Shown piece after piece: positions 1-64,000 of a stretch of 64,000 bases of DNA. A program made the translations under genes and the position numbers. Under the pieces are notes generated by a model, which worked only from the letters and a program-made list of their open reading frames with translations, was not told where the DNA came from and did no database searches. The stretch is taken from contig JALVZQ010000007.1 in the NCBI GenBank assembly GCA_027037535.1, positions 124,001 through 188,000 on the forward strand. The letters are read 5' to 3'. The DNA is from Acidilobaceae archaeon. GTDB taxonomy: Archaea; Thermoproteota; Thermoprotei_A; Sulfolobales; Acidilobaceae. Numbering within the stretch: the first letter of the stretch is position 1; each line of letters opens with the position of its first letter.

Positions 1-294
1 TTGGCCGGAGCAAAGATCAGGGGCCAGGTAGACATAAGGGTTAGAGTAAAAGGAGGAGGATTCATGGGCCAAGCCGACGCGGTGAGAATGGCTATAGCAA
101 GAGGCCTTGTAGAACACTTTAGATGTGAGGGAGAAGACGAAGAATGCAAAAGAATGAATGCGCTTTCACAAGCACTAAAACAGATATTCGAAGAATACGA
201 TAGAACAATGCTTGCTGGCGATCCAAGAAGAACCGAGCCAGAGAAATACATGAGATATAGTGCTCGTAGGAGATGGCAGAAGTCGTATAGGTGA
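1..294 (+). CDS. rps9: 30S ribosomal protein uS9, 3' part
   Basis: This is the C-terminal two thirds of small-subunit protein uS9. It shows the conserved glycine-rich segment ([19 protein letters not shown]) and the basic tail ending in RRRWQKSYR, which in this family reaches the decoding-site tRNA. Archaeal S9 proteins are usually about 130-150 residues, so the 97 codons seen here are a partial gene and the TTG at base 1 is not its start. rpoN follows 7 bases after the stop and S2 follows that, the usual archaeal S9-RpoN-S2 order. Identity is secure; only the 5' end is missing. Confidence 0.95.
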
Positions 295-301
295 TCAAAT
301 T

Positions 302-535
302 ATGCTTCCTCCAGTAAGATGTTTCACCTGTGGAGCCCCTCTAGGCCACGTATGGGAGGAGTTCAAAGCAAGAGTAGAAGCTGGAGAGGACCCGGAGAAG
401 GTCCTCGACGACCTAAAGATATACAGGTATTGTTGCAGAAGGATGCTTTTCACATCCATAACCTACGTGGAAGAAATAGCCAAGTACTATACGCTTAGAG
501 CTAAGAAGCTCAGAATAGTAGGTGGTGTGTCATGA
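302..535 (+). CDS. rpoN: DNA-directed RNA polymerase subunit N (Rpb10 homologue)
   Basis: This 77-residue protein is the zinc-binding RNA polymerase subunit N, which with D, L and P forms the assembly platform. The family signature [11 protein letters not shown] sits at the very N-terminus, and the second zinc half-site YCCRRM is near residue 47. The ATG at 302 puts that signature at residue 1; an in-frame ATG 14 codons upstream lies inside S9 and is rejected. The stop overlaps the S2 start (ATGA), suggesting coupled translation. RpoK, often found between N and S2 in archaea, is absent here. Confidence 0.97.
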
Positions 536-1149
536 GCGTGCAGGCAAGAGAACTACTTGTCCCGGCAGAACTCTATAGGAGAGCAGGAGTAGTATTCGGT
601 ACACAGATCTGTACTAAATACATGAGACAGTTCACATACAAGATCCTTACAGATGGATTCTACCTACTCGATGTCCAGAAAATCGATGAGAGACTAAGGA
701 TAGCCGCAAACTTTCTGTCAAAATTCGATCCACAAAAAATCGCTGTAGTATCTGTTAGACTCTACGGGCAAAAACCTGCTAGAATGATGTGCGAGCGTGT
801 AGGATGCAAAGCGATAACAGGCAGAGTTATACCAGGAATATTTACAAACCCATATCTAGAACACTACATGGAGCCGGATGTGGTTCTTATAACGGATCCC
901 AGAACAGATAGACAAGCCGTAGCAGAGGCCTCGAAGATAGGAATACCGGTAGTTGCATTTGCCGACACAGACAATAAGATAGAAAATATTGACCTAGTCA
1001 TTCCCGCAAACAATAAGGGTAGAAGAAGCCTAGCACTACTCTATTGGATAATGACAAGAGAAATACTCAGAAACCAGGGTAGAATAGGTCCAACAGACTC
1101 TCTTGACGTAGAATACGAAGCATTCATGGCTGGTAAAATAAGAAGGTAA
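532..1149 (+). CDS. rps2: 30S ribosomal protein uS2
   Basis: This 205-residue protein is archaeal uS2. Recognisable segments are [11 protein letters not shown] near residues 98-108, the [20 protein letters not shown] motif near 113-132, and [10 protein letters not shown] followed by [16 protein letters not shown] near 138-172. The length suits archaeal S2 proteins, which lack the bacterial coiled-coil insertion. The ATG overlaps the rpoN stop by 4 bases, so the two are probably co-translated. A T5 run lies 18 bases after the stop, so transcription may end here. Confidence 0.96.
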
Positions 1150-1166
1150 CGATTAGTTCGAGAATC

Positions 1167-1171
1167 TTTTT
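1167..1171 (+). terminator. Oligo-T after rps2
   Basis: A T5 run follows the rps2 stop by 18 bases. Archaeal RNA polymerase terminates on short T tracts, so this may end the S9-RpoN-S2 transcript. The rest of the 167-base gap holds nothing I can name. Confidence 0.3.
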
Positions 1172-1316
1172 CCGGAATCTAGACCAGAAAATCATTCTAT
1201 CTGATTCAATCACATACGCCTAAGTAGTCCCGAATATCAGAACGTCACTCCTCCTATAGCTCTTCAAACAAATTTCAAAGTCCAGCTACATATAGTGTAT
1301 AGGGTGCCGGGATACA

Positions 1317-2183
1317 ATGACGTACAAGCGTATAAGAAGACCTGCACACGCGGGAACCTTTTACCCAGCAACGAAAGAAGAACTAGTAAAGGCAATAGAA
1401 TACTCATTTATGCATCCACTAGGACCAGGAAAGTTGCCTATAAAAGAAGGAGATAGGATCGACAGAAAGAGTATCGGATTCATAGTCCCACACGCAGGAT
1501 ATATTTATAGTGGGCCGGTCGCGGCGCATGCATACTATAAATTGTCCCACGAGAAACCTCCCAGGACTATAGTGCTTGTAGGACCTAATCATAATGGCAT
1601 TGGGATCGGAGCGGCTGTGTACAAGGGCGATGCATGGAGAACACCACTGGGCGACGTAGAAGTTGATATGGAGATTGCAAGACTATTGGTTGAAAACAGC
1701 GAATATCTAGGATTCGACAACGATGCCCACATCTATGAACATAGTCTAGAGGTCCAGCTGCCTTTCTTACAATACATTTATGACGGGGAGTTTAAGATCG
1801 TGCCAGTAACAATATATGTTCAGACACTCGATGTAGCAAAAGACCTAGCATTAGCCCTAGCCAAAATCATAGAAGAGAACGATATAGATATAGTCTATAT
1901 TGCAAGCACCGATTTTAATCACTATGAATCCCACGAGATATCTGTTCAGAAAGATCTAATGGCAATAAACGCTATACTAGAACGAGACGAAGAAAAATTA
2001 TATCGCTTACTGGAAGAATACAATATAACAATGTGTGGACCAGTAGCGGCAGCAGGTCTTATAAGGCTTTCTAAATTACTGAAGGGAGACACGCCCAGAC
2101 TCCTTAAACACGCGACGTCTGGAGACATAACAGGAGAAAAGGAATGGGTAGTAGGGTACGCATCGATATGGTTTCCAAAATAG
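1317..2183 (+). CDS. MEMO1 family protein (AmmeMemoRadiSam system protein B-like)
   Basis: This 288-residue protein belongs to the MEMO family, a dioxygenase-like fold of uncertain reaction. Visible signatures are RRPAHAGTFYP at the N-terminus, IVPHAGYIYSGPVAAHAY near residue 57, LVGPNHNGIG, HSLEVQLPFLQY, STDFNHYES and CGPVAA. The histidines of PHAGY and of the EHSLEVQLPFL region match the putative metal site. In Crenarchaeota this gene commonly stands between rps2 and the mevalonate-pathway genes, exactly as here, but its link to isoprenoid synthesis is unproven. The next gene follows after 32 bases. Confidence 0.92.
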   Translation: MTYKRIRRPAHAGTFYPATKEELVKAIEYSFMHPLGPGKLPIKEGDRIDRKSIGFIVPHAGYIYSGPVAAHAYYKLSHEKPPRTIVLVGPNHNGIGIGAAVYKGDAWRTPLGDVEVDMEIARLLVENSEYLGFDNDAHIYEHSLEVQLPFLQYIYDGEFKIVPVTIYVQTLDVAKDLALALAKIIEENDIDIVYIASTDFNHYESHEISVQKDLMAINAILERDEEKLYRLLEEYNITMCGPVAAAGLIRLSKLLKGDTPRLLKHATSGDITGEKEWVVGYASIWFPK

Positions 2184-2215
2184 GAGATAGACTAAACACA
2201 TCTCGGTGAAGGTAT

Positions 2216-3010
2216 ATGTCTAGAGCAGAGCTACACATACCCATAATACTATTGGGGCTTCCACTAGAGAAAAGCGAAAACCCTTATCTAGTATTGCCGT
2301 TGAAAAAGAGGCTGATCATAGAATATGAGATAAAAAATGAATCTAGAAAAGAAATATCAATTAGTATTGATCCATATATCGACGACTTACTCCTCAACTA
2401 CACAAATAATATCCTAGAGGCACTTGAACTCACAGATACTACTGTAAGGATAAAGAGAAAGCTGAACGAAAAACTACCGAAAGGAGGATTGTATGCTGCG
2501 GTATCAGCATTTCTTCTTTATAAGATAGCCGATATACATGGCGAATCATTGGAAACCTACGAGATTATAGAATATGCTCGTTTATACGATGACTTCGAGC
2601 TATCAAGTGGCTGGGAATATGTGATTGACGCACTTAGATATAGTGCAATACAAGGTGGAGCAGTGGTATATCGGAACGACGAAGAATATGGAGAAATATC
2701 TCAGGCTAAAATAGATTGGTTCGAGGGGGTCGAGACGAAAAAAGTGAAAAAACAGAGATACAATATAGAGGACTACGGTCCAGATGTATATGGGGCAATA
2801 ATCCATCTCATCGGCACTATTGTCTTGGAAGCTGCAATGCGAGTAAAAGAAAGTGAGGAATATGACCTGATGAAAATCCTCAAATCACTTATCGATGCCA
2901 ATAATAACATAGCCGGATTATTTTGGAGAGATTTAATGAGGAAGACCGTGTACTCAAATGTTATATTTTCGCCGGGTCTTCCAGGGGAATTCGACATTAT
3001 ATATTTCTAG
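2216..3010 (+). CDS. Divergent GHMP-kinase-like protein in the mevalonate kinase position
   Basis: This 264-residue protein has weak but visible GHMP-kinase features. A degenerate motif-2 region LPKGGLYAAVSAFLLY lies near residues 89-104, where true kinases have a GLGSS(A) ATP loop. A following segment, LSSGWEYVIDALRYSAIQGG near 129-148, resembles the SG..D....GG motif. It sits between MEMO and isopentenyl phosphate kinase, where other Crenarchaeota carry mevalonate kinase. The GSSA serines are missing and the protein is shorter than usual kinases (about 300-330), so it is either a very divergent mevalonate kinase or a degenerate relative. The start has a good Shine-Dalgarno (GGTGAAGG). The assignment rests on position plus weak motifs. 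Confidence 0.55.
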   Translation: MSRAELHIPIILLGLPLEKSENPYLVLPLKKRLIIEYEIKNESRKEISISIDPYIDDLLLNYTNNILEALELTDTTVRIKRKLNEKLPKGGLYAAVSAFLLYKIADIHGESLETYEIIEYARLYDDFELSSGWEYVIDALRYSAIQGGAVVYRNDEEYGEISQAKIDWFEGVETKKVKKQRYNIEDYGPDVYGAIIHLIGTIVLEAAMRVKESEEYDLMKILKSLIDANNNIAGLFWRDLMRKTVYSNVIFSPGLPGEFDIIYF

Positions 3011-3040
3011 ACGAATATATTTTGTGGGGGAGCAAAAAGC

Positions 3041-3823
3041 ATGATCAAAGCACAGAACAAGTGCAAATCAATTGTAGTAAAATTTGGGGGAAGCGTTATC
3101 ACAGATAAAACAAAAAGCTATACGATAAAACACGATGTCCTCGATAGACTGGCAAAAATAACAAAAGATTATTTGGAGAGAGGAGGAAGAATAGCGATAG
3201 TGCATGGAGGGGGAAGCTTTGGACACCACGAGGTAAAAAGAATAGAAGATGAGAAAGGGGTTCTAGAGTCATCTGATGCTCCACAAATACAGTATTCGAT
3301 GCTTCTATTGGCCTTGGAGGTCTCTAAGACCCTTCTAAGACACGGCATACCGGCCGTGCTACATCCTCCGCACACACTGTGTGAAAAGCCTAGCGTTAAA
3401 AACTGTAGAATGTCGCCAATACTACGAGACTATACACAATCACTTGTACCTGTAACCTACGGTGACGCAATACCCTACGATGACAAGATATATATCATAA
3501 GCGGAGATGATCTAGCAGCAGCACTAGTATCAATACTCAACACAGATTGCCTGGTATACGTCATTGACGAGCCAGGAGTAATGACAGGTGAAGGCAAGAT
3601 TCTAGAGACGGTAACGAGTCTAGGAGACCTCGAAATAAGGGAGAATAACAGGATAGATGTAACTGGAGGTCTACGTAAGAAACTCGAAACAGCTCTAGAG
3701 CTTTCTAATCATTATAGGGGAACTATAGTAATAACAAATCCGGACGGTTTTGAGAGAATCCTTAAGAGACAAGATATCACAGGAGTAGGAACTATTATCC
3801 GAGCTACTAGACCGGAGGATTAA
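3041..3823 (+). CDS. ipk: Isopentenyl phosphate kinase
   Basis: This 260-residue amino-acid-kinase-fold protein phosphorylates isopentenyl phosphate to IPP, the last step of the archaeal mevalonate pathway. The N-terminal VVKFGGSVITDK nucleotide motif and the family-specific IVHGGGSFGHHE motif near residue 54 are both present; the histidine of GGSFGHH corresponds to the catalytic residue known in the family. Further motifs are YGD, IISGDDLAAALV and DVTGGLRKKLE. It is followed by IPP isomerase after 4 bases, which makes the pathway assignment strong. Confidence 0.95.
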   Translation: MIKAQNKCKSIVVKFGGSVITDKTKSYTIKHDVLDRLAKITKDYLERGGRIAIVHGGGSFGHHEVKRIEDEKGVLESSDAPQIQYSMLLLALEVSKTLLRHGIPAVLHPPHTLCEKPSVKNCRMSPILRDYTQSLVPVTYGDAIPYDDKIYIISGDDLAAALVSILNTDCLVYVIDEPGVMTGEGKILETVTSLGDLEIRENNRIDVTGGLRKKLETALELSNHYRGTIVITNPDGFERILKRQDITGVGTIIRATRPED

Positions 3824-3827
3824 GAAA

Positions 3828-4958
3828 ATGGAAGACAAGCATAAACTCACGCTCTCGAGAAAACTAGACCATATACGTATAACGTTAGAAAGGAATGTTG
3901 AGTCAAAAGAATCGACTCTTCTAGAATATGTTAGATTTGTCCATGAACCTCTCCCAGAAAACAGTCTAGATGATGTATCATTAGAAACCTTTTTCTGTGG
4001 GAAGAAGCTTAGAGCCCCATTAATGATAACAGGCATGACTGGTGGACATCCCGAAACAAAGAAGATAAACAAATCATTAGCCAGTGTAGCCGGAAGGCTT
4101 GGTCTTGCCATTGGGGTAGGCAGCCAAAGGCCGGCATTAAAGGATCCTAGCCTCGCGGAAACATACAGGATAATGAGAGAAGTTGCACCTGAAGCTTTCA
4201 TTGTCGCCAATATAGGTGCCCCACAGCTCTCTCTAAAAGAATACGGTGTCGAAGAAGCACAGAGAGCTGTCGACATGATTGATGCCGATGCCATCGCCAT
4301 CCACTTAAACGTTGGCCAAGAGGTATTCCAGTATGAAGGCGATCCATATTATAGGGACGTAATCTCTAGAATAATAGAAATATCCGAGAACCTCACTGTC
4401 CCAGTAATAATTAAAGAAACAGGAGCAGGATTATCCTACAGGACTGTCCGCGTACTTTACCGAATGGGGGTAAAATGCTTCGATACGGCGGGTCTAGGCG
4501 GAACGAGCTGGATAAAAGTAGAGGCTCTAAGAGCACCAAGCACTAAAAACTACAGGCCTCCCGGCCGCCTAGCAGATTATTGGGGAAACCCGACAGCTAT
4601 ATCCATAATAGAAAGTAGGACAGCTGCCCCAACAGCCTGGATAGTGGGAAGCGGAGGAATAAGAGACGGTTACGATGCTGCAAAAGCAATAGCTTTAGGA
4701 GCAGATATCGCAGGCCTAGCACTCCCCGCACTAAGAATATTGTTAAGAGGCGGCGAAGAAGCATTAGAAAAGTACCTGCTCGATGTTCTATACCAGATTA
4801 AATCAGTTATTCTAATGACTGGAGGAAGAGGTGTCCCGGATCTTTGGAGAGCGAGGCTTAGTATTTGGGGTAGGCTAAGTGATGAACTAAGAAGTTTGGG
4901 AATCGACCCTATGAAATATTTGCTGTTCAATAGACTTAGACCCTTGGTGGAACGATGA
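3828..4958 (+). CDS. fni: Type 2 isopentenyl-diphosphate delta-isomerase
   Basis: This 376-residue FMN-dependent isomerase interconverts IPP and DMAPP. Family hallmarks are RKLDHIRITLER near the N-terminus, the FMN-site MITGMTGGHPE near residue 66, VGSQRPAL, QLSLKEYG, LNVGQE, IKETGAGLSY and GTSWIKVE, with the glycine-rich phosphate loop GSGGIRDGYDAAKAIALGAD near 270. The length is typical of type 2 enzymes. Its stop overlaps the prenyl synthase start by 4 bases, indicating an operon from the GHMP-like gene through GGPP synthase. Confidence 0.96.
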   Translation: MEDKHKLTLSRKLDHIRITLERNVESKESTLLEYVRFVHEPLPENSLDDVSLETFFCGKKLRAPLMITGMTGGHPETKKINKSLASVAGRLGLAIGVGSQRPALKDPSLAETYRIMREVAPEAFIVANIGAPQLSLKEYGVEEAQRAVDMIDADAIAIHLNVGQEVFQYEGDPYYRDVISRIIEISENLTVPVIIKETGAGLSYRTVRVLYRMGVKCFDTAGLGGTSWIKVEALRAPSTKNYRPPGRLADYWGNPTAISIIESRTAAPTAWIVGSGGIRDGYDAAKAIALGADIAGLALPALRILLRGGEEALEKYLLDVLYQIKSVILMTGGRGVPDLWRARLSIWGRLSDELRSLGIDPMKYLLFNRLRPLVER

Positions 4959-5971
4959 GCGCCTTCACGATACTTGAGGAATACAGGTCAAAATACGAGT
5001 CTCTCGTAAACTGGTTCATGTATAGCGAACTCGCTGTTGGAGCACCCGAGGATCTCTATAGGGCCGCGTTCCATCTAATAAAGGCGGGCGGAAAAAGATT
5101 TAGGCCAATGATAGTTCTCAGTACTGCTAGAATGCTTGGCGGAGAACAGGCAGAGACACGGGCTCTTCCACTTGCATCGGCTGTAGAGATTCTCCATAAT
5201 TTCACCCTTATACATGACGATATAATGGATAATGACGACTTCCGAAGAGGAGTACCAACTACGCATAAAATATGGGGGGTTTCCTTCGCGATTCTTGCGG
5301 GCGACCTAGACTATGCACTAGCATATAAGTCACTACTCATGTCAAAGAAGTACGGGCTGCAACAAGAGCGAATACTAAGAGCTGTGGAAATACTTACTGA
5401 GGCGACGATAAAAGTTTCACAGGGACAGGCATATGATATGAGATTCGAGAAAGAGCAAAGTGTAGACTATAATGACTATCTCGAAATGATATATCTCAAA
5501 ACCGGGGCACTGATAGAAGCGTCAGCCAAGCTAGGGGCAGTAGCCGCAGTCGATGAACCCAGCCTCATCGAGAAGCTAGGAAACTATGGTAAATTCGTAG
5601 GAATAGCGTTTCAGATAAGAGACGACATACTAGGAATATACGGGGATCCCTCCAAGACAGGGAAACCTGTATACAGTGATTTAAAGAGAAGCAAGAAAAC
5701 CCTTCTCCTCCTATATGCATACCAACACGCAGACGGGAGAGACAAGGAGATTCTAGAAAAAATATTGAATAGACAAAGGCTAGGTGAGGAAGAGTATGGA
5801 GAAGCGGCAGATATAATTAAGAGAACAGGAGCATACGAGTATGCCCAGTCTCTTGCGAATAAACTTGCAGAGAACGCTGTAAGGATACTTAATGATATTA
5901 CAGCAGTGGATGAGAAAGCGAAAGAAGCTTTACGTGAACTTGCAGAGTTCTCTGTAAAGAGGGAAAAATAA
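4955..5971 (+). CDS. idsA: Geranylgeranyl diphosphate synthase (trans-prenyltransferase)
   Basis: This 338-residue all-alpha prenyl synthase condenses IPP with allylic diphosphates to make the C20 precursor of archaeal lipids. It has the GGKRFRP motif near residue 45, the first aspartate-rich motif LIHDDIMDND near 87, and the second QIRDDILGIYGD near 222. A phenylalanine lies five residues before the first aspartate of motif 1, as in known archaeal GGPP synthases, where it limits chain length, so C20 (or possibly C15) product is expected. It is translationally coupled to fni by an ATGA overlap. Confidence 0.94.
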   Translation: MSAFTILEEYRSKYESLVNWFMYSELAVGAPEDLYRAAFHLIKAGGKRFRPMIVLSTARMLGGEQAETRALPLASAVEILHNFTLIHDDIMDNDDFRRGVPTTHKIWGVSFAILAGDLDYALAYKSLLMSKKYGLQQERILRAVEILTEATIKVSQGQAYDMRFEKEQSVDYNDYLEMIYLKTGALIEASAKLGAVAAVDEPSLIEKLGNYGKFVGIAFQIRDDILGIYGDPSKTGKPVYSDLKRSKKTLLLLYAYQHADGRDKEILEKILNRQRLGEEEYGEAADIIKRTGAYEYAQSLANKLAENAVRILNDITAVDEKAKEALRELAEFSVKREK

Positions 5972-6013
5972 ACAGGCAAATAATGCTAGTGATCTAGTGG
6001 AGGAGTCATAACT

Positions 6014-7714
6014 ATGGACGAGCTAAGAGACCTCATATATGGCTATGCGCTGAAAAATGCCGTAAAACACGGAGGACAGGCGAAACCAGGCAGTGTCGTT
6101 TCAATGATACTTTCTGATCGACCAGGGCTAAAACCCAGGGCTAGAGACATAGCAAGACTAGCAAAAGAAATTGTTGAAGAAGTGAACAAATTATCAATTA
6201 ACGAGCAAAAGAGAATACTAGAAGAAAGATACCCCCACTTGTTAATCGAAGAGGAAAAAACAGAAGAAGAAAAGACTTTACCACCACTGCCTAATGCTGA
6301 AAAAGGAAAAGTAAAGACTAGATTCGCTCCCAATCCCGACTTCGTGATACATCTCGGAAACGCTAGACCCGCAATACTAAGCGACGAATACGCTAAGATT
6401 TATAACGGCAAGATGGTTCTTAGATTCGAAGACACTGATCCACGTACAAAAAAGCCTCTACGAGAAGCATATGATTTAATCAAAGAAGATTTGAAGTGGC
6501 TTGGAGTGAAATGGCACGAGGAATATATTCAGAGCCAGAGAATGAGCGTCTACTATGATATAGCCAGAGAGCTCATAAGAAGAGGATGCGCATATGTAGA
6601 CCTATGTAAAGAAAGATCCCGCGAACTACTCCGGGCCGGTAAAGCCTGTGAAACAAGGAATAATTCCATTGAATGGCAGCTCGAGCACTTCGAGAAAATG
6701 TTGAATAGAGAGTATAATGAGGGAGAAGCCGTTCTAAGAATAAAAACGAGACTAGACCATCCTAACCCAAGCGTCCGAGATTGGGTTGCCATGCGAATAA
6801 TTGACACCGTGAAAAACCCACATCCGCTAGTTGGAAGTAAATATACGGCATGGCCGACATATAACTTCGCTGTAAGCGTAGACGACCACCTAATGGGAAT
6901 AACGCATGTCCTAAGAGGAAAAGAGCATCAAGTGAACACCGAGAAACAACTCTACATTTATAACTGTATGGGATGGCGTCCTCCAGAATTCATACACTTC
7001 GGCCGATTAAAACTTGAAGGATTCATAATGAGTAAAAGCTACATACGAAGACTCATGGAGGAGAACCCCGATAAGTTCCTAGGATATGATGATCCTCGAT
7101 TCGGGACAATAGCCGGACTACGTAGAAGAGGCATTACACCCGAAGCGATAAGAACCGTAATATTAGAAGTAGGAATAAAGCCAGGCGACGCGAAACTCAG
7201 CTGGGCAAATCTTGCTAGTGTAAATAGAAAAATATTAGACGACAAAGCGGACAGAATAATGTTTGTAGACGACCCAGTAGAACTAATAGTAGAAGCAGAC
7301 AAGTGCCTCGAAGCAAAAATACCCTATCATCCTAACAGGCCCGAGAAAACAAGAACGATCAAGATATGTCCAGGCGATAAGATCTATATTAATAATAGAG
7401 ATAAAGCCGAAGAAGTCAGACTCTTGGGTTTAGGAAACTTCAAACTTGAAGAGAACAAAGCAGTCTTCACGGGCGAAAGCCTAGAATATGCCAGAAATAA
7501 AAAACTCTCGATAATACAGTGGACTCCTGTTGCTCAAAGCGTTAGGGTAGAGGTTCTTGTACCAAAAGAACTCGAGTTAATACGGGTGCAAGGATATGCT
7601 GAGCCTGCGATTAGGGAGTACAAGGTAGACGATAAACTACAGTTTATACGGTATGGTTTCATACGTGTTGACTCTATAGGAGAAAAATATGTGGTCGTCT
7701 TTTCACATAAATAA
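6014..7714 (+). CDS. gltX: Glutamyl-tRNA synthetase (archaeal, possibly nondiscriminating)
   Basis: This 566-residue class I synthetase has an archaeal/eukaryotic-type N-terminal helical region (residues 1-95) followed by the Rossmann core. The HIGH-like motif reads IHLGNARPA near residue 113, the substrate region LRFEDTDPRTKKP follows, and the KMSKS motif is IMSKSYIRR near 340. The beta-barrel anticodon domain of the GlnRS type forms the C-terminus. Archaea often charge both tRNA-Glu and tRNA-Gln with this enzyme and then amidate; which applies here cannot be read from the gene. It stands 42 bases after idsA with the SD GGAGG. Confidence 0.96.
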   Translation: MDELRDLIYGYALKNAVKHGGQAKPGSVVSMILSDRPGLKPRARDIARLAKEIVEEVNKLSINEQKRILEERYPHLLIEEEKTEEEKTLPPLPNAEKGKVKTRFAPNPDFVIHLGNARPAILSDEYAKIYNGKMVLRFEDTDPRTKKPLREAYDLIKEDLKWLGVKWHEEYIQSQRMSVYYDIARELIRRGCAYVDLCKERSRELLRAGKACETRNNSIEWQLEHFEKMLNREYNEGEAVLRIKTRLDHPNPSVRDWVAMRIIDTVKNPHPLVGSKYTAWPTYNFAVSVDDHLMGITHVLRGKEHQVNTEKQLYIYNCMGWRPPEFIHFGRLKLEGFIMSKSYIRRLMEENPDKFLGYDDPRFGTIAGLRRRGITPEAIRTVILEVGIKPGDAKLSWANLASVNRKILDDKADRIMFVDDPVELIVEADKCLEAKIPYHPNRPEKTRTIKICPGDKIYINNRDKAEEVRLLGLGNFKLEENKAVFTGESLEYARNKKLSIIQWTPVAQSVRVEVLVPKELELIRVQGYAEPAIREYKVDDKLQFIRYGFIRVDSIGEKYVVVFSHK

Positions 7715-7731
7715 TGTTCTCTTAGGGTTTG

Positions 7732-8205
7732 CTACTTTTCCTTAACTATCTCATCTGTGAAATACGTTATAAAAGGCATCGCGACTGCAGGTACTGCGAA
7801 GAAGGCGAACATAATAATCATTATTATTCCAAGATCGATAGATACAGATAGAAGCATTCCCGAAACCTCTATGTTCTCAACAGTAATCACACCAGTACCA
7901 ATAAACGATAATGCATATAGAAATGCGAGGAGATTGCCTGCAGAGGAGAGGATTGGGCGGAATATAGTGCCCTTTAATGCCTTTGACGCAACTGAGAGTC
8001 CTAGAACAGTGAAGAGTATGGCATAGTATTTGGCCGAATACATTTCGATGGGTACTTGGGTGCCTCCACCGTATTTTTGTAGCAATAGGTTAAACAAGAT
8101 CGGCAATACATAGAGAAATATAACTATCACGAGAAGAGCTTCAAGTATTCCGCTAATAGTGTTTCTAAGCATTTGCTTCCAGAATTTCTCCTTTTTAGCC
8201 ACCAT
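7732..8205 (-). CDS. Hypothetical four-helix membrane protein
   Basis: I do not recognise a family for this 157-residue protein. It has about four hydrophobic helices (near residues 12-37, 53-77, 83-105 and 120-147) and short charged ends, so it is an integral membrane protein. The ATG has a GGTGG Shine-Dalgarno 5 bases upstream. It is the last of three consecutive minus-strand membrane-protein genes (7732-8902) with tight spacing, suggesting one complex. Its end is convergent with gltX. Confidence 0.75.
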   Translation of the reverse strand: MVAKKEKFWKQMLRNTISGILEALLVIVIFLYVLPILFNLLLQKYGGGTQVPIEMYSAKYYAILFTVLGLSVASKALKGTIFRPILSSAGNLLAFLYALSFIGTGVITVENIEVSGMLLSVSIDLGIIMIIMFAFFAVPAVAMPFITYFTDEIVKEK

Positions 8206-8220
8206 AAGAAACCACCATGC

Positions 8221-8583
8221 CTATGTCGTCTTTGTGAGATTCACTGATACCTTGTAAAGGCCGTAGACGCTGCCCTCAATGTGAATAGTATAGTTCGCAG
8301 GGTTAAACCTATCTAAAGGTACTCTTATCTCAACAACGTCTCCCTGATTCAATACTTCTCCATCCGTCGAGCCCACGAGTTCTCCATTAGAATAGACGGA
8401 TATCGTATAGTTCTTTAGAGGTGCTGAGACGTTGTAGTCAAATACAAAGACTAGAGTGTTATCGGAGACCTGAGTAGTTATCTGTAGGCCATCGATGGTT
8501 TCAACAAACTGTATTAAGGGCACGGCTGCAATTACTAGGAGTAGTACTCCTGCGACCTGTATTAGTATTGTGAGGAACCGCAT
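8221..8583 (-). CDS. Hypothetical membrane-anchored extracellular protein
   Basis: This protein of about 120 residues starts with one hydrophobic segment (residues 3-27) that may be a signal anchor. The rest is polar and rich in beta-forming residues with several N-x-S/T sequons (NVS-, NYT- and NLT-type), consistent with an exported glycosylated domain. I prefer the ATG at 8583, preceded by GGTGGGG, over the GTG at 8592. It lies between two other membrane-protein genes. No family is recognised. Confidence 0.72.
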   Translation of the reverse strand: MRFLTILIQVAGVLLLVIAAVPLIQFVETIDGLQITTQVSDNTLVFVFDYNVSAPLKNYTISVYSNGELVGSTDGEVLNQGDVVEIRVPLDRFNPANYTIHIEGSVYGLYKVSVNLTKTT

Positions 8584-8599
8584 TAGCCCCACCGATCCA

Positions 8600-8902
8600 T
8601 TATTTTTCGGTAGGGCATTTCTTTACTAGATCGACTCCCCTTCCCAAAATTATTGCTCCCGCCGCCAGAGCTATCCCAAGGAAGGCGATTTTCACTAGCA
8701 GGTTGATTAATACCTGTGCACTTATGCCTAGAATTACTGCAGCATTCTGTTCCGTTATCTCTGTTGCTAGCTGATATTCATTATACATCTTGTATCCAGC
8801 GGCGAAAACTATAAGCAACAGTATAACTCCTAAAACGATGAGTCCTAGTCCAATTGCAAGGCCTCTATCGCCTATCAAGCTACTAGACACCTCGATTCCC
8901 AT
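8600..8902 (-). CDS. Hypothetical small membrane protein
   Basis: This 100-residue protein has two strongly hydrophobic segments (about residues 14-36 and 60-88) separated by a polar stretch with EITEQNAA, and a short basic tail. It is the first gene of the three-gene membrane cluster and diverges from pheS across 158 bases. A weak TATA-like stretch lies about 40 bases upstream. Two-helix proteins of this size include archaeal secretion and pilus components, but I see no specific signature. Confidence 0.72.
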   Translation of the reverse strand: MGIEVSSSLIGDRGLAIGLGLIVLGVILLLIVFAAGYKMYNEYQLATEITEQNAAVILGISAQVLINLLVKIAFLGIALAAGAIILGRGVDLVKKCPTEK

Positions 8903-9011
8903 CGTGCTATTAGTTATATAATGGTTGCAGCCGATATATTAGATTTAACAATGATCCATGTATTCAATAACAAGAGGGAATTTTGTATAGTAGTTAGAGG
9001 GAAAACTCTGC

Positions 9012-9023
9012 ATTATATTTTAT
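9012..9023 (+). promoter_or_regulatory. TATA box of pheS
   Basis: The AT-rich element ATTATATTTTAT places a start site about 26 bases downstream, near 9044. That is just before the GGAGG Shine-Dalgarno (9049-9053) of the TTG start of pheS, so a very short leader is predicted. Confidence 0.5.
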
Positions 9024-9060
9024 CGTGTCAAGCAATACAATGATCTTTGGAGGATAGAGG

Positions 9061-10506
9061 TTGAAGAAAGAGTTCAAGGTAAGTAGATCCGAATACGAGC
9101 TACTGAAAAAACTTGCAAGGATCGGAATAGAAGAAGCTGATATAGAGGAATTAGCCAGAGAACTTGGCGTCAATAAATCTACGTTAGAGAGTCTTCTAAG
9201 ACTTCTAGCCGAAAAAGGAGTTATAGAAATAGAAGAAACAGAAGAAACCGGTTACTCGTTGACCAATAAGGGAGAGGAGGCTCTAAGCCAGGGACTTCCA
9301 GAGGAGCAATTAATTGATACGATTCTATCAGGTACTTCTAGCCTAGAGGAAATAAGGTCGAAGCTAGGCAATATAGCCGGTATTGCTATAGGGCAGGCTC
9401 TTAAAAAGAAATATATAATGATCAAAGACGGGAAAATTGTTCTTCAAGTAGATCCCGATCAGGCAAAGAAAGAGATCAGCAATCTTAAAATGATTCTCGA
9501 GAAAATCCCCGAAGGAATAAAAGAAGTCCCTAAAGACTTGCTGAAAAGAGGCCTCGTAAAGAAGACTAGGATAAAGAAAGAAAGAGTAAAGATCCTCGTA
9601 CCGCTAGACGAAGTCCTCGATAACGTTGTTGTTGAAGTATCTGCGCTTACAAGGGATTTGATAAGGAGTGGAGAGTGGAGGCAAGTAGCATTAAAGAAAT
9701 ATGACATTACCGCTCTTCCGCCCCGAGAATACCCTGCTAGGAAACATTATCTATCCGAGTTCATTGAAATGCTTAGGGATATATTGAAGGAAATGGGTTT
9801 CAAAGAAGTAGAAGGCCCGATAATTGAGCTTGAATTATTTAACTTCGACCTACTATTCCAGCCACAAGATCATCCGGCTAGAGAAATCCATGATACTCTC
9901 TGGATAAAAGAAGGACGGGTTAGAGAAGTGATACCAGAAGAGCTACTAGATAGGGTAAGCAGAGTCCACAGTTCTGGATGGAGATACGAGTGGAGTGCCG
10001 ATATTGCTAGAAGACTCGTCTTAAGGAGTCAAACGACTTCCGTCTCGGCAAGAATACTGGTATCAAAGCCAAAGCCGCCACTACGAGTATTCACACTGGG
10101 CAGAGTATACAGGAGCGATGTAGTAGATGCCACACACCTCCCAGAGTTCCACCAGCTAGACGGTCTCGACGGCGATAACGCATACACGTTCAGGGATCTC
10201 CTAGGCGTTCTCAAAGAAATATCGGAAAGACTAGGATTCGAGATTAAATTCAAACCAGGATACTTCCCCTTCACAGAGCCTAGCGTGGAAGGATACGTAC
10301 GACTCCCCAATGGCAAATGGCTAGAACTATTTGGTGCAGGCATGATGAGGCCCGAAGTCCTCGAAATGGCAGGAATAAATTATCCAGTGGGTGCCTGGGG
10401 ATTCGGAGTCGAGAGACTAGCTGCCGCTTATTATGGACTAACCGACATAAGACATCTCTACACAAGAGATCTCCGTAGGATACAGCTCTCCAAAATCAAG
10501 CTCTAG
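9061..10506 (+). CDS. pheS: Phenylalanyl-tRNA synthetase alpha subunit
   Basis: This 481-residue protein is the catalytic alpha subunit. The N-terminal 90 residues contain winged-helix repeats typical of archaeal/eukaryotic PheS. The class II core follows, with VEGPIIELELFNFDLLFQPQDHPAR (motif 1 side, from about 247), RVYRSDVVDATHLPEFHQ (motif 2, near 350) and GFGVERLAAAYY (motif 3, near 455). The TTG start is supported by GGAGG 7 bases upstream. pheT follows after 14 bases, so the two subunits are co-expressed. Confidence 0.96.
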   Translation: MKKEFKVSRSEYELLKKLARIGIEEADIEELARELGVNKSTLESLLRLLAEKGVIEIEETEETGYSLTNKGEEALSQGLPEEQLIDTILSGTSSLEEIRSKLGNIAGIAIGQALKKKYIMIKDGKIVLQVDPDQAKKEISNLKMILEKIPEGIKEVPKDLLKRGLVKKTRIKKERVKILVPLDEVLDNVVVEVSALTRDLIRSGEWRQVALKKYDITALPPREYPARKHYLSEFIEMLRDILKEMGFKEVEGPIIELELFNFDLLFQPQDHPAREIHDTLWIKEGRVREVIPEELLDRVSRVHSSGWRYEWSADIARRLVLRSQTTSVSARILVSKPKPPLRVFTLGRVYRSDVVDATHLPEFHQLDGLDGDNAYTFRDLLGVLKEISERLGFEIKFKPGYFPFTEPSVEGYVRLPNGKWLELFGAGMMRPEVLEMAGINYPVGAWGFGVERLAAAYYGLTDIRHLYTRDLRRIQLSKIKL

Positions 10507-10520
10507 GAGGCGGAACGGAG

Positions 10521-12185
10521 ATGCCAGTGCTTAAATTCAAAATAGACAATCTCCTCAAAAATATACCACATGCAGACTTAGAAACTATAAGAGATACATT
10601 GTTTCGACTCAAATGCGAGACCGAGATCTTGGAAGATGGATTCCTAGAAGTAGAAATAAACCCGGATAGACCCGACATGTATAGCTTAGAAGGACTAGTC
10701 CGTGCAGTGAAAGGACTCCTAGAACTCGAGCGAGGATGGTCGAAGCCCTCCACACATGATACAGGGATAGTTGTGGAAGTATCAAGCGTAGCTTCGAGAC
10801 CATATATTGCTACTGCAGTAGTATATAATGTCAATATCAGGGACGACGAAGATCTAAGACAGTTAATCCAGTTCCAAGAAAAACTCCATGATACAATTGG
10901 TAGGCGAAGAAGGAAAGTGGCCATAGGTTTCCACGATCTCGACAAACTTCCAAGCAAACAAATATACTATAAAGCATTACGGATCGATGAAATAGAGTTC
11001 CCGCCTCTGGGAATTGGCTATGCAAAGAAAGCGTCGAAAATACTAATTGAAACAGAGCAGGGCCAGAAATATGGACACATTTCTCTAAAGGATAAACTCC
11101 ATCCTTTCCTCCTAAGTGGATCAGACGTAATAGCAATGCCACCAGTAATCAACTCTAATATTACAAGAATAGAGGTAGGAACAAAGCATCTATTCATAGA
11201 CGTGACTGGAACGAGCAAAGAAGCGGTAGAAAAAGTACTCGATATAATAGTAAGCAATCTTGCCGAGAGAAAAGGAGCATCTATCGGTCAAGTAAAGGTG
11301 CTTTACAATGATGTATATATAACGTATCCTTCTCTTAGAACTATAGAGACGGTTCTAGACCTGGACTATGTAAATAATATACTCGGATACTCGCTAGAGC
11401 CTCATAGAGCTATCGAACTCCTAGGCTATATGAGGTATAACGCATATTTCATGGAAGGTAAACGTATCCGGGTCGAGGTTCCACCGTTTAGAGCAGACTA
11501 TATTTCCCCTATAGATCTAGTAGAGGATATAGCCATAGCGATAGGATACGAGAAACTTCAACCCTGCAGACCCGAAAAATACACTAGAGGCCAGCTACTC
11601 TATAAGAACGAGATAAAGAGAATATTACGAGACCTACTAGTCGGAATGGGATTCACAGAAGTAATGCAGCTCAGCCTCGTCAGCCCCGACGATGTCGAAC
11701 CCATTCCCAGGAAACCAGTATTCATCAAAAACCCTGTCCAACGAGACTATAGCGTATTGAGAACAGACCTGATAATTTCCCTTCTTGGCGTGCTGAGGCA
11801 AAACCAGCTTCTCAAGAAGCCCGTAAAACTCTTTGAGATAGGCAGAATAGCATATCTCGCGGAAAACCAAGAAATAGTAGAGAAAGACATGATAGCACTA
11901 GCGGTAATGGATGATGAAATGAGCATAGAAAAAATACAGTCTCCCCTATACACGCTACTTGATATAATCGGAATAGAGTACTCTATAAGCTCGGAATGCA
12001 CAGAGCAGATCTTCATACAAGGTAGATGTGGATCACTCCTTCTAGGAAATCAGAAACTAGCAGAATTCGGCGAAGTCAACCCGGAAATACTAGAGAAGCA
12101 GAACATAGAGTATCCAACAGCATATGCTAACATCGACTTAGAGGTGCTGACAAAGTGGAGCTCCAAGACACTCCACCGCCAGTGA
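10521..12185 (+). CDS. pheT: Phenylalanyl-tRNA synthetase beta subunit
   Basis: This 554-residue beta subunit is of the shorter archaeal/eukaryotic type, without the bacterial EMAP and anticodon-binding extensions. Visible regions are the B3/B4 editing module (IGFHDLDKLPSK; VFIKNPVQRDYSVLRTDLI), the B5 domain (VEVPPFRADYISPIDLVEDIAIAIGYEKL) and the inactive class II-like core. It forms an alpha2-beta2 enzyme with PheS. Its last 31 bases overlap the next gene, whose Shine-Dalgarno lies inside pheT. Confidence 0.96.
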   Translation: MPVLKFKIDNLLKNIPHADLETIRDTLFRLKCETEILEDGFLEVEINPDRPDMYSLEGLVRAVKGLLELERGWSKPSTHDTGIVVEVSSVASRPYIATAVVYNVNIRDDEDLRQLIQFQEKLHDTIGRRRRKVAIGFHDLDKLPSKQIYYKALRIDEIEFPPLGIGYAKKASKILIETEQGQKYGHISLKDKLHPFLLSGSDVIAMPPVINSNITRIEVGTKHLFIDVTGTSKEAVEKVLDIIVSNLAERKGASIGQVKVLYNDVYITYPSLRTIETVLDLDYVNNILGYSLEPHRAIELLGYMRYNAYFMEGKRIRVEVPPFRADYISPIDLVEDIAIAIGYEKLQPCRPEKYTRGQLLYKNEIKRILRDLLVGMGFTEVMQLSLVSPDDVEPIPRKPVFIKNPVQRDYSVLRTDLIISLLGVLRQNQLLKKPVKLFEIGRIAYLAENQEIVEKDMIALAVMDDEMSIEKIQSPLYTLLDIIGIEYSISSECTEQIFIQGRCGSLLLGNQKLAEFGEVNPEILEKQNIEYPTAYANIDLEVLTKWSSKTLHRQ

Positions 12186-13042
12186 GACTTCCATTAACGT
12201 GTATAGGCTTCAAGAACGTCAAGAAACGTATAATAGTACAAGGAGAAGAGTACCCTATAGCGTTGGACGCCGAGATAGATGCATGTATATCTATTAACGG
12301 TGAAAGACGAGGAGCACATCTATCTAGGAACTATACAGCAATAATCGAGACGCTTCATGATATAAACGTTGGTAAAAGTATCGAACAGTATCTTTATAGA
12401 ATAGCTGAAAGCCTATTATCCCGCCATCAATACGCGACTAGAGCAACAGCGACTCTAAGAACGACTTATCATACTAGGATCTCTTTTTACGAGATATCGG
12501 GAGTAGAACCGGTACAAGTAGAAGTATCAGTAGAGCTCGAGCGTGAGAAGAAGACGCCGAATTGGTCTGTGTCTGTAGGATTATATGGTTTAAGTGTCTG
12601 TCCTAGTGCGCAAAGCACAATTAAGGAAAAACTAGGATATAATGACCTCCTAGCCCCTAGCCATAGTCAAAAGGTCTTCGCTAAACTAGTCATAGAGCAT
12701 GGAGAGGATAGGATTATACGTATTGAGGATCTCGCAACAGTACTTGCACGAGCGTTTTCAGCACCAGCTTTTAGTTTTCTTAAACGAGACAAGGAAGCCC
12801 AACTGATAATATATGCGCATAGGAGGCCGAGATTCGCGGAAGATATAGCAAGATACGCGTTACTATACGCGTATAATTTATTGAGAGAGAAGAACTTCTC
12901 CAGGAATACAATTATAAGGGTCGATGTGGAAAGCATAGAAAGCATACATCCACAAAATGTATATGCGTCGCTGGCATTGAGTATTAGTGAAATAGAAGAA
13001 TTACTCGATAGGCCTGACAGGTATCTCGACGAGCAACATTGA
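12155..13042 (+). CDS. mptA: GTP cyclohydrolase MptA / FolE2 family
   Basis: This 295-residue protein belongs to the Fe(II)/Zn-type GTP cyclohydrolase family (MptA in archaea, FolE2 in bacteria). It opens the GTP ring to dihydroneopterin phosphates, feeding methanopterin/folate-like cofactors and archaeosine. Family features include the metal-site region SVCPSAQSTIKEKLG near residues 149-163 and internal basic repeats of the T-fold. The GTG start has GAGGTG 8 bases upstream, within pheT. The 3' end overlaps the convergent GNAT gene by 42 bases. Identification is by general resemblance. Confidence 0.85.
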   Translation: MELQDTPPPVRLPLTCIGFKNVKKRIIVQGEEYPIALDAEIDACISINGERRGAHLSRNYTAIIETLHDINVGKSIEQYLYRIAESLLSRHQYATRATATLRTTYHTRISFYEISGVEPVQVEVSVELEREKKTPNWSVSVGLYGLSVCPSAQSTIKEKLGYNDLLAPSHSQKVFAKLVIEHGEDRIIRIEDLATVLARAFSAPAFSFLKRDKEAQLIIYAHRRPRFAEDIARYALLYAYNLLREKNFSRNTIIRVDVESIESIHPQNVYASLALSISEIEELLDRPDRYLDEQH

Positions 13043-13549
13043 CTCGTAATATGACTTAATTCTACCTCCCAGTTTTTTCACAAGCTTGTACGCCTTCGTG
13101 TTCTCTGGCATGATATATCCGTACACGTACTTTACTCCATTTTCATGCAACGCTTTATTCAGTGTATATGCGATTTTGGTTCCTAAGCCTCTTCCCTGGA
13201 ATTTCTCTAGAACAACGATGCCGGCTTCTGCTTTGGTCTGATCTTCTGCAGGAATAGCCTCTGCAACTCCTATTATTTCTCCTGTATCAGCTCTCTCCGC
13301 GACAATGACGTAGGCGGGATTGGTTAATATTTTCTCCACGTATGGTTCAAAATATCTAACAATAGAGAAGAAACGAGTGTATATCGTTTCTGTACTTAGC
13401 TTCTCATAGAACTCGATTAGCTTCTCTTTATCGCTGGGACAAGCGCCTCTTAATACAACGGGAATTGTCTTACCATTAATTGTTATATTGATTTTGTCGA
13501 AAACCCGTCCACAAAGAGGACATGCCTTAATAGTACTAGTCTTATGCAT
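13001..13549 (-). CDS. GNAT N-acetyltransferase with N-terminal cysteine motif
   Basis: This 182-residue protein has a C-terminal GNAT fold. The acetyl-CoA motif reads FQGRGLGTKIAYTLNKA near residues 112-128, followed by NTKAYKLVKKLGG. The N-terminal 40 residues add CPLCGRVF, a CxxC pair that looks like half of a zinc site. The substrate is unknown. The gene is convergent with mptA, overlapping its last 42 bases, and diverges from the DUF2797 gene. Confidence 0.82.
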   Translation of the reverse strand: MHKTSTIKACPLCGRVFDKINITINGKTIPVVLRGACPSDKEKLIEFYEKLSTETIYTRFFSIVRYFEPYVEKILTNPAYVIVAERADTGEIIGVAEAIPAEDQTKAEAGIVVLEKFQGRGLGTKIAYTLNKALHENGVKYVYGYIMPENTKAYKLVKKLGGRIKSYYESMLLVEIPVRPIE

Positions 13550-13667
13550 AGTTGAAACCCATTAATTATATCATAGTGAGGCAGGGAATATAATTAGTAG
13601 GTAGAAAAAACTATGACAATGCAAATAGATGAATGCGTCAAATAAGGATTAGTCAGGGTCGTGATAG

Positions 13668-14552
13668 ATGATACTGAGACTCGTAGTTAAAAAGACGGCT
13701 TTCATTGAGAGTAAGGAGATAAGGACAGGACTGCTCTCTGAAGGATACATGATCGACATGTATAGTGTAGAGCCCTCATATCTTTTATTGCAGTATCCGG
13801 AATCAATCGAGGTAACCAAAGGCGAACTAGACAGGTTTTATCGTGTAAAAAGGGGTCCATGGATACAATATTGTCGCTGGCATAGCGGACCCATAGACCG
13901 TAAAGACGATCCCTTGGAGCGAATATATTGTAATATAAATAGTGATAGTTACTGTAGGCAACATAAGAGAACTACAAGAGCATTATATGAGCTCTGCGTT
14001 ACACTACATGGGGATAAAGGCCTAGAAATCTGTAAGCTCCTCGATAAGAAAGTATCAACGGAATACGTGGTTTATCTTACAGATTTTGGAGGATCGAAGC
14101 CGAAAGTTGGGATGACGAGGAGTTTTCGCTTTGTAGAAAGACTAGCTGAGCAGGCCCATATAGTCGCAACTCCGCTCTTAACCACGGATTCGGCATATGA
14201 AGCGAGAAGACTAGAGACTAAGATAAGTTCAAGTGGCCTGGCTCAAGAAATAAAGCGTCGGGCATTAAGAGTCAACAGGAGTATAGGTGAATCAGCAGCT
14301 CGTTTGAGTTACTGGGCTAATCGTATATCTGAGGCTCTGGGAATAGACTGGGGAGGTAGACTTCTCAGGATAACTCCTCCCGACGATCTCCAATACTATA
14401 TGCAAATTGATCCTCAAAAGATAGCTGGCATGTCATTTATTGTCAAGGGTTTCTGGGGAGGATACCTGTTGGTTGAGACGAGAGAAGGACGGAAATACGC
14501 TGTAAACACCAGAGTGTTACAACATAGGGATTCATTAGATTTTATTGACTAG
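13668..14552 (+). CDS. DUF2797-like protein
   Basis: This 294-residue protein has the layout I recall for DUF2797. A Cys/His region (YCRWHSGP near 65, then IYCNINS and YCRQHKRTTRALYELC near 86-113) could bind metal. It is followed by VYLTDFGGSKPKVGMTRSFRFVERLAEQA near 130-158, which looks like a GIY-YIG-type beta-hairpin with a conserved arginine, and then an RLETKIS segment. No function is established, though a nucleic-acid role is plausible from the resemblance. Its end overlaps the convergent phosphorylase gene by 18 bases. Confidence 0.75.
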   Translation: MILRLVVKKTAFIESKEIRTGLLSEGYMIDMYSVEPSYLLLQYPESIEVTKGELDRFYRVKRGPWIQYCRWHSGPIDRKDDPLERIYCNINSDSYCRQHKRTTRALYELCVTLHGDKGLEICKLLDKKVSTEYVVYLTDFGGSKPKVGMTRSFRFVERLAEQAHIVATPLLTTDSAYEARRLETKISSSGLAQEIKRRALRVNRSIGESAARLSYWANRISEALGIDWGGRLLRITPPDDLQYYMQIDPQKIAGMSFIVKGFWGGYLLVETREGRKYAVNTRVLQHRDSLDFID

Positions 14553-15263
14553 AGCATCTAAAAGTATTCTGAATACTCTTCTAGCAATATCGTTTACTAT
14601 GTCTGGCTTTAGGAATTTCTCGTTTTTATCCAAAGGATTATTTGTTATAATCAATACCGATAGTGATCGGTATCCTCTTATGTACTGGACACCATACAGT
14701 GCAGCTGTCTCCATTTCAACTGCTAGTGCCCCTGATCTAGATGCCTCGCTGAGGATATCAGGGTTTTCGCTATAGAAGGAATCACTGCAGAAAACAGGAC
14801 CTATATGGGTTTTGAGGCCTTCTTCAATTTCTAATCTCTTGTATACTTGCCACAGAAGGCTAGGGTCAGCAGAGGTACTTGGAGGTACCTTATCATAGTA
14901 CAAGGATAAGCCACATGATCCGGGAAGATAACTGGCACCGCTGGCTAGAACAATGTCTCCTACTCGAATATTATTGTTTAATGATCCTGCGGTTCCTAGG
15001 CGGACAAAAGTTCTTGTCCCAAGCATGAAAAGCTCCTCGACTAATATAAGCATGCTGGGTCCTCCAATACCGTGACTAGCAATCGTTACGGGGAATCCCT
15101 GGTATTTGCCTGTATAGATAATATATCCTCTCTTTTTATTGGCGAGTCTCGCATCCTCTAATTCTCTAGATAAGGCCTCGGCCCTTCCAGGATCCCCCAT
15201 TATAATTGCTATGCTAGCAACATCAGACGACTGTGCATCTATATGTACAGGTTTTCTCCTCAT
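14535..15263 (-). CDS. Purine/uridine nucleoside phosphorylase family protein
   Basis: This 242-residue protein is a PNP_UDP_1 phosphorylase, which splits a nucleoside with phosphate to base and (deoxy)ribose 1-phosphate. It shows IIMGDPGRA (the phosphate-site GDP..R motif) near residue 21, GIGGPSM near 65, VRLGTAGSL near 86 and EMETAALYGV near 181, where Glu-Met-Glu contacts the ribose. The base specificity cannot be settled from these motifs. A second paralogue lies at 27097. The ATG has a GGTGAC Shine-Dalgarno and a TATA-like stretch about 27 bases upstream. Confidence 0.9.
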   Translation of the reverse strand: MRRKPVHIDAQSSDVASIAIIMGDPGRAEALSRELEDARLANKKRGYIIYTGKYQGFPVTIASHGIGGPSMLILVEELFMLGTRTFVRLGTAGSLNNNIRVGDIVLASGASYLPGSCGLSLYYDKVPPSTSADPSLLWQVYKRLEIEEGLKTHIGPVFCSDSFYSENPDILSEASRSGALAVEMETAALYGVQYIRGYRSLSVLIITNNPLDKNEKFLKPDIVNDIARRVFRILLDALVNKI

Positions 15264-15346
15264 TGGAGCGTCACCGTGGATCCCGTATTATATTATGATC
15301 CGTTTCAAGCATAAATTATAGTTGGACTAACGGTGGTGCAAACATA

Positions 15347-16180
15347 ATGAAAATAACCAGCATTGATCTAGGAGCTACTAACACGAGAATAGGATACTTC
15401 GAATACGATAAGGAGAAGTCCTTTTACAAATTTGCTACAATTAGAACTTCTGAGGGAGCAAAACTAGCAGACTGGCTAACGAGAAAAGTCATAGGGCTAT
15501 CTCCTTGGAAGAGTCATCCAGATATCATAGTCATATCATCTTTTGGCCCTATAGACTATCGATCTGGAGCTATAGTAGAACCACCCAATTATCCTGCCAA
15601 GTATATACCTCTAAGAAAGGGATTCGAGTCAACGTTCAAAAATAGTATAATTCTCCTTGTAAATGATGCAGTGGCAGGAGCATGGTCCGAGTACTTGGGA
15701 TACGCGATTAATAAAAACATAAGGGATCTAGCGTATGTAGCCGTTGGAACAGGAATAGGCGTGGGAGTAGTCATAGGAGGAGCATTACTATTAGGTAGAA
15801 GGGGAGACAGCCATGAAGCGGGTCATCTAGTCATAGATTATAGGTCAAGCACGAAATGTGGATGCGGAGGTATAGGCCACTTTGAAGCCCTCTATAGAGA
15901 AAGAGGAGCGCCGGGAAGTAGTACACTATACAATATTCTAGCTGCGGGTATCGCAAGCATAGTTTCGTGCTATGATCCGGAACTAGTAGCTCTCGGAGGC
16001 GGAGCAGTAATAAGGGGGTTCGATATAAGGAGGCTAGCTAGCCTTATAGCGGATTACTCATTTAACCGCAGGATACCGATTGTAAAACTGCACACATATG
16101 GTGAGAAAGCTTCAATTTACGGGGGAATGTATATCGGTTTGCGGCCTCCAAAGCAACTGTTAGAGCTTAATGGATGGTGA
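15347..16180 (+). CDS. ROK-family sugar kinase (glucokinase-like)
   Basis: This 277-residue actin-fold kinase probably phosphorylates glucose or a related hexose with ATP. The phosphate-1 motif IDLGATNTRIG lies at residues 5-15, the DNDA-like loop reads LVNDAVAGAWSE near 105, YVAVGTGIGVGVV near 129, and HEAGH followed by the zinc motif CGCGG near 155-174 (the second half-site cysteine is replaced by His in GIGHFE). Crenarchaeal ATP-dependent glucokinases belong to this family. Its TGA is followed in the same frame by the next gene without another stop. Confidence 0.87.
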   Translation: MKITSIDLGATNTRIGYFEYDKEKSFYKFATIRTSEGAKLADWLTRKVIGLSPWKSHPDIIVISSFGPIDYRSGAIVEPPNYPAKYIPLRKGFESTFKNSIILLVNDAVAGAWSEYLGYAINKNIRDLAYVAVGTGIGVGVVIGGALLLGRRGDSHEAGHLVIDYRSSTKCGCGGIGHFEALYRERGAPGSSTLYNILAAGIASIVSCYDPELVALGGGAVIRGFDIRRLASLIADYSFNRRIPIVKLHTYGEKASIYGGMYIGLRPPKQLLELNGW

Positions 16181-16249
16181 CCCGCCACGAGGCAGAAGAG
16201 GATACTCTGGCTGCGCTCTGATCCAAAAGGGTTTAGATATCTAGACTAC

Positions 16250-16819
16250 ATGAGCCGCATATTGGAAGCTCAGGGAATAGAGATTGATATCCCTTACCCA
16301 TTTACAGGACTTCGCGGAGATATTGCGGTTTTTAGAGCACCTAGAGACCCCGAGTATTATTACTATATTAAGGGCTTAGAAGAGAAGGGTATACCCTATA
16401 TTGTCGAGCTTGACCCGCTAAGGGCTGTCTCATTATCCTTGATTTATCCTAGGAGCTTGTTTTTCAAAGTAGTTATCGGTATCGATCCGGGCGACAGGTG
16501 TGGGCTTGTCCTATTAGGGGACGGTGTTTTGCTCTATAGTGAGAAAGTGCAGTGTAATATTCTAGGAGAAAGGATTCGCGAGTTATCAGGATTAGTTGAA
16601 GCCGTCGAGTACAGAGTATATATTGGGGGAGGAACTGGGATAGACACCGCGTTATCTTCACTAGAGGGTAAAGGAATCAAGTATCGAATAGTAGAAGAAT
16701 ATAAGACAACTAAGGATCCTTCAAACGGACCGATATCTTCACTGCTCAAAGATAAAGATCTTGTAGCAGGATACACTATAGCGGTTCGAGGGGAGAGTCT
16801 GTGGGCTACTCGTCTTTAA
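16250..16819 (+). CDS. RuvC/RNase H-like fold protein, uncharacterised
   Basis: This protein of at least 189 residues has the segment VVIGIDPGDRCGLVLLGDG near 74-92, which strongly resembles the first strand and acidic residue of RuvC/RNase H-fold nucleases. IYIGGGTGID near 125 could carry a second site. I know no specific family. The ATG at 16250 has no visible Shine-Dalgarno. The same frame is open back to the glucokinase stop at 16180 and encodes protein-like sequence (RILWLRSDPKGFRYLDY) just upstream, so the real start may be a rare codon such as ATA or CTG near 16202-16211. The 3' end overlaps the UbiD-family gene by 19 bases. Confidence 0.7.
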   Translation: MSRILEAQGIEIDIPYPFTGLRGDIAVFRAPRDPEYYYYIKGLEEKGIPYIVELDPLRAVSLSLIYPRSLFFKVVIGIDPGDRCGLVLLGDGVLLYSEKVQCNILGERIRELSGLVEAVEYRVYIGGGTGIDTALSSLEGKGIKYRIVEEYKTTKDPSNGPISSLLKDKDLVAGYTIAVRGESLWATRL

Positions 16820-18084
16820 AAGGATTCATCGAGGAGACAGGCTTCCTTGATTATCGTAGTAAAATTCTAAAAAGAGAATATGAAGCAGCGCTTCTCTTGA
16901 AAAAAACACAGGGTAAGGATAAACCAGTCTTGTTTAGGGTCGAGGACACTGAGGTGGACGCTGTTGGAAACGTTGTAGATACGCGTGAAAGGCTTAGAAT
17001 GGCTCTAGGAGTGGAAAACGATGAAGAAGCATATGTAAAGCTAATGGAGTCGTTAAATCCAAATAGGTCGAAAATAATCGGTTTCGAGGATGACAGATAT
17101 AGAGAGTTCGAAGAGGGCTTGCTCTCGCTCCCAGCCATAAAGTTCTATGAACGAGACGGCGGACTATACTTTACTTCTAGTATTGTCGCGGCATGTGTAA
17201 ATGGCTTATGCAATGCCAGCATACACAGAATAATGGTTGTCGGCGAAAAAGAGGCTCGAATACGTATTGTGCCTAGACACCTATGGAAGCTTTATAGTGA
17301 AAGAAAAGCACGGAACGAGCCTCTCCCCGTAACAATAGTTATGGGTGTTCATCCAGCCTATATGATAGCCTCAGCTACTTCGCCGCCGCTTGGAGTCTTT
17401 GAACTCGACATAGGTAGCCACATCCTTGGCGGAGAAGAATTAATGGAGAGCCCAATAAATAAGACCCCCATCCCACGCGGGGCCTCCATAATAATAGAGG
17501 CGAGGCTAATGCCGGAAATGGCCGATGAGGGTCCATTCACCGATATTCTACTTCTCTACGATAAAGTAAGAAAACAACCCGTTCTCAAAATAGACAAAAT
17601 ATATGTTTCGAGAGAGTGGCCACTAGCACATGTTATCCTTAGCGGAGGCCTAGAGCATCTACAATTAATGGGGTTCCCTAGAGAAGCCCAAATATGGCAG
17701 GCTGTATCTAAGGTCGTACCCAAAGTAAAGAGCATCAGGCTAACTCCGGGAGGAGGAGGCTGGCTCCATGCAGTTATAAGTATCGCTAAGAATCATCCTG
17801 GAGACGGTAAGAACGCGATACTAGCTGCTTTCGCAGGTCATCCAAGCTTAAAACATGTAGTTGTCGTCGATACAGACATAGATGTGATTGATTCGGAAAT
17901 GGTCGAATGGGCTATAGCTACACGGTTCCAGGCGGACAGGGACCTAGTAATAATAAGAGAGGTTCGGGGATCAACACTGGATCCAAGCGGGCGAGACGGG
18001 TACACTGCGAAGATGGGTATTGACGCTACAATAAAAGGAGATAACAAGGAGAAATATGAAAGAGCCAGAATTCCAGGTGAATGA
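16801..18084 (+). CDS. UbiD-family decarboxylase, probable anhydromevalonate phosphate decarboxylase
   Basis: This 427-residue UbiD-family enzyme should use prenylated FMN. Visible regions are SIHRIMVVGEKEARIRIVPRH near 137-157, GVHPAYMIASATSPP near 182, the MPEMADEGPFTDI motif near 236 that carries conserved acidic residues, and QADRDLVIIREVRGSTLDPS near 378. In the modified archaeal mevalonate pathway a UbiD homologue decarboxylates trans-anhydromevalonate phosphate to isopentenyl phosphate. The two aconitase-X genes for the preceding step lie directly downstream, overlapping it by 29 bases, which makes this role likely rather than a general ubiquinone one. Confidence 0.88.
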   Translation: MGYSSLKGFIEETGFLDYRSKILKREYEAALLLKKTQGKDKPVLFRVEDTEVDAVGNVVDTRERLRMALGVENDEEAYVKLMESLNPNRSKIIGFEDDRYREFEEGLLSLPAIKFYERDGGLYFTSSIVAACVNGLCNASIHRIMVVGEKEARIRIVPRHLWKLYSERKARNEPLPVTIVMGVHPAYMIASATSPPLGVFELDIGSHILGGEELMESPINKTPIPRGASIIIEARLMPEMADEGPFTDILLLYDKVRKQPVLKIDKIYVSREWPLAHVILSGGLEHLQLMGFPREAQIWQAVSKVVPKVKSIRLTPGGGGWLHAVISIAKNHPGDGKNAILAAFAGHPSLKHVVVVDTDIDVIDSEMVEWAIATRFQADRDLVIIREVRGSTLDPSGRDGYTAKMGIDATIKGDNKEKYERARIPGE

Positions 18085-19285
18085 GTCGTTGATGCTAACC
18101 AGAGAGGAGGAAGAAATATTATCTGGAAAACACGGTGAAGCTAAGGCTAAGGCTCTCGAAGTAATAATAAGAGTCGCCGAGTCTCTGGATGCGAAACGCC
18201 TGGTTAGAATCAAGCACGCACATATCTCAGGCGTATCATATGGAACTATTGGAGAACCAGGACTCGCGTTCATAAAAGAACTCTCAAGCCTTGGAGCCAA
18301 AGTATCTGTTCCATCCTCTCTAAACCCGATCGGATTCGATGAATCAAACCCCTTCGATCAAGAAGTGCTATACATAACACAGGACTTCTACCGAGGACAA
18401 ATGGAAATACTCGAGAATCTAAAAAAGATGGGAATAGATCTACTATTGACATGTACTCCCTACTACACAACTATCTTCAGAAAATACGGTCTCAGATCAG
18501 GAGACCATGTTGCCTGGGGAGAATCCAGCGCAGTTGCATACGCGAACTCCTTCCTAGGCCTAAGAACTAATAGAGAAGGTGGACCACTAGCCTTAATGGC
18601 CGCGATAGCGGGGAGAACATATTATTACGGTATGCATATTCGCGAAAACAGAGTGCCCAGAGTCAAATACGTAGTAGATCTCAACGGTCTAGGCTATAAC
18701 GAGGTCACACTTTCACTGGTAGCAGAATATATTGCCAGCATACACGAAGACGAGTCTCCCCCTCTCCTGCATCTTGACCCGAGGAATATCAATGAGACAA
18801 CTAAAAGAGAGATAGCTGCAACCCTCGGTGCCGCGGGAAACATAGCGATGATCGCTATCCCGGGAATCACTAAAGAGGCTGAACAAGCAGATATAAGGAA
18901 GACTATTAGAATAAAGAATAACATAATTATAGCACGCTATAAGGAACTTGCACAGGACCAGGGCATTGATCCAGACTATTATTTCATAGGATGCCCTCAT
19001 ACCTCTGAAGAAGAATTGGAGATTCTCTCAAAGATAAAGAGTGGAGACAAACTAATAGTCACACTTTCCCGTGACGTATATTCGCGGAGAAAAGACCTAG
19101 TACAGAAACTAGTTGACAAGGGAGCCACAGTCCTTCGAAGCACATGTCTAATAGTCAGCAACCTTAGATCCAAAAACATAATGATAGCCACTAACAGCTA
19201 CAAAGCATATTTCTATCTAACACGGAAAGGCATCAACGTATCACTTATCGATATAAAAAGTATGATTGAAAGATTAGGAGGCTGA
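18056..19285 (+). CDS. Aconitase X catalytic subunit, probable phosphomevalonate dehydratase large subunit
   Basis: This 409-residue protein matches aconitase X. It starts with MLTREEEEILSGKHGEA near residue 13 and has HISGVSYGTIGEPGL near 58, LLLTCTPYY near 137, AWGESSAVAYANSFLGLRTNREGG near 157 and a C-terminal STCLIVSNLRSKN. Cysteines in TCTP, IGCPH and STCL fit iron-sulfur cluster ligands. In archaea this subunit with its small partner dehydrates 5-phosphomevalonate to trans-anhydromevalonate 5-phosphate. It overlaps the UbiD gene by 29 bases and is followed after 5 bases by the small subunit. Confidence 0.92.
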   Translation: MKEPEFQVNESLMLTREEEEILSGKHGEAKAKALEVIIRVAESLDAKRLVRIKHAHISGVSYGTIGEPGLAFIKELSSLGAKVSVPSSLNPIGFDESNPFDQEVLYITQDFYRGQMEILENLKKMGIDLLLTCTPYYTTIFRKYGLRSGDHVAWGESSAVAYANSFLGLRTNREGGPLALMAAIAGRTYYYGMHIRENRVPRVKYVVDLNGLGYNEVTLSLVAEYIASIHEDESPPLLHLDPRNINETTKREIAATLGAAGNIAMIAIPGITKEAEQADIRKTIRIKNNIIIARYKELAQDQGIDPDYYFIGCPHTSEEELEILSKIKSGDKLIVTLSRDVYSRRKDLVQKLVDKGATVLRSTCLIVSNLRSKNIMIATNSYKAYFYLTRKGINVSLIDIKSMIERLGG

Positions 19286-19290
19286 GAACC

Positions 19291-19674
19291 ATGAATATTG
19301 CAAAGCTAAAGCCGATTGTACCAGGAGAATTCATAGGAGAAATAGTAAAGGTCGAGAGACTAAGTTTCTATGGAGAAGTCGATGCCAAGCAGGGAAAGCT
19401 CTATGATGGTAGAAGTATTAAGGGCAAGGTTCTAGTTATAATGAGATCTCGAGGAAGCACGGTCGGTTCATACATTATCTATGGATTAAAATACTATGGT
19501 AATCAACCTCTAGGTATTGTAATGGTTAAAAGCGAGCCTATAGTGATTGTTGGATCAATTATTTCAGGCATACCATTGTTCGAGGGATTGCCGGTCGATC
19601 TCTTCAATAAGCTGAGAGACGGATGCGTATTGAGCGTCGACAAGGCTGGAAACTTAAGGATTCTCGAGTGCTGA
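19291..19674 (+). CDS. Aconitase X swivel-domain subunit, probable phosphomevalonate dehydratase small subunit
   Basis: This 127-residue protein is the DUF126/swivel domain that completes aconitase X. It has SFYGEVDAKQGKLYDGRSIKGKVLVI near 24-49, the typical RGSTVGSYIIYGL near 53-65, and GIPLFEGLP near 94. GSTVGSY is the hallmark of the subunit. It follows the catalytic subunit by 5 bases, so the heterodimer is co-expressed. The last 21 bases overlap the convergent thymidylate kinase gene. Confidence 0.93.
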   Translation: MNIAKLKPIVPGEFIGEIVKVERLSFYGEVDAKQGKLYDGRSIKGKVLVIMRSRGSTVGSYIIYGLKYYGNQPLGIVMVKSEPIVIVGSIISGIPLFEGLPVDLFNKLRDGCVLSVDKAGNLRILEC

Positions 19675-20295
19675 AAGGATTTTTTCTAGAATTTCTCTAG
19701 AAACACTCTCTATAGTTCTTTCTTCCGGTTCAGACGCTTTGATATGAATAATTTTTACCCCGTTCTGCTTAGCGATTTCTAATACGCGCTGGAAAGTTTC
19801 CTTGATTATACTTAATCTTTCTCTTGTCTCATATGCTTCTATCTTTGCCCTAGATGTTATTCTCTTTATAGCGGTGTCTACATCTACATCGATATAAACT
19901 ATTATGAATGCTTCGGGGACCACGCTATTGATGCTCCATACCCAGTCTATACTTGTAAAGGATCCTTGGTAGGCTATGCTCGAATACTTGTATCTGTCGG
20001 TTACAACTATATAGCCCTGTTCCAGGGCCCCACCGATTCCGCCACCGGGCAAATCGGGGTCTTCGAAGTAGTGCCATACTCTATCCGCAGCAAATAATAA
20101 GGCTAGAAGCCTGTTATCGGGATTAGGTAACGATAGAAATTTCCTAATTAGCTGGCCCACGGGCCCATAGGTTGGTTCCTTCGTGTAGACCGATCTAAAA
20201 CCCTGGCTAGATAGAGACTCTACTAGTAGCCTTGCATGGGTAGTGAGGCCGCTTCCATCTATACCTTCTACTGCAACTAGTACTCCCTTTTCCAC
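19654..20295 (-). CDS. tmk: Thymidylate kinase with P-loop lysine replaced by leucine
   Basis: This 213-residue protein is dTMP kinase by its overall motifs: VAVEGIDGSG near residue 7, the thymidine-site TKEPTYGPVGQLIRKF near 38, LLFAADRVWH near 65, and TDRYKYSSIAYQG near 98. The P-loop reads GSGLTT instead of GSGKTT; the codon is CTC. The lysine normally contacts ATP phosphates, so another residue may take over. The GTG start has GGTGT about 7 bases upstream. The gene is convergent with the aconitase-X small subunit and divergent from polB. Confidence 0.92.
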   Translation of the reverse strand: MEKGVLVAVEGIDGSGLTTHARLLVESLSSQGFRSVYTKEPTYGPVGQLIRKFLSLPNPDNRLLALLFAADRVWHYFEDPDLPGGGIGGALEQGYIVVTDRYKYSSIAYQGSFTSIDWVWSINSVVPEAFIIVYIDVDVDTAIKRITSRAKIEAYETRERLSIIKETFQRVLEIAKQNGVKIIHIKASEPEERTIESVSREILEKILSALENP

Positions 20296-20470
20296 TACTA
20301 GACACCGTGGGGGTTCTTTCCAGGCGTAGTTCTAAATTGTCGATAACAGTATATAGGCTTGCCATGCCACTAGATATTATACTAGAAGGAACGTGATGCC
20401 TGTCCAATACCCTTTCCATTAGGGTAACCAAAGACTCTAGAGGATATGTCTTCAGTATGGTGAGAATATA

Positions 20471-22861
20471 TTGGACGTAGTATTCCAGTTACTCGATATA
20501 TCATACGAGGTTGAAGGCGGTTCGCCAGTAATAATTCTATGGGGAAGAACCGAGGAGAATAGCAGAATAGTAATTAGGTATAGGGGATTCCACCCATACT
20601 TCTATGCTGTACTAGAAGACCCTTCTAAGAGCGAAGACGTCACACGTAGAATAAAGGCACTCTCAGAGTCGTCAAGCCCCATAATCAATGTAGAACCTGT
20701 GAAAATGAAATACATAGGAAGACCCATCGAAGCGCTTAAAATAACAACCCTAATCCCTGCCCGAGTACGTGCGTACAGGGAGAAGGTCAAGAAGCTAGAA
20801 GGAGTCCTTGACGTGCTAGAGGCCGACATAAGGTTTTCAATGAGGTTTCTTCTCGACAAAAACCTGTATCCTATGAGATGGTATAAGATCAAGGATGTAA
20901 AAGAAGTTAATAGTGGAGCATACAGGGTAAAACACGTCTACGAGGCTTCGAACACAGAAATAATAGAGTTAGAAGAATACTCGAATAAGGATCCCTTAGA
21001 GGATCTAAGAATCCTTGCATTCGATATCGAGGTTTATAGCGAGAGGGGAAGCCCTGATCCACGGAAGGATCCAATAGTGATTATAGGTTATATTACGTCT
21101 GATATGGAGAAGCCCGAGCTCATTATTATGAAGGGCAAAAGCGACCATGTAGTGATCCAGAAATTCGTCGAGATCATAAGAGACTATGATCCAGACATAA
21201 TAGTCGGCTATAACCAGAACGGGTTCGACTGGCTCTACTTAATAGAACGCGCGAAGATCCACGGGATAAAGCTCGATGTAGGGAGGAGACTTGGCGCAAC
21301 ACCTCAACCAAGCGTGTACGGTCACGTATCTGTACAAGGAAGACTCAACGTGGATCTCTATGATTTCGCCAAGGAGATACACGAGGTAAAGGTCAAGACC
21401 CTAGAAGAAGTAGCCGACTATCTAGGTGTAATGAAGAAAGAGGAAAGAGTAATCCTAGAATGGTGGCAGATTCCCGAGTATTGGAAGGATAACGAGAAAA
21501 GAGATGTGTTATTGAGATACACGAGAGACGACGTAATATCAACCTATAGGCTTTCGGGAGTATTCCTGCCTTTTGGCGCGCAGCTGAGCCAGATAAGTGG
21601 TCTTCCATTAGACCAGGTGATGGCGGCCAGCGTAGGATTCAGGCTTGAATGGCGTCTTCTAAGAGAAGCCAAGAAGCTAGGAGAGCTGGCACCAAATAGG
21701 GAAGAGCGACGAGAAGAGTCCTACACAGGCGCAGTAGTATTCAAGCCAGAGCCAGGAATCCACGAGAATGTTGCAGTCCTAGACTTTGCAAGCATGTATC
21801 CAAATATAATGGTAAAATACAATGTTGGGCCAGACACTCTGGTTAGACCGGGAGAGGACATTGATCCTGATAACGTTTATACAGCGCCATTCGTCGGCCA
21901 TAGATTTAGAAAGAAACCTGACGGATTCTTCAAAAGATCAGTAAGCAAGCTACTAGATATCAGGAGGAGAATTAAACAAGAGATGAAACGGTACGACCCA
22001 GATTCTCCCCTCTATAGGCTTTTAAACGAGAGGCAGAAAGCAGTCAAAATCCTTGCAAACGCTACATATGGATACATGGGATGGACAGCTGCACGATGGT
22101 ATTGCAGAGAATGCGCTGAAAGTATAACGGCATGGGGGAGGACAATTATCCTGAAAGCGGCTGAGCAGGCCCGGAAACTAGGCCTGAAGGTTATATACGG
22201 TGACACAGACAGCCTTTTCGTAACATATGACAAAGAGAAAACACGGAAGTTGATTGAGTATGTTGAGAACGAGCTTGGTTTTGAGATAAAGATAGACAAG
22301 ATATACAAGAGAGTATTCTTTACGGAGGCGAAGAAGCGATATGCTGGGCTCACAGTAGATAATAGAATAGACATCGTCGGATTCGAGGCTATAAGAGGAG
22401 ACTGGAGCGAGCTTGCAAAGGAGACTCAATTCAAAGTAATAGAGATAATATTGAGGAAGGGAAGTATAGATGAAGCTATCGATTATGTTAGAAAAGTGAT
22501 ACAACAGCTGTATGATAAGAAAATAGATCTTAGAAAGCTGGTTATATGGAAGACAATAACAAAGAGGCTCAGCGAATATGTAGCTGATCAACCTCATGTG
22601 AATGTTGCTAGGATACTTGAGAAAATGGGTTATAGGATAGTTCCCGGGATAAAGGTAGGATACGTAATAGTACGGGGCTCTGGATCTTTATCTAAGAGAG
22701 CCCGGCCATATTTCCTGGCTTCGATAGAAGACATAGACACCGAGTACTATGTGGATAAGCAAGTTGTACCAGCTGCGATGAGGATACTGAAGTATTTCGG
22801 TGTAAGGGAAACACAGTTAAAGACAGGGAAAAAGACAAGGAGCCTTTTAGACTTCTTCTAA
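20471..22861 (+). CDS. polB: DNA polymerase family B
   Basis: This 796-residue replicative-type polymerase has an intact proofreading domain and polymerase domain. Exo I is FDIEVYSE near residue 183, Exo II YNQNGFDWLYL near 249, and Exo III YTRDDVISTY near 353. Motif A is DFASMYPNIMVKYN near 437, motif B KILANATYGYMGW near 527 and motif C YGDTDS near 576. With catalytic aspartates present it is an active enzyme, not the inactivated crenarchaeal PolB2 type; size and motifs suggest the B3/PolI class. The TTG start is supported by GGTGAG 6 bases upstream. It is convergent with dnaG. Confidence 0.95.
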   Translation: MDVVFQLLDISYEVEGGSPVIILWGRTEENSRIVIRYRGFHPYFYAVLEDPSKSEDVTRRIKALSESSSPIINVEPVKMKYIGRPIEALKITTLIPARVRAYREKVKKLEGVLDVLEADIRFSMRFLLDKNLYPMRWYKIKDVKEVNSGAYRVKHVYEASNTEIIELEEYSNKDPLEDLRILAFDIEVYSERGSPDPRKDPIVIIGYITSDMEKPELIIMKGKSDHVVIQKFVEIIRDYDPDIIVGYNQNGFDWLYLIERAKIHGIKLDVGRRLGATPQPSVYGHVSVQGRLNVDLYDFAKEIHEVKVKTLEEVADYLGVMKKEERVILEWWQIPEYWKDNEKRDVLLRYTRDDVISTYRLSGVFLPFGAQLSQISGLPLDQVMAASVGFRLEWRLLREAKKLGELAPNREERREESYTGAVVFKPEPGIHENVAVLDFASMYPNIMVKYNVGPDTLVRPGEDIDPDNVYTAPFVGHRFRKKPDGFFKRSVSKLLDIRRRIKQEMKRYDPDSPLYRLLNERQKAVKILANATYGYMGWTAARWYCRECAESITAWGRTIILKAAEQARKLGLKVIYGDTDSLFVTYDKEKTRKLIEYVENELGFEIKIDKIYKRVFFTEAKKRYAGLTVDNRIDIVGFEAIRGDWSELAKETQFKVIEIILRKGSIDEAIDYVRKVIQQLYDKKIDLRKLVIWKTITKRLSEYVADQPHVNVARILEKMGYRIVPGIKVGYVIVRGSGSLSKRARPYFLASIEDIDTEYYVDKQVVPAAMRILKYFGVRETQLKTGKKTRSLLDFF

Positions 22862-24117
22862 GTTAGATCCGAGAATGTAAGATAAGTTATTTTTTCCGGT
22901 TTAGACTCTACCTTGCTGCCTATCCGGGCACCAATAAGTATTTTGACTCCCTTCTCTTCTGCTGCTTGCATTATACGTTGTGTTATTATTCCATCGAAGA
23001 CTATTGCGTGTACGGTTCCTTCTTCAAGGGATTTTATCTCGTTAAAGAGGTCTCTGACCTTTACTCGTTTTATCTCGTTCCATTTATCATCGTAGAATAC
23101 GGCTTCTAATGTGCCTTTAAGCTCGTTTATTGTATCGATAATAGTCTTCGGTATAGCTGTTATCTCCTTTGGTGTTTCGACTCTAGGTTTTGCCACGGAT
23201 TTTTCTTTCTCTGGTTTTGCTTCGGGCTTCTTTTCCTTCTTTTCTTCTTTTGCTTTTTCTTTAACTCGTTTCTCCTCTGATGGTTCCTCTAATCCTAGTT
23301 GTTTTCGGACAGCGTGCGCTGGAACCATTTGGTTAAGGGATGATGCTATTTCTTTTCCTGTTAGTTGTTCTACCTCCATTCCTTTTGGCGCTCTAGCGAC
23401 GTAGTCGACGTCTACTTGTAATAAGAGGTTCTTGAGGATTAGATCGCCTCCGCGGTCGCCGTCTACGAATGCTATGACTTTCTTCTTTTTGGCGAGTTCT
23501 TTTATTGTCTGCGGTATTTCTTCACGGGCCCCGCCAAGGGCTATTACGTTGTCGTATCCATATTTCATTAGGTTGATTACGTCAGCTCTGCCCTCTACGA
23601 CTATAACTGTGTCTGCTTTTTCCACTCCTGGAGATGCTGGTAGTTTATCTGGCCCGTATTCGATTACTTTGATTTTAGTCGGCTTGGGTTTAGCTTCTGC
23701 CTCAGTTATTTTCCGTATTAGGTCTTTTACGTCGGGCTCCTGTTCCTTCATTAGTTTGATAAGTTCCTTGCTTCTCTCGATTATTTTCTTGATTTTTTCT
23801 TGTCTAAGATCTTTTATTTCTTCGACTTTTATTATGGCTGTATATGGTCCTATTCTATCGACGGTTTCTATCATCGCGGCTAGTATAGCTGTCTCTACCC
23901 GGTCAAGATTACTTGGTATCTGTATTGTTCCTATTGTTTTTGTTCCTTGGTACTTGATGTCTACGTGGACTCTGCCGATCTTGTCCTTGTTTTGGAGCTC
24001 TTCTAAGTTGAAATCCGATCCTAGGAGGCCTTCTGTCTGGCCGAATATAGCTCCTATGACGTCGTGTTTGTCTACTCTTCCGTTGACCTCTAGTCTAGCT
24101 TTTATTAGATATTTCAT
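22858..24117 (-). CDS. dnaG: Archaeal DnaG-like primase / exosome subunit
   Basis: This protein of about 419 residues is archaeal DnaG. The N-terminal region KYLIKARLEVNGRVDKHDVIGAIFGQTEGLLG is diagnostic. The Toprim domain follows, with VIVVEGRADVINL near 173 and AFVDGDRGGDLIL near 218, and then a lysine/glutamate-rich linker and a C-terminal domain. In archaea it is mostly an RNA exosome cap subunit with residual primase activity. I place the start at the ATG at 24117 because GGAGGTG (24127-24133) stands 9 bases upstream of it; an in-frame ATG at 24177 would add 20 atypical residues. Confidence 0.94.
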   Translation of the reverse strand: MKYLIKARLEVNGRVDKHDVIGAIFGQTEGLLGSDFNLEELQNKDKIGRVHVDIKYQGTKTIGTIQIPSNLDRVETAILAAMIETVDRIGPYTAIIKVEEIKDLRQEKIKKIIERSKELIKLMKEQEPDVKDLIRKITEAEAKPKPTKIKVIEYGPDKLPASPGVEKADTVIVVEGRADVINLMKYGYDNVIALGGAREEIPQTIKELAKKKKVIAFVDGDRGGDLILKNLLLQVDVDYVARAPKGMEVEQLTGKEIASSLNQMVPAHAVRKQLGLEEPSEEKRVKEKAKEEKKEKKPEAKPEKEKSVAKPRVETPKEITAIPKTIIDTINELKGTLEAVFYDDKWNEIKRVKVRDLFNEIKSLEEGTVHAIVFDGIITQRIMQAAEEKGVKILIGARIGSKVESKPEKITYLTFSDLT

Positions 24118-24279
24118 GCTATGCTGCACCTCCGCATCCGAGGTTGTTACTGTCGCGCTGTGGTCGTTGTCCAACATGAATTAGAATATACAGGAGAGTA
24201 TTATAATACATAGTATTATTTTGTGAGCAAAAACTAGGAGATAATTGGAGTGAAGGCTTGTAGGGAGAATTGATAACAG

Positions 24280-25362
24280 TTACCTGGATATACTCGACAT
24301 TATTTTCGCGATAAGGATTCTTGTCTCTGGATCTCCTAGTAATCTACGTCTAACAGGTTCGAGTAGCTCTATTAGTGCCTCTGCCGTTGCCTTTTTGAGA
24401 TCTGCAGGGTGTAATTTGCCTTCTTGGAACTCTTTGATAAGGCTTTCTATCGAGCTGTATACTATTGTCCCACCGTACTTTTCAGGCCTTTCAACTACAA
24501 GCTCAAACCCATCCTGTGCAAACAGGATATACTTGTTTATCTCTATTATTGGGTTGAGATCTACTTGTCTAGCAGGACAATAGGCTTTCTTTATTTTTCT
24601 TCGTATTTCTTCGGGTGTATCGTGGAGGAATATAGTGCTGTCCGGCTTACTCTTGCTCATTTTCACATCGGCAAGGATGTCGTCGATTTCTTTAGAGGAG
24701 TCCATTCTTCCGGCTCCCCTTAGACTGCTTATGATAGGAGTGTGTAGAGCGACGGGTTTCTTTACGCCTAGTTTTTCAGCTGTGTCTCTTGCAAGCATGT
24801 GTGCTTTTCTTTGATCCATCCCTCCTAGTGCAATGTCTAGATCCATATAGAATATGTCTGCGACTTGCATCGCGGGATAGATAAGTTTACTTGCGTCTAT
24901 TTCTGCTTCACTAGACTTTCTCCCCATTATTGTGAGGGCTCTCTTTATTCTCGCTAGGCTGTTTTTCTTAGCAACGCGGATGACCAGGGACCAGTATTCT
25001 TTGTCTGAGGCTAGATCTTCTGCGTCTACGAAGTTTATTTTTTCTACCGGTATTCCTAGGGCCTCCATGGATAACCTGATTATCCTAGTCGAGGCCCTTA
25101 TTAGGTTCATGTCTCCGCCTAGTTTGTCATTTATATAGGCGTGCCAAGTGGCTTCAAGGATATTGAAGTTTATCCCGGCATCTACGAGGTCTTTTACCTT
25201 AAATACCCATACTAGCCAGCCAACGTGCATTAGCCCGCTCGGCTCATATCCTATGTATCCTTTTAATTTCTCTCCAGATTCTAGCTTTTGTTTTAGTTCT
25301 TCTAATGTAACCACTTCGGCTAGATTCCGGGTTATAAGCTTCAATTTATCGTCTATATCCAT
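24280..25362 (-). CDS. tyrS: Tyrosyl-tRNA synthetase
   Basis: This class I synthetase of 360 residues has the archaeal TyrRS layout. YIGYEPSGLMHVGW carries the HIGH-equivalent HVGW near residue 46. QVADIFYMDLDIALGGMDQRKAHMLARD near 166 holds the tyrosine-recognition QxxD elements, and KMSKSKPDS is near 233. The ATG at 25362 is preferred over a GTG three codons upstream because AGGTG lies 6 bases before it. It follows the PP-loop gene by 16 bases on the same strand. Confidence 0.95.
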   Translation of the reverse strand: MDIDDKLKLITRNLAEVVTLEELKQKLESGEKLKGYIGYEPSGLMHVGWLVWVFKVKDLVDAGINFNILEATWHAYINDKLGGDMNLIRASTRIIRLSMEALGIPVEKINFVDAEDLASDKEYWSLVIRVAKKNSLARIKRALTIMGRKSSEAEIDASKLIYPAMQVADIFYMDLDIALGGMDQRKAHMLARDTAEKLGVKKPVALHTPIISSLRGAGRMDSSKEIDDILADVKMSKSKPDSTIFLHDTPEEIRRKIKKAYCPARQVDLNPIIEINKYILFAQDGFELVVERPEKYGGTIVYSSIESLIKEFQEGKLHPADLKKATAEALIELLEPVRRRLLGDPETRILIAKIMSSISR

Positions 25363-25378
25363 TTCTAGCACCTGGTTC

Positions 25379-26797
25379 CTATCCGTTAATGGATTGGCTA
25401 AGTTCTATTTGTTTTGCTTGTAGGAACGCCGATATTAATCTTGTTTGCTCTGGTCTCAAAGCACGGATTTTCTCGAAATATTTGATTTTATTCATAATAT
25501 AGAGTTCCCATGATGGTCTGAGAGCAAAACAAATATAACAACCCAGCCTTAGAAAACCCTTTTCATATAACGCATTTATCCTATAGCCTTCCGAGAGAAT
25601 ATACAGTATAACGTGGGCACCGGACCAGTATTTGAGAGGAGCAATAACAGGTAGACCGAGATTCTCATCGATCCTCATAGGAGGCCTTAGACTCCTCCTA
25701 ACGCTCTCCGCGTCTCTATCGCCGACAATAATATACCTAATGTTTTCTGCGTTTATTAATCGTTTTACGGTTCTTCTAAGTGCATCAAGCTTTCTTCCCG
25801 TACACCACCGGTAACGGGGATCTGGAAGAGGCATATTTTCATAGAGTAATCCTTTATCTACATCGGCTTTTGTCTTAACGAGGTTAACTCCAAGCCTCTC
25901 TGAGAGGTACTCGGCATAGTGTTCGTTTTCGACAAAGTCTATGCCGGTATCTACGTATACTGCGTATATGTTTGAAGGATCGAAATACTGAGAAGCAACT
26001 ATTAGTGCTGCGGCAGAGTCCTTGCCGCCGCTCAATGGTACGATTACTTTACTGTGTTTATCAGTATTTTTGCTTAGTATTTTGAGGCTTTCTCCTTCTA
26101 GGAGTTTTGTGACGTGGCTATTGCGATCCAGTAATCGATCTAGATTTACTGGTACAAAGTTTTTATTTGGCCGATTATTGTTCTTGTCGGTAAAGTTATG
26201 TATTGTGGGTCTTTCTTTTCCTCGCTCAAATGTTAACTCTATTCGTCGGAACTCGTCAAAATACACTATGTGTTTTCCTTTTGTATACTTGAACATCACA
26301 GCTACGCCGTCTTTATTATAACTGGTTTTGTCGTTTATCCCTGAGAGTTCTGCTAGGAGCCGGAATCCATTCTTAGTCATTAAGTATGTGTCTCCTTCTG
26401 GATGTATGGGGATTTGTGGTAGAAGAGTGCCTGGGGTGTTAGCAAGTATGAATGAATCCTGATGCCACGAGGTTAAGAGACGTAGGCGGGCCCTGCCCCA
26501 GTTCAATAGAGACACTATCATTTCGAGAGTGCTATTTCTCAGCTTACTGGTCTTGGCCATTATGTATGCTGTGAAAGGATTGTTTCTTGTGAGGCTCTCT
26601 ATACAGGGCTCATGTTCTTTCCTGCCTAGTAATATAATTGTGAATGGTTCTAGTTCTTCCTGTACTGCCTTGCAGAGTTGCTCGCCACGGTATCCTCCCA
26701 GGGAGACTATTTCGTAGTGATCCTTTGAATCAAGTATTCTCTCTATAGCATGTTTTACCGCACTTGCATCTTTACGGCTTCTAACTAGTATTTTCAT
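25379..26797 (-). CDS. PAPS-reductase-like PP-loop ATP pyrophosphatase
   Basis: This protein of about 472 residues has an N-terminal extension of about 230 residues followed by a PP-loop domain of the phosphoadenylylsulfate reductase family. The loop reads IVPLSGGKDSAAALIVA near 261-277, then YVDTGIDF near 290, RYRWCTGRKLDALRRT near 331, and ERYIIVGDRDAES-like sequence. A late CYICFALRPSWE could be a metal site. Archaeal relatives are fused to unknown domains and their substrates are not known, so sulfur transfer or tRNA modification are both possible. I prefer ATG 26797; GTG 26821 would add 8 residues. Confidence 0.82.
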   Translation of the reverse strand: MKILVRSRKDASAVKHAIERILDSKDHYEIVSLGGYRGEQLCKAVQEELEPFTIILLGRKEHEPCIESLTRNNPFTAYIMAKTSKLRNSTLEMIVSLLNWGRARLRLLTSWHQDSFILANTPGTLLPQIPIHPEGDTYLMTKNGFRLLAELSGINDKTSYNKDGVAVMFKYTKGKHIVYFDEFRRIELTFERGKERPTIHNFTDKNNNRPNKNFVPVNLDRLLDRNSHVTKLLEGESLKILSKNTDKHSKVIVPLSGGKDSAAALIVASQYFDPSNIYAVYVDTGIDFVENEHYAEYLSERLGVNLVKTKADVDKGLLYENMPLPDPRYRWCTGRKLDALRRTVKRLINAENIRYIIVGDRDAESVRRSLRPPMRIDENLGLPVIAPLKYWSGAHVILYILSEGYRINALYEKGFLRLGCYICFALRPSWELYIMNKIKYFEKIRALRPEQTRLISAFLQAKQIELSQSING

Positions 26798-27008
26798 TTT
26801 CTTCTTCGACCCGTATGCCACGAAGCATTATGAGACCTGTGGCGCCTAAAAATGCGCCTATAATTATAGAGATAAATGCCAGGCTCACCCTTATTAGCTG
26901 GATTAGGAGCTCGGCGCTAGATACTAAAACTAGGTAAGCGTATCCCACTCCGATAAACGCTCCCAGAATTATTAATATAACGGAGACGAGTATTATCCTA
27001 GTGTTCAT
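26781..27008 (-). CDS. Small two-helix membrane protein
   Basis: This 75-residue protein consists of two hydrophobic helices (about 5-28 and 39-62) and an acidic C-terminal tail. No family is recognised. Its stop overlaps the start of the PP-loop gene by 17 bases, so the two are probably translated together, although no functional link is evident. Confidence 0.65.
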   Translation of the reverse strand: MNTRIILVSVILIILGAFIGVGYAYLVLVSSAELLIQLIRVSLAFISIIIGAFLGATGLIMLRGIRVEEENENTS

Positions 27009-27096
27009 CTGCCCGCACCTTCATACCATGATTTAGATACGTAGATGATTATAATTTATCCTGGACTAGCTACATGGATATATTATGGTGTAGCAC

Positions 27097-27954
27097 GTGG
27101 TTGATAATTCTCGCGGGAAGGGACTTAAGAGTGCCTCTATCGTGGAAGATAGCGTTGGACGCCAATACCATATAATGATAGCGCCGGGAGAGATAGCAAG
27201 ATATGTTCTTTTGCCTGGAGATCCGGATCGTACCGATTTAATTTCCTCTCTCTGGGATAGTAGGAAACTCATAGCCAGCCATAGAGAATATAGAACCTAT
27301 ACCGGCTACTATAAGGGGACAAGGATCTCTACAACGAGTACAGGCATAGGTGCTCCCAGTACCATTATCGCTGTTGAAGAGCTACTCCGAGTCGGAGCAG
27401 ATACTTTTATCCGTGTAGGAACCATGGGCGCGATAAGATCCGATATAAAGCCCGGGGACCTAGTCATTGCGACAGGTGCTGTAAGGCTTGAAGGAGCCTC
27501 TAAGGATTATGTTATACCGGAATATCCGGCCGTTGCCAATTATGAAGTGGTCTTAAGTCTAGTAGAGGCGGCGGAACGCCTAGGTGCAAGATACCATGTC
27601 GGCATAGTTGCCAGTACTGACACGTTCTATCTTGGCCAAAGCAGACCCGGATACAATGGATACACTAATACCGTATCCGCTACACGTCTCCCTGAACTAG
27701 CCGCCGCCAGAGTGTTAGGGTTCGAAATGGAGTCCGCGGCTCTTTTCACTGTTTCCTCTATATATGGTGCTAGGGCGGGATGCATTTGTACTGCTATTGC
27801 AAATAGGATTAGCAACGAGTTTATACCGGGTAAGGGCGTACAATTGGCTTCGAGGGTAGCATCAGAGGCGGTAACTATACTATCTGAGATAGATAAACGT
27901 AAAGAAGGGGTAGGGAAGAAATGGTATTATCCCAGCCTGTTCCATGGCATATAG
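27097..27954 (+). CDS. Uridine phosphorylase-like nucleoside phosphorylase
   Basis: This 285-residue PNP_UDP_1 enzyme has YVLLPGDPDRTD near residue 46, TGIGAPSTIIAVEEL near 87, IRVGTMGAIR near 108 and GFEMESAALF near 208. The length and the GxPST and EMES motifs fit the uridine phosphorylase subfamily better than the shorter paralogue at 14535. It yields ribose 1-phosphate from nucleosides. The PfkB-type kinase downstream overlaps it by 34 bases, which suggests the sugar phosphate is passed to that kinase. It starts at GTG; no strong Shine-Dalgarno is seen. Confidence 0.9.
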   Translation: MVDNSRGKGLKSASIVEDSVGRQYHIMIAPGEIARYVLLPGDPDRTDLISSLWDSRKLIASHREYRTYTGYYKGTRISTTSTGIGAPSTIIAVEELLRVGADTFIRVGTMGAIRSDIKPGDLVIATGAVRLEGASKDYVIPEYPAVANYEVVLSLVEAAERLGARYHVGIVASTDTFYLGQSRPGYNGYTNTVSATRLPELAAARVLGFEMESAALFTVSSIYGARAGCICTAIANRISNEFIPGKGVQLASRVASEAVTILSEIDKRKEGVGKKWYYPSLFHGI

Positions 27955-28874
27955 CTGTAGGCAATATCAACTTAGATATAAGCGTATCTTTAGACTACTA
28001 TCCATTGGAGGACTCCCACGTATTCGCGAGATCGTCTTGGATAGGCCTAGGAGGAGCAGCTACAAATTACGCGGTAGCAGTCGCCAGCATAGGCCATAGA
28101 TCGTCGCTAGTAGCACGAGCAGGAGGAGATGCTGTAAAACTAGGCCTGATCGATGAACTCAGCGCGAATGGAGTCGATATAGATTACGTGCGTATAGTTC
28201 CGCATGAAAAGACAGGAACAGTTATAGTCATATTAGTACCCGGAAACTCTTCCCGAACAATAATAACCATACGTGGAGCCAACGAACTACTAGACGCCGA
28301 TATAATTCCAAGAGAAAAACCAAATATCCTTCACTTCGCCAGTGTAAGATCTAGAATAATCTTGTCGTACTGTAAAAGAAACAACGGCAATGATGTGAGA
28401 ATAACTTATGATCCCGGAGGAGAGGCTTACAGGGCCGGCTTAGAGGTAATGGATGTAATTTCGTGTGCCGAGACGATATTCTTAAACGAAAAAGAACTAG
28501 AGGCACTAATGAGAAGAGTCGGCGTAGATAATCCTCTAAGTTTATTGAAGAACAGGGCACAGAGAATAATAGTTAAACATGGCGCCGGAGGGGCTACCTT
28601 CATCTCGAGGGAGATCTTACTAACCGCGTCTCCTCCAAAGGTGGAAACAGTGGACGTGACAGGAGCAGGGGATGCTTTTGACGCCGCGTTCAATGCCTGG
28701 ATGCTGGAAACAGGCGACATCGTGGAGTCTTTGAAAGCGGCTGTTGCTGCTGGCGCCGCTAAAACAGTCCGGAGAGGCAGCAGCAATATGCCGTCTAGGA
28801 AGAGTATAGAAAGGCTAATGAACCTTGTGAAAATAGAGGAGGTTTCAGGCAGTCTGGATAGTTTGTTTAGATAG
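27921..28874 (+). CDS. PfkB-family carbohydrate kinase
   Basis: This 317-residue ribokinase-fold enzyme begins with VGNINLDISVSLDYYP. It has GGAATNYAVAVASIGH near 49-64, the family signature 1 region, and the anion-hole/catalytic motif VDVTGAGDAFDAAFNAW near 246, where the Asp of GAGDAF is the base. The genetic overlap with a nucleoside phosphorylase makes nucleosides or ribose 1-phosphate likely substrates. Ribokinase, nucleoside kinase and ribose-1-phosphate kinase all belong to this family, and motif reading cannot separate them. Confidence 0.9.
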   Translation: MVLSQPVPWHIAVGNINLDISVSLDYYPLEDSHVFARSSWIGLGGAATNYAVAVASIGHRSSLVARAGGDAVKLGLIDELSANGVDIDYVRIVPHEKTGTVIVILVPGNSSRTIITIRGANELLDADIIPREKPNILHFASVRSRIILSYCKRNNGNDVRITYDPGGEAYRAGLEVMDVISCAETIFLNEKELEALMRRVGVDNPLSLLKNRAQRIIVKHGAGGATFISREILLTASPPKVETVDVTGAGDAFDAAFNAWMLETGDIVESLKAAVAAGAAKTVRRGSSNMPSRKSIERLMNLVKIEEVSGSLDSLFR

Positions 28875-29144
28875 TGCCTCTCTTAGCTGTTTTATTTTTC
28901 TTTCAGGTAGAGGAATTTCGGCTTGTTCTGCGGCTTTAACTAGTTTGTCGAGGAATTCTATTGGAGCTAGTGCTTCTCTAGGGTTGTCTAGGTCTACTAC
29001 GAAGACCTGGTTTTTCCCGGGATCGTAGAGTCTAACTATATCGACTTGTTTACCTTCGCGGGTGATCCGATATACGTCTAGCTGGAATAGTCCTAGCTCT
29101 CGTACTATATCCTTGTATATAGTGTAGATTTTCCTGCTAGTCAT
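28845..29144 (-). CDS. Conserved-looking hypothetical protein
   Basis: This 99-residue soluble protein is unrecognised. The N-terminal half looks alpha/beta (YRITREGKQVDIVRLYDP, then NQVFVVDLDNP) and the C-terminal half is helical and charged. It overlaps the end of the PfkB gene by 30 bases in convergent orientation. Good reading-frame composition argues that it is real. Confidence 0.65.
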   Translation of the reverse strand: MTSRKIYTIYKDIVRELGLFQLDVYRITREGKQVDIVRLYDPGKNQVFVVDLDNPREALAPIEFLDKLVKAAEQAEIPLPERKIKQLREALSKQTIQTA

Positions 29145-29219
29145 ATCCTATCCACCCTACATCCGCTAGCCCGTCCCAGGGAGATATAAGAGTATTGTTA
29201 AAGTAATAAGTGGTGGACA

Positions 29220-29474
29220 ATGATGAGAAAGATGAAGGTTACGCTAGATATTGTTTCTTTCGTAGAAAGCGTGAGGATCCTCACGGGGAAGCGTTATATC
29301 TCGATTAAAGACGTATCAAGGATACTAGGCGTTGATGAGAGAACTGCTGGGCGAATACTTTCCAAAGCTGTGAGCATAGGTATTGCTAAGAGGATCTCTA
29401 GGAGAGCAGTTTTATTCGTTGATGACCCGTGGTCTGCATTTTGTTGTGCTGATGATAGCAGTATTGATGAATAG
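29220..29474 (+). CDS. Small winged-helix DNA-binding protein
   Basis: This 84-residue protein contains a helix-turn-helix core: RYISIKDVSRILGVDERTAGRILSKAVSIGIAKRI, from about residue 24 to 58, in which GVDERTAGRIL would be the recognition helix. The start has GGTGG just upstream. The C-terminal 21 residues overlap a minus-strand membrane-protein gene. It may be a local regulator, but the target is unknown. Confidence 0.65.
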   Translation: MMRKMKVTLDIVSFVESVRILTGKRYISIKDVSRILGVDERTAGRILSKAVSIGIAKRISRRAVLFVDDPWSAFCCADDSSIDE

Positions 29475-29666
29475 TATGACTAGCCATAGAATACTTGTAG
29501 CGATATACAGTTTTCTCCCTGTTCTACTGTAGACGAATATGCCTAGGATAATAGATATAATTATGACGACAAGGGATAAGACTCCCCATTTCCGTATCTT
29601 TTCTACATACATACATTCTTGATCAGTTCTCCGAGCATCAGATGTTCTAAATGATCTTTCTCCCAC
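29412..29666 (-). CDS. Small hypothetical membrane protein
   Basis: This 84-residue protein has two hydrophobic helices, GVLSLVVIIISIILGIFVY near residues 28-46 and ATSILWLVILFINTAII near 56-72, after a polar arginine-rich N-terminus. The GTG start has GGAAGGTG upstream. It overlaps the convergent winged-helix gene by 63 bases, unusual for this compact genome, so one of the two may be shorter in reality. No family is recognised. Confidence 0.5.
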   Translation of the reverse strand: MGERSFRTSDARRTDQECMYVEKIRKWGVLSLVVIIISIILGIFVYSRTGRKLYIATSILWLVILFINTAIISTTKCRPRVINE

Positions 29667-29754
29667 TCACGACACCTTCCTTACATAGTTCTCTATAGAT
29701 TAATAGATTAATCAAATTAAGAGCATAGCAAGCATACATGGTCTGGGGATTAGG

Positions 29755-29979
29755 ATGTCTAGAAGGTTATTTAGAGACGAGAAGGAGATTGAAAAGATAA
29801 TACTGAGATGCTTGGAGTCTCTGGGAGAAATATCCTCGTTCACAGAGCTTATACAGTATTTACCTCCTAATACAGACTTGAGAACTGCGAGGAGAGTATT
29901 TGCTTCTCTTGTTAAAAAAGGAATAATTGTGAGGAGACCCGACTACAGGAAGAAACGACTAGTGTACAGTTTATCTTGA
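29755..29979 (+). CDS. Small winged-helix protein
   Basis: This 74-residue protein looks like a single winged helix: helix 1 IEKIILRCLESLG, helix 2 SFTELIQYLP, recognition helix DLRTARRVFASLVKKGII, and a basic wing RRPDYRKKRLVYSL. It is very basic. The stop touches the end of the convergent aminotransferase gene. No specific family or target is known. Confidence 0.68.
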   Translation: MSRRLFRDEKEIEKIILRCLESLGEISSFTELIQYLPPNTDLRTARRVFASLVKKGIIVRRPDYRKKRLVYSLS

Positions 29980-31317
29980 TATGTCTTTTAGTATATCTGT
30001 AATAATCTCTAATCCTTTCCATAAGAGTTCTTCTTCTATTACTAGTGGAGGCGCTATTCTTATCGTTGAAACACCTGCTCCTATAACAAGGACTCCCTTC
30101 TTGAAACTCCTAGTTATTAGCTCGGCTAGCTCTTCCTTGGCAGGCGTCTTTGTATCTCTGTCCTTAACGAGTTCGACGCCTATCATGAAGCCTTTTCCTC
30201 TTACATCTCCTATGAGGCTGATTTCGTTGGAGAGATCCTTGAAGTACTTGATTATTTCTCCTCCAAGCCTCGATACTTTGTCGAGTAGTTTTTCCTCTTT
30301 AATAACGTCGATAACTGCCGACATCGCTGCTAGCGCAACGGGGTTACCTCCAAACGTAGAGGCATGGGATCCTCCTGGAAGACTCATAACTTCTCTCCTA
30401 CCTATTATTGCTCCTAGTGGAAGTCCGCCTGCAATGGCCTTTGCACTAGCAATAATATCAGGCTTTATGCCCCAGTGTTCGATAGCGAACCATTTACCTG
30501 TTCTGCCGAAACCTGCCTGGACCTCGTCATCTATGAGGAGGATGCCATGTTTGTCGGCCAGGCTTCTTAGCTTTGGGAAGAAGTTCTCTGGGGGAACCAC
30601 GTATCCGCCCTCTCCCTGAATAGGTTCAAATATGAATGCGGCTACTTCGTTTGGATCGACTAGCTTTCCAAGTATCCAGTCCTCTATATATGCTATTACT
30701 TGCTCGCCACACTCTTCAGGCGTCTCGGCCTTGAAGGGGCATCTATAGGGGTATGGATATGGTACGTGGATTATGTTTGGTACTAGTGGAGAGAAGTATC
30801 TGCGTTGTACTGGTTTGCTCGACGTGATGCTTAGAGCGCCCATTGTTCTACCATGGAATGCTCCGAGGAAGCCTATTATATAGGGACGTTTGCCCTCGAA
30901 GTATCCTCTTGCGATTTTGAGCGATCCCTCGATTGTTTCGGCTCCACTATTTGCAAAGAATACTTTAGCAGGAGAATTAGGAGCTATTCCGACGAGTTTT
31001 CCTGCCGCTATTACTGCCTCCTCGTAGTAGAAGTCTGTTAGGCTGAAGTGGATAAGTTTCTCAGCTTGTCGTTTAATTGCCTCTACGATCTTAGGATGTG
31101 TGTGCCCAACATTGCCCACTGCAAGACCACTGTTCATGTCTATATAGAGGTTTCCATCGACATCTTCTACAATTGCGCCTTTCGCAGTCTTGACGACAAG
31201 AGGATACCAGCGGACAAATGACTGCATGAGTAGTTCGTGGTCTCTTTCCACGATTTCTTTAGCTTTGGGTCCTGGAGGCTCGACTCTAATTAATGGAACA
31301 CTTGTCTCCCTGGACAC
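29971..31317 (-). CDS. Class III aminotransferase-family PLP enzyme (GABA aminotransferase or amino acid racemase type)
   Basis: This 448-residue fold-type I PLP enzyme has NSGAETIEGSLKIAR near 123 (phosphate site), FHGRTMGALS near 154, the cofactor aspartate in LIDDEVQAGFGRTG near 261, and the Schiff-base lysine at residue 293 in SAKAIAGGLPLG. The overall pattern resembles archaeal proteins annotated as 4-aminobutyrate aminotransferases, some of which in Thermococcales proved to be amino acid racemases. The GTG start has GAGGTGA upstream, and a TATA-like AAATTTATA lies about 45 bases before it. Confidence 0.88.
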   Translation of the reverse strand: MSRETSVPLIRVEPPGPKAKEIVERDHELLMQSFVRWYPLVVKTAKGAIVEDVDGNLYIDMNSGLAVGNVGHTHPKIVEAIKRQAEKLIHFSLTDFYYEEAVIAAGKLVGIAPNSPAKVFFANSGAETIEGSLKIARGYFEGKRPYIIGFLGAFHGRTMGALSITSSKPVQRRYFSPLVPNIIHVPYPYPYRCPFKAETPEECGEQVIAYIEDWILGKLVDPNEVAAFIFEPIQGEGGYVVPPENFFPKLRSLADKHGILLIDDEVQAGFGRTGKWFAIEHWGIKPDIIASAKAIAGGLPLGAIIGRREVMSLPGGSHASTFGGNPVALAAMSAVIDVIKEEKLLDKVSRLGGEIIKYFKDLSNEISLIGDVRGKGFMIGVELVKDRDTKTPAKEELAELITRSFKKGVLVIGAGVSTIRIAPPLVIEEELLWKGLEIITDILKDISR

Positions 31318-31373
31318 TAGGATTCACCTCTTTAAGTTGAATAGTGACCTCCTATAAATTTAGGGGGATCCCG

Positions 31374-31553
31374 TTGAAGAAGACCTGTGAGGGCTTGGAG
31401 CTCGTAGAGAAGAAAGTTATTAACGGAATTATATCGTTCAGGTTCAGGATAAAGGGAACGAATATCTACATTAACATCTGGGCTGAGAACGTTGAGGAAG
31501 CGGCAAAAATAGCTTCTAGCAAAGCCGGAAAACTTGTTAAGTGCCAGCAGTAA
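31374..31553 (+). CDS. Small conserved-looking hypothetical protein
   Basis: This protein of about 59 residues looks like a small alpha/beta fold: a beta region IISFRFRIKGTNIYINIWA followed by helix NVEEAAKIASSKAGK. I place the start at the TTG at 31374 because AGGGGG (31362-31367) is spaced 6 bases before it; an upstream in-frame GTG at 31344 would add 10 residues. No family is recognised. It ends 6 bases from the convergent MoaD-MoaE gene. Confidence 0.55.
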   Translation: MKKTCEGLELVEKKVINGIISFRFRIKGTNIYINIWAENVEEAAKIASSKAGKLVKCQQ

Positions 31554-31559
31554 TGGAGT

Positions 31560-32270
31560 CTACTTAATTACTATATTATCTCCTCCAAGAATATACTTCT
31601 CGCCTGACAAGGTCTTCTCTCTTTTCCAGATTGGCACCTCGCTCTTTACTCTCTCTATAAACTCTATAAGAGCCGGGAATACGTCCTTTCTACTTATACC
31701 GCTAACGCCGAGTATGAGGGTCACGTCGCCCGGTAAACGTTTTCCCGTATAGTGTATTCCTGCTACCCGCCTCACTCCTTTTTTCCTAGCAATATCTTTA
31801 GCAATTTTTTCGAAGAACTTAGTAGTTATCTCTCCTGCATCCTCGTAGTCCAGATATTCTACCTTTTCTCCCTTGTTTAGTCCCCTCACGGTTCCTATGA
31901 AGAGTAGGGTAGCTCCCGTATCGTCTTCTAGATCTCTGGTTAGAAAAGAGAGCACCTCATGTATCATATTGTCTTGATCGTCGTTAGGAGATGCAAGTCT
32001 GACCATTATATTTGAGCCTCCGGCTGGAGGAGGCATTACATGGACTATGCCCGTATGTATGAAATCATTATACTCTAGCCTATGTCCTTCTTCGTCTATT
32101 ACTATTAATTCTAGACCGGTTTCAGTAAGGAGCTTCTCTAACCCCGGTATAACGTCTGTTAGAGCCTGTAACAGTGATGAAACCCTATTATCTTCTACGT
32201 CTATGAATAGTGTATCTTTACCAGCCAACCTTTTCAAAATACTGTAGAGTTTTACTTCTATACGGGTCAC
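31560..32270 (-). CDS. moaDE: MoaD-MoaE fusion, molybdopterin synthase
   Basis: This 236-residue protein fuses the two molybdopterin synthase subunits. Residues 1-85 are MoaD (ubiquitin-like), ending in PPPAGG with Gly84-Gly85. Residues from about 95 on are MoaE, with GATLLFIGTVRG near 118, YLDYEDAGE, the catalytic-site HYTGKRLPGD and VPIWKREK near 215. MoaD normally needs a free C-terminal Gly-Gly for thiocarboxylate formation, so the internal Gly-Gly-Ser implies processing or a different mechanism. Both parts look intact. It is convergent with the small gene at 31374. Confidence 0.92.
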   Translation of the reverse strand: MTRIEVKLYSILKRLAGKDTLFIDVEDNRVSSLLQALTDVIPGLEKLLTETGLELIVIDEEGHRLEYNDFIHTGIVHVMPPPAGGSNIMVRLASPNDDQDNMIHEVLSFLTRDLEDDTGATLLFIGTVRGLNKGEKVEYLDYEDAGEITTKFFEKIAKDIARKKGVRRVAGIHYTGKRLPGDVTLILGVSGISRKDVFPALIEFIERVKSEVPIWKREKTLSGEKYILGGDNIVIK

Positions 32271-32292
32271 GCTACTAGCACCTACGACGACT

Positions 32293-32317
32293 CAGCATTA
32301 TAATAGTATACATGCTG
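32293..32317. promoter_or_regulatory. Inverted repeat enclosing the moaDE TATA region
   Basis: The arms CAGCAT and ATGCTG flank a 13-base AT-rich centre that includes TATTATA on the minus strand. Outer ACGA/TCGT bases extend the symmetry with a bulge. The position, 23-47 bases upstream of the moaDE start, suggests an operator over its promoter. Support is symmetry and location only. Confidence 0.35.
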
Positions 32318-32360
32318 TCGTACTAAAATACTTGAATATATTAGTGATATGCGTTCGCGA

Positions 32361-32618
32361 TTAGATTACTTTTCTCGATTTCTCTTTCTTTATTTGTAGT
32401 GCCTCGGAAAGTTCTCTTGTGAGTTCTCGGAGAGCAGGTCTTGCACAGTCATCATCGAGTCGTTCAAGGAGTAGTTTGAGGAACTTTGCGGCACACCTGC
32501 TACTATGAAACGTTAGAGCGAAGCCTGACTTCTCTAAGACGATACCCTGGCCTTCTGGGAATGGTCTACCGCATATCATACATTCGTAATATTTTTTGCT
32601 CGGCACCTTGTTATCCAC
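32361..32618 (-). CDS. Small treble-clef zinc protein (L24e/TRASH-like)
   Basis: This 85-residue protein has CMICGRPFPEGQGIV near residues 13-27 and FHSSRCAAKFLK near 37-48. These form the C-x2-C ... H-x3-C arrangement of ribosomal L24e-like and TRASH zinc domains. A charged helical tail follows. It could bind RNA or metal; the motif alone does not decide. It diverges from the Lhr helicase gene by 139 bases with nothing else recognisable between them. Confidence 0.72.
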   Translation of the reverse strand: MDNKVPSKKYYECMICGRPFPEGQGIVLEKSGFALTFHSSRCAAKFLKLLLERLDDDCARPALRELTRELSEALQIKKEKSRKVI

Positions 32619-32757
32619 CTTCTAATTGAATGTATAGGCGGTAGAATTAATAAGATCCGAATACGCTATACGATCAGGTAATACGTGGTTGGTTAAGATA
32701 TACTCTCACTAGACGTGATAGCTCGAAGAGCCAAGGGTATAACGCGGTGCATGTAAT

Positions 32758-35598
32758 ATGATGGTGGCGAAGAAGGCAATAGATATGTTGGATCCAGAAA
32801 TAAGAAAGATAATCGAGAAAAGAGGCTGGACCAGTCTAACGCCTATCCAGGAGAAAGCAATTCCAGAGATATTAGCGGGCAATAATGTACTCATAATGGC
32901 TCCAACGGGAGAGGGAAAGACGGAAGCCGCCCTTCTGCCTATATTATCTATAATAAAGAGGGAAGGCGTAAAACCAATCTCAATGATCTATGTTACTCCT
33001 ATGAAGGCCCTCATAAACGATCTCTATCATAGGATAAGCTGGTGGACGGATCAACTAGGGCTAGTTGTTGCAAGAAAACACGGCGATACAAGTAGCATCG
33101 AGAGAAGCCGTCGACTAAAACAGGTGCCGCACATCCTTATAATTACACCGGAGAGCCTCGAGATAGATCTGGACTGGGCACATAGGATACGTAGGTATTA
33201 TAAGAATCTGCGCTGGGTCGTTGTAGACGAGGCCCACGAACTGCTTAGCGGGAAGCGCGGGGCACAATTCGTTATTCAATTAGAAAGACTGGCGAGACTA
33301 GCGGGAAGAGATATCCAGAGAATAGCGCTTTCAGCTACGATAGGAAACCCTGTGAAGGCCATCGAGCTATTATCTGGCAGTAGCAACCGTCCAAAGAAAA
33401 TAGTTAGGTCCCGGAGTAGTAAACGTCCCGAACTAAGAATAGTATACGTAAAGGATACTACTGGAGATATATGGCTAGAAGCCTCCAACAAGATCCTGGA
33501 AGAAATAGAAAAGCCAAGCCTAGTATTCGTAAACAGTAGGTACGTCGCGGAGAGGATCAAGGACGCGTTGGAAAAAATTGGAGCGGACGATGTATATGTT
33601 CATCACTCAAGTGTATCCACGGAACTACGATTAGAAGCTGAGAGCAAGCTCAGACAGGGAGAACTCTCAGCAGTTGTATGTACAAAAACCCTGGAAGTCG
33701 GAATCGATGTAGGAAAGATAAAAAGAGTTATACAAATAAAGGCTCCTGGAAGAGTATCAAGCCTTCTTCAGAGAATAGGACGAAGCGGCCATAGAATCGG
33801 GGAGAATCCAAAGGGAACAATCATAGCACTGGGAGAACTTGACCTAGTAGAATCAGTCGCAACAGGGGTAATGGCAGTAAGAGGACTTCTCGAAGACACA
33901 ATTATATCAAGAGTACCTCTAGATGTAATCTCCAAGGAAATACAAGGAATATTGCTCGAACGAGGAGAAGCCTCGAAAGAAGAACTCTACCATATGATAA
34001 TATCGCATCCTAAAATCAATATATTACCGAATGAATACGAGGAACTAATAGATTATCTAATAAGTCAAGGAATAATAAGAGAAAAGGAAAACGGAAAGCT
34101 ACGACTGGGATCAACGTTCTATAAGATATGGAAATTTAGAGGAGATTCTTACACAAGAGCGTGGTGGTCAAGGGACTTCTCCGAGTTCTTCTCAACTATA
34201 AGCGATAGAGACTCCTTCGTCGTAAGATACAGAGATAAAACGATTGGCTATATCGACTCTATATTCGTCTATAAACATCTACGAACAGGAGACACTATAC
34301 GCCTAGCAGGCAGATCATGGTACGTTAAACGAATAGACGAGAACCTAGCCAAGGTCGAGGTAGAGCCTGCGAGCGATCATGGAGAAGTCCCATTATGGAG
34401 GGGCGAAGGCCCAAAACGGGCTAGAGAACTAGCAAAAACAATGATAGAGATACTATCAGGAAAACAAAGCATAGAAGACATAGAGCTAGATCCATTGGCT
34501 ATGAGAATTGTCAAGAAATGGATAAACTACTATAGCAGCAGACTAGGAATAGAAAACCTTGAATCAAGCATAATCTATGAGACCTATGGCAGAGAAAAAA
34601 TATTAACGGCCCCACTAGGATCAGGAGCCTCGGAGACCCTAGCACTAATTGTAACTCACATCGCATCACGCGAGATTGGACTAAACGTATATTACAGAAC
34701 AATGTTTATGGGATTCAGCGTATCAATAGGCGAATTAAATCCGATAGATATCCTCATGGAGCTAGACCTGGACGAATTCGATGAAATACTCGACTCAGCC
34801 CTTGAAAAGAGCCCATATCTATACCAGACTATTCGCGATATACAGTTATCATTTGGAAAAATAGGCTCTACTGACCCAGAGGAAGACGAACTATTATATA
34901 GAGAGGCTAAGCGACAGATCCTTGAAAACTACTTAGATATCGAAGGAGCCAAAGAATTCATCAAAAAATTACAAAGCGGCGAGCTAAAGGTAAGAACACC
35001 CTATGTATCGGGAATAACGCCAATAGCTAGGCAAATCCTACTAGCACCACCTATCAAACCCTGGATACCGGATCTCGCAGGTAGAATAGCACGACTCTTA
35101 GAGGGATCAGCATTCACAATATTCGAGCTCACAGATATACTCGACTTGTCAGAGAAGACAATAGAGTCAAAGATTAAAGATATGAGAAAAGAAGAGTATG
35201 GCGAGAAAAGAGTCGTAGGATTCATAGACATAGACGAAGACGAGTGGAGATGGACTCTCTATAAATCACTAGAAGAAGTCGTAAACTCAGAAGAGTTCGA
35301 GAACAGTTTCAAGCCGTCGAGACTAGATGAGCCGATGAGAGTATATGTGAAGAATGATCAAGGCCATAGACTCCGGGAGATAATAGTCACTCCCAGACTA
35401 CTGCTTGAAAACTGGGAAAGACTAGAGGAAGTGCTCCCACAAAACATCTACTATGTAAGAGTAATATCGGCTTACGGATATGGAGGAAGAGACGACATAT
35501 CGGTCACACACTATCATGTCCCGTTAAAAGCACTTCGATACTTACTATTAAACGCGGCCGCATACCTTCAAAGTAAAAACGCAGGATACTACTGGTAA
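32758..35598 (+). CDS. lhr: Lhr-family DEAD/DEAH helicase
   Basis: This 946-residue superfamily 2 helicase has a Q-motif-like TPIQEKAIPEIL near 24, Walker A APTGEGKTEAAL near 47, ITPESLEIDL, DEAH in VVVDEAHELLSGKRG near 154, SATIGN near 198, and motif VI QRIGRSGHRIG near 338. About 500 residues of Lhr-type winged-helix and beta domains follow. Archaeal Lhr proteins unwind DNA/RNA hybrids and forks and act in repair. Two ATGs stand in tandem at the start. A membrane-protein gene follows after 20 bases. Confidence 0.93.
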   Translation: MMVAKKAIDMLDPEIRKIIEKRGWTSLTPIQEKAIPEILAGNNVLIMAPTGEGKTEAALLPILSIIKREGVKPISMIYVTPMKALINDLYHRISWWTDQLGLVVARKHGDTSSIERSRRLKQVPHILIITPESLEIDLDWAHRIRRYYKNLRWVVVDEAHELLSGKRGAQFVIQLERLARLAGRDIQRIALSATIGNPVKAIELLSGSSNRPKKIVRSRSSKRPELRIVYVKDTTGDIWLEASNKILEEIEKPSLVFVNSRYVAERIKDALEKIGADDVYVHHSSVSTELRLEAESKLRQGELSAVVCTKTLEVGIDVGKIKRVIQIKAPGRVSSLLQRIGRSGHRIGENPKGTIIALGELDLVESVATGVMAVRGLLEDTIISRVPLDVISKEIQGILLERGEASKEELYHMIISHPKINILPNEYEELIDYLISQGIIREKENGKLRLGSTFYKIWKFRGDSYTRAWWSRDFSEFFSTISDRDSFVVRYRDKTIGYIDSIFVYKHLRTGDTIRLAGRSWYVKRIDENLAKVEVEPASDHGEVPLWRGEGPKRARELAKTMIEILSGKQSIEDIELDPLAMRIVKKWINYYSSRLGIENLESSIIYETYGREKILTAPLGSGASETLALIVTHIASREIGLNVYYRTMFMGFSVSIGELNPIDILMELDLDEFDEILDSALEKSPYLYQTIRDIQLSFGKIGSTDPEEDELLYREAKRQILENYLDIEGAKEFIKKLQSGELKVRTPYVSGITPIARQILLAPPIKPWIPDLAGRIARLLEGSAFTIFELTDILDLSEKTIESKIKDMRKEEYGEKRVVGFIDIDEDEWRWTLYKSLEEVVNSEEFENSFKPSRLDEPMRVYVKNDQGHRLREIIVTPRLLLENWERLEEVLPQNIYYVRVISAYGYGGRDDISVTHYHVPLKALRYLLLNAAAYLQSKNAGYYW

Positions 35599-35618
35599 TA
35601 GATAGCGGGGAACAGATA

Positions 35619-36320
35619 TTGGGGAATTCATCACAGATGTATAACAATACTCTATTAACAGAGATCGATGATATCTATACCGCCCTATCATATTCGCAAT
35701 ACTTGTCTCGAAACGATCCCGAATGGAGAACTATTAACGAGAGGATCTCTGAGCTAGTTAATAAGATTGAACAAATATACACAACGTTTAATTCGACTGG
35801 AGTTACACTACCTAGGAAACTCAGGCTATTAGGTAAAGATCTCGCTAGAAATGTAAAGAAAAGAGACATCTATTCGACAGGTGTTACCTTACGAAAACTA
35901 GAGGAACTGGTCGAAAAAACGTATCCTTTAAGTAAAGGAGCTAATCGATTTATAATTAATGGTAGGTCACTCCTTTCATTATCCTTCATGGCACTGACAG
36001 CTGTACTCCTATATTCCACCCAGTCGGCAATTGAAATCCTAATGCTAATAATTGTGCTTGGCCTCCTATTATCATCGCTCCTCCTTCTAAAGACTAGATA
36101 TTATATGTTTGTAGTATCAGCCGCATTCCTAGTAGAAGCATTTGTACTTTTAGCCGCTAGGTACGGAAAGGGATATGGTATATTGTATGATGGAGTTCTT
36201 GTTCTCTTAGTATTATTGTTCCTAGTAGGGCAAGTCGAATCGATAATGATAGCCAAAGATCTGAGAGAAACTGTTGACGAGACCATGGAATCATCCAGTA
36301 GAAATGAAATGAGTTTTTAG
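35619..36320 (+). CDS. Hypothetical membrane protein with coiled N-terminal domain
   Basis: This 233-residue protein has a helical soluble N-terminal part (about 1-110) with periodic leucines and charges, followed by about four hydrophobic helices between 115 and 205 and a polar tail. It begins at a TTG with GCGGGG 8 bases upstream; an ATG 6 codons downstream is an alternative. No family is recognised. It follows lhr closely on the same strand. Confidence 0.68.
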   Translation: MGNSSQMYNNTLLTEIDDIYTALSYSQYLSRNDPEWRTINERISELVNKIEQIYTTFNSTGVTLPRKLRLLGKDLARNVKKRDIYSTGVTLRKLEELVEKTYPLSKGANRFIINGRSLLSLSFMALTAVLLYSTQSAIEILMLIIVLGLLLSSLLLLKTRYYMFVVSAAFLVEAFVLLAARYGKGYGILYDGVLVLLVLLFLVGQVESIMIAKDLRETVDETMESSSRNEMSF

Positions 36321-36426
36321 CTAGAAATAGTTACTTCTCGTTAATAATTTACATATTCAAATATTAATGCATCGAAAAATAACAATAAACAAGTAGGGAA
36401 AACTCGATTAAGGAGGTAGAACGAAC

Positions 36427-36798
36427 ATGAAGTTTGGAGATATGATATACACTCCCGAGGAAGCACCCGAACAAGTTATCTCGAAGGCTGAAACACACAC
36501 TCCAAAAATCGAAGCACCCGAAAAAGTAAAGAAAGGAGAACCTTTCAAAGTACAAATCACAGTTGGTCCCCATGAGATGAAGCCGCATCACTCAATCAGA
36601 TACGTAGAAATATGGTTCTACGAAGAAGGCAGAGCTTTCAACCCTGTAAGAGTAGCAAAAATAGAATTCGAGCCCGGATACACACTCGCAACAGCAGAAC
36701 TAACACTAACACTTGAGAAAAGTGGAACCCTTTACGCGATAACCTATTGTAATCTTCACGGCCTATGGGAAGCAAGAAAAACTATACAGGTAGAGTAA
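36427..36798 (+). CDS. sor: Superoxide reductase (neelaredoxin), Lys-to-Thr variant
   Basis: This 123-residue 1Fe superoxide reductase reduces superoxide to peroxide. Iron ligands are visible: His24 in ETH, His49 and His55 in the HEMKPHHS segment, and the C-terminal YCNLHGLWE with Cys108 and His111. In most family members the N-terminal loop reads EKH and its lysine assists catalysis; here it is ETH (Glu22-Thr23-His24). The start is backed by a strong AAGGAGGT Shine-Dalgarno. The gene stands alone, with a T6 run about 50 bases downstream. Confidence 0.94.
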   Translation: MKFGDMIYTPEEAPEQVISKAETHTPKIEAPEKVKKGEPFKVQITVGPHEMKPHHSIRYVEIWFYEEGRAFNPVRVAKIEFEPGYTLATAELTLTLEKSGTLYAITYCNLHGLWEARKTIQVE

Positions 36799-36846
36799 CC
36801 AAAATCTCCCCTCCTAACTCTAGAAGATCCAAGTATAGAACTTCAC

Positions 36847-36852
36847 TTTTTT
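36847..36852 (+). terminator. Oligo-T after superoxide reductase
   Basis: A T6 run 49 bases after the sor stop is a plausible archaeal terminator. The rest of the 221-base gap to reverse gyrase holds a likely TATA stretch (TAAAACTTA near 36996-37004) but no other feature I can support. Confidence 0.35.
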
Positions 36853-37019
36853 ACTCATCTATCCTCGACGCGTCTTAAAGGATAAAGAACAACGCAATGG
36901 AATTCTCTTATTGTTATCATGGTATTACTGGGCCTGTACACTACTTATACTAAACTAGCCGATAAGCGTAGCCACTGGAGTACACTATTGCTCTACTAAA
37001 ACTTATCGATCAGTATCCG

Positions 37020-40000
37020 GTGGGGGCTATGCATGGAATAGAGCCTGTACTAGACAAGATGTGTCCGAACTGTGGAGGACCAATATCTGCTGAGAGACTC
37101 GAGAGAGGACTGCCATGTAAAAGATGCCTACCAAACGATAACTACTATACAGTCGAGGAGATAGGAAAAGCACTCGAGGCCAGAAGAACACTCCTTAATT
37201 ATGCCTGGGTCTATGCATTAGAGAAAGAGTACGATAAATTCCGGGTATTCTTCGCTAAGAAAACAAAATCCGAGCTCTGGAGCGCCCAGAAGAGCTGGGC
37301 GAAGAGGCTCTTATTACTCGACAGTATGGCTATCATAGCCCCCACCGGAGTCGGTAAAACAACGCTTCTAAGCGTTTACTCAGTATACAGGGCAGAGCTA
37401 CAAGGATGGAAAGTACTATACTTGGTTCCCACACAGAACTTGGTTACACAAACAGCATCAAAGATAACGAACATGGTAGGCGACGATATAGTTGTATACT
37501 ATACTGGGTCGATGAGTAAGAAGCTTCGCGAAGAGGCTCTAAACAGAATCGCTAATGGAGAATACAAGATACTTGTCGTAACAACAAGCTTCCTTCAACG
37601 AAACTTTGATCTCCTCGAGAAAAACGCCCCCTTCAAGCTGATAATTGTAGACGACGTAGATAGTCTTCTAAGAAGCGGTAAGAACGTCGACAGAGTCCTC
37701 AAGTTAATGGGCTATAAGGAAGACCACATACAGACAGCCGAAAAACTCGTCAAGACAAAACTAAGATTCTATCAGGCTCTTTCAGCAGGACAAGAGAAAA
37801 AGATAGACGAATTACAGCGTGAAATAGCAGAGCTGGAGGGAGAACTTAGGCTCTTCGAAGATACACCTATGAGCCAGCTAGTAATCGCCTCTGCCACCGG
37901 ACGGCCGAGAGGGATTAAACACCTATTATTCAAGGAGCTACTCGGTTTCGAGGTAGGTGGTGGAAGCGATTATATGAGAAGCGTGGATGATACCTATCTT
38001 GTTACAACAGATCTAGCTAAGGATCTAGTAAGAATAGTGAAAACCCTTGGGAGAGGAGGCGTAGTATTCGTATCACAGCTTCACGGGAAACCTCTAGCTA
38101 AACTCTTAGTCGAGAAACTCAAAGGTGCAGGCATCAAAGCGGAGCTAGCACTAGCAGGAACACGAAGAGCTGTTAGCAAGCTGGCCTCAGGCGAAGCAGA
38201 CGTAATAGTAGGAGTGGCATCAAGGTACGGCGTAATAGTGAGGGGACTTGATCTCCCCGAAACCATTAAGTACGCAGTATTCATAGAGATACCAGCCAGA
38301 AGAGTATCGTTAGAGGACGCATTATCTAGCGCCAAACGCCAACTCGCACTACTATTCTATATCAATGATAAAGGTGGAGATAAAGCCCACGACTATATAA
38401 AGAAAATAACAAGACTCCTCGAGAAAATACCGGATCCCAGAATAGTCGCCCTAGCATATAACAACAAGATAGAGGCAGAGGGCTTACTGCTCGAATTAGT
38501 CGAAGTTATGAAGGAATCAGCAGAATATATCAAAGAATGGTTCGAATCCAGCCTTGCAGCAGGAGAAAGAGTAAGGCTAGGAGGCATACTAGTAGAGAAG
38601 GATCAATCAGGAATATACTTAGTCACACCCGATGCCCCAACCTACATTCAGGCAAGTGGAAGAACAAGCAGACTATACAAAGGAGTAATGACTCATGGCC
38701 TAAGCATAGTCTTAACAAAAGATAGACAATATGTCGAGGCCCTGGAAGAAAGGCTAAAGTGGTATACAAGTAGTATATTCAGAGAATTCGATAGTCTAGA
38801 TATTAACAATGTATTAACAAGAATAGCAGAGAGTAGACAAGGGAAAGGAAAGAAGATAAATGTAAAGACAGTTCTCCTAGTAGTAGAGTCTCCGACAAAA
38901 GCGCGGACAATAGCATGGTTCTGGGGAAGGCCCTCTAAGAGGAGATTCGGTCGCCTAACAGTCTATGAGACAAGCACGGTGGATCCCGATACAGGAACAG
39001 TATATTTATTAATGGTCACTGCAACGCGTGGACACTTCCTAGAATTAGCAATCGATGTAGAGGACTCGGTCTATGGTGTAAAATACGAAGACGGGGTCTA
39101 CAAGCCTATATATAAGACGATAAAAAGATGCCTCGAGTGCGGGTATACTTTTGCAGCAGATGGTGCCTGTCCTAGATGTGGAAGTTATGCAGTTTACTCG
39201 GCAGCCTCTATAGTTGACACGCTCAGAAAGCTCTCTCTAGAGGTCGACGAGATAATCATAGCCACTGATCCTGACAGAGAAGGAGAGAAGATTGCATGGG
39301 ATGTATACCTAGTTCTCAAGCCGTTTAACTCTAATATAAGGAGAGGAAGATTCCATGAAGTTACAAGAGACGCAATAATAGAAGCGCTACGCGGGGCAAC
39401 AAGCATAGATCATAGACTAGTCTATTCTCAGATAGTGAGGAGGATCGAGGATAGATGGATAGGTTTTACGCTGAGCAAGCATTTATGGAGTAGGTATAAT
39501 AAGAGATGGCTGGGAGCTGGCAGGGTACAGACACCGGTTCTAGGCTGGATAGTGTCTAGATACGAGGAATGGAAGCAGAACAAGGGGTATCTCCTGGTCT
39601 ACAGCTATCCGGCTACGGGCGAGAAAATATATCTTTTCGTAAATGAAAAGGATACAGCTAAAGAATTATCGAAGGATGTGGAAGCTAGGATATCTAGCTT
39701 CCAGGAATGGATAGAGGAAGTCAATCCAGCCCCGCCGTATACTACAGATGCTTTACTCTACGATGCATCACTAAAGTTAGGCTACAGCACTAGCTTCACA
39801 ATGAAGCTAGCACAAGAACTATTCGAAGCTGGACTCATAACATATCACAGAACAGATAGCACAAGAATATCAACCAACGGCATAGGAATCGCAAAATCAT
39901 ACCTAGAGACGAAAGGTCTAGAAGAACACTACTATCCGAGGAGCTGGGGAGAAGGAGGGGCTCACGAAGCAATAAGGCCCACAAAGCCGCTCGACGTAGA

Positions 40001-40694
40001 AGAACTACAACGCCTCGTACTAGAGGGAACCCTAAAGATCCAAATAAAGCTGACACGGGCACATCTAAAACTATATGATCTAATATTCAAGAGATTCATA
40101 GCAAGCCAGATGAAGCCGTCAAAAGCTAAGAAAGCTAGCATAGAGCTTGAATTCCCACAAAACGTAGTGAGAGTTTACGAAGGAATAATAGATTATGAAC
40201 GACAAGGACACTATCTAGTAAACCCGCCTAGGATAAGAAAATGGATAAAAGAAGCGTCAACGAAAGACACTATCACGTTAGCATTTATGAGGAAGGTTAG
40301 AACAAGTTCAATACGCCTATTTAAGACCGGAGACCTAGTCAGGCTAATGAAGGAGAAGAGAATAGGCAGACCAAGTACTTATGCTAAGGTGATAGAATCG
40401 AACAGGAGACACGGATACATCATAATAAGTAAAAAAGCGCAATATGTAGTGCCCACTAAGACCGGTATAACAATCTTCAAATACCTTAACGAGAACTTCC
40501 CAGTATTCGTGTCGGAGGAAACCAGCAGAGAGCTCGAAGAAATACTCGACAAAATAGAATCAGGTGAAATGAATCCTGTAGATGCAATAAATGACCTTGC
40601 GATAAAGCTATCAAGTGTTCTTCCAGACAGCCGGCTAGCCTTACTTGTAGACGAGACAGGAATTAATAAAGGCATTGCATTCGGTGTTGATTGA
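37020..40694 (+). CDS. rgy: Reverse gyrase
   Basis: This 1224-residue protein is reverse gyrase, which introduces positive supercoils and marks a hyperthermophile. The N-terminus has a zinc finger (CPNCG ... CKRC, residues 14-36) and then a helicase-like domain with Walker A APTGVGKTT near 111 and DDVD in place of DEAD near 210. From about 620 lies the topoisomerase IA domain: Toprim VVESPTKA and DPDREGE near 750, a second zinc finger CLECG ... CPRCG near 705, and the active-site Tyr942 in ITYHRTDS. No intein is present. The start is GTG 37020 or ATG 37029; a leaderless transcript is likely. Confidence 0.97.
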   Translation: MGAMHGIEPVLDKMCPNCGGPISAERLERGLPCKRCLPNDNYYTVEEIGKALEARRTLLNYAWVYALEKEYDKFRVFFAKKTKSELWSAQKSWAKRLLLLDSMAIIAPTGVGKTTLLSVYSVYRAELQGWKVLYLVPTQNLVTQTASKITNMVGDDIVVYYTGSMSKKLREEALNRIANGEYKILVVTTSFLQRNFDLLEKNAPFKLIIVDDVDSLLRSGKNVDRVLKLMGYKEDHIQTAEKLVKTKLRFYQALSAGQEKKIDELQREIAELEGELRLFEDTPMSQLVIASATGRPRGIKHLLFKELLGFEVGGGSDYMRSVDDTYLVTTDLAKDLVRIVKTLGRGGVVFVSQLHGKPLAKLLVEKLKGAGIKAELALAGTRRAVSKLASGEADVIVGVASRYGVIVRGLDLPETIKYAVFIEIPARRVSLEDALSSAKRQLALLFYINDKGGDKAHDYIKKITRLLEKIPDPRIVALAYNNKIEAEGLLLELVEVMKESAEYIKEWFESSLAAGERVRLGGILVEKDQSGIYLVTPDAPTYIQASGRTSRLYKGVMTHGLSIVLTKDRQYVEALEERLKWYTSSIFREFDSLDINNVLTRIAESRQGKGKKINVKTVLLVVESPTKARTIAWFWGRPSKRRFGRLTVYETSTVDPDTGTVYLLMVTATRGHFLELAIDVEDSVYGVKYEDGVYKPIYKTIKRCLECGYTFAADGACPRCGSYAVYSAASIVDTLRKLSLEVDEIIIATDPDREGEKIAWDVYLVLKPFNSNIRRGRFHEVTRDAIIEALRGATSIDHRLVYSQIVRRIEDRWIGFTLSKHLWSRYNKRWLGAGRVQTPVLGWIVSRYEEWKQNKGYLLVYSYPATGEKIYLFVNEKDTAKELSKDVEARISSFQEWIEEVNPAPPYTTDALLYDASLKLGYSTSFTMKLAQELFEAGLITYHRTDSTRISTNGIGIAKSYLETKGLEEHYYPRSWGEGGAHEAIRPTKPLDVEELQRLVLEGTLKIQIKLTRAHLKLYDLIFKRFIASQMKPSKAKKASIELEFPQNVVRVYEGIIDYERQGHYLVNPPRIRKWIKEASTKDTITLAFMRKVRTSSIRLFKTGDLVRLMKEKRIGRPSTYAKVIESNRRHGYIIISKKAQYVVPTKTGITIFKYLNENFPVFVSEETSRELEEILDKIESGEMNPVDAINDLAIKLSSVLPDSRLALLVDETGINKGIAFGVD

Positions 40695-40711
40695 ACAGTT
40701 ACGAAGTAATA

Positions 40712-40987
40712 CTAGACTCCATACTCCAAGGTTATCTCTAAGAAAGTATGTCTTTCCCCCATTCTTCTCTTACTACCGATCTTCCAACCGGCAATCCTGA
40801 CTCCTTCACCTATTCTATTCTTAACCGATGAGACTACATTAGCCAATTTGCAGACATTATCGCCTATAGCGTAAAGCGTGATCCGCCTGTAGCCCTTGTT
40901 GAACTCGGCAATTATCTCTAGCACATAGTCGGTAACGGGGATATCTTTCACGATTGTTATCTTTCTCTCCGCTTTCACCGTACACAC
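40712..40987 (-). CDS. alba: Alba-family DNA/RNA-binding protein, divergent paralogue
   Basis: This protein of about 91 residues has the Alba fold layout: VTDYVLEIIAEFNKGYRRITLYAIGDNVCKLANVVSSVKNRI corresponds to the Alba helix 1-strand 2-helix 2 block. IAGWKIGSKR follows, then the beta-hairpin ending in LEITLEYGV. It lacks the usual RGxAISKAVD sequence, so it is a divergent paralogue rather than the main chromatin Alba. The start may be GTG 40987 or GTG 40978. It is convergent with reverse gyrase, and a C/D RNA candidate lies directly upstream. Confidence 0.8.
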   Translation of the reverse strand: MCTVKAERKITIVKDIPVTDYVLEIIAEFNKGYRRITLYAIGDNVCKLANVVSSVKNRIGEGVRIAGWKIGSKRRMGERHTFLEITLEYGV

Positions 40988-41034
40988 CCGGGGAATCTTA
41001 TGATATGAGCGTGGCTATCGAGCATACTGTTATG

Positions 41035-41102
41035 GGGCCTCAGATTCCGGCGCAATCCGCATAGTGTCCCGCATCGGTGACGAGGTTGGTCTTCACCGGC
41101 CC
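41035..41102 (-). ncRNA. Box C/D guide RNA candidate (sRNA-3)
   Basis: Read on the minus strand, the element has a terminal stem GGGCC/GGCCC and C box GTGAAGA. A 12-nt spacer CCAACCTCGTCA leads to D' CCGA, then an 11-nt linker and a degenerate C' ATGCGGA. A 12-nt spacer TTGCGCCGGAAT leads to D box CTGA. Both guide spacers are exactly 12 nt as in archaeal C/D RNAs. A TATA-like GATAATTTAA (41131-41140) lies about 30 bases before the 5' end. No rRNA target was recognised. The C' box is weak. Confidence 0.55.
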
Positions 41103-41218
41103 ATATAATGAATAGAGCTAGTTGGCGGCATTAAATTATCTAGCTAGTAGCAATTATAGTTGCTATCTCAGTTTATCAAAAATAATACTGTTGTATTATG
41201 TGTACGTCCGGAGAATAA

Positions 41219-42310
41219 TTAATAGAGGTCCTCGGAGGACAAATTGTCATATTCGCCTGGTCCTCCGTGTAGAGTGTCACGTTCTCCTGGACAACCTTTC
41301 CCTATCCTGATAGGTTTACCTATTATGGATAGTAAAACAACTCTGCTGCTTCGGCTCTCACCATATATAGGATACCCTGTTAATTCGGAGAGTTTCTGAG
41401 CAAATCGCCGTACATCGTCCATAGACGGCATATTCATTCTTGTTAACCTCTCTCTACTGGCTCCTACCCACATATAGGCCTTTATTTCAACATACGTGGG
41501 CTGTGATCTCTCGACTAATTTGGCGAATCCTCTGATTGCCTCCTCTGTGTCGTTCCAGCCCTTTACATGTGTTATCCTGATAACGGTTGGGGAAGAGAAG
41601 GAGGAGAGCATATCGAGGGTTTCTAGTGTTAGTTCCCAGGCTCTGGGTACAAGTGGCTTATTGAATTCGCTGTAGCTTTTCTTGTCCCAGGACTCAAGGC
41701 TTATGTATAGCTGAGAGGGTTCTTCATCGAGGTTAGCTAGTACATCTGGTCTTACTCCTCTCGTTACTATGAATGTTGACATGCCACGTTTGTGGATTTC
41801 CTTTATTAGATCACTTAGTAATGGATAGAGTGTTGGTTCTCCTGTTAGGCTCATTGTTACATGAGCGGGATTCATAGCTTCCTCGACCATTCTAGGATCT
41901 GCTTTTGGGTGACCGTAGTAACCACTTATTATGCGTCTGTGTGCCTCGATTATACCGTCAGCGATAAGCTCTGGTGGATCGTAGAAAGGCATCTGTGTCT
42001 CGTCCACATCAATGCCTAGGTCCTGGGGCCTGATCCTCCAGCAGTGGAGACAGGCGTTCCAACACCAGAACGCCGTAGGACTCATTTGTATATCTCTATG
42101 GCTCTCTATGCCGTAAAACTTGCACTTGTAGCAGAATCTTCCCTCAACTATCGCTGTATGCGTCCAATAACACTTCTTAACGACGGTATGTCGGCCTACG
42201 AAATGATACTTTTGCCTTATCATGACCTCTGCTAAGGGCCGGAACTTCTCCGGTATTCTAGCAAGCATCTCCTGAGCATACCTTGATAGCTGTTTTGCCA
42301 CTGTACTCAC
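41219..42310 (-). CDS. taw1: tRNA 4-demethylwyosine synthase Taw1 (radical SAM)
   Basis: This 363-residue radical SAM enzyme makes the tricyclic wyosine precursor on G37 of tRNA-Phe. The radical SAM triad appears as CWNACLHCW near residues 83-91, an upstream CYKCKFYG region near 59 provides the second cluster cysteines, and SLTGEPTLYPLL near 152 holds the SAM-contact GEP motif. The family-specific QKYHFVGRHTVVKKCYWTH is near 29-47. The start is GTG 42310 or GTG 42301, the latter with GGTGAG just before it. Confidence 0.95.
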   Translation of the reverse strand: MSTVAKQLSRYAQEMLARIPEKFRPLAEVMIRQKYHFVGRHTVVKKCYWTHTAIVEGRFCYKCKFYGIESHRDIQMSPTAFWCWNACLHCWRIRPQDLGIDVDETQMPFYDPPELIADGIIEAHRRIISGYYGHPKADPRMVEEAMNPAHVTMSLTGEPTLYPLLSDLIKEIHKRGMSTFIVTRGVRPDVLANLDEEPSQLYISLESWDKKSYSEFNKPLVPRAWELTLETLDMLSSFSSPTVIRITHVKGWNDTEEAIRGFAKLVERSQPTYVEIKAYMWVGASRERLTRMNMPSMDDVRRFAQKLSELTGYPIYGESRSSRVVLLSIIGKPIRIGKGCPGERDTLHGGPGEYDNLSSEDLY

Positions 42311-42384
42311 CAGTATCCTGGTAGAGTGATTGTCTTGGAGAAGGAAAATATCTAGTTATTTATATCATAATTCATCACGAAAAG

Positions 42385-43395
42385 CTACTTCTTCGATTCC
42401 GGCCTATAAGGCTTGTAGAATCCTTTCTCAGCTAGATAATTGTAGGCAGAGTATGCTGCGACAGCGCCCATTGCCGAGGCGGTAACGACCTGCCTGAACC
42501 CCGGCCACATCGAGGTACAGTCTCCGGCCGCGAAGACACCGGGTATGTTTGTTCTCATCCACTCGTCGACCTTAATGTAACCCGACTCATCAGTTTCGAG
42601 GCCTAACTCATGATACCATTCTTTTGGCGGTTCAAATCCTATCTCGATGAAGATGCCGTCGACCTTAAGCTCCTTAACCTCGCCTGTTAACTTGTTTTGG
42701 ATAACAACACTACGTACTTGGGTATCTCCCTTTATCTCTTTTACGACGCTGTTCAATATGAATTCTATATTAGGTATCTTCTTGGCTTCTTCTACAAAGA
42801 ATGGTTTAGCTCTGAACTGATCTCTTCTATGGACGAGATAGACTTTCTTTACATAACCGCTGAGGAGGATTGCACCTTCGAATGCGGCGTCTCCTCCTCC
42901 GACAACTACTACCGCGTCCTTTCCTCTATATAGAGGGGCGTCGCACACGCTGCAATAGCTTACGCCCCGGCCTGCGAACTCTTTTTCACCGGGAACATTT
43001 AGTTTTCTTCGTTTCGAGCCGACCGCCATGATGATTGCCTTAGCATATATCTCTAGTCCCCTTGTACCAGTTATTTTAAACTCTTTATCGCTGATCCGCT
43101 CGAACCTTGTTACTCTTACTCTCTCGATAATGGTCGGATGAAACATCTGTGCATGTGAGTGAAAGCTACGGACAAGTGCAGATGCTTGTATTTTTTTGAG
43201 CCCAGGATAGTCATCGACCCAGTCGGTAAGATTTAGTTGTCCTCCTATTTCTTCGGCTATTACTATTGTCTTCATTAGGAATCTACTAGTGTAGATTGTT
43301 GCTGAGAGGCCTGCCGGTCCTCCTCCTATTATAGCTACATCATAGTGTTCTCCTCTTGGAATCTTGCCGAATGCTCTTCCTATTCTTAGAGCCAT
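42385..43395 (-). CDS. trxB: Thioredoxin reductase
   Basis: This 336-residue flavoprotein has the FAD dinucleotide motif [11 protein letters not shown] near residue 23, the redox-active CSVC in [14 protein letters not shown] near 148, the NADPH motif [12 protein letters not shown] near 165, and the C-terminal FAD motif [10 protein letters not shown] near 287. It should reduce thioredoxin or glutaredoxin-like proteins. A GGAGG Shine-Dalgarno (minus strand, 43405-43409) precedes the ATG. A palindromic TATA box about 55 bases upstream is shared with the divergent gene. Confidence 0.95.
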
Positions 43396-43445
43396 ACTCC
43401 TCTACCTCCAGGACTTCAAATAGCGTCACCTAGAGATAAAGACTC

Positions 43446-43455
43446 TTTATATAAA
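43446..43455. promoter_or_regulatory. Palindromic TATA box between divergent genes
   Basis: TTTATATAAA is a perfect palindrome that can act as a TATA box in both directions. Expected start sites fall near 43477 (plus strand) and 43424 (minus strand, trxB), each leaving a leader of about 25-30 bases with a Shine-Dalgarno. Confidence 0.5.
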
Positions 43456-43500
43456 GCATGATTAGCGGAGTTAGAGAAGGGGGACCGGTGACTTAATGAG

Positions 43501-44100
43501 ATGCCAAGGATAGACTATGGATGGCTGGCTATCGATATATCAACTATACTACGGTTGACACGGGAAGACCGTGAAAGCCTGGTAGAAGGTGTGCTAGGAA
43601 TAGACCAGCTTTATCTTGTAACTGAGCCTTCTCCTGTCTATGTAAAGGGACCACGAGGATCGACTAGAGTAATGTTAGGCATAGGCAGTCTTGTAATGCC
43701 TCCTGATTCAAACGAACTGGTCCAAGAGATTAGAATACTAAGACCACTTATATTGGCGAGGCCAGAGTGGGTGACCTCATGTAGAGTGACGGGATCCCAA
43801 CGTGTAGGATATGAGTTTAAGCCTAGTAGAGGAGAATTAGCGGAGGAAATAGTATACCCTCTGGATATTCGGGATCCATTAGGACTCTTCTTAAGCGGAA
43901 AACACGTATTGATTCCTAGTGAACTGGCAGTAGACGAAGTAGTACCTGTAGCAGTTACCGAAACAGGTAAGATTGTAGTTGGTTACTCGAACACAGAGTC
44001 AAAGAGTAAAATAACTATATTTGGTGGCGGCGGAGAGGCTGTAGAGATGCTTGAGTATTTAGTCCCTCTGTACTCTAGATGTGATAATAGGAGGCGATGA
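43501..44100 (+). CDS. Hypothetical protein, probable crenarchaeal family
   Basis: This 199-residue soluble protein is unrecognised. It has a beta-rich pattern with several short glycine turns (SPVYVKGPRGSTRVMLGIGSLVMPP near 44-68; ITIFGGGGEAVEMLEYL near the end). GGTGA stands 9 bases before the ATG. It diverges from trxB from a shared TATA box. No transmembrane segment or catalytic motif is apparent. Confidence 0.65.
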   Translation: MPRIDYGWLAIDISTILRLTREDRESLVEGVLGIDQLYLVTEPSPVYVKGPRGSTRVMLGIGSLVMPPDSNELVQEIRILRPLILARPEWVTSCRVTGSQRVGYEFKPSRGELAEEIVYPLDIRDPLGLFLSGKHVLIPSELAVDEVVPVAVTETGKIVVGYSNTESKSKITIFGGGGEAVEMLEYLVPLYSRCDNRRR

Positions 44101-44166
44101 GGATAGCTACCCTACACTGATAACTGATTAAACCTATGTCTGTGAAGTGACGAGCACCGACCTATC
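44101..44166. other. Structured intergenic segment closed by GGATAG/CTATCC
   Basis: Directly after the stop of the previous gene, GGATAG (44101-44106) pairs with CTATCC (44161-44166), enclosing 54 bases that include GTGACGA and CCGA. The closing arms and a D-like CCGA next to the 3' arm resemble C/D RNA ends, but no C box follows the 5' arm, so I do not call it a guide RNA. It may be a structured transcript end. Confidence 0.25.
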
Positions 44167-44205
44167 CGAGCCTTCCCCTTGTTAATTATAATGGGGGCCG
44201 GGAAA

Positions 44206-44505
44206 ATGTTACATAAACTCAATAAAAGAGAACTAGTAGCCTATACACTACTCTGTAAGCACAAAAAGATAAACTATGGAGACGCCATAGACCTTCTAGC
44301 ATCCGAGCTCGTAATGACCAAGCGGACTGCTTCAAACATATTGCGTAGGCTAAAAAGACTGGGCCTTATAAAGGTGAAAATCGAGGATACAGGAATAATT
44401 GTAGAAGCCGAAGACATATGGAGAATACTTAACGACATGCTTGAGAGATACAAAACGGAACGACATAGAAGAGCACACGCCTTAGCGAAGAAAAAGATCT
44501 CGTAG
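44206..44505 (+). CDS. Small winged-helix transcription regulator
   Basis: This protein of about 99 residues has a winged-helix core: KINYGDAIDLLASELVMTKRTASNILRRLKRLGLIKVKIE, near residues 20-60, with TKRTASNILRRLKRLG as the recognition helix. A basic helical tail follows. I chose the ATG at 44206 because TTAATTATAA (44181-44190) is placed as a TATA box for a leaderless message; an ORF start at TTG 44179 would lie inside that box. The target is unknown. Confidence 0.65.
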   Translation: MLHKLNKRELVAYTLLCKHKKINYGDAIDLLASELVMTKRTASNILRRLKRLGLIKVKIEDTGIIVEAEDIWRILNDMLERYKTERHRRAHALAKKKIS

Positions 44506-44507
44506 GC

Positions 44508-44589
44508 GGCCCGTCGCGAGCCTGGTTACACTGCATACCCCTCCCTTCTATGGAGGGTCTTAGACCTTACACGGTTCTTCATCCGGGCC
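44508..44589 (-). ncRNA. Possible C/D-like small RNA (sRNA-4)
   Basis: On the minus strand GGCCCG...CGGGCC form a 6-bp terminal stem. The C-like box ATGAAGA is followed by a 12-nt spacer and CTAA. A hairpin (CCCTCC/GGAGGG on the plus strand) sits in the middle, and a weak ATGCAGT is followed by a 12-nt spacer to GCGA. The D boxes are poor, so the class is uncertain. A TATA-like CCTTTATTGC at 44605-44614 is well placed to start transcription at the stem. Confidence 0.3.
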
Positions 44590-44641
44590 AAAGAAATAAC
44601 GTGTAGCAATAAAGGATATTTGTTGTTAATATCGTTGAGCA

Positions 44642-44704
44642 GGGGTCAGGACTTAAAGGCCACATCATGACTTATATTCAGAGAGTACAGCCGTCCTCAT
44701 CCCC
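44642..44704 (-). ncRNA. Box C/D guide RNA targeting 16S helix 27 (sRNA-1)
   Basis: Minus strand: GGGG, C box ATGAGGA, 12-nt guide CGGCTGTACTCT, D' CTGA, 9-nt linker, C' ATGATGT, 12-nt guide GGCCTTTAAGTC, D CTGA, CCCC. The D guide is complementary to ACTTAAAGG of the conserved 16S stretch that I recall as E. coli 909-917. The D' guide is complementary, with a G-U pair, to GAGTACGGCCG at about 888-898. By the D+5 rule the predicted 2'-O-methyl sites are U912 and U891 (E. coli numbering). Two guides hitting the two sides of one rRNA helix is strong support. No clear TATA box is seen. Confidence 0.8.
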
Positions 44705-44705
44705 A

Positions 44706-44867
44706 GATACACTAGCGAGTACTGACTCTACATAGCTCTTTTGGCAAGGGACAAGGGGTACTCGTTGTTATTTAATACAAAATCGAAGCACTAGAGAAGA
44801 TATAGTCTAATATGTTAATATTCAATTTTAATTCCCGTACCCTTACTCATCCATATGGGTAATAGCA
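44706..44867. other. Intergenic region upstream of sucC
   Basis: Together with the two RNA candidates (44508-44704) this makes up the 362-base gap between the winged-helix gene and sucC. The remaining sequence is AT-rich near 44815-44835 (TTAATATTCAATTTTAA), a plausible TATA region for sucC. I see nothing else that can be named. Confidence 0.4.
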
Positions 44868-46004
44868 TTGAAGCTGTTCGAGTACGAGGCAAAGGAAATA
44901 CTTAAAAAATATGGCGTAAAAGTTCCCAAGTCGGTTCTTGTGAAGAAAGGAGAAGACCCTATAGAGAAAATGAAACAGGCAGGCCTAGAGCCACCAGTAG
45001 TAGTGAAAAGCCAGGTACTTGTCGCAGGAAGAGGTAAGGCCGGCGGCATCAAGATGGCAAAAACTTGGGATGACGTTAAGAGACTCGTAGACGAACTATT
45101 CGACAAACCGATAAAAGGGATAAAGCCCAGACTCCTCCTAATCGAGGAAGCAATCCCCCACGAAGTAGAGTTATACGTGGGAATGGTGATTGACAGAAGC
45201 GAGAGAAAACCTGTAATTCTAGCAAGCAAATATGGCGGAATGGATATCGAGGAAATAGCGAGAGAAAAACCTGAGAGCATTATTAGAGTACATGTTGATC
45301 CGTTTATAGGACTAAAAGGATACCAGGCTAGGCTAGTTGGAAAGAAGATAGGGCTTACAGGCAAAGCACTATCGAACTTCGCGAAGTTCCTAACAGCACT
45401 ATACAATATGTTCATGGAATATGACGGAGAACTCGCAGAATCTAATCCTCTTGCATTGGTCGGAGACGAAGTTATCCCTCTAGATGCTAGACTCATAGTA
45501 GACGACAACGCATTGTATAGGCATCCAGAGCTCGCAAAGGAGATACTAGAGGAGAGCGGAGAATATACGGAATGGGAGATAAAGGCTAGAAAGAAGGGAT
45601 TAGCCTTCGTAGAACTAGACGGTGACATAGGAATAATAGGGAACGGAGCAGGACTAACAATGACCACGATGGACCTAGTATACGAGTTCGGAGGCAAACC
45701 AGCAAACTTCCTAGACATAGGAGGCGGGGCAAGCGCAGAACTAGTAAAGACCGCTGTGAGCTTCCTTGTAGAATTCCCGAAGACCAAGAAGATATTCATG
45801 AACATATTCGGCGGAATAACAAGATGTGATGAAGTAGCAAAGGGCATCGTGAAAGCACTAGAGGAGCTAGGAAAGCTAGAAAAACCACTAGTAGTAAGAC
45901 TAGCAGGAACAAACGAGGAGGAAGGAAGAGAGATCCTAGAGAAACACGGTATTGAAGCATTTGTTGACCCAATAGAGGCGGTTAAACGCCTCATGGAGCT
46001 CTAG
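44868..46004 (+). CDS. sucC: Succinyl-CoA synthetase (ADP-forming) beta subunit
   Basis: This 378-residue ATP-grasp subunit binds nucleotide and, with SucD, couples succinyl-CoA cleavage to ATP or GTP synthesis. Motifs include the N-terminal [36 protein letters not shown] near residues 45-62, AESNPLALV near 190, and the subunit-interface [11 protein letters not shown] near 280 followed by [14 protein letters not shown]. It starts at TTG 44868, and no in-frame ATG nearby would preserve the conserved LFEYEAKE start. sucD follows after 16 bases. Confidence 0.95.
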
Positions 46005-46020
46005 GCAGGAGGTGAGAAAG

Positions 46021-46899
46021 ATGGCTATACTATTAGATGAGAAGACAAAAGTAATCGTCCAGGGTATAACTGGAAGAGAAGGTTCATTCCACACCAAGCT
46101 TATGCTGGACTATGGGACAAAGATAGTAGCAGGAGTAACACCTGGCAAAGGCGGACAAGAGGTCCACGGAGTACCAGTGTATGATACTGTGGAAGAAGCA
46201 GTAAAAGAGCACCCTGACGCAACGGCATCAATAATATTCGTGCCTGCCAGATTCGCTGCCGACGCCGTATATGAGGCGGTAGACGCAGGAATGAAACTAG
46301 TAGTAGTTATAACAGAGCATATACCGGTCCATGAAGCACTCAAGTTCATAAACTACGCGAAACAAAAGGGAACAACAGTAATTGGACCTAACTGTCCAGG
46401 ACTCATAAGCCCCGGAAAAGCCAAACTAGGCATAATGCCTGGACACGTATTCAAGGAGGGACCAATAGGAATTATATCGAGAAGCGGTACACTGACCTAC
46501 GAGATAGGATATGCTCTAAGCAAACAAGGCATGGGACAGAGCACGGTTATAGGGATAGGAGGAGATCCCGTAATTGGAACATCGTTCACAGAGGCAATGG
46601 AGCTCTTCGAGAAAGATCCAGAGACGGAGGCCCTAGTACTAGTAGGAGAAATAGGCGGAGACATGGAAGAGAGAGCGGCACAGATGATCAAGGAAGGCAG
46701 ATTCACCAAGCCAGTGGTAGCATTTATCGCGGGAAGAACAGCGCCTCCCGGAAAGAGAATGGGCCACGCAGGAGCAATAATAATGATGGGCACAGGTACA
46801 TACCAGGGCAAGGTCAAAGCCCTCGAAGAGGCAGGAGTAAAAGTCGCAAAGACTCCATTCGAAATACCAGAGCTTCTAAGACAAGCACTCAAGAAGTAA
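46021..46899 (+). CDS. sucD: Succinyl-CoA synthetase alpha subunit
   Basis: This 292-residue CoA-binding subunit carries the phospho-histidine site. It shows [23 protein letters not shown] near residue 10 (CoA-binding), [10 protein letters not shown] near 125, [10 protein letters not shown] near 154, [12 protein letters not shown] near 176, and the active-site loop [14 protein letters not shown] near 244 with the phosphorylated histidine in GHAG. I place the start at ATG 46021, since AGGAGGTGA lies immediately before and covers the in-frame GTG at 46012. It is convergent with XPB. Confidence 0.96.
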
Positions 46900-46922
46900 C
46901 ATACCAGTAGAGAATAATTTAC

Positions 46923-48545
46923 CTATAACCCGCCTAGCCTTCTTCTTTTCCTACTCTGATACTCCTCACTGGTACCCGCAACTATTATCTCGTAGAGGAC
47001 TGCTTGTTTACCATCTTTCGGGCGCAAGAGCCTGCCGAGCCTTTGAATAAATTGTCTTGGAGACCCTGTCCCCGAGACAAACACGCCAACATTAGCGTCA
47101 GGGATATCGAGTCCTTCATCGCCCACAGTAGTGACTACCATTACACCTCTGTCTAGTTGTTTGAAAGTCTCCAATATTCGGGTGCGCTTCCTTTTGTCTA
47201 ATCCACCATGGAGAAGAAGACCATCGACTCTACGAGCTATCTCTTCAGCCTGTTTCTTATATTGTGTAAACACGATTATTTTAGATCCTTTTTTCAGCTC
47301 TTGCCTTATTATTTCTTCTGCCTTGCGTAGCTTCGCCTCGCTATACTGTACTATATCTCTCATTTTTGCATGGATACGTATGGCTTGTATAGCTTCTGGA
47401 TCGCCTTTCTTGGCTCGTGCCAACAACTCGTTGAAAGATAGACCTCGGGAAAGGAGTCTAAATTGTCTCTTGTACATCTCATATTCTTTTTTCTCGGCTG
47501 GGAGGAGATCAACTTTTATTCGTCTTACAACGTAGGGGGCTAGATAGCCTAGTCTTGTTAGTTCGCCTGGCGTAGTCCGATAAACTATGCCTCCCAGCAG
47601 CGGGAATAATTCGACGTGTTTTCCGTCTTCTCGCTCTACAGTTGCAGATAATCCAAGCCGATAGGGTGCGGGGAGGCCGACAGAGATAGCCTTAAATTTT
47701 TCTGCTGGTAGATGATGGGCTTCGTCAAAGATCACTAGTGGAAATAGTGTTGCGAAGAGTCTTAGTTTTCTATATGCGGTTTGATAGGTTGTAACAGTTA
47801 TGGGAGCAAGCCTTTTCTCATCGCCATAATATGCGCCTACGAGTGCCCCGGCATCGCTGAATTTTTTAATAGAATCTATCCATTGTTTGACGTGTTCCTT
47901 GGTATATACTACGATGAGAGCACGTTTCTGTAATTCTGCTAGGCCGGCTATTGCTATGATGGTTTTACCTGCTCCCGTTGGCAGAGCTATTATCCCTCTG
48001 TAACCAGATTTTTTCCAAGCCTCCAGCGCCTTCTCTTGGTAGGGCCTCAGTGTTCCCTTGAAGGATATTGGTCTTGGTAGGGAACCGTCGTCGAGTAACC
48101 CAATTTTGTCGACAACATGCAGATTTTTCTCCCGTAATTTCCGGACTATAGAAGGATAAAAGTGTCCAGGAGCCTTATACTCCTTTTTCTCTCTATCATA
48201 CGGAAAATATACCTTTAGCTCCGACAATATATCTTTCAAGTATACCTTGCTCCTTATACGGATCCAGCCATCTTCTCCATAATATACGATAACCTTTTTC
48301 CTATCCTTGAGATACTGCTCGATTACTTTTACATCATCTATAACAATGCCAGGAATATCATGAAGCACTGCTATAATGTCCTCTTCTGTGAAGCCAAGAG
48401 CCTTAATCTTAGTAAAGTCTAGTTCAAAAACACTATATCCTTCTATTCTACCCAAGTATCTTGAAACTTCTAGTAGTCTATGGAAATCCTCTTTATCAAG
48501 CCAGGATCTAACACGAAACCTTAAGCTTCTAGTCCTCGAGTACAA
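46923..48545 (-). CDS. xpb: XPB/Rad25-type helicase
   Basis: This 540-residue superfamily 2 helicase belongs to the archaeal XPB group. An N-terminal damage-recognition-like domain (about 1-150) precedes the helicase core: Walker A LPTGAGKTII near 188, DEAH in VIFDEAHHLP near 271, LSATVER near 299, the RED motif region ATVEREDGKH, and motif VI QFIQRLGRLLRP near 500. Archaeal XPB commonly works with the nuclease Bax1, but no Bax1 gene adjoins it here. The TTG start overlaps the upstream 142-residue gene by 17 bases. Confidence 0.92.
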   Translation of the reverse strand: MYSRTRSLRFRVRSWLDKEDFHRLLEVSRYLGRIEGYSVFELDFTKIKALGFTEEDIIAVLHDIPGIVIDDVKVIEQYLKDRKKVIVYYGEDGWIRIRSKVYLKDILSELKVYFPYDREKKEYKAPGHFYPSIVRKLREKNLHVVDKIGLLDDGSLPRPISFKGTLRPYQEKALEAWKKSGYRGIIALPTGAGKTIIAIAGLAELQKRALIVVYTKEHVKQWIDSIKKFSDAGALVGAYYGDEKRLAPITVTTYQTAYRKLRLFATLFPLVIFDEAHHLPAEKFKAISVGLPAPYRLGLSATVEREDGKHVELFPLLGGIVYRTTPGELTRLGYLAPYVVRRIKVDLLPAEKKEYEMYKRQFRLLSRGLSFNELLARAKKGDPEAIQAIRIHAKMRDIVQYSEAKLRKAEEIIRQELKKGSKIIVFTQYKKQAEEIARRVDGLLLHGGLDKRKRTRILETFKQLDRGVMVVTTVGDEGLDIPDANVGVFVSGTGSPRQFIQRLGRLLRPKDGKQAVLYEIIVAGTSEEYQSRKRRRLGGL

Positions 48546-48957
48546 ACTTATCCACCCTTCTATAGGCTAAAATTGGAAGCGGAGGCTTCAAGTTTACTAG
48601 ACTAAGTGCTCTCTCTATCCTTATACGGGGATATGGTGGTACTTCTAGATCTATACATTCTCCTTCCATTATAATTTTCGTGAATTCAGGCTTATCAGAG
48701 TATTTCTTGAGAGTCTCGACAGACTTGGAGCCACACCCTCTAAGGTGAAGAGCTATTATGTGCAGACAGTCCAATCCAATAAATACTTGAACGTAGACTT
48801 CAAGGCCTTCATCTGAGTAAAGCAGTAAGTCTACTATATTGTCTTCTTGGGGCTCCAATAGAGCATATGAAGCAATGGCATCCTCCTTATCGACTATACC
48901 TAGCTCTTCGAGGCAGGGACCGGTTCCAGGCGTGGGTTCTTGATCATCCACCATCAT
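48529..48957 (-). CDS. Hypothetical protein coupled to XPB
   Basis: This 142-residue protein is unrecognised. It has an acidic N-terminus (about 1-45), then a beta/alpha region with VYVQVFIGLDCLHIIALHLRGCG near 54-76, and a proline-containing C-terminal part (LEVPPYPRIRIERALSLV). Its stop overlaps the XPB start by 17 bases, so the two are translated together and a functional link is possible. The start has GGAGGGA upstream in a leader of about 75 bases. Confidence 0.68.
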   Translation of the reverse strand: MMVDDQEPTPGTGPCLEELGIVDKEDAIASYALLEPQEDNIVDLLLYSDEGLEVYVQVFIGLDCLHIIALHLRGCGSKSVETLKKYSDKPEFTKIIMEGECIDLEVPPYPRIRIERALSLVNLKPPLPILAYRRVDKFVLED

Positions 48958-48990
48958 ACTATATCATCTCCCTCCGAATGAGACGAGGTC

Positions 48991-49025
48991 CCGGTGTCAC
49001 CTCTTAAAACCAAGGTCATCACCGG
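48991..49025. promoter_or_regulatory. Hairpin CCGGTG/CACCGG in the leader of the XPB operon
   Basis: Six-base arms CCGGTG and CACCGG enclose 23 bases. On the minus strand a TGTTTTACTCC element (49053-49062) would start transcription near 49030, putting this hairpin at the 5' end of the leader of the 142-residue/XPB genes. A GTGATGA inside the arm mimics a C box, but no D box partner exists. Confidence 0.35.
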
Positions 49026-49106
49026 CCCTTAACTAGTAAGTGTCACGGAAAGGAGTAAAACATTATCTCCTTGAAGACTGGGAGCTTGTGCTTAATTAGA
49101 GAACGA

Positions 49107-49172
49107 GGCGGTCGGAGAGGTCACCACTCTTCACTTATTTGATCTGGACTCGGCAAAGTCCTCATCCCGCCC
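49107..49172 (-). ncRNA. Box C/D guide RNA with a 23S-complementary guide (sRNA-2)
   Basis: Minus strand: GGCGG stem arm and one G, C box ATGAGGA, 12-nt guide CTTTGCCGAGTC, D' CAGA, 8-nt linker, C' GTGAAGA, 12-nt guide GTGGTGACCTCT, D CCGA, then CCGCC completing a 5-bp terminal stem. The D' guide is complementary over ten bases (ACTCGGCAAA) to a strongly conserved 23S segment that I recall in domain IV-adjacent rRNA, predicting a methylated C by the D+5 rule. The bidirectional TATA at about 49200-49215 lies 30-35 bases before the 5' end. No target is recognised for the D guide. Confidence 0.75.
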
Positions 49173-49199
49173 ATTAAACTAGGCTGGGTAACTCTCAAT

Positions 49200-49215
49200 T
49201 ATTATATATATATTG
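49200..49215. promoter_or_regulatory. Shared TATA region of the mrp gene and sRNA-2
   Basis: TATTATATATATATTG-like sequence can serve both strands. It predicts a plus-strand start near 49235 for the mrp gene, whose leader then contains a small hairpin CCGGT-TGAT-ACCGG, and a minus-strand start near 49178 for sRNA-2. Confidence 0.45.
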
Positions 49216-49269
49216 TTTTTAACAGCCTTGAATTCCGGTTGATACCGGGATAAGAGTGGTGTACAAGCC

Positions 49270-50172
49270 ATGTCTGCGAGGAGAATTAGCAGCAAAGAAT
49301 ACAAGCAAGTCGCAGAGAGAATGAGAAAACTCCAAGAGCAACAAAGGTTAATCGTCCAGAGAATGAGTAAGATAAAGTATAAGATAGCAATACTCAGCAA
49401 TAAGGGAGGAGTAGGCAAGAGCTTTGTCACGGCCAGTCTAGCAGGAGCTCTTGCATTAAGCGGGAAAAAAGTAGGCGTGCTCGACGGAGACATTCACGGT
49501 CCCACGATCCATAAAATGCTGGGTCTTCCAACAGGATTCGGAATGCCGGCCAAGCCAGATGGAACAATTATACCTGTCGAGGTTCCTCCAGGAATAAAGT
49601 TAGCTAGCCTTGGTTTGTTGCTTCCAGAAGACGACACGCCTATTATATGGAGGGGGTCGCTAAAGACTACCGCAATACGAGAACTACTAGCTTATACTGA
49701 CTGGGGAGAAATAGATTATCTACTAATAGATCTTCCCCCAGGAACAGGAGACGAACAACTAACAATAGCACAGCTCATACCGAACTTAACAGGATTCATA
49801 CTAGTAACCATACCCAGCGAAGTATCCAAGGCCATTGTCAAGAAAGCAATAACGTTCGCTAATAGACTAAACAAGAAAGTTATAGGAATAATAGAGAACA
49901 TGTCTTATTTCAAGTGTCCGGATGGGAGCATACACTATATATTTGGGAAGGGAGCAGCAGAAGAACTGGCTGAAGAATACAATATACCATTCCTAGGCAG
50001 GATACCTATAGATCCTAAGATTAGGGAAGCCAACGATAAAGGAAAACTCTTCTTCATAGAGTATCCGGATAGCGAGGCCTCAAAAGCATTCCTTCAAGCT
50101 GCTGAGAAAGTTATAAAGATAGTAGAAGAAAGAAGTACCGGCGATAGAAATGACGAGAAAGAAGAGGCTTAA
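49270..50172 (+). CDS. Mrp/NBP35-family P-loop ATPase, lacking the second cysteine of CxxC
   Basis: This 300-residue protein is an iron-sulfur carrier-type deviant Walker A ATPase (Mrp/ApbC). A charged helical N-terminus of 37 residues precedes AILSNKGGVGKSFVTASLAGA with the deviant Walker A KGGVGKS near residue 45, DGDIHGPTIHKMLG near 74, IDLPPGTGDEQL near 155, and GIIENMSYF near 211. The usual CxxC for cluster binding reads CPDG here, keeping only one cysteine. It stands upstream of the convergent ribosomal L23 gene. Confidence 0.92.
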   Translation: MSARRISSKEYKQVAERMRKLQEQQRLIVQRMSKIKYKIAILSNKGGVGKSFVTASLAGALALSGKKVGVLDGDIHGPTIHKMLGLPTGFGMPAKPDGTIIPVEVPPGIKLASLGLLLPEDDTPIIWRGSLKTTAIRELLAYTDWGEIDYLLIDLPPGTGDEQLTIAQLIPNLTGFILVTIPSEVSKAIVKKAITFANRLNKKVIGIIENMSYFKCPDGSIHYIFGKGAAEELAEEYNIPFLGRIPIDPKIREANDKGKLFFIEYPDSEASKAFLQAAEKVIKIVEERSTGDRNDEKEEA

Positions 50173-50181
50173 AGCTTTTCC

Positions 50182-50436
50182 TTAGACAAGTCCTAGTTGG
50201 GTTGCTAGCTCGCTTGCCTTGTACTCCGGAGCGAGTTTTACATATGCTTTCTTTTCTCCCTTAGGCGTTATCATTGTTCTTACTTTTGCTACTTTAACGT
50301 TGTAGAGTTTTTCTACTGCTATTTTGATATCGTGTTTTGACGCTGTCCTAGCAACTATTAGGGTTAGAGTGTTTTCTTCTTCGATTAGGCGGAGGGCTTT
50401 TTCGCTCATATGGATTCTAAGTATTATCCTGTTCAT
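50182..50436 (-). CDS. rpl23: 50S ribosomal protein uL23
   Basis: This 84-residue protein is archaeal uL23. It shows [62 protein letters not shown]-type sequence, with the conserved KVRTM and KKAYVKL elements. It lies near the peptide exit of the ribosome in this family. It is last in the L3-L4-L23 run on the minus strand and starts 1 base after L4. In archaea L2 usually follows; here L2 lies 7 kb away on the other strand. Confidence 0.95.
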
Positions 50437-50437
50437 C

Positions 50438-51247
50438 TCATATCACCTTATACTTCTCTCCGAGAGCCTTGAGCGCGTTGCTTGTAATTAGCGTTAATCT
50501 TCCAGGCTCTCCTCCCGGAGCAAGAACCAGGACGTTTAACGACTCAGGAGTTACTATATCGGTTCCCGGAAGTCCCTTGACAGCCCTAGCGAACGGGCTT
50601 CTATGGTCTTCGACTATGAATAGAATGCTCTTCGGCTTCTTGTATCTTCTCCCTCTCATTTTTCCTTTTCCTGCACGCCATCTCGTCTTCTCCTTTGCTC
50701 TAACTATGTCAGGAGATAGGCCTAGCTTGTCGAGTAACTCCAGTGCTTGTTTCACTGTTGTTACTTTCTCTTCCACATCGCTTTCCACTATCACTGGTAG
50801 GTACTCAGTATTGAATATATGGCCTCTAGCACGCACGAAATCGGGCATACTGGTCGCTGCTAGGGCGCTCATTGTGCCGAGAATTCTCTCTTTCTTGTTT
50901 ACTCTTTCGTGTATTTTCTTCTCTACGCGTGGGGGATGTGCTAGTCTCCCTCCCCTAGTCATGTTTACTAGTGCTGCTCTCATACTGTTTCTTATACGTG
51001 GCACTCTTGATACTCCGTGATGGGCTCCTAGGCTTCTTGCACTTGTTCTTTTTCCTGCCATCGGGTCTCTTCCTTTAGGCTGTAGTTTTGCAGTGAATTC
51101 GCTTAGATAGACTCTTCTTATGAGGTCCTTTCTTACGGGGACTCTGAACACGTCTGGTAATACGACTTGTCCTGCGTCTTCTCCCCGCCAACTATATACT
51201 GGTACCGATATAGGGTCCCTAAGATATAGTGCAAGGTACGAGTACAT
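50438..51247 (-). CDS. rpl4: 50S ribosomal protein uL4
   Basis: This 269-residue protein is archaeal uL4. Diagnostic segments are [19 protein letters not shown] near residues 33-51, the flexible loop [28 protein letters not shown] near 58-85 that lines the exit tunnel in this family, [12 protein letters not shown] near 98, and [20 protein letters not shown] near 191. It follows L3 by 17 bases and precedes L23. Confidence 0.95.
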
Positions 51248-51264
51248 CTCTTTTCACCCCACCG

Positions 51265-52299
51265 CTAGTTGCCCTGCTTACTCATTAGGCTAATGTAGGT
51301 TACCTTTGGTTCAACTATACCGAGCTCGAGGTACCATCTAGGGGGCCTTACGGGGTATCTCATGACGATGGGTCTCTTTACGACTCCCGGGATGCTGCCT
51401 GCAAGTACCGTGTATTGGCTCTTCACGACGCCGTAGTGGAGGAATCCTCCTGCCGGGGTTATCTCGTGGCCGTTCTCGCCTATGAGGAGTATACGTTTAT
51501 TGTATTCCGTTCTACGATGAAAGCCCATTTGGCCTGCTTGTGGCATCTCCCACCAGGTTCCTCGTCCATGGCTCCGTGCTCCTATTCTCCTGCTTCCTTT
51601 CCTGTGCTTGTGCCATCTAGGTAGCTCTTTTACACCCCATCTCTTGACAGGGCCCTGGAATCCTTTTCCTTTAGTAACTGCAATGACGTCTATTAGTTGT
51701 CCGGGCGAGAATACATCGCTTACTTTGACTTCTTTTCCAAGGATGTTCTTAGCGTATTCGAAGATCTTTGTTAGATCGTTTACGCCCCCGATCTTGACTT
51801 CTAGTATGTCGGGCTTCTTCTTGCTTAATCCACCTACTAGCTTGGGTTGTGTCGAGATGAGGACTCTTATTTCTCTTAGGTTTTCTAGTTTTTCTTCTAG
51901 CTGGGCAAGTTTCTTGTCAATGTCGTATTTTCCAAGAGTTGGGATTTTTCTTTCGAGCTCTAGTTCTTTGGGGGGCTCGACCCAAGCCTCCCCGGCAGAG
52001 TATAGTCCCCTGTTAGGGTCGTAAGCGTATCCTCTCACAGCTAATACGTATACTGGCGGTGTCTCTACTACGGTTATTGGTGTGAATATTTCGCGTCCCT
52101 TGAGGGGGTTTCCAGGCTTGTCCTCTACGACGTATGCATGTGTCATTCCTGCCTTGTATCCTAGGAACGCGAGTAGCTTTGGTTCTCCTAGGTCAACTTC
52201 TGGCCATGTTTTTACACGGGGAACTAGCCTGCTTGCTCTCTTTCTCGGCGAGAATCCTAGGCTTCCTCTTCTAGGCGCGCTTTTCTTTCTTGCTCCCAT
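51265..52299 (-). CDS. rpl3: 50S ribosomal protein uL3
   Basis: This 344-residue protein is archaeal uL3. It has the N-terminal RRGSLGFSPRKRASR, LLAFLGYKAGMTHAYVVED near 42-60, the loop VTKGKGFQGPVKRWGVKELPRWHKHRKGSRRIGARS near 208-243, which approaches the peptidyl transferase centre in this family, and IPGVVKRPIVMRYPVRPP near the C-terminus. It is the first gene of the L3-L4-L23 run. Confidence 0.96.
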   Translation of the reverse strand: MGARKKSAPRRGSLGFSPRKRASRLVPRVKTWPEVDLGEPKLLAFLGYKAGMTHAYVVEDKPGNPLKGREIFTPITVVETPPVYVLAVRGYAYDPNRGLYSAGEAWVEPPKELELERKIPTLGKYDIDKKLAQLEEKLENLREIRVLISTQPKLVGGLSKKKPDILEVKIGGVNDLTKIFEYAKNILGKEVKVSDVFSPGQLIDVIAVTKGKGFQGPVKRWGVKELPRWHKHRKGSRRIGARSHGRGTWWEMPQAGQMGFHRRTEYNKRILLIGENGHEITPAGGFLHYGVVKSQYTVLAGSIPGVVKRPIVMRYPVRPPRWYLELGIVEPKVTYISLMSKQGN

Positions 52300-52401
52300 T
52301 ATTTATCCCCTTGTATGCATGGTGTTCTATCTATGCTTATTGGTATCTTTCTCCTCCTAGCCCTGTCTGGGCCCAATAGACGCTTAAAAGCTTGTCATGT
52401 T

Positions 52402-53346
52402 TTATTTCTTATCTTCTTTTATTCTATCCATAATCTCGCTTGCTCTGCTTGCAATGGATTTATCGACTTCTTCGTAGGAATAATACCCGATTAGATCGTA
52501 GAACTCCCACCTGGACATTATTTTGACGCTGGTTTCACTTTCTATCAAGGATTTCTGTGTTCCCTCGGACTTTAACACTTCGAAAGTCTTCTTAACGGCG
52601 CCCATAGCCATCCTGAAGCTTGTTACAGGGAAGATCACAATCTTCACGCCAGCAGTTTTGAACTCCTCGACGGTTATATAGGGGGTCTTGCCAAACTCCG
52701 TCATATTAGCGAGTATAGGTACATTGGGTAGTGCCCGTACAAATTCCTTGAATTCTTCGAGGCTGCGAAGAGCCTCGGGAAATATAATGTCGGCTCCTGC
52801 CTCTACGTATGCTTTGGCTCTCTCGATCGCTCCTTCAAGCCCTTCGATCGCGCGGGCATCTGTTCTAGCTATGATAAGTGTGTCTTTCCTACGGGCGTCT
52901 ACTGCGGCGATTATTTTCTTTACCATGTCTTCTGTTGAGACGAGTGTTTTACCTTTAAGGTGGCCACATTTTTTGGGCAGGACCTGGTCTTCTATCTGAA
53001 TAGCGGCAGCTCCTGCATCTTCCAGTTCTCTTATGGTCCTCTGAACGTTTATGGGTTCGCCGAAACCTGTGTCTGCATCTACTATGAGCGGTATACTGAT
53101 AACCCTCGTAATATATTTCGTGGCGGTTGCCAGCTCAGTGAGAGTTATTATTCCTAGGTCTGGCATTGCCAGTAGCCCAGTTAGAGCTGCTCCTGAGAGA
53201 TAGACTGCTCTGAAGCCCATGGACTCGGCGAGAAGAGCTACAGAGGGCGAGAAAACCCCTGGGGCTACTATTATTTCTTCTTCTTTGAGTAGTCTGCGGA
53301 GCGCTAGTCCTGGGTTCTCGAGTTTATCCTTGTATAGGAAAGCCAT
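52402..53346 (-). CDS. Methylisocitrate lyase / PEP mutase superfamily enzyme
   Basis: This 314-residue TIM-barrel protein matches methylisocitrate lyases. Motifs are VAPGVFSPSVALLAESMGFRAVYLSG near 32-57, DADTGFGEP near 95 with metal-binding aspartates, QIEDQVLPKKCGH near 124 with the active-site KKCGH, and ARTDARAIEG near 163. It cleaves methylisocitrate to pyruvate and succinate, though isocitrate lyase or a related activity cannot be excluded. It diverges from the small ORF at 53430 across a shared TATA box. Confidence 0.88.
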   Translation of the reverse strand: MAFLYKDKLENPGLALRRLLKEEEIIVAPGVFSPSVALLAESMGFRAVYLSGAALTGLLAMPDLGIITLTELATATKYITRVISIPLIVDADTGFGEPINVQRTIRELEDAGAAAIQIEDQVLPKKCGHLKGKTLVSTEDMVKKIIAAVDARRKDTLIIARTDARAIEGLEGAIERAKAYVEAGADIIFPEALRSLEEFKEFVRALPNVPILANMTEFGKTPYITVEEFKTAGVKIVIFPVTSFRMAMGAVKKTFEVLKSEGTQKSLIESETSVKIMSRWEFYDLIGYYSYEEVDKSIASRASEIMDRIKEDKK

Positions 53347-53378
53347 TTGACGCCACCAATTAGTGCTAGACGGATACG

Positions 53379-53390
53379 TTATATTTTATA
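53379..53390. promoter_or_regulatory. Bidirectional TATA region
   Basis: TTATATTTTATA lies between the methylisocitrate lyase gene (minus) and the small ORF/SPOUT pair (plus). Expected start sites are near 53411 and 53357, leaving a 19-base leader with AAGGTGA on the plus side. Confidence 0.5.
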
Positions 53391-53429
53391 TCTCTTAATA
53401 ATACGAATACCTAGTAAGGTGACTAAGCT

Positions 53430-53534
53430 ATGGGCGGCAGGCAGAGGACAACGCTCTTCTACGAAAAGGGAAAGAAGGCTGAAGAAGAGCAGCAGACAAA
53501 GAAGGGCTTCAAGAAGAAGGGTAGGCGCAAGTGA
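53430..53534 (+). CDS. 34-residue basic protein coupled to a SPOUT methyltransferase
   Basis: This small ORF begins at ATG after AAGGTGA (53417-53423) and encodes 34 residues: MGGRQRTTLFYEKGKKAEEE, then a lysine/arginine-rich tail ending KKKGRRK. Its TGA overlaps the GTG start of the SPOUT gene (GTGA). The N-terminal MGGR with a basic tail recalls the first residues of crenarchaeal ribosomal proteins such as S25e, but the rest of such a protein is missing. Promoter, Shine-Dalgarno and coupling together argue that it is translated. Confidence 0.65.
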   Translation: MGGRQRTTLFYEKGKKAEEEQQTKKGFKKKGRRK

Positions 53535-54361
53535 GCAAGTGTTCTCGCTGGCCTCCTCCGAAGAGAGAGAAGAGATTTTTCCTTGCTTTGCCAGCGTCTA
53601 TTCTCTCGGTCGAGAAATCGCTTCTATCTAAGACCCTTAAAATAGGGTTCATCGCTAGGACACTCTCAATATTTAGAATAGATAAAGCCATCGTTTACAG
53701 AGACTCTAAAGCTACTATGAGAGACTATAGGGTTCTCAGAATAATCCTCGAGTATCTCTCGACCCCTCCTCATTTAAGAAAGAAGCTGTTCCCTCTCCTA
53801 CCAGAACTCAGATACGTGGGACTTCTACCACCTATACAGGCTCCTAGCCATATAGTACCGGAAGAACCTGCTCCGGGCATAATCATTGATGGCCTCGTAG
53901 AAAAATGCGAAGGAGACTCCTGCCGGGTCTACCTAGGTAAAATGGGTTATGGCATTCTCGGTAAACGGGTTAGGCCTGGCAAGCTGATAACTGTTGAAGT
54001 ACTAAAGGTTGAAGAAGAGGTAATTCGCCTACGTCAGGTGAAGCCAAGTTTTTATTGGAGATATAGGGTCGAAACTTATCCCTCGTTGAAACAAGTTATC
54101 GGAAAATATAGTGACAAAATGATTATAGTCGGAACAAGTAGACTCGGCACCTGTGACAAGGATATTATTAGGAGAACCTTGAAAGGAAGAGATATACTGA
54201 TCGTGTTTGGCGGCCCGGAAGGCCATGTCTGGGACGAGTTAGACAAGGATGGTTTCGACTTGATAATAAATAGTATTCCTTTCCAAGGAACGAGAACTAT
54301 TCGTACGGAAGAAGCAGTTATGTTATCGATCAAATACATAGATGATCTTCTGGAATCATAG
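53531..54361 (+). CDS. SPOUT-fold RNA methyltransferase (PF02598-like)
   Basis: This 276-residue protein belongs to the archaeal/eukaryotic RNA methyltransferase family near L3 operons. Visible parts are PHLRKKLFPLLPELRYVGLLPPIQAPSH near 78-105, an inserted OB-like region (VEKCEGDSCRVYLG), then the SPOUT knot motifs IIVGTSRLG near 198 and IVFGGPEGHVWDEL near 223 followed by INSIPFQGTRTIRTEEA. It methylates RNA with SAM; the specific base is unknown. In most archaea it heads the L3-L4-L23-L2 operon; here it is separated from it by an inversion-like break. Confidence 0.9.
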   Translation: MSKCSRWPPPKREKRFFLALPASILSVEKSLLSKTLKIGFIARTLSIFRIDKAIVYRDSKATMRDYRVLRIILEYLSTPPHLRKKLFPLLPELRYVGLLPPIQAPSHIVPEEPAPGIIIDGLVEKCEGDSCRVYLGKMGYGILGKRVRPGKLITVEVLKVEEEVIRLRQVKPSFYWRYRVETYPSLKQVIGKYSDKMIIVGTSRLGTCDKDIIRRTLKGRDILIVFGGPEGHVWDELDKDGFDLIINSIPFQGTRTIRTEEAVMLSIKYIDDLLES

Positions 54362-54466
54362 TATTCTCCTAATAATTATTATCGATCAACGGCACTGATA
54401 ATAATACCGCATAGCCCTCTCCCACCCATAAATATCCTATTGATTATTCTATACGGGAGACAAAGT

Positions 54467-54715
54467 ATGGCTATAGCAGATGTAATTCAGTTGATTCAAG
54501 ACACTACTAATCAGATAACAGCAATAGCATGGGCACTATTTCTCCTAACATGGAGTATAGGATGGACGCTTAGAGGATCACCAATACCGATAGCGAGGCT
54601 CAAGCGAGCAGGTAATAGTCTAGTAGAGGACTCTGTGTGGGCAGCGTTCTGGTTAGCAATTGGTTCAACAATATTCAACTTGATAATATATCTGGTCAAC
54701 ATTGTCACCGGCTGA
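54467..54715 (+). CDS. cedA1: CedA1-like two-helix pilin / DNA-import component
   Basis: This protein of 82 residues has two hydrophobic helices (about 16-36 and 52-76) joined by a basic loop (RGSPIPIARLKRAG), the hairpin design of CedA1 and of conjugative pilins. I place the start at the ATG 54467 with GGGAGA upstream; the longer frame from 54440 adds 9 residues. It is directly followed by CedA- and CedB-like genes. CedA1 in Aeropyrum forms a conjugation-like pilus. Assignment rests on size, topology and gene order. Confidence 0.75.
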   Translation: MAIADVIQLIQDTTNQITAIAWALFLLTWSIGWTLRGSPIPIARLKRAGNSLVEDSVWAAFWLAIGSTIFNLIIYLVNIVTG

Positions 54716-54748
54716 GCATCTTCAACAATTTCCTCGGGGAGGAGAATA

Positions 54749-56134
54749 ATGGGTCAAGTCGATTTCCTAATATTAGCGTATCGTTTAGCGCTACTGACAT
54801 TCTATCTGGGGGTACTTGTCTACGCCCTACCAATACCATATAGCGGGCTGAAGAGATGGGCTCCGGTACTAATCGCGGATTCTATTATCTCCGCGATACT
54901 TGCTTTATCACTCTACTACATATTCGACTATCTAGATGAGCTCGTCCAGTTAATTGGCGGATCATGGACGTTCTTCTATACCTGGATGGGGTCTGTTATT
55001 TCTGTCCTAACAGCTCTTAAATCAATCGTCATAGCACTGTATATGGCTCCCGATCCTCTGGGAATAATCTCAGGCTTGAAGTCAATAATAGCACCCTTCG
55101 ATAAGCTAGTAACATCAGCATTATATCTTCAAGCATTCATATTTGGTATCGCATACTTGGTAAAAGAGTATGGTAAGCTACTAGCAGTTATCGGAGTTGC
55201 CCTGTATGCGGTACCATTCAGAATAGCAAGGAACAGTGGAGCATGGCTAATAGCGTTCTCCCTAGTATTTCACGGTGGACTACAAGCCTTACCAGTATTT
55301 GTATCAACGCTTCAGCCGCAGCCAAGCTTTCCCGGCATAGGGCAAGTAACAGAGAATGGCGTAGCTCTTGCAAACCTAACAGTACACTCTGCTGACAATA
55401 AGAGCTTGGTAACTGGACTATTGCATATTTACAATTATGAGACAGGCGAGGAGCTGGCAACCTACATAGTTGATAATGGGACAGTCCAGAGCGAATCTAT
55501 GGGAGCATTTGTAACAGTGCCGTCAAAAATAGACGTCTACTATGTCTACGAGTTTATGGCTGTAAGATTCTATATGATGCCTTATCCGGTCTCGCCAGGC
55601 GACTATGATGCAGAAAACGGGGCTTGGGTTCTTACTCTGAAGAGCCCTCATATTGTTTATAGTAGTCTAGGAATTCTCACGTATACAAATGGCGAAGTCA
55701 TAGATGATATAATAGAGAACAATACGGTCCACGCCACAGTAGGGCTTGGTGAAGGCGGATACATTGAAGTAAGAGAACAGGATACATGCATTACGCTGGT
55801 AAATGCACCTGGCCTCGAGGGCCCTTACCAGGGATCGTGGAGCTGGATGGGACTTGAGGGTTACTCCAAGAAGTTTATAGCTCAGAGTGCAGGAGTATAC
55901 AATATAACATTGACGTTTCAATGTCAATCATTGAGAAAGCCAAGCCTAGATTCTAACGACTATGTCAGTTTCCTCGCGATCATGAGTTCATTTATGGATT
56001 TGAATCTTATAGAGGCATTCCTACTATACTATTTCACTATTCCCAGCCTCTACATTCTGATGCTCGCGAGTACCGCATATGGAGTCGCCAGGCTTATAGG
56101 AGGTAGGGAAAGGTTCCCGATAAGAATCATCTAG
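54749..56134 (+). CDS. cedA: CedA-like polytopic membrane protein of the DNA-import system
   Basis: This 461-residue membrane protein has about six or seven hydrophobic helices in the first 200 residues. An extracellular beta-rich domain with many Asn-x-Ser/Thr sequons follows (about 205-415), then a last hydrophobic pair near 420-450. It lies between the CedA1-like pilin and the CedB-like ATPase, spaced 33 bases after the first; its stop shares a base with the GTG before cedB. CedA is the membrane channel candidate in the crenarchaeal DNA exchange system. The family call depends on topology plus context. Confidence 0.75.
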   Translation: MGQVDFLILAYRLALLTFYLGVLVYALPIPYSGLKRWAPVLIADSIISAILALSLYYIFDYLDELVQLIGGSWTFFYTWMGSVISVLTALKSIVIALYMAPDPLGIISGLKSIIAPFDKLVTSALYLQAFIFGIAYLVKEYGKLLAVIGVALYAVPFRIARNSGAWLIAFSLVFHGGLQALPVFVSTLQPQPSFPGIGQVTENGVALANLTVHSADNKSLVTGLLHIYNYETGEELATYIVDNGTVQSESMGAFVTVPSKIDVYYVYEFMAVRFYMMPYPVSPGDYDAENGAWVLTLKSPHIVYSSLGILTYTNGEVIDDIIENNTVHATVGLGEGGYIEVREQDTCITLVNAPGLEGPYQGSWSWMGLEGYSKKFIAQSAGVYNITLTFQCQSLRKPSLDSNDYVSFLAIMSSFMDLNLIEAFLLYYFTIPSLYILMLASTAYGVARLIGGRERFPIRII

Positions 56135-56151
56135 TGATCGAGGGGCCAGGT

Positions 56152-57558
56152 ATGGGAATCTTAGACATAGTCCTGGGTGCAATGGCTATTACAACACTAG
56201 TACTAATGATAAGGAATCTCTCAGACTGGAAGCCATATGGTCCAAAAGGCATAGTATCTAAACTAGTCAACGATCAGAGAGCCAGCCACGAGATAATTAT
56301 AAGAGGAAAAAGGTTGAAGCCAGTAGTTTATGTCGGCGAGCCGCTTCCGCTATCGAAGAATACCGAATATCTAGGAATGCGGTTATCTGCACTTATACGA
56401 CTATCAGGAATGAACGCTACCATCGCAGGGACACTTATTAGAGAAGAGAAAAATGTTCTACTTAAAAAGCTCGAGAAAGAGATAGAGAAAGCACGCCTAG
56501 CGTATGAGGCAACTAATCATGTAAGGCATCTAGAACGACTCAGGTATCTGGAAAAATTATATAGCGATGTGATTAAGGAAATCATACCGTATTCTGGATC
56601 CACAATACTTATCGTGTGGCTCGAGGAGGGCGAAGACGAGTCAAAAGCCAATGCTCTAAAGACGATGATAGAAGTGGAGACAGGTATAAGGCTTAATCGC
56701 TCAATGGAGAGCATAGTTGAATCCCTTGTCTCTCAGCAGGGACCTGCAAATTCTGCTTCAATTCCAATAATACAATTAGAGCAAGCTGGCGGTGATCTCG
56801 TAATCCTAGGATACCATCCTGAGTATAGAATTCTCGAGGGGCTCCTCTGGCCGGACGACTTTGAAACCCATCTTGGAGTAATGGGTCCTACAGGGAAAGG
56901 TAAAACAGTGCTAGTATCAGGGATAATTACACAGTTATACTATAGGTTTGAAGAAGGCAAGAAGCCCTCGATACTAGTCATTGACCCTAAAGGTGATCTC
57001 GTAAAACTACTGTCTAGAACAATAAAGGAGGTCAAGATTCTAGAAACGCTAGAAGCTATAGACAATATATGCAGTGATCAGACAATAATGGTTCTATCCG
57101 GAGAAACTGCTGGTGTCTACGGGAGAGAAGCTCTAGCGAGAGTGTTAAACTGTGTCCTGCGGGGAGACAATAAGCGTAAGATACTTGTCGCAATCGATGA
57201 AGCCTGGCGATACATAAGCATTGCAGAGAAGTATCTTGAAGAGAGTATACGCGAAGGAAGAAGCAAGGGCCTATACATCGTATATGCGTCGCAGTCTCCT
57301 CTCGATTTCCCTCCAAGGATAGTAGAGAATACAGGTACTCTCATAGTATTCGGAGGCCACGTAAATACATACATAGAGTCGGTAAAGGCTCTAGGAATAG
57401 ATGCTCCTGATTTAAAGTATCTTCCTGTCGGTGTCGCATATGTAAAAAAGAAAGATAGAATACCTGTAAAAGTCAGGATCTTTAACTTCGAGGAATACAT
57501 TAAAAACCCAGTCATGGGTCTACAATTGCAGGGAGAGAGGGGTAAGAAAATTGGGTAA
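56152..57558 (+). CDS. cedB: CedB-like HerA/VirB4-type ATPase
   Basis: This protein of about 468 residues has one N-terminal hydrophobic helix (about 4-20), a coiled charged region (about 110-150) and a P-loop ATPase domain. The Walker A GPTGKGKTVL lies near residue 244, SILVIDPKGDLVKLL near 273, the Walker B VAIDEAWRYI near 345 and the sensor segment YIVYASQSPLDFPPR near 378. These match HerA/VirB4-type motors, including CedB, which powers DNA import. The ATG at 56152 is preceded by GAGGGG. The stop overlaps the L2 start by 8 bases. Confidence 0.85.
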   Translation: MGILDIVLGAMAITTLVLMIRNLSDWKPYGPKGIVSKLVNDQRASHEIIIRGKRLKPVVYVGEPLPLSKNTEYLGMRLSALIRLSGMNATIAGTLIREEKNVLLKKLEKEIEKARLAYEATNHVRHLERLRYLEKLYSDVIKEIIPYSGSTILIVWLEEGEDESKANALKTMIEVETGIRLNRSMESIVESLVSQQGPANSASIPIIQLEQAGGDLVILGYHPEYRILEGLLWPDDFETHLGVMGPTGKGKTVLVSGIITQLYYRFEEGKKPSILVIDPKGDLVKLLSRTIKEVKILETLEAIDNICSDQTIMVLSGETAGVYGREALARVLNCVLRGDNKRKILVAIDEAWRYISIAEKYLEESIREGRSKGLYIVYASQSPLDFPPRIVENTGTLIVFGGHVNTYIESVKALGIDAPDLKYLPVGVAYVKKKDRIPVKVRIFNFEEYIKNPVMGLQLQGERGKKIG

Positions 57559-58267
57559 ACGACTAAGACAGCAGAGAGCAGGAAGAGGAACACCAACCTA
57601 TAGAAACAAGAAACACATACATCCAGGCCCAGCCAAGTATCCGCCACTGACAAGCGAAACTCTAAGGGGAAGAGTAGTAGAACTAGTTCATGACCCAGGA
57701 AGATACGTTCCCCTGGCAAGAGTCGTCCTAGAAAATGGAAAAGAATTCCTGACACCAGCCCCCGAGGGCGTATACGTAGGACAAATAATCCAAGTAGGTC
57801 CAGAAGCAGAAGCCGCTCCTGGAAACATACTACCTATAGGGAAAGTCCCTGAGGGTACAATGGTATTTAACATCGAGCTAAGACCAGGCGATGGGGGCAA
57901 AATAGCGAGACAGGCAGGTAGCTATGCATTGATCGTGGGCAGGGGCGCAGGTAGAACACGTGTTAGGCTGCCCAGTGGAAAAGAGAAAGACGTACCAAAC
58001 GATGCGAGAGTAACAATAGGAATACCAGCAGGAGCAGGCAGAACAGAGAAACCCCTCATGAAGGCGGGATTCGCATATTACAAGTGGAAGGTCAAGGCCA
58101 GGAAATGGCCGAGAGTAAGAGGAGTCGCAATGAACGCCATCAACCACCCATTTGGAGGAGGAAGCCACCAGCGCAGAAGCCATCCATCAACAGTGGCAAG
58201 AGAGACGCCTCCGGGAAGAAAGGTCGGCCATATCGCTGCGAGGAGAACAGGAAGGAGGAAGAGGTAG
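57551..58267 (+). CDS. rpl2: 50S ribosomal protein uL2
   Basis: This 238-residue protein is archaeal uL2. It has MGKRLRQQRAGRGTPTYR at the N-terminus, KYPPLTSETLRGRVVELVHDPGR near 35-57, GNILPIGKVPEGTMVFNIE near 92, and the catalytic-centre loop VAMNAINHPFGGGSHQRRSHPS near 200-221. It starts at TTG with AGAGGGG upstream inside cedB. L2 normally follows L23; here its upstream partners are the Ced genes, so the ribosomal operon is rearranged. Confidence 0.95.
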   Translation: MGKRLRQQRAGRGTPTYRNKKHIHPGPAKYPPLTSETLRGRVVELVHDPGRYVPLARVVLENGKEFLTPAPEGVYVGQIIQVGPEAEAAPGNILPIGKVPEGTMVFNIELRPGDGGKIARQAGSYALIVGRGAGRTRVRLPSGKEKDVPNDARVTIGIPAGAGRTEKPLMKAGFAYYKWKVKARKWPRVRGVAMNAINHPFGGGSHQRRSHPSTVARETPPGRKVGHIAARRTGRRKR

Positions 58268-58274
58268 CACAAGC

Positions 58275-58985
58275 CTATATAAGCCCATATTTTTGTTCTA
58301 CTCCGCAAAGAACCCTAGAGACGGTTCCCCACGCAGTAAACTGTCTCCCCCTACCAATACTATACCGGTTTTCTTTAGGAAACAATGAAAGAATCCTCTT
58401 TGAAAAATCACCCTTCGGAAAAGCACCAATTCCAACCCAGACAGACCTTGCCACTATAAATGAGGCCAGTTCATCTACACTGACAAGTTTACCGTCCTCC
58501 CACAATAATATTCTCTCAGAACCATCGTCCAGGAGATCATCTATACTTATTCCTAGCTCGTAGATAAGAGGATTATCTGCACCCGGCGGCACATGTCCTA
58601 CACGAAGTAGCTGCGCCATTAGCCCTCTAAACCGTTCATAGCTTTTAGGAATTCTAGTTACAGGATCAACATGGAAAATCCGGTTCTCGACTGTATGGAA
58701 GTAAATATCTAAAATACCCTTCTCTACAAGCGGAGAGTCAAGCACAGTCATCAACGCTACATGCAAAATGTCTGGCCTTCCACGCTTCCACTTAAACGGT
58801 AAACGAGACATGGCCCGGTAATGGAGGCTCTTATCCAATAACATGTCTCCCGGATCCACACCATATCTCTGAGCCGATCTCACAACATCAGGCTCGCCCA
58901 ATATATCTTCCGGAACTAGCTCAATAGAAGATTCGAGAAAGATAATCTTCACCTTTACTCTTCCTTTTCGGGTTCTCCCCTCCAT
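58275..58985 (-). CDS. nep1: Nep1/Emg1 16S rRNA pseudouridine N1-methyltransferase
   Basis: This 236-residue SPOUT-class enzyme methylates a pseudouridine in helix 35 of small-subunit rRNA. Family segments include IIFLESSIELVP near residues 14-25, DKSLHYRAMSRLP near 50, RGRPDILHVALMTVLDSPL near 68-86, and VWVGIGAFPKGDFS near 184 with the SAM knot. Its start overlaps the UPF0282 gene by 31 bases. The converging end lies 7 bases from L2. The start codon may be about 10 residues further in. Confidence 0.93.
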   Translation of the reverse strand: MEGRTRKGRVKVKIIFLESSIELVPEDILGEPDVVRSAQRYGVDPGDMLLDKSLHYRAMSRLPFKWKRGRPDILHVALMTVLDSPLVEKGILDIYFHTVENRIFHVDPVTRIPKSYERFRGLMAQLLRVGHVPPGADNPLIYELGISIDDLLDDGSERILLWEDGKLVSVDELASFIVARSVWVGIGAFPKGDFSKRILSLFPKENRYSIGRGRQFTAWGTVSRVLCGVEQKYGLI

Positions 58986-59857
58986 AGTTCCCTCCTCATA
59001 GCTTCAAGCTGGTTTAACGGCCTTCCCATATACTCAGCACCGGTTAGAAGCCTTACATTCATCGACTTTGCGACTTTGACAATATGACTGATCTTTTCCA
59101 AATAGTCACGGTCCCTTAATAAATGATGATCCACGACCAAAACCTCTGGTCTCACCCTTCTAATTACCTCCTCCATACCTCTCAGACCAGCCTCAACATG
59201 CTTCAATGGAACCTTGAACCCTGCGAAATAAGTCGGAGGCCCTCCTAGAACAATAATGCTAGGTCTCTTCTCTCCCCATCTAGAGAGAATCTCAACGGCC
59301 TCGGGATCAGCAGGCCCCTGCACATCACTAGTAAATATCATTGACTCCCCACAACACTCTACGAGTAGCATCAATACTCTACCGACCCTGGTCCCAGGAT
59401 ACCCATGCCATACAGGACTAGATACAGTAATAGATAGCTTGCCGAATTTGAATCGATTGCCGTCTCCAATCAAGACTTCTTTAGCTATCTGCTCAACGCC
59501 AAGCTTCTTTAGAAACACGTATGATCGTATAGCCTGACTCCTGTTAATATTATGTTTAGGATCTTTTATTATCAGTATTTTTCCATTATAGAGTTCTGGC
59601 TCGTCGCGAATATAGTGATCATAGTGGTAATGAGTAATCACTACAATATCTGATTCAAGGATCCACTTCTTAGCATGATCGAGAGACTCTTCTAGTTGTT
59701 TTAATTCCACGGGATGCGGAGGTAAACTATATCTTCTAGGGGCTAGGGAGGCCCCTAGATCGATTCCGACTACTCCCTCATCCGTCTCTACGACAGTAGC
59801 TAGACTACGCACACCCATGCTGTCCGAGGCGATTATTCTAACTTTCAAATCTGGCAC
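58955..59857 (-). CDS. UPF0282-type metallo-beta-lactamase fold protein
   Basis: This 300-residue protein has the metallo-beta-lactamase metal motif THYHYDHY near 76-83, followed by SPVWHGYPGTRVGRVL near 150, FTSDVQGPADPE near 174 and VVDHHLLRDRDY near 241. It is the archaeal UPF0282 group, whose substrate is unknown. The GTG start follows the Trm10-type gene by 4 bases, and it overlaps nep1 by 31 bases, which gives a small operon of RNA-linked genes. Confidence 0.88.
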   Translation of the reverse strand: MPDLKVRIIASDSMGVRSLATVVETDEGVVGIDLGASLAPRRYSLPPHPVELKQLEESLDHAKKWILESDIVVITHYHYDHYIRDEPELYNGKILIIKDPKHNINRSQAIRSYVFLKKLGVEQIAKEVLIGDGNRFKFGKLSITVSSPVWHGYPGTRVGRVLMLLVECCGESMIFTSDVQGPADPEAVEILSRWGEKRPSIIVLGGPPTYFAGFKVPLKHVEAGLRGMEEVIRRVRPEVLVVDHHLLRDRDYLEKISHIVKVAKSMNVRLLTGAEYMGRPLNQLEAMRRELWRGEPEKEE

Positions 59858-59861
59858 ACCG

Positions 59862-60863
59862 CTACACGCATTCTATAGGTTTCGAATGCTTGATATCTAT
59901 CTTAGCCTTCTTTAGGGCTACTATTATATCGTCAAGTGTAGGATTCAGCCATCTATATAAGCCATATATCTCGCACACGTCTCTTCCTTCAATGAGTTCA
60001 CGCTTCTTAGAGAATTCGTAGAATAGCCTGTTCACTCTATCACTCCTAGTCATAGTATAAACTATGGCCTTCTCCAGGTCTCCGTTGAAGTCGAGTCTTG
60101 CTCTAAGGAGAATCTCCACTAGTCTATTGATACGGGCTGGAACACCTATGATCGAGCCCCTTAGTGAGATCCTCCTAGGCTGACCCCAGGGCACCTTCAT
60201 ATCTAGTAGCCTGCTTAGACCTGGTCTAGGAATCTTGTCTACTATACCGCCTATCACGAAAGCGTCAGCCTCTAATAGCTCGGCGGAGGAGAGATCTCTG
60301 TCAGCATCGGGTCTAAGAATTATCACTTTATCCATTTTCATCGACCATAGGAGTTCACCTGGCCTTTCTCGTGCGAGAATCATTTTATTCTTCCCGGTGA
60401 CGTCGTAAAGCCAGTCTTCCACTCCCTGAGAAATACTAGTTAGAGCCAAATGTCTATCCCATAGGTATTCTCTTATCTTGGTAAGAGCCATAGCAACCTG
60501 GATCTTGAGACTCGTCTTTTCATCATCGGTATGTATCTTTAGAAAGCCCATGTCAATAACAAACAACGGCGTGGGCGGAAATCCTACAATCTCCTCTAGT
60601 TCCGAGTACGAGATGTATGGGGGTGATCTCGGTAGCTGATAAGGAGCAACTGTATAGTGTGCACGATTATCTCCTTTTCCCGCTATAATTGAATGACCTC
60701 TACACGTGAAGATAACACGGCCAATATATGATCCTTCATACACGTTATATCCGCGAACGAGCATCTCTACTCCGAGATACTGGAAGCCTAGCTTGCCAAG
60801 CCTCTTTGATTCAAATGGAAACCTTGCTCCTAAAGCGTTAACACCGTAATTTTCTAGGAGCAT
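59862..60863 (-). CDS. trm10: Trm10-family tRNA m1 methyltransferase
   Basis: This 333-residue protein fits archaeal Trm10, which methylates N1 of purine 9 in tRNA. The SPOUT catalytic region reads VIILRPDADRDLSSAELLEADAFVIGGIVDKIPRPGLSRLL near 180-220, with the typical GGIVD knot motif. A long N-terminal domain (1-130) contains the tRNA-binding part. Crenarchaeal homologues methylate A9 or G9; which base is used cannot be said from the motif. It precedes the UPF0282 gene in an operon. Confidence 0.87.
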   Translation of the reverse strand: MLLENYGVNALGARFPFESKRLGKLGFQYLGVEMLVRGYNVYEGSYIGRVIFTCRGHSIIAGKGDNRAHYTVAPYQLPRSPPYISYSELEEIVGFPPTPLFVIDMGFLKIHTDDEKTSLKIQVAMALTKIREYLWDRHLALTSISQGVEDWLYDVTGKNKMILARERPGELLWSMKMDKVIILRPDADRDLSSAELLEADAFVIGGIVDKIPRPGLSRLLDMKVPWGQPRRISLRGSIIGVPARINRLVEILLRARLDFNGDLEKAIVYTMTRSDRVNRLFYEFSKKRELIEGRDVCEIYGLYRWLNPTLDDIIVALKKAKIDIKHSKPIECV

Positions 60864-60944
60864 AAGAAGTGACTCAGCTACCGGTCTCCTTCCCTGTAGA
60901 CACGATGGATATCTGTGGTCGGCATAGGCCAGTATGGATCACCT

Positions 60945-61613
60945 TCATAGGAAGTCCTCGAGAGTTACGTTGCTGGGAGACTTCTTCTTCTTAACATAGT
61001 ATCCCGTCCCTTTTAGTGTGCCCCAGCTAAAGCGTATAACCGGCGGTGGACTCCCCCTTGCCAATACCTCCTGGAGCCATTCAACAGTTCTAGGATCACT
61101 AGGATACCCGCTTCCCCGGACTCCATAAAGAGATGAGAGTACCTTGATCCTGGAGTCTCTTACATACTTAGCAATAATACTTGCAGCAGCGACTTCTGGA
61201 TACTTGAAATCAGCCTTTTCCTCAACTATTATCTTGCCTCGATAACCCGTCTTCCTCACCGCCACCTTTATCTTTGGAACCGATCCAAACTTATCAATCA
61301 CAATTCTGTCAACACTCTCCGGGTCAATACGCTTGAATATTCTAGATAAGTTCATGTAGAGTGCACTGGACGTCAATACATTGATGTTTTCACGGTCTAT
61401 TTCCCTTGGCTTAATAGCGGATACAGAGAATACAAGTCTCCTACTAATCGTCCTGTACAGCTCCTCTCTCTGCTCAGGGGAGAGGAGCTTGCTGTCTTTT
61501 ACTCCGATTCCCTTTAGTTCCTCTAAGAGATCTATGGGAACGGCTACAGCTGCTACTATTAGTTCACCAATAAGGCTGCCTCGTCCTGCCTCGTCGACGC
61601 CTATCACTATCAT
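60945..61613 (-). CDS. rnhB: Ribonuclease HII
   Basis: This 222-residue enzyme cleaves RNA in RNA/DNA hybrids. The N-terminal VIGVDEAGRGSLIGELIVA carries the Asp-Glu pair (Asp7, Glu8), GVKDSKLLSPEQREEL is near 37, the third acidic residue lies in IVIDKFGSVP near 107, and the fourth in KADFKYPEVAAASIIAKYVRD near 134. All four carboxylates seem present. It diverges from the IF2B-family gene. Confidence 0.94.
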   Translation of the reverse strand: MIVIGVDEAGRGSLIGELIVAAVAVPIDLLEELKGIGVKDSKLLSPEQREELYRTISRRLVFSVSAIKPREIDRENINVLTSSALYMNLSRIFKRIDPESVDRIVIDKFGSVPKIKVAVRKTGYRGKIIVEEKADFKYPEVAAASIIAKYVRDSRIKVLSSLYGVRGSGYPSDPRTVEWLQEVLARGSPPPVIRFSWGTLKGTGYYVKKKKSPSNVTLEDFL

Positions 61614-61706
61614 ATTGCATCATCGTCGATGTTCTAGCCGGGCTCCTCCTCCTAGGAGAATAATATAATAGTCATCCGGCATTAATAATGAAAGGTGTAC
61701 GGACTA

Positions 61707-62675
61707 TTGTCCCTTAAAGGCGCTAGAGATATAACTACGAGGATCTCTCAATATATAGCACAAATAGAATACTATGATTATTTAGACCTCGCGGAAATAA
61801 TAGTTTCAGATATTGTCGAGTACTTTTCGAAGAGTAATCCTAGAAACTTGGAGAACAGGTATGCGCGTATTGCTGTGGCCTGTAGGCAAGCCTCATTTTT
61901 AGGGCCCGTATGTAGTATTTGTCTACTCATTAGGAAGTTTACTGAGATAATGCGTGGAAGAAGTAAAGAGGAATTTAAGAAATGGCTTGAAACATTCTCA
62001 AGCGTCACTGCCAGATTCTTCACGCTGAGTGACAGAACATTTAGCCAGATAAGCAGCAGGTTAGTAGAGAACCTACCTCATGACTCGGTAATTGTTGTTA
62101 TGAGCCACACTCATACAGTGGCTAGGATAATAGGTAGCTTGCGATATAAGATCTATAAAGTGTATGTTAGCAAGAAATATCCATTGAACGCGGGAGTAAC
62201 GATTGCCAAAGAGATAAGGGCTCATGGAGTCAACGTATCCTATATACCAGACGAGTATCTTGCATGGGCAATAGAACAGGCAGACATGATACTGGGATTC
62301 GCGCTAGGAACAACTACTACTGCAAGAATAGTGACAGAGACAGGTTTGCTCGGTGCGCTCGCAACGGGCGAAATGCTGGGCGTAGATACAATCATTATAG
62401 CTCCATTGAATTTCATGTGTGGGTGTGACGAGGAGGATATAAGGAAGAAAATGCCGGGATTCGTAGTGTCCAACGAGATAACAGGGGTAAAACTCAAGCT
62501 AAGAAGCCTTGACCTAATAGACCCCGACTCATTTAGGGTAAAACTAGTTAACGAGAACGAAGTAATAGATGCGTCTCGAGAACTCATTATTCAGAGACAA
62601 AAACAGCTCGACAGTGTTATCAATGATACTATTAACTATATCTCTAGGGAGAGAGGACTAGTTAGCTGGGGGTAA
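61707..62675 (+). CDS. IF2B-family protein (eIF2B-related or ribose-1,5-bisphosphate isomerase-like)
   Basis: This protein of about 322 residues belongs to the eIF2B alpha/beta/delta family. VVMSHTHTVARII near 130 and IPDEYLAWAIEQADMILGFALGTTTTARIVTETGLLGAL near 177-215 are typical, followed by IIAPLNFMCGCDEED. Family members in archaea include ribose-1,5-bisphosphate isomerase. I choose the TTG at 61707, 9 bases after AAAGGTG; GTG 61695 would add 4 residues. The stop shares a base with the next ATG. Confidence 0.8.
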   Translation: MSLKGARDITTRISQYIAQIEYYDYLDLAEIIVSDIVEYFSKSNPRNLENRYARIAVACRQASFLGPVCSICLLIRKFTEIMRGRSKEEFKKWLETFSSVTARFFTLSDRTFSQISSRLVENLPHDSVIVVMSHTHTVARIIGSLRYKIYKVYVSKKYPLNAGVTIAKEIRAHGVNVSYIPDEYLAWAIEQADMILGFALGTTTTARIVTETGLLGALATGEMLGVDTIIIAPLNFMCGCDEEDIRKKMPGFVVSNEITGVKLKLRSLDLIDPDSFRVKLVNENEVIDASRELIIQRQKQLDSVINDTINYISRERGLVSWG

Positions 62676-64000
62676 TGGATATGGCCAGGTTATTTGGTAC
62701 GGATGGAGTTCGAGGAATCGTAGGAGAAAAGCTCACTCCTGAAATGGCGTTGAAACTTGGAAGAGCAATTGGAGCATACTTCGGAAAGGGGTCCCGGATA
62801 CTCGTGGGACGGGATATTCGTAGCGGAGGGGCAATGATTAAACGCTCGGTTATATCGGGGCTATTAGCTGAAGGGATAAAGGTCTATGATGCCGATCTAA
62901 TCCCGACGCCCGGCCTCCAATACAATGTTAAATCTCTAGGATTCGATGGTGGAGTAATGATAACTGCAAGCCATAATCCTCCAGAGTATAATGGTATAAA
63001 AGTAATAGCCGGTGATGGCGTAGAGATTCCCCATGAAGACGAGGAGATAATAGAGTCGTACTACTTCCGGAACCATGCCTCCAGGCTAGAGTGGCGCTCT
63101 TATGTTAACGATCCACTCTTTAGAGCCGACGTTATCGAGAACTATGTAGAAGCCATTGTATCACAAGTCGACAAAGAGAAAATCGCGAAATCCGGGTTCA
63201 AAGTCATAATAGACTGTGCTAATAGTGTAGGTTCTCTGGTAACTCCAAAAGTGCTTTCAAGCCTCGGCGTCAAATATGTTAGCTTAAACTGTAACTTGGA
63301 TCCCCTATTTCCTGGAAGAGAACCTGAGCCCTCGCCCATCACTCTGAAACCAGCCATAGCGCTTCTCCGCGAAATCTCAGCAGACCTCATAATTGGCCAT
63401 GACGGAGACGCTGACAGGGCGATAATAGGAGATGACAAGGGTAGAATACTCTGGGGTGATAGGGACGGCGCACTCCTATCTGCGTATGTTGCAGAGAAGC
63501 ATCCTGAGCTTCCGAGACGTGTCTATACCGGTGTGTCAAGTAGTATTGTAGTAGAGGATTATCTAAGGCCTAGAGGCATAGAGGTCGTATGGACTCCTGT
63601 GGGGAGTGTCACAATATCGCGTATGATTATTAGAGATGGAGGCGCAATATCTGGCTTCGAAGAGAACGGAGGCTATATGCATATACCTCACCAAATAGTG
63701 AGAGACGGGGCAATGAAGACAGCGCTAATATTAGAAATGCTCGCAGAATACAATACAAAGCTCTCCTCTCTAGTCGACGAACTACCATTCTACTATACGA
63801 TAAAGACGAAAATACCGGCGTCGAGAGAAGAAGCACTATGCGCAGTAGAAAAAACAGTGGAAGCATTCAAGCAATACAGACTTGTCACGATAGACGGAGT
63901 AAAAGTAATAGGGGACGATTTCTGGTTGCTCGTAAGGCCTAGCGGGACAGAACCCGTAGTAAGAATAATGGCGGAGGCACGGACAAAAGAGAAAGTGGAA
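62675..64000 (+). CDS. glmM: Phosphoglucosamine/phosphomannomutase, cut by the window edge
   Basis: This alpha-D-phosphohexomutase starts at ATG 62675, sharing a base with the preceding stop; an ATG two codons further (62681) is an alternative. About 442 codons are seen and the frame runs off the right edge. It has LFGTDGVRGIVG near residue 5, the phosphoserine loop TASHNPPEYNG near 98, the metal loop GHDGDADRAI near 240, the sugar-binding GFEENGGYMH near 326, and the C-terminal phosphate site RPSGTEPVVRI near 422. Only the last few residues are missing. GlcN- or Man-phosphate specificity is undecided. Confidence 0.93.
   Translation, partial: MDMARLFGTDGVRGIVGEKLTPEMALKLGRAIGAYFGKGSRILVGRDIRSGGAMIKRSVISGLLAEGIKVYDADLIPTPGLQYNVKSLGFDGGVMITASHNPPEYNGIKVIAGDGVEIPHEDEEIIESYYFRNHASRLEWRSYVNDPLFRADVIENYVEAIVSQVDKEKIAKSGFKVIIDCANSVGSLVTPKVLSSLGVKYVSLNCNLDPLFPGREPEPSPITLKPAIALLREISADLIIGHDGDADRAIIGDDKGRILWGDRDGALLSAYVAEKHPELPRRVYTGVSSSIVVEDYLRPRGIEVVWTPVGSVTISRMIIRDGGAISGFEENGGYMHIPHQIVRDGAMKTALILEMLAEYNTKLSSLVDELPFYYTIKTKIPASREEALCAVEKTVEAFKQYRLVTIDGVKVIGDDFWLLVRPSGTEPVVRIMAEARTKEKVE

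Follow-up and report, generated by a model that had tools for sequence, protein, structure and literature searches.

The 63 nt at positions 44642–44704 of the window (the whole 64,000-nt stretch of DNA that was analysed) raise the question of whether a short segment with the look of a box C/D RNA encodes a guide and, if so, which bases of the ribosome that guide would select.

Architecture and genomic setting

Read on the minus strand from 44704 to 44642, the segment is GGGG-ATGAGGA-CGGCTGTACTCT-CTGA-ATATAAGTC-ATGATGT-GGCCTTTAAGTC-CTGA-CCCC, a box C/D sRNA core with all of its elements present, and every part named in the initial annotation (boxes C, D', C' and D, exact 12-nt spacers and GGGG/CCCC ends) is confirmed on this strand.

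44642–44704, minus strand: whole box C/D sRNA gene, from the layout, the window scan and covariance model R1
44701–44704, minus strand: 5' arm of the terminal stem, GGGG; the stem covaries across the sRNA family
44694–44700, minus strand: box C, ATGAGGA, 6 of 7 bases matching RUGAUGA
44682–44693, minus strand: D' guide, the 12-nt spacer CGGCTGTACTCT, pairing with 16S 887–898; predicted target U891 (E. coli numbering)
44678–44681, minus strand: box D', CTGA, exact
44669–44677, minus strand: D'–C' linker, ATATAAGTC, 9 nt, varying in sequence and length among relatives
44662–44668, minus strand: box C', ATGATGT, 6 of 7 bases matching RUGAUGA
44650–44661, minus strand: D guide, the 12-nt spacer GGCCTTTAAGTC, pairing with 16S 909–917; predicted target U912
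44646–44649, minus strand: box D, CTGA, exact
44642–44645, minus strand: 3' arm of the covarying terminal stem, CCCC

The boxes stand in the archaeal order C, D', C', D, the C–D' and C'–D spacers are 12 nt each where archaeal C/D sRNAs have spacers near 12 nt, alignment of the guides with the 16S rRNA of relatives puts the guide base opposite the target 5 nt ahead of D or D', and a 4-bp GGGG/CCCC terminal stem lies beside boxes C and D, with a predicted k-turn. Among the points counted against the dual-guide reading were the single departure from consensus in each of boxes C and C' and the fact that no TATA word could be established upstream of the window copy. Across the sRNA family, TATA-like words are most frequent at −30 to −40 relative to box C, where 13 of 59 members have one; no other 10-nt bin exceeds 6. 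The neighbours of the sRNA are a small ORF on the plus strand, which ends at 44505, and an ORF starting at 44868, which from its sequence we take to be sucC; the sRNA lies on the strand opposite sucC and within ∼2 kb of it in 10 of 15 sucC-bearing loci.

A strict C–D'–C'–D scan, run on the window in both orientations, returned 44642–44704 as its sole match, and no match arose when the window was simulated 60 times with a first-order Markov model. Covariance model R1 scores the sRNA at 69 bits (E 4e-21), a score that is not independent since the sRNA is one of the training sequences of that model. A search of Rfam release 15 with the sRNA gave nothing reaching the gathering cut-off, and SNORD52, which scored highest under permissive settings (20.9 bits, the cut-off being 45), was taken as chance. 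Among the Rfam families, snoPyro_CD (RF00095), sR41, sR17 and sR1 align weakly over their full length with the C/D frame of the sRNA, but these remain below gathering score and their guides do not correspond.

Guide complementarity to both strands of helix 27

The 16S gene of the source genome, an assembly of eight contigs, is cut by the end of contig C8 after ∼510 nt (L197, 299453–299961). BLAST with the 16S sequence of a relative located these first ∼510 nt only, and searches for the organism's own 16S gene by Rfam model and by motif did not find it. The helix 27 targets were therefore taken from the 16S sequences of relatives, with 38 genomes in the alignment and with E. coli numbers anchored on the known 907–926 primer site.

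Against these sequences the D' guide CGGCTGTACTCT forms a 12-nt pairing with 16S 887–898 that includes two G–U pairs and places base 5 of the guide opposite U891, and the D guide GGCCTTTAAGTC forms nine contiguous Watson–Crick pairs with 909–917 and places its base 5 opposite U912. The two target segments are the two strands of helix 27. The 16S segment GGGGAGTACGGCCGCAA is identical in the aligned relatives except for one Sulfolobaceae-like genome (GGTCGCAA), and 909–917 reads ACTTAAAGG in most of them. The D target that the initial annotation placed at about 909–917 is accordingly present in relatives, and so is the D' target placed at about 888–898 with one G–U pair, the second G–U pair falling outside the 11-mer then quoted. 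The dual-guide C/D reading, with U891 and U912 as its predicted sites, likewise stands when set against the relatives' 16S sequences.

The two matches differ in weight. When G–U pairs are allowed, 11 per cent of shuffled guides equal the D match somewhere in 16S, and taken alone it is weak and not significant; only 0.3 per cent equal the D' match, which is significant. The case for the sRNA is therefore made by the D' match together with the adjacency of the targets, conservation and covariation, to which the 9-bp D match adds little by itself.

Helix 27 is already known as a target region of C/D guides, since helices 3, 18 and 27 form the densest region of predicted C/D sites in 16S (PMC4644070). 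Across seven archaeal species, methylation occurs in clustered hotspots with no single site common to all (reviewed in PMC7994747). U891 and U912 are absent by name from the main archaeal papers, literature searches yielded no archaeal paper naming either, and U891 may also be on record in supplementary site lists. The D guide of Pyrobaculum calidifontis sR56 has 16S U894 as its predicted target in the numbering of that paper (PMC4644070, Table 3), and this base appears to equal E. coli U912, the predicted D-guide site of the window sRNA, given an offset of 18 inferred from the placement of A915 and G930 in helices 28 and 30 (PMC4644070). The D' guide of sR56, in contrast, is listed for G925 and G1358 and not for the 5' strand of helix 27 (PMC4644070). 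Coupled guides have been described at helix 18, where the dual-guide sRNAs Tte sR114, Pca sR28 and Sac sR115 resemble the present family in their C–D'–C'–D layout, in the proximity of their two 16S sites and in the retention of coupled guides across species (PMC4644070). The family described here differs from them in targeting helix 27, in its occurrence over a wide set of lineages and in a co-change of guide and target.

Distribution and variation of the family

Coupled guides followed by box D were found in 45 of the 229 genomes of the class, and the reversed-pattern control gave 0. A wider search, through 398 genomes of the phylum, matched 19 genomes in all, with 2 control matches, and placed coupled guides in 5 genomes of a single family that lies outside the class. 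Box C followed by the D' guide occurs in 56 of the 229 class genomes (controls 0), a few of which lack the remainder of the sRNA; two such strings (L163, L175) were left out of the member count for this reason. Model matches near E 0.01–0.1 in four genomes (G002, G004, G025, G192) resemble background and have neither a second guide nor a box D, and were likewise set aside.

In all, 59 distinct members were collected, and 38 of these were aligned (alignment A1). The guides are nearly invariant and make up the conserved blocks of the alignment, with the linker left free. The string GGCYGTACTC of the D' guide is present in every row, its Y being only C or T, either of which pairs with G894. Most members keep CTGA or CCGA boxes at a constant distance from the guides and the same base at position 5. 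Permuting the flanks among members 5000 times never gave terminal-stem pairing as good as that found within members (kinship ignored), and little closing stem is seen in many of the sRNAs of family f3.

Several variants depart from this pattern. Both guides are kept in four genomes (G035, G007, G186, G117) in which box D is not CTGA and has drifted to CTAG, GTGA or GAGA (L242, L247, L245, L248), and one of these four loci has an 11-bp GC closing stem. The sRNA of the Sulfolobaceae-like genomes G206 and G214 (L250 and L249; family f9) shares the D guide (CCTTTAAGT), again within a C/D frame, but its D' guide, AACTCCCCAG, pairs several nucleotides farther upstream, at about 16S 882–891; helix 27 is thereby matched again on both strands, by another pair of guides. 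One genome (G102) carries two copies (L186, L187) with a common D' guide and differing D guides. The D target itself varies (L056, L060, L061), reading ACTTTAAGG in G001 and G004 and ACTTACAGG in G025, and neither a compensated D guide in a C/D frame nor a good model match was found in these three genomes.

Introns interrupt 16S at ∼901, 908 and 919, positions that fall within the guide targets or adjoin them (L063, L064, L065, L068, L233), and introns at these positions have been published for Desulfurococcales (PMC4496867). The 908 intron is present in four genomes with no detected sRNA (G005, G006, G015, G064) and in 0 of ∼22 sRNA-bearing genomes, a comparison that includes readable 16S genes only and ignores shared ancestry.

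Co-change of guide and target at position 912

All seven genomes checked from genera g18 (G069, G070, G071) and g31 (G101, G103, G104, G105) have C912 in 16S, and their sRNAs carry TTGA where other members have TTAA, which places G opposite 912. In 17 genomes with U912 the facing base is A; by hand tabulation, guide and 16S base 912 thus match in 24 of 24 genomes compared. Given that the C912 genomes form one clade in a 16S tree of 38 genomes (support 0.988), the co-change from U to C represents a single evolutionary event. The register of the D guide to box D is canonical in g31, where the guide of G105 has two further mismatches to its target. In g18 (L171, L172, L173) the D-guide match is kept with box D 2–3 nt farther away, and methylation would therefore be predicted at A909 or C910, not at 912.

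Mechanism and alternative explanations

From the comparisons above it is very probable that 44642–44704 is the gene of an archaeal box C/D sRNA with two guides, predicted to methylate U891 and U912 of 16S. Once transcribed, the sRNA would associate with L7Ae, Nop5 and fibrillarin to direct 2'-O-methylation of these two bases on nascent 16S, the guide base opposite each of them lying five nucleotides ahead of D' or D. In the bound state the sRNA would keep the strands of helix 27 from pairing with each other, and it therefore probably acts before the helix forms; by analogy with other double guides, its release may then let helix 27 fold.

It is conceivable, if distinctly less probable, that chaperoning of helix 27 folding is the main function, with selection on the pairing and little importance attached to the exact base methylated. 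A chaperone role has been proposed for archaeal double guides (PMC4644070), and this explanation would accommodate both the g18 sRNAs, in which the D-guide match persists as the register of box D shifts, and the guides retained in G007, G035, G117 and G186 beside a degenerate box D. It does not readily explain why most members hold CTGA or CCGA at a constant distance from the guide with an unchanged base at position 5. A stronger version appears improbable: that the sRNA mainly gates the folding of helix 27, with pairing under stricter conservation than the methylated base, and that the sRNA has been lost where a 908 intron, next to the D-guide duplex, makes pairing compete with splicing.

The comparison of guides with targets covered 16S only, which leaves some room for guides that serve another RNA (23S, tRNA or mRNA) and match 16S secondarily, but the two guides match 16S segments 10 nt apart and the D guide tracks base 912, and such a target is very unlikely. 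A chance resemblance, in which an intergenic stretch happens to contain C/D-like boxes and 16S-like 9- to 12-mers, might draw on the ease with which shuffled guides reach the D match, yet it has a negligible probability in the face of conservation over many genera, zero control matches in the class, stem covariation and the co-change of guide and target; the recurrence of the coupled guides, the change at 912 and the empty simulations of the window refute it. The dual-guide sRNA with U891 and U912 as predicted sites is the preferred reading.

Implications

The window sRNA is a well-supported addition to a known and ordinary kind of RNA, and its family is absent from Rfam. The same pair of guides has been kept across many archaea of hot environments, and one guide has changed in step with the ribosome. 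Coupled guides over many genera, together with a compensatory change at the predicted target base, indicate that helix 27, near the decoding site, is under lasting selection for guided pairing, and the family offers a defined and testable system in which either methylation or chaperoning may prove to be the selected function.
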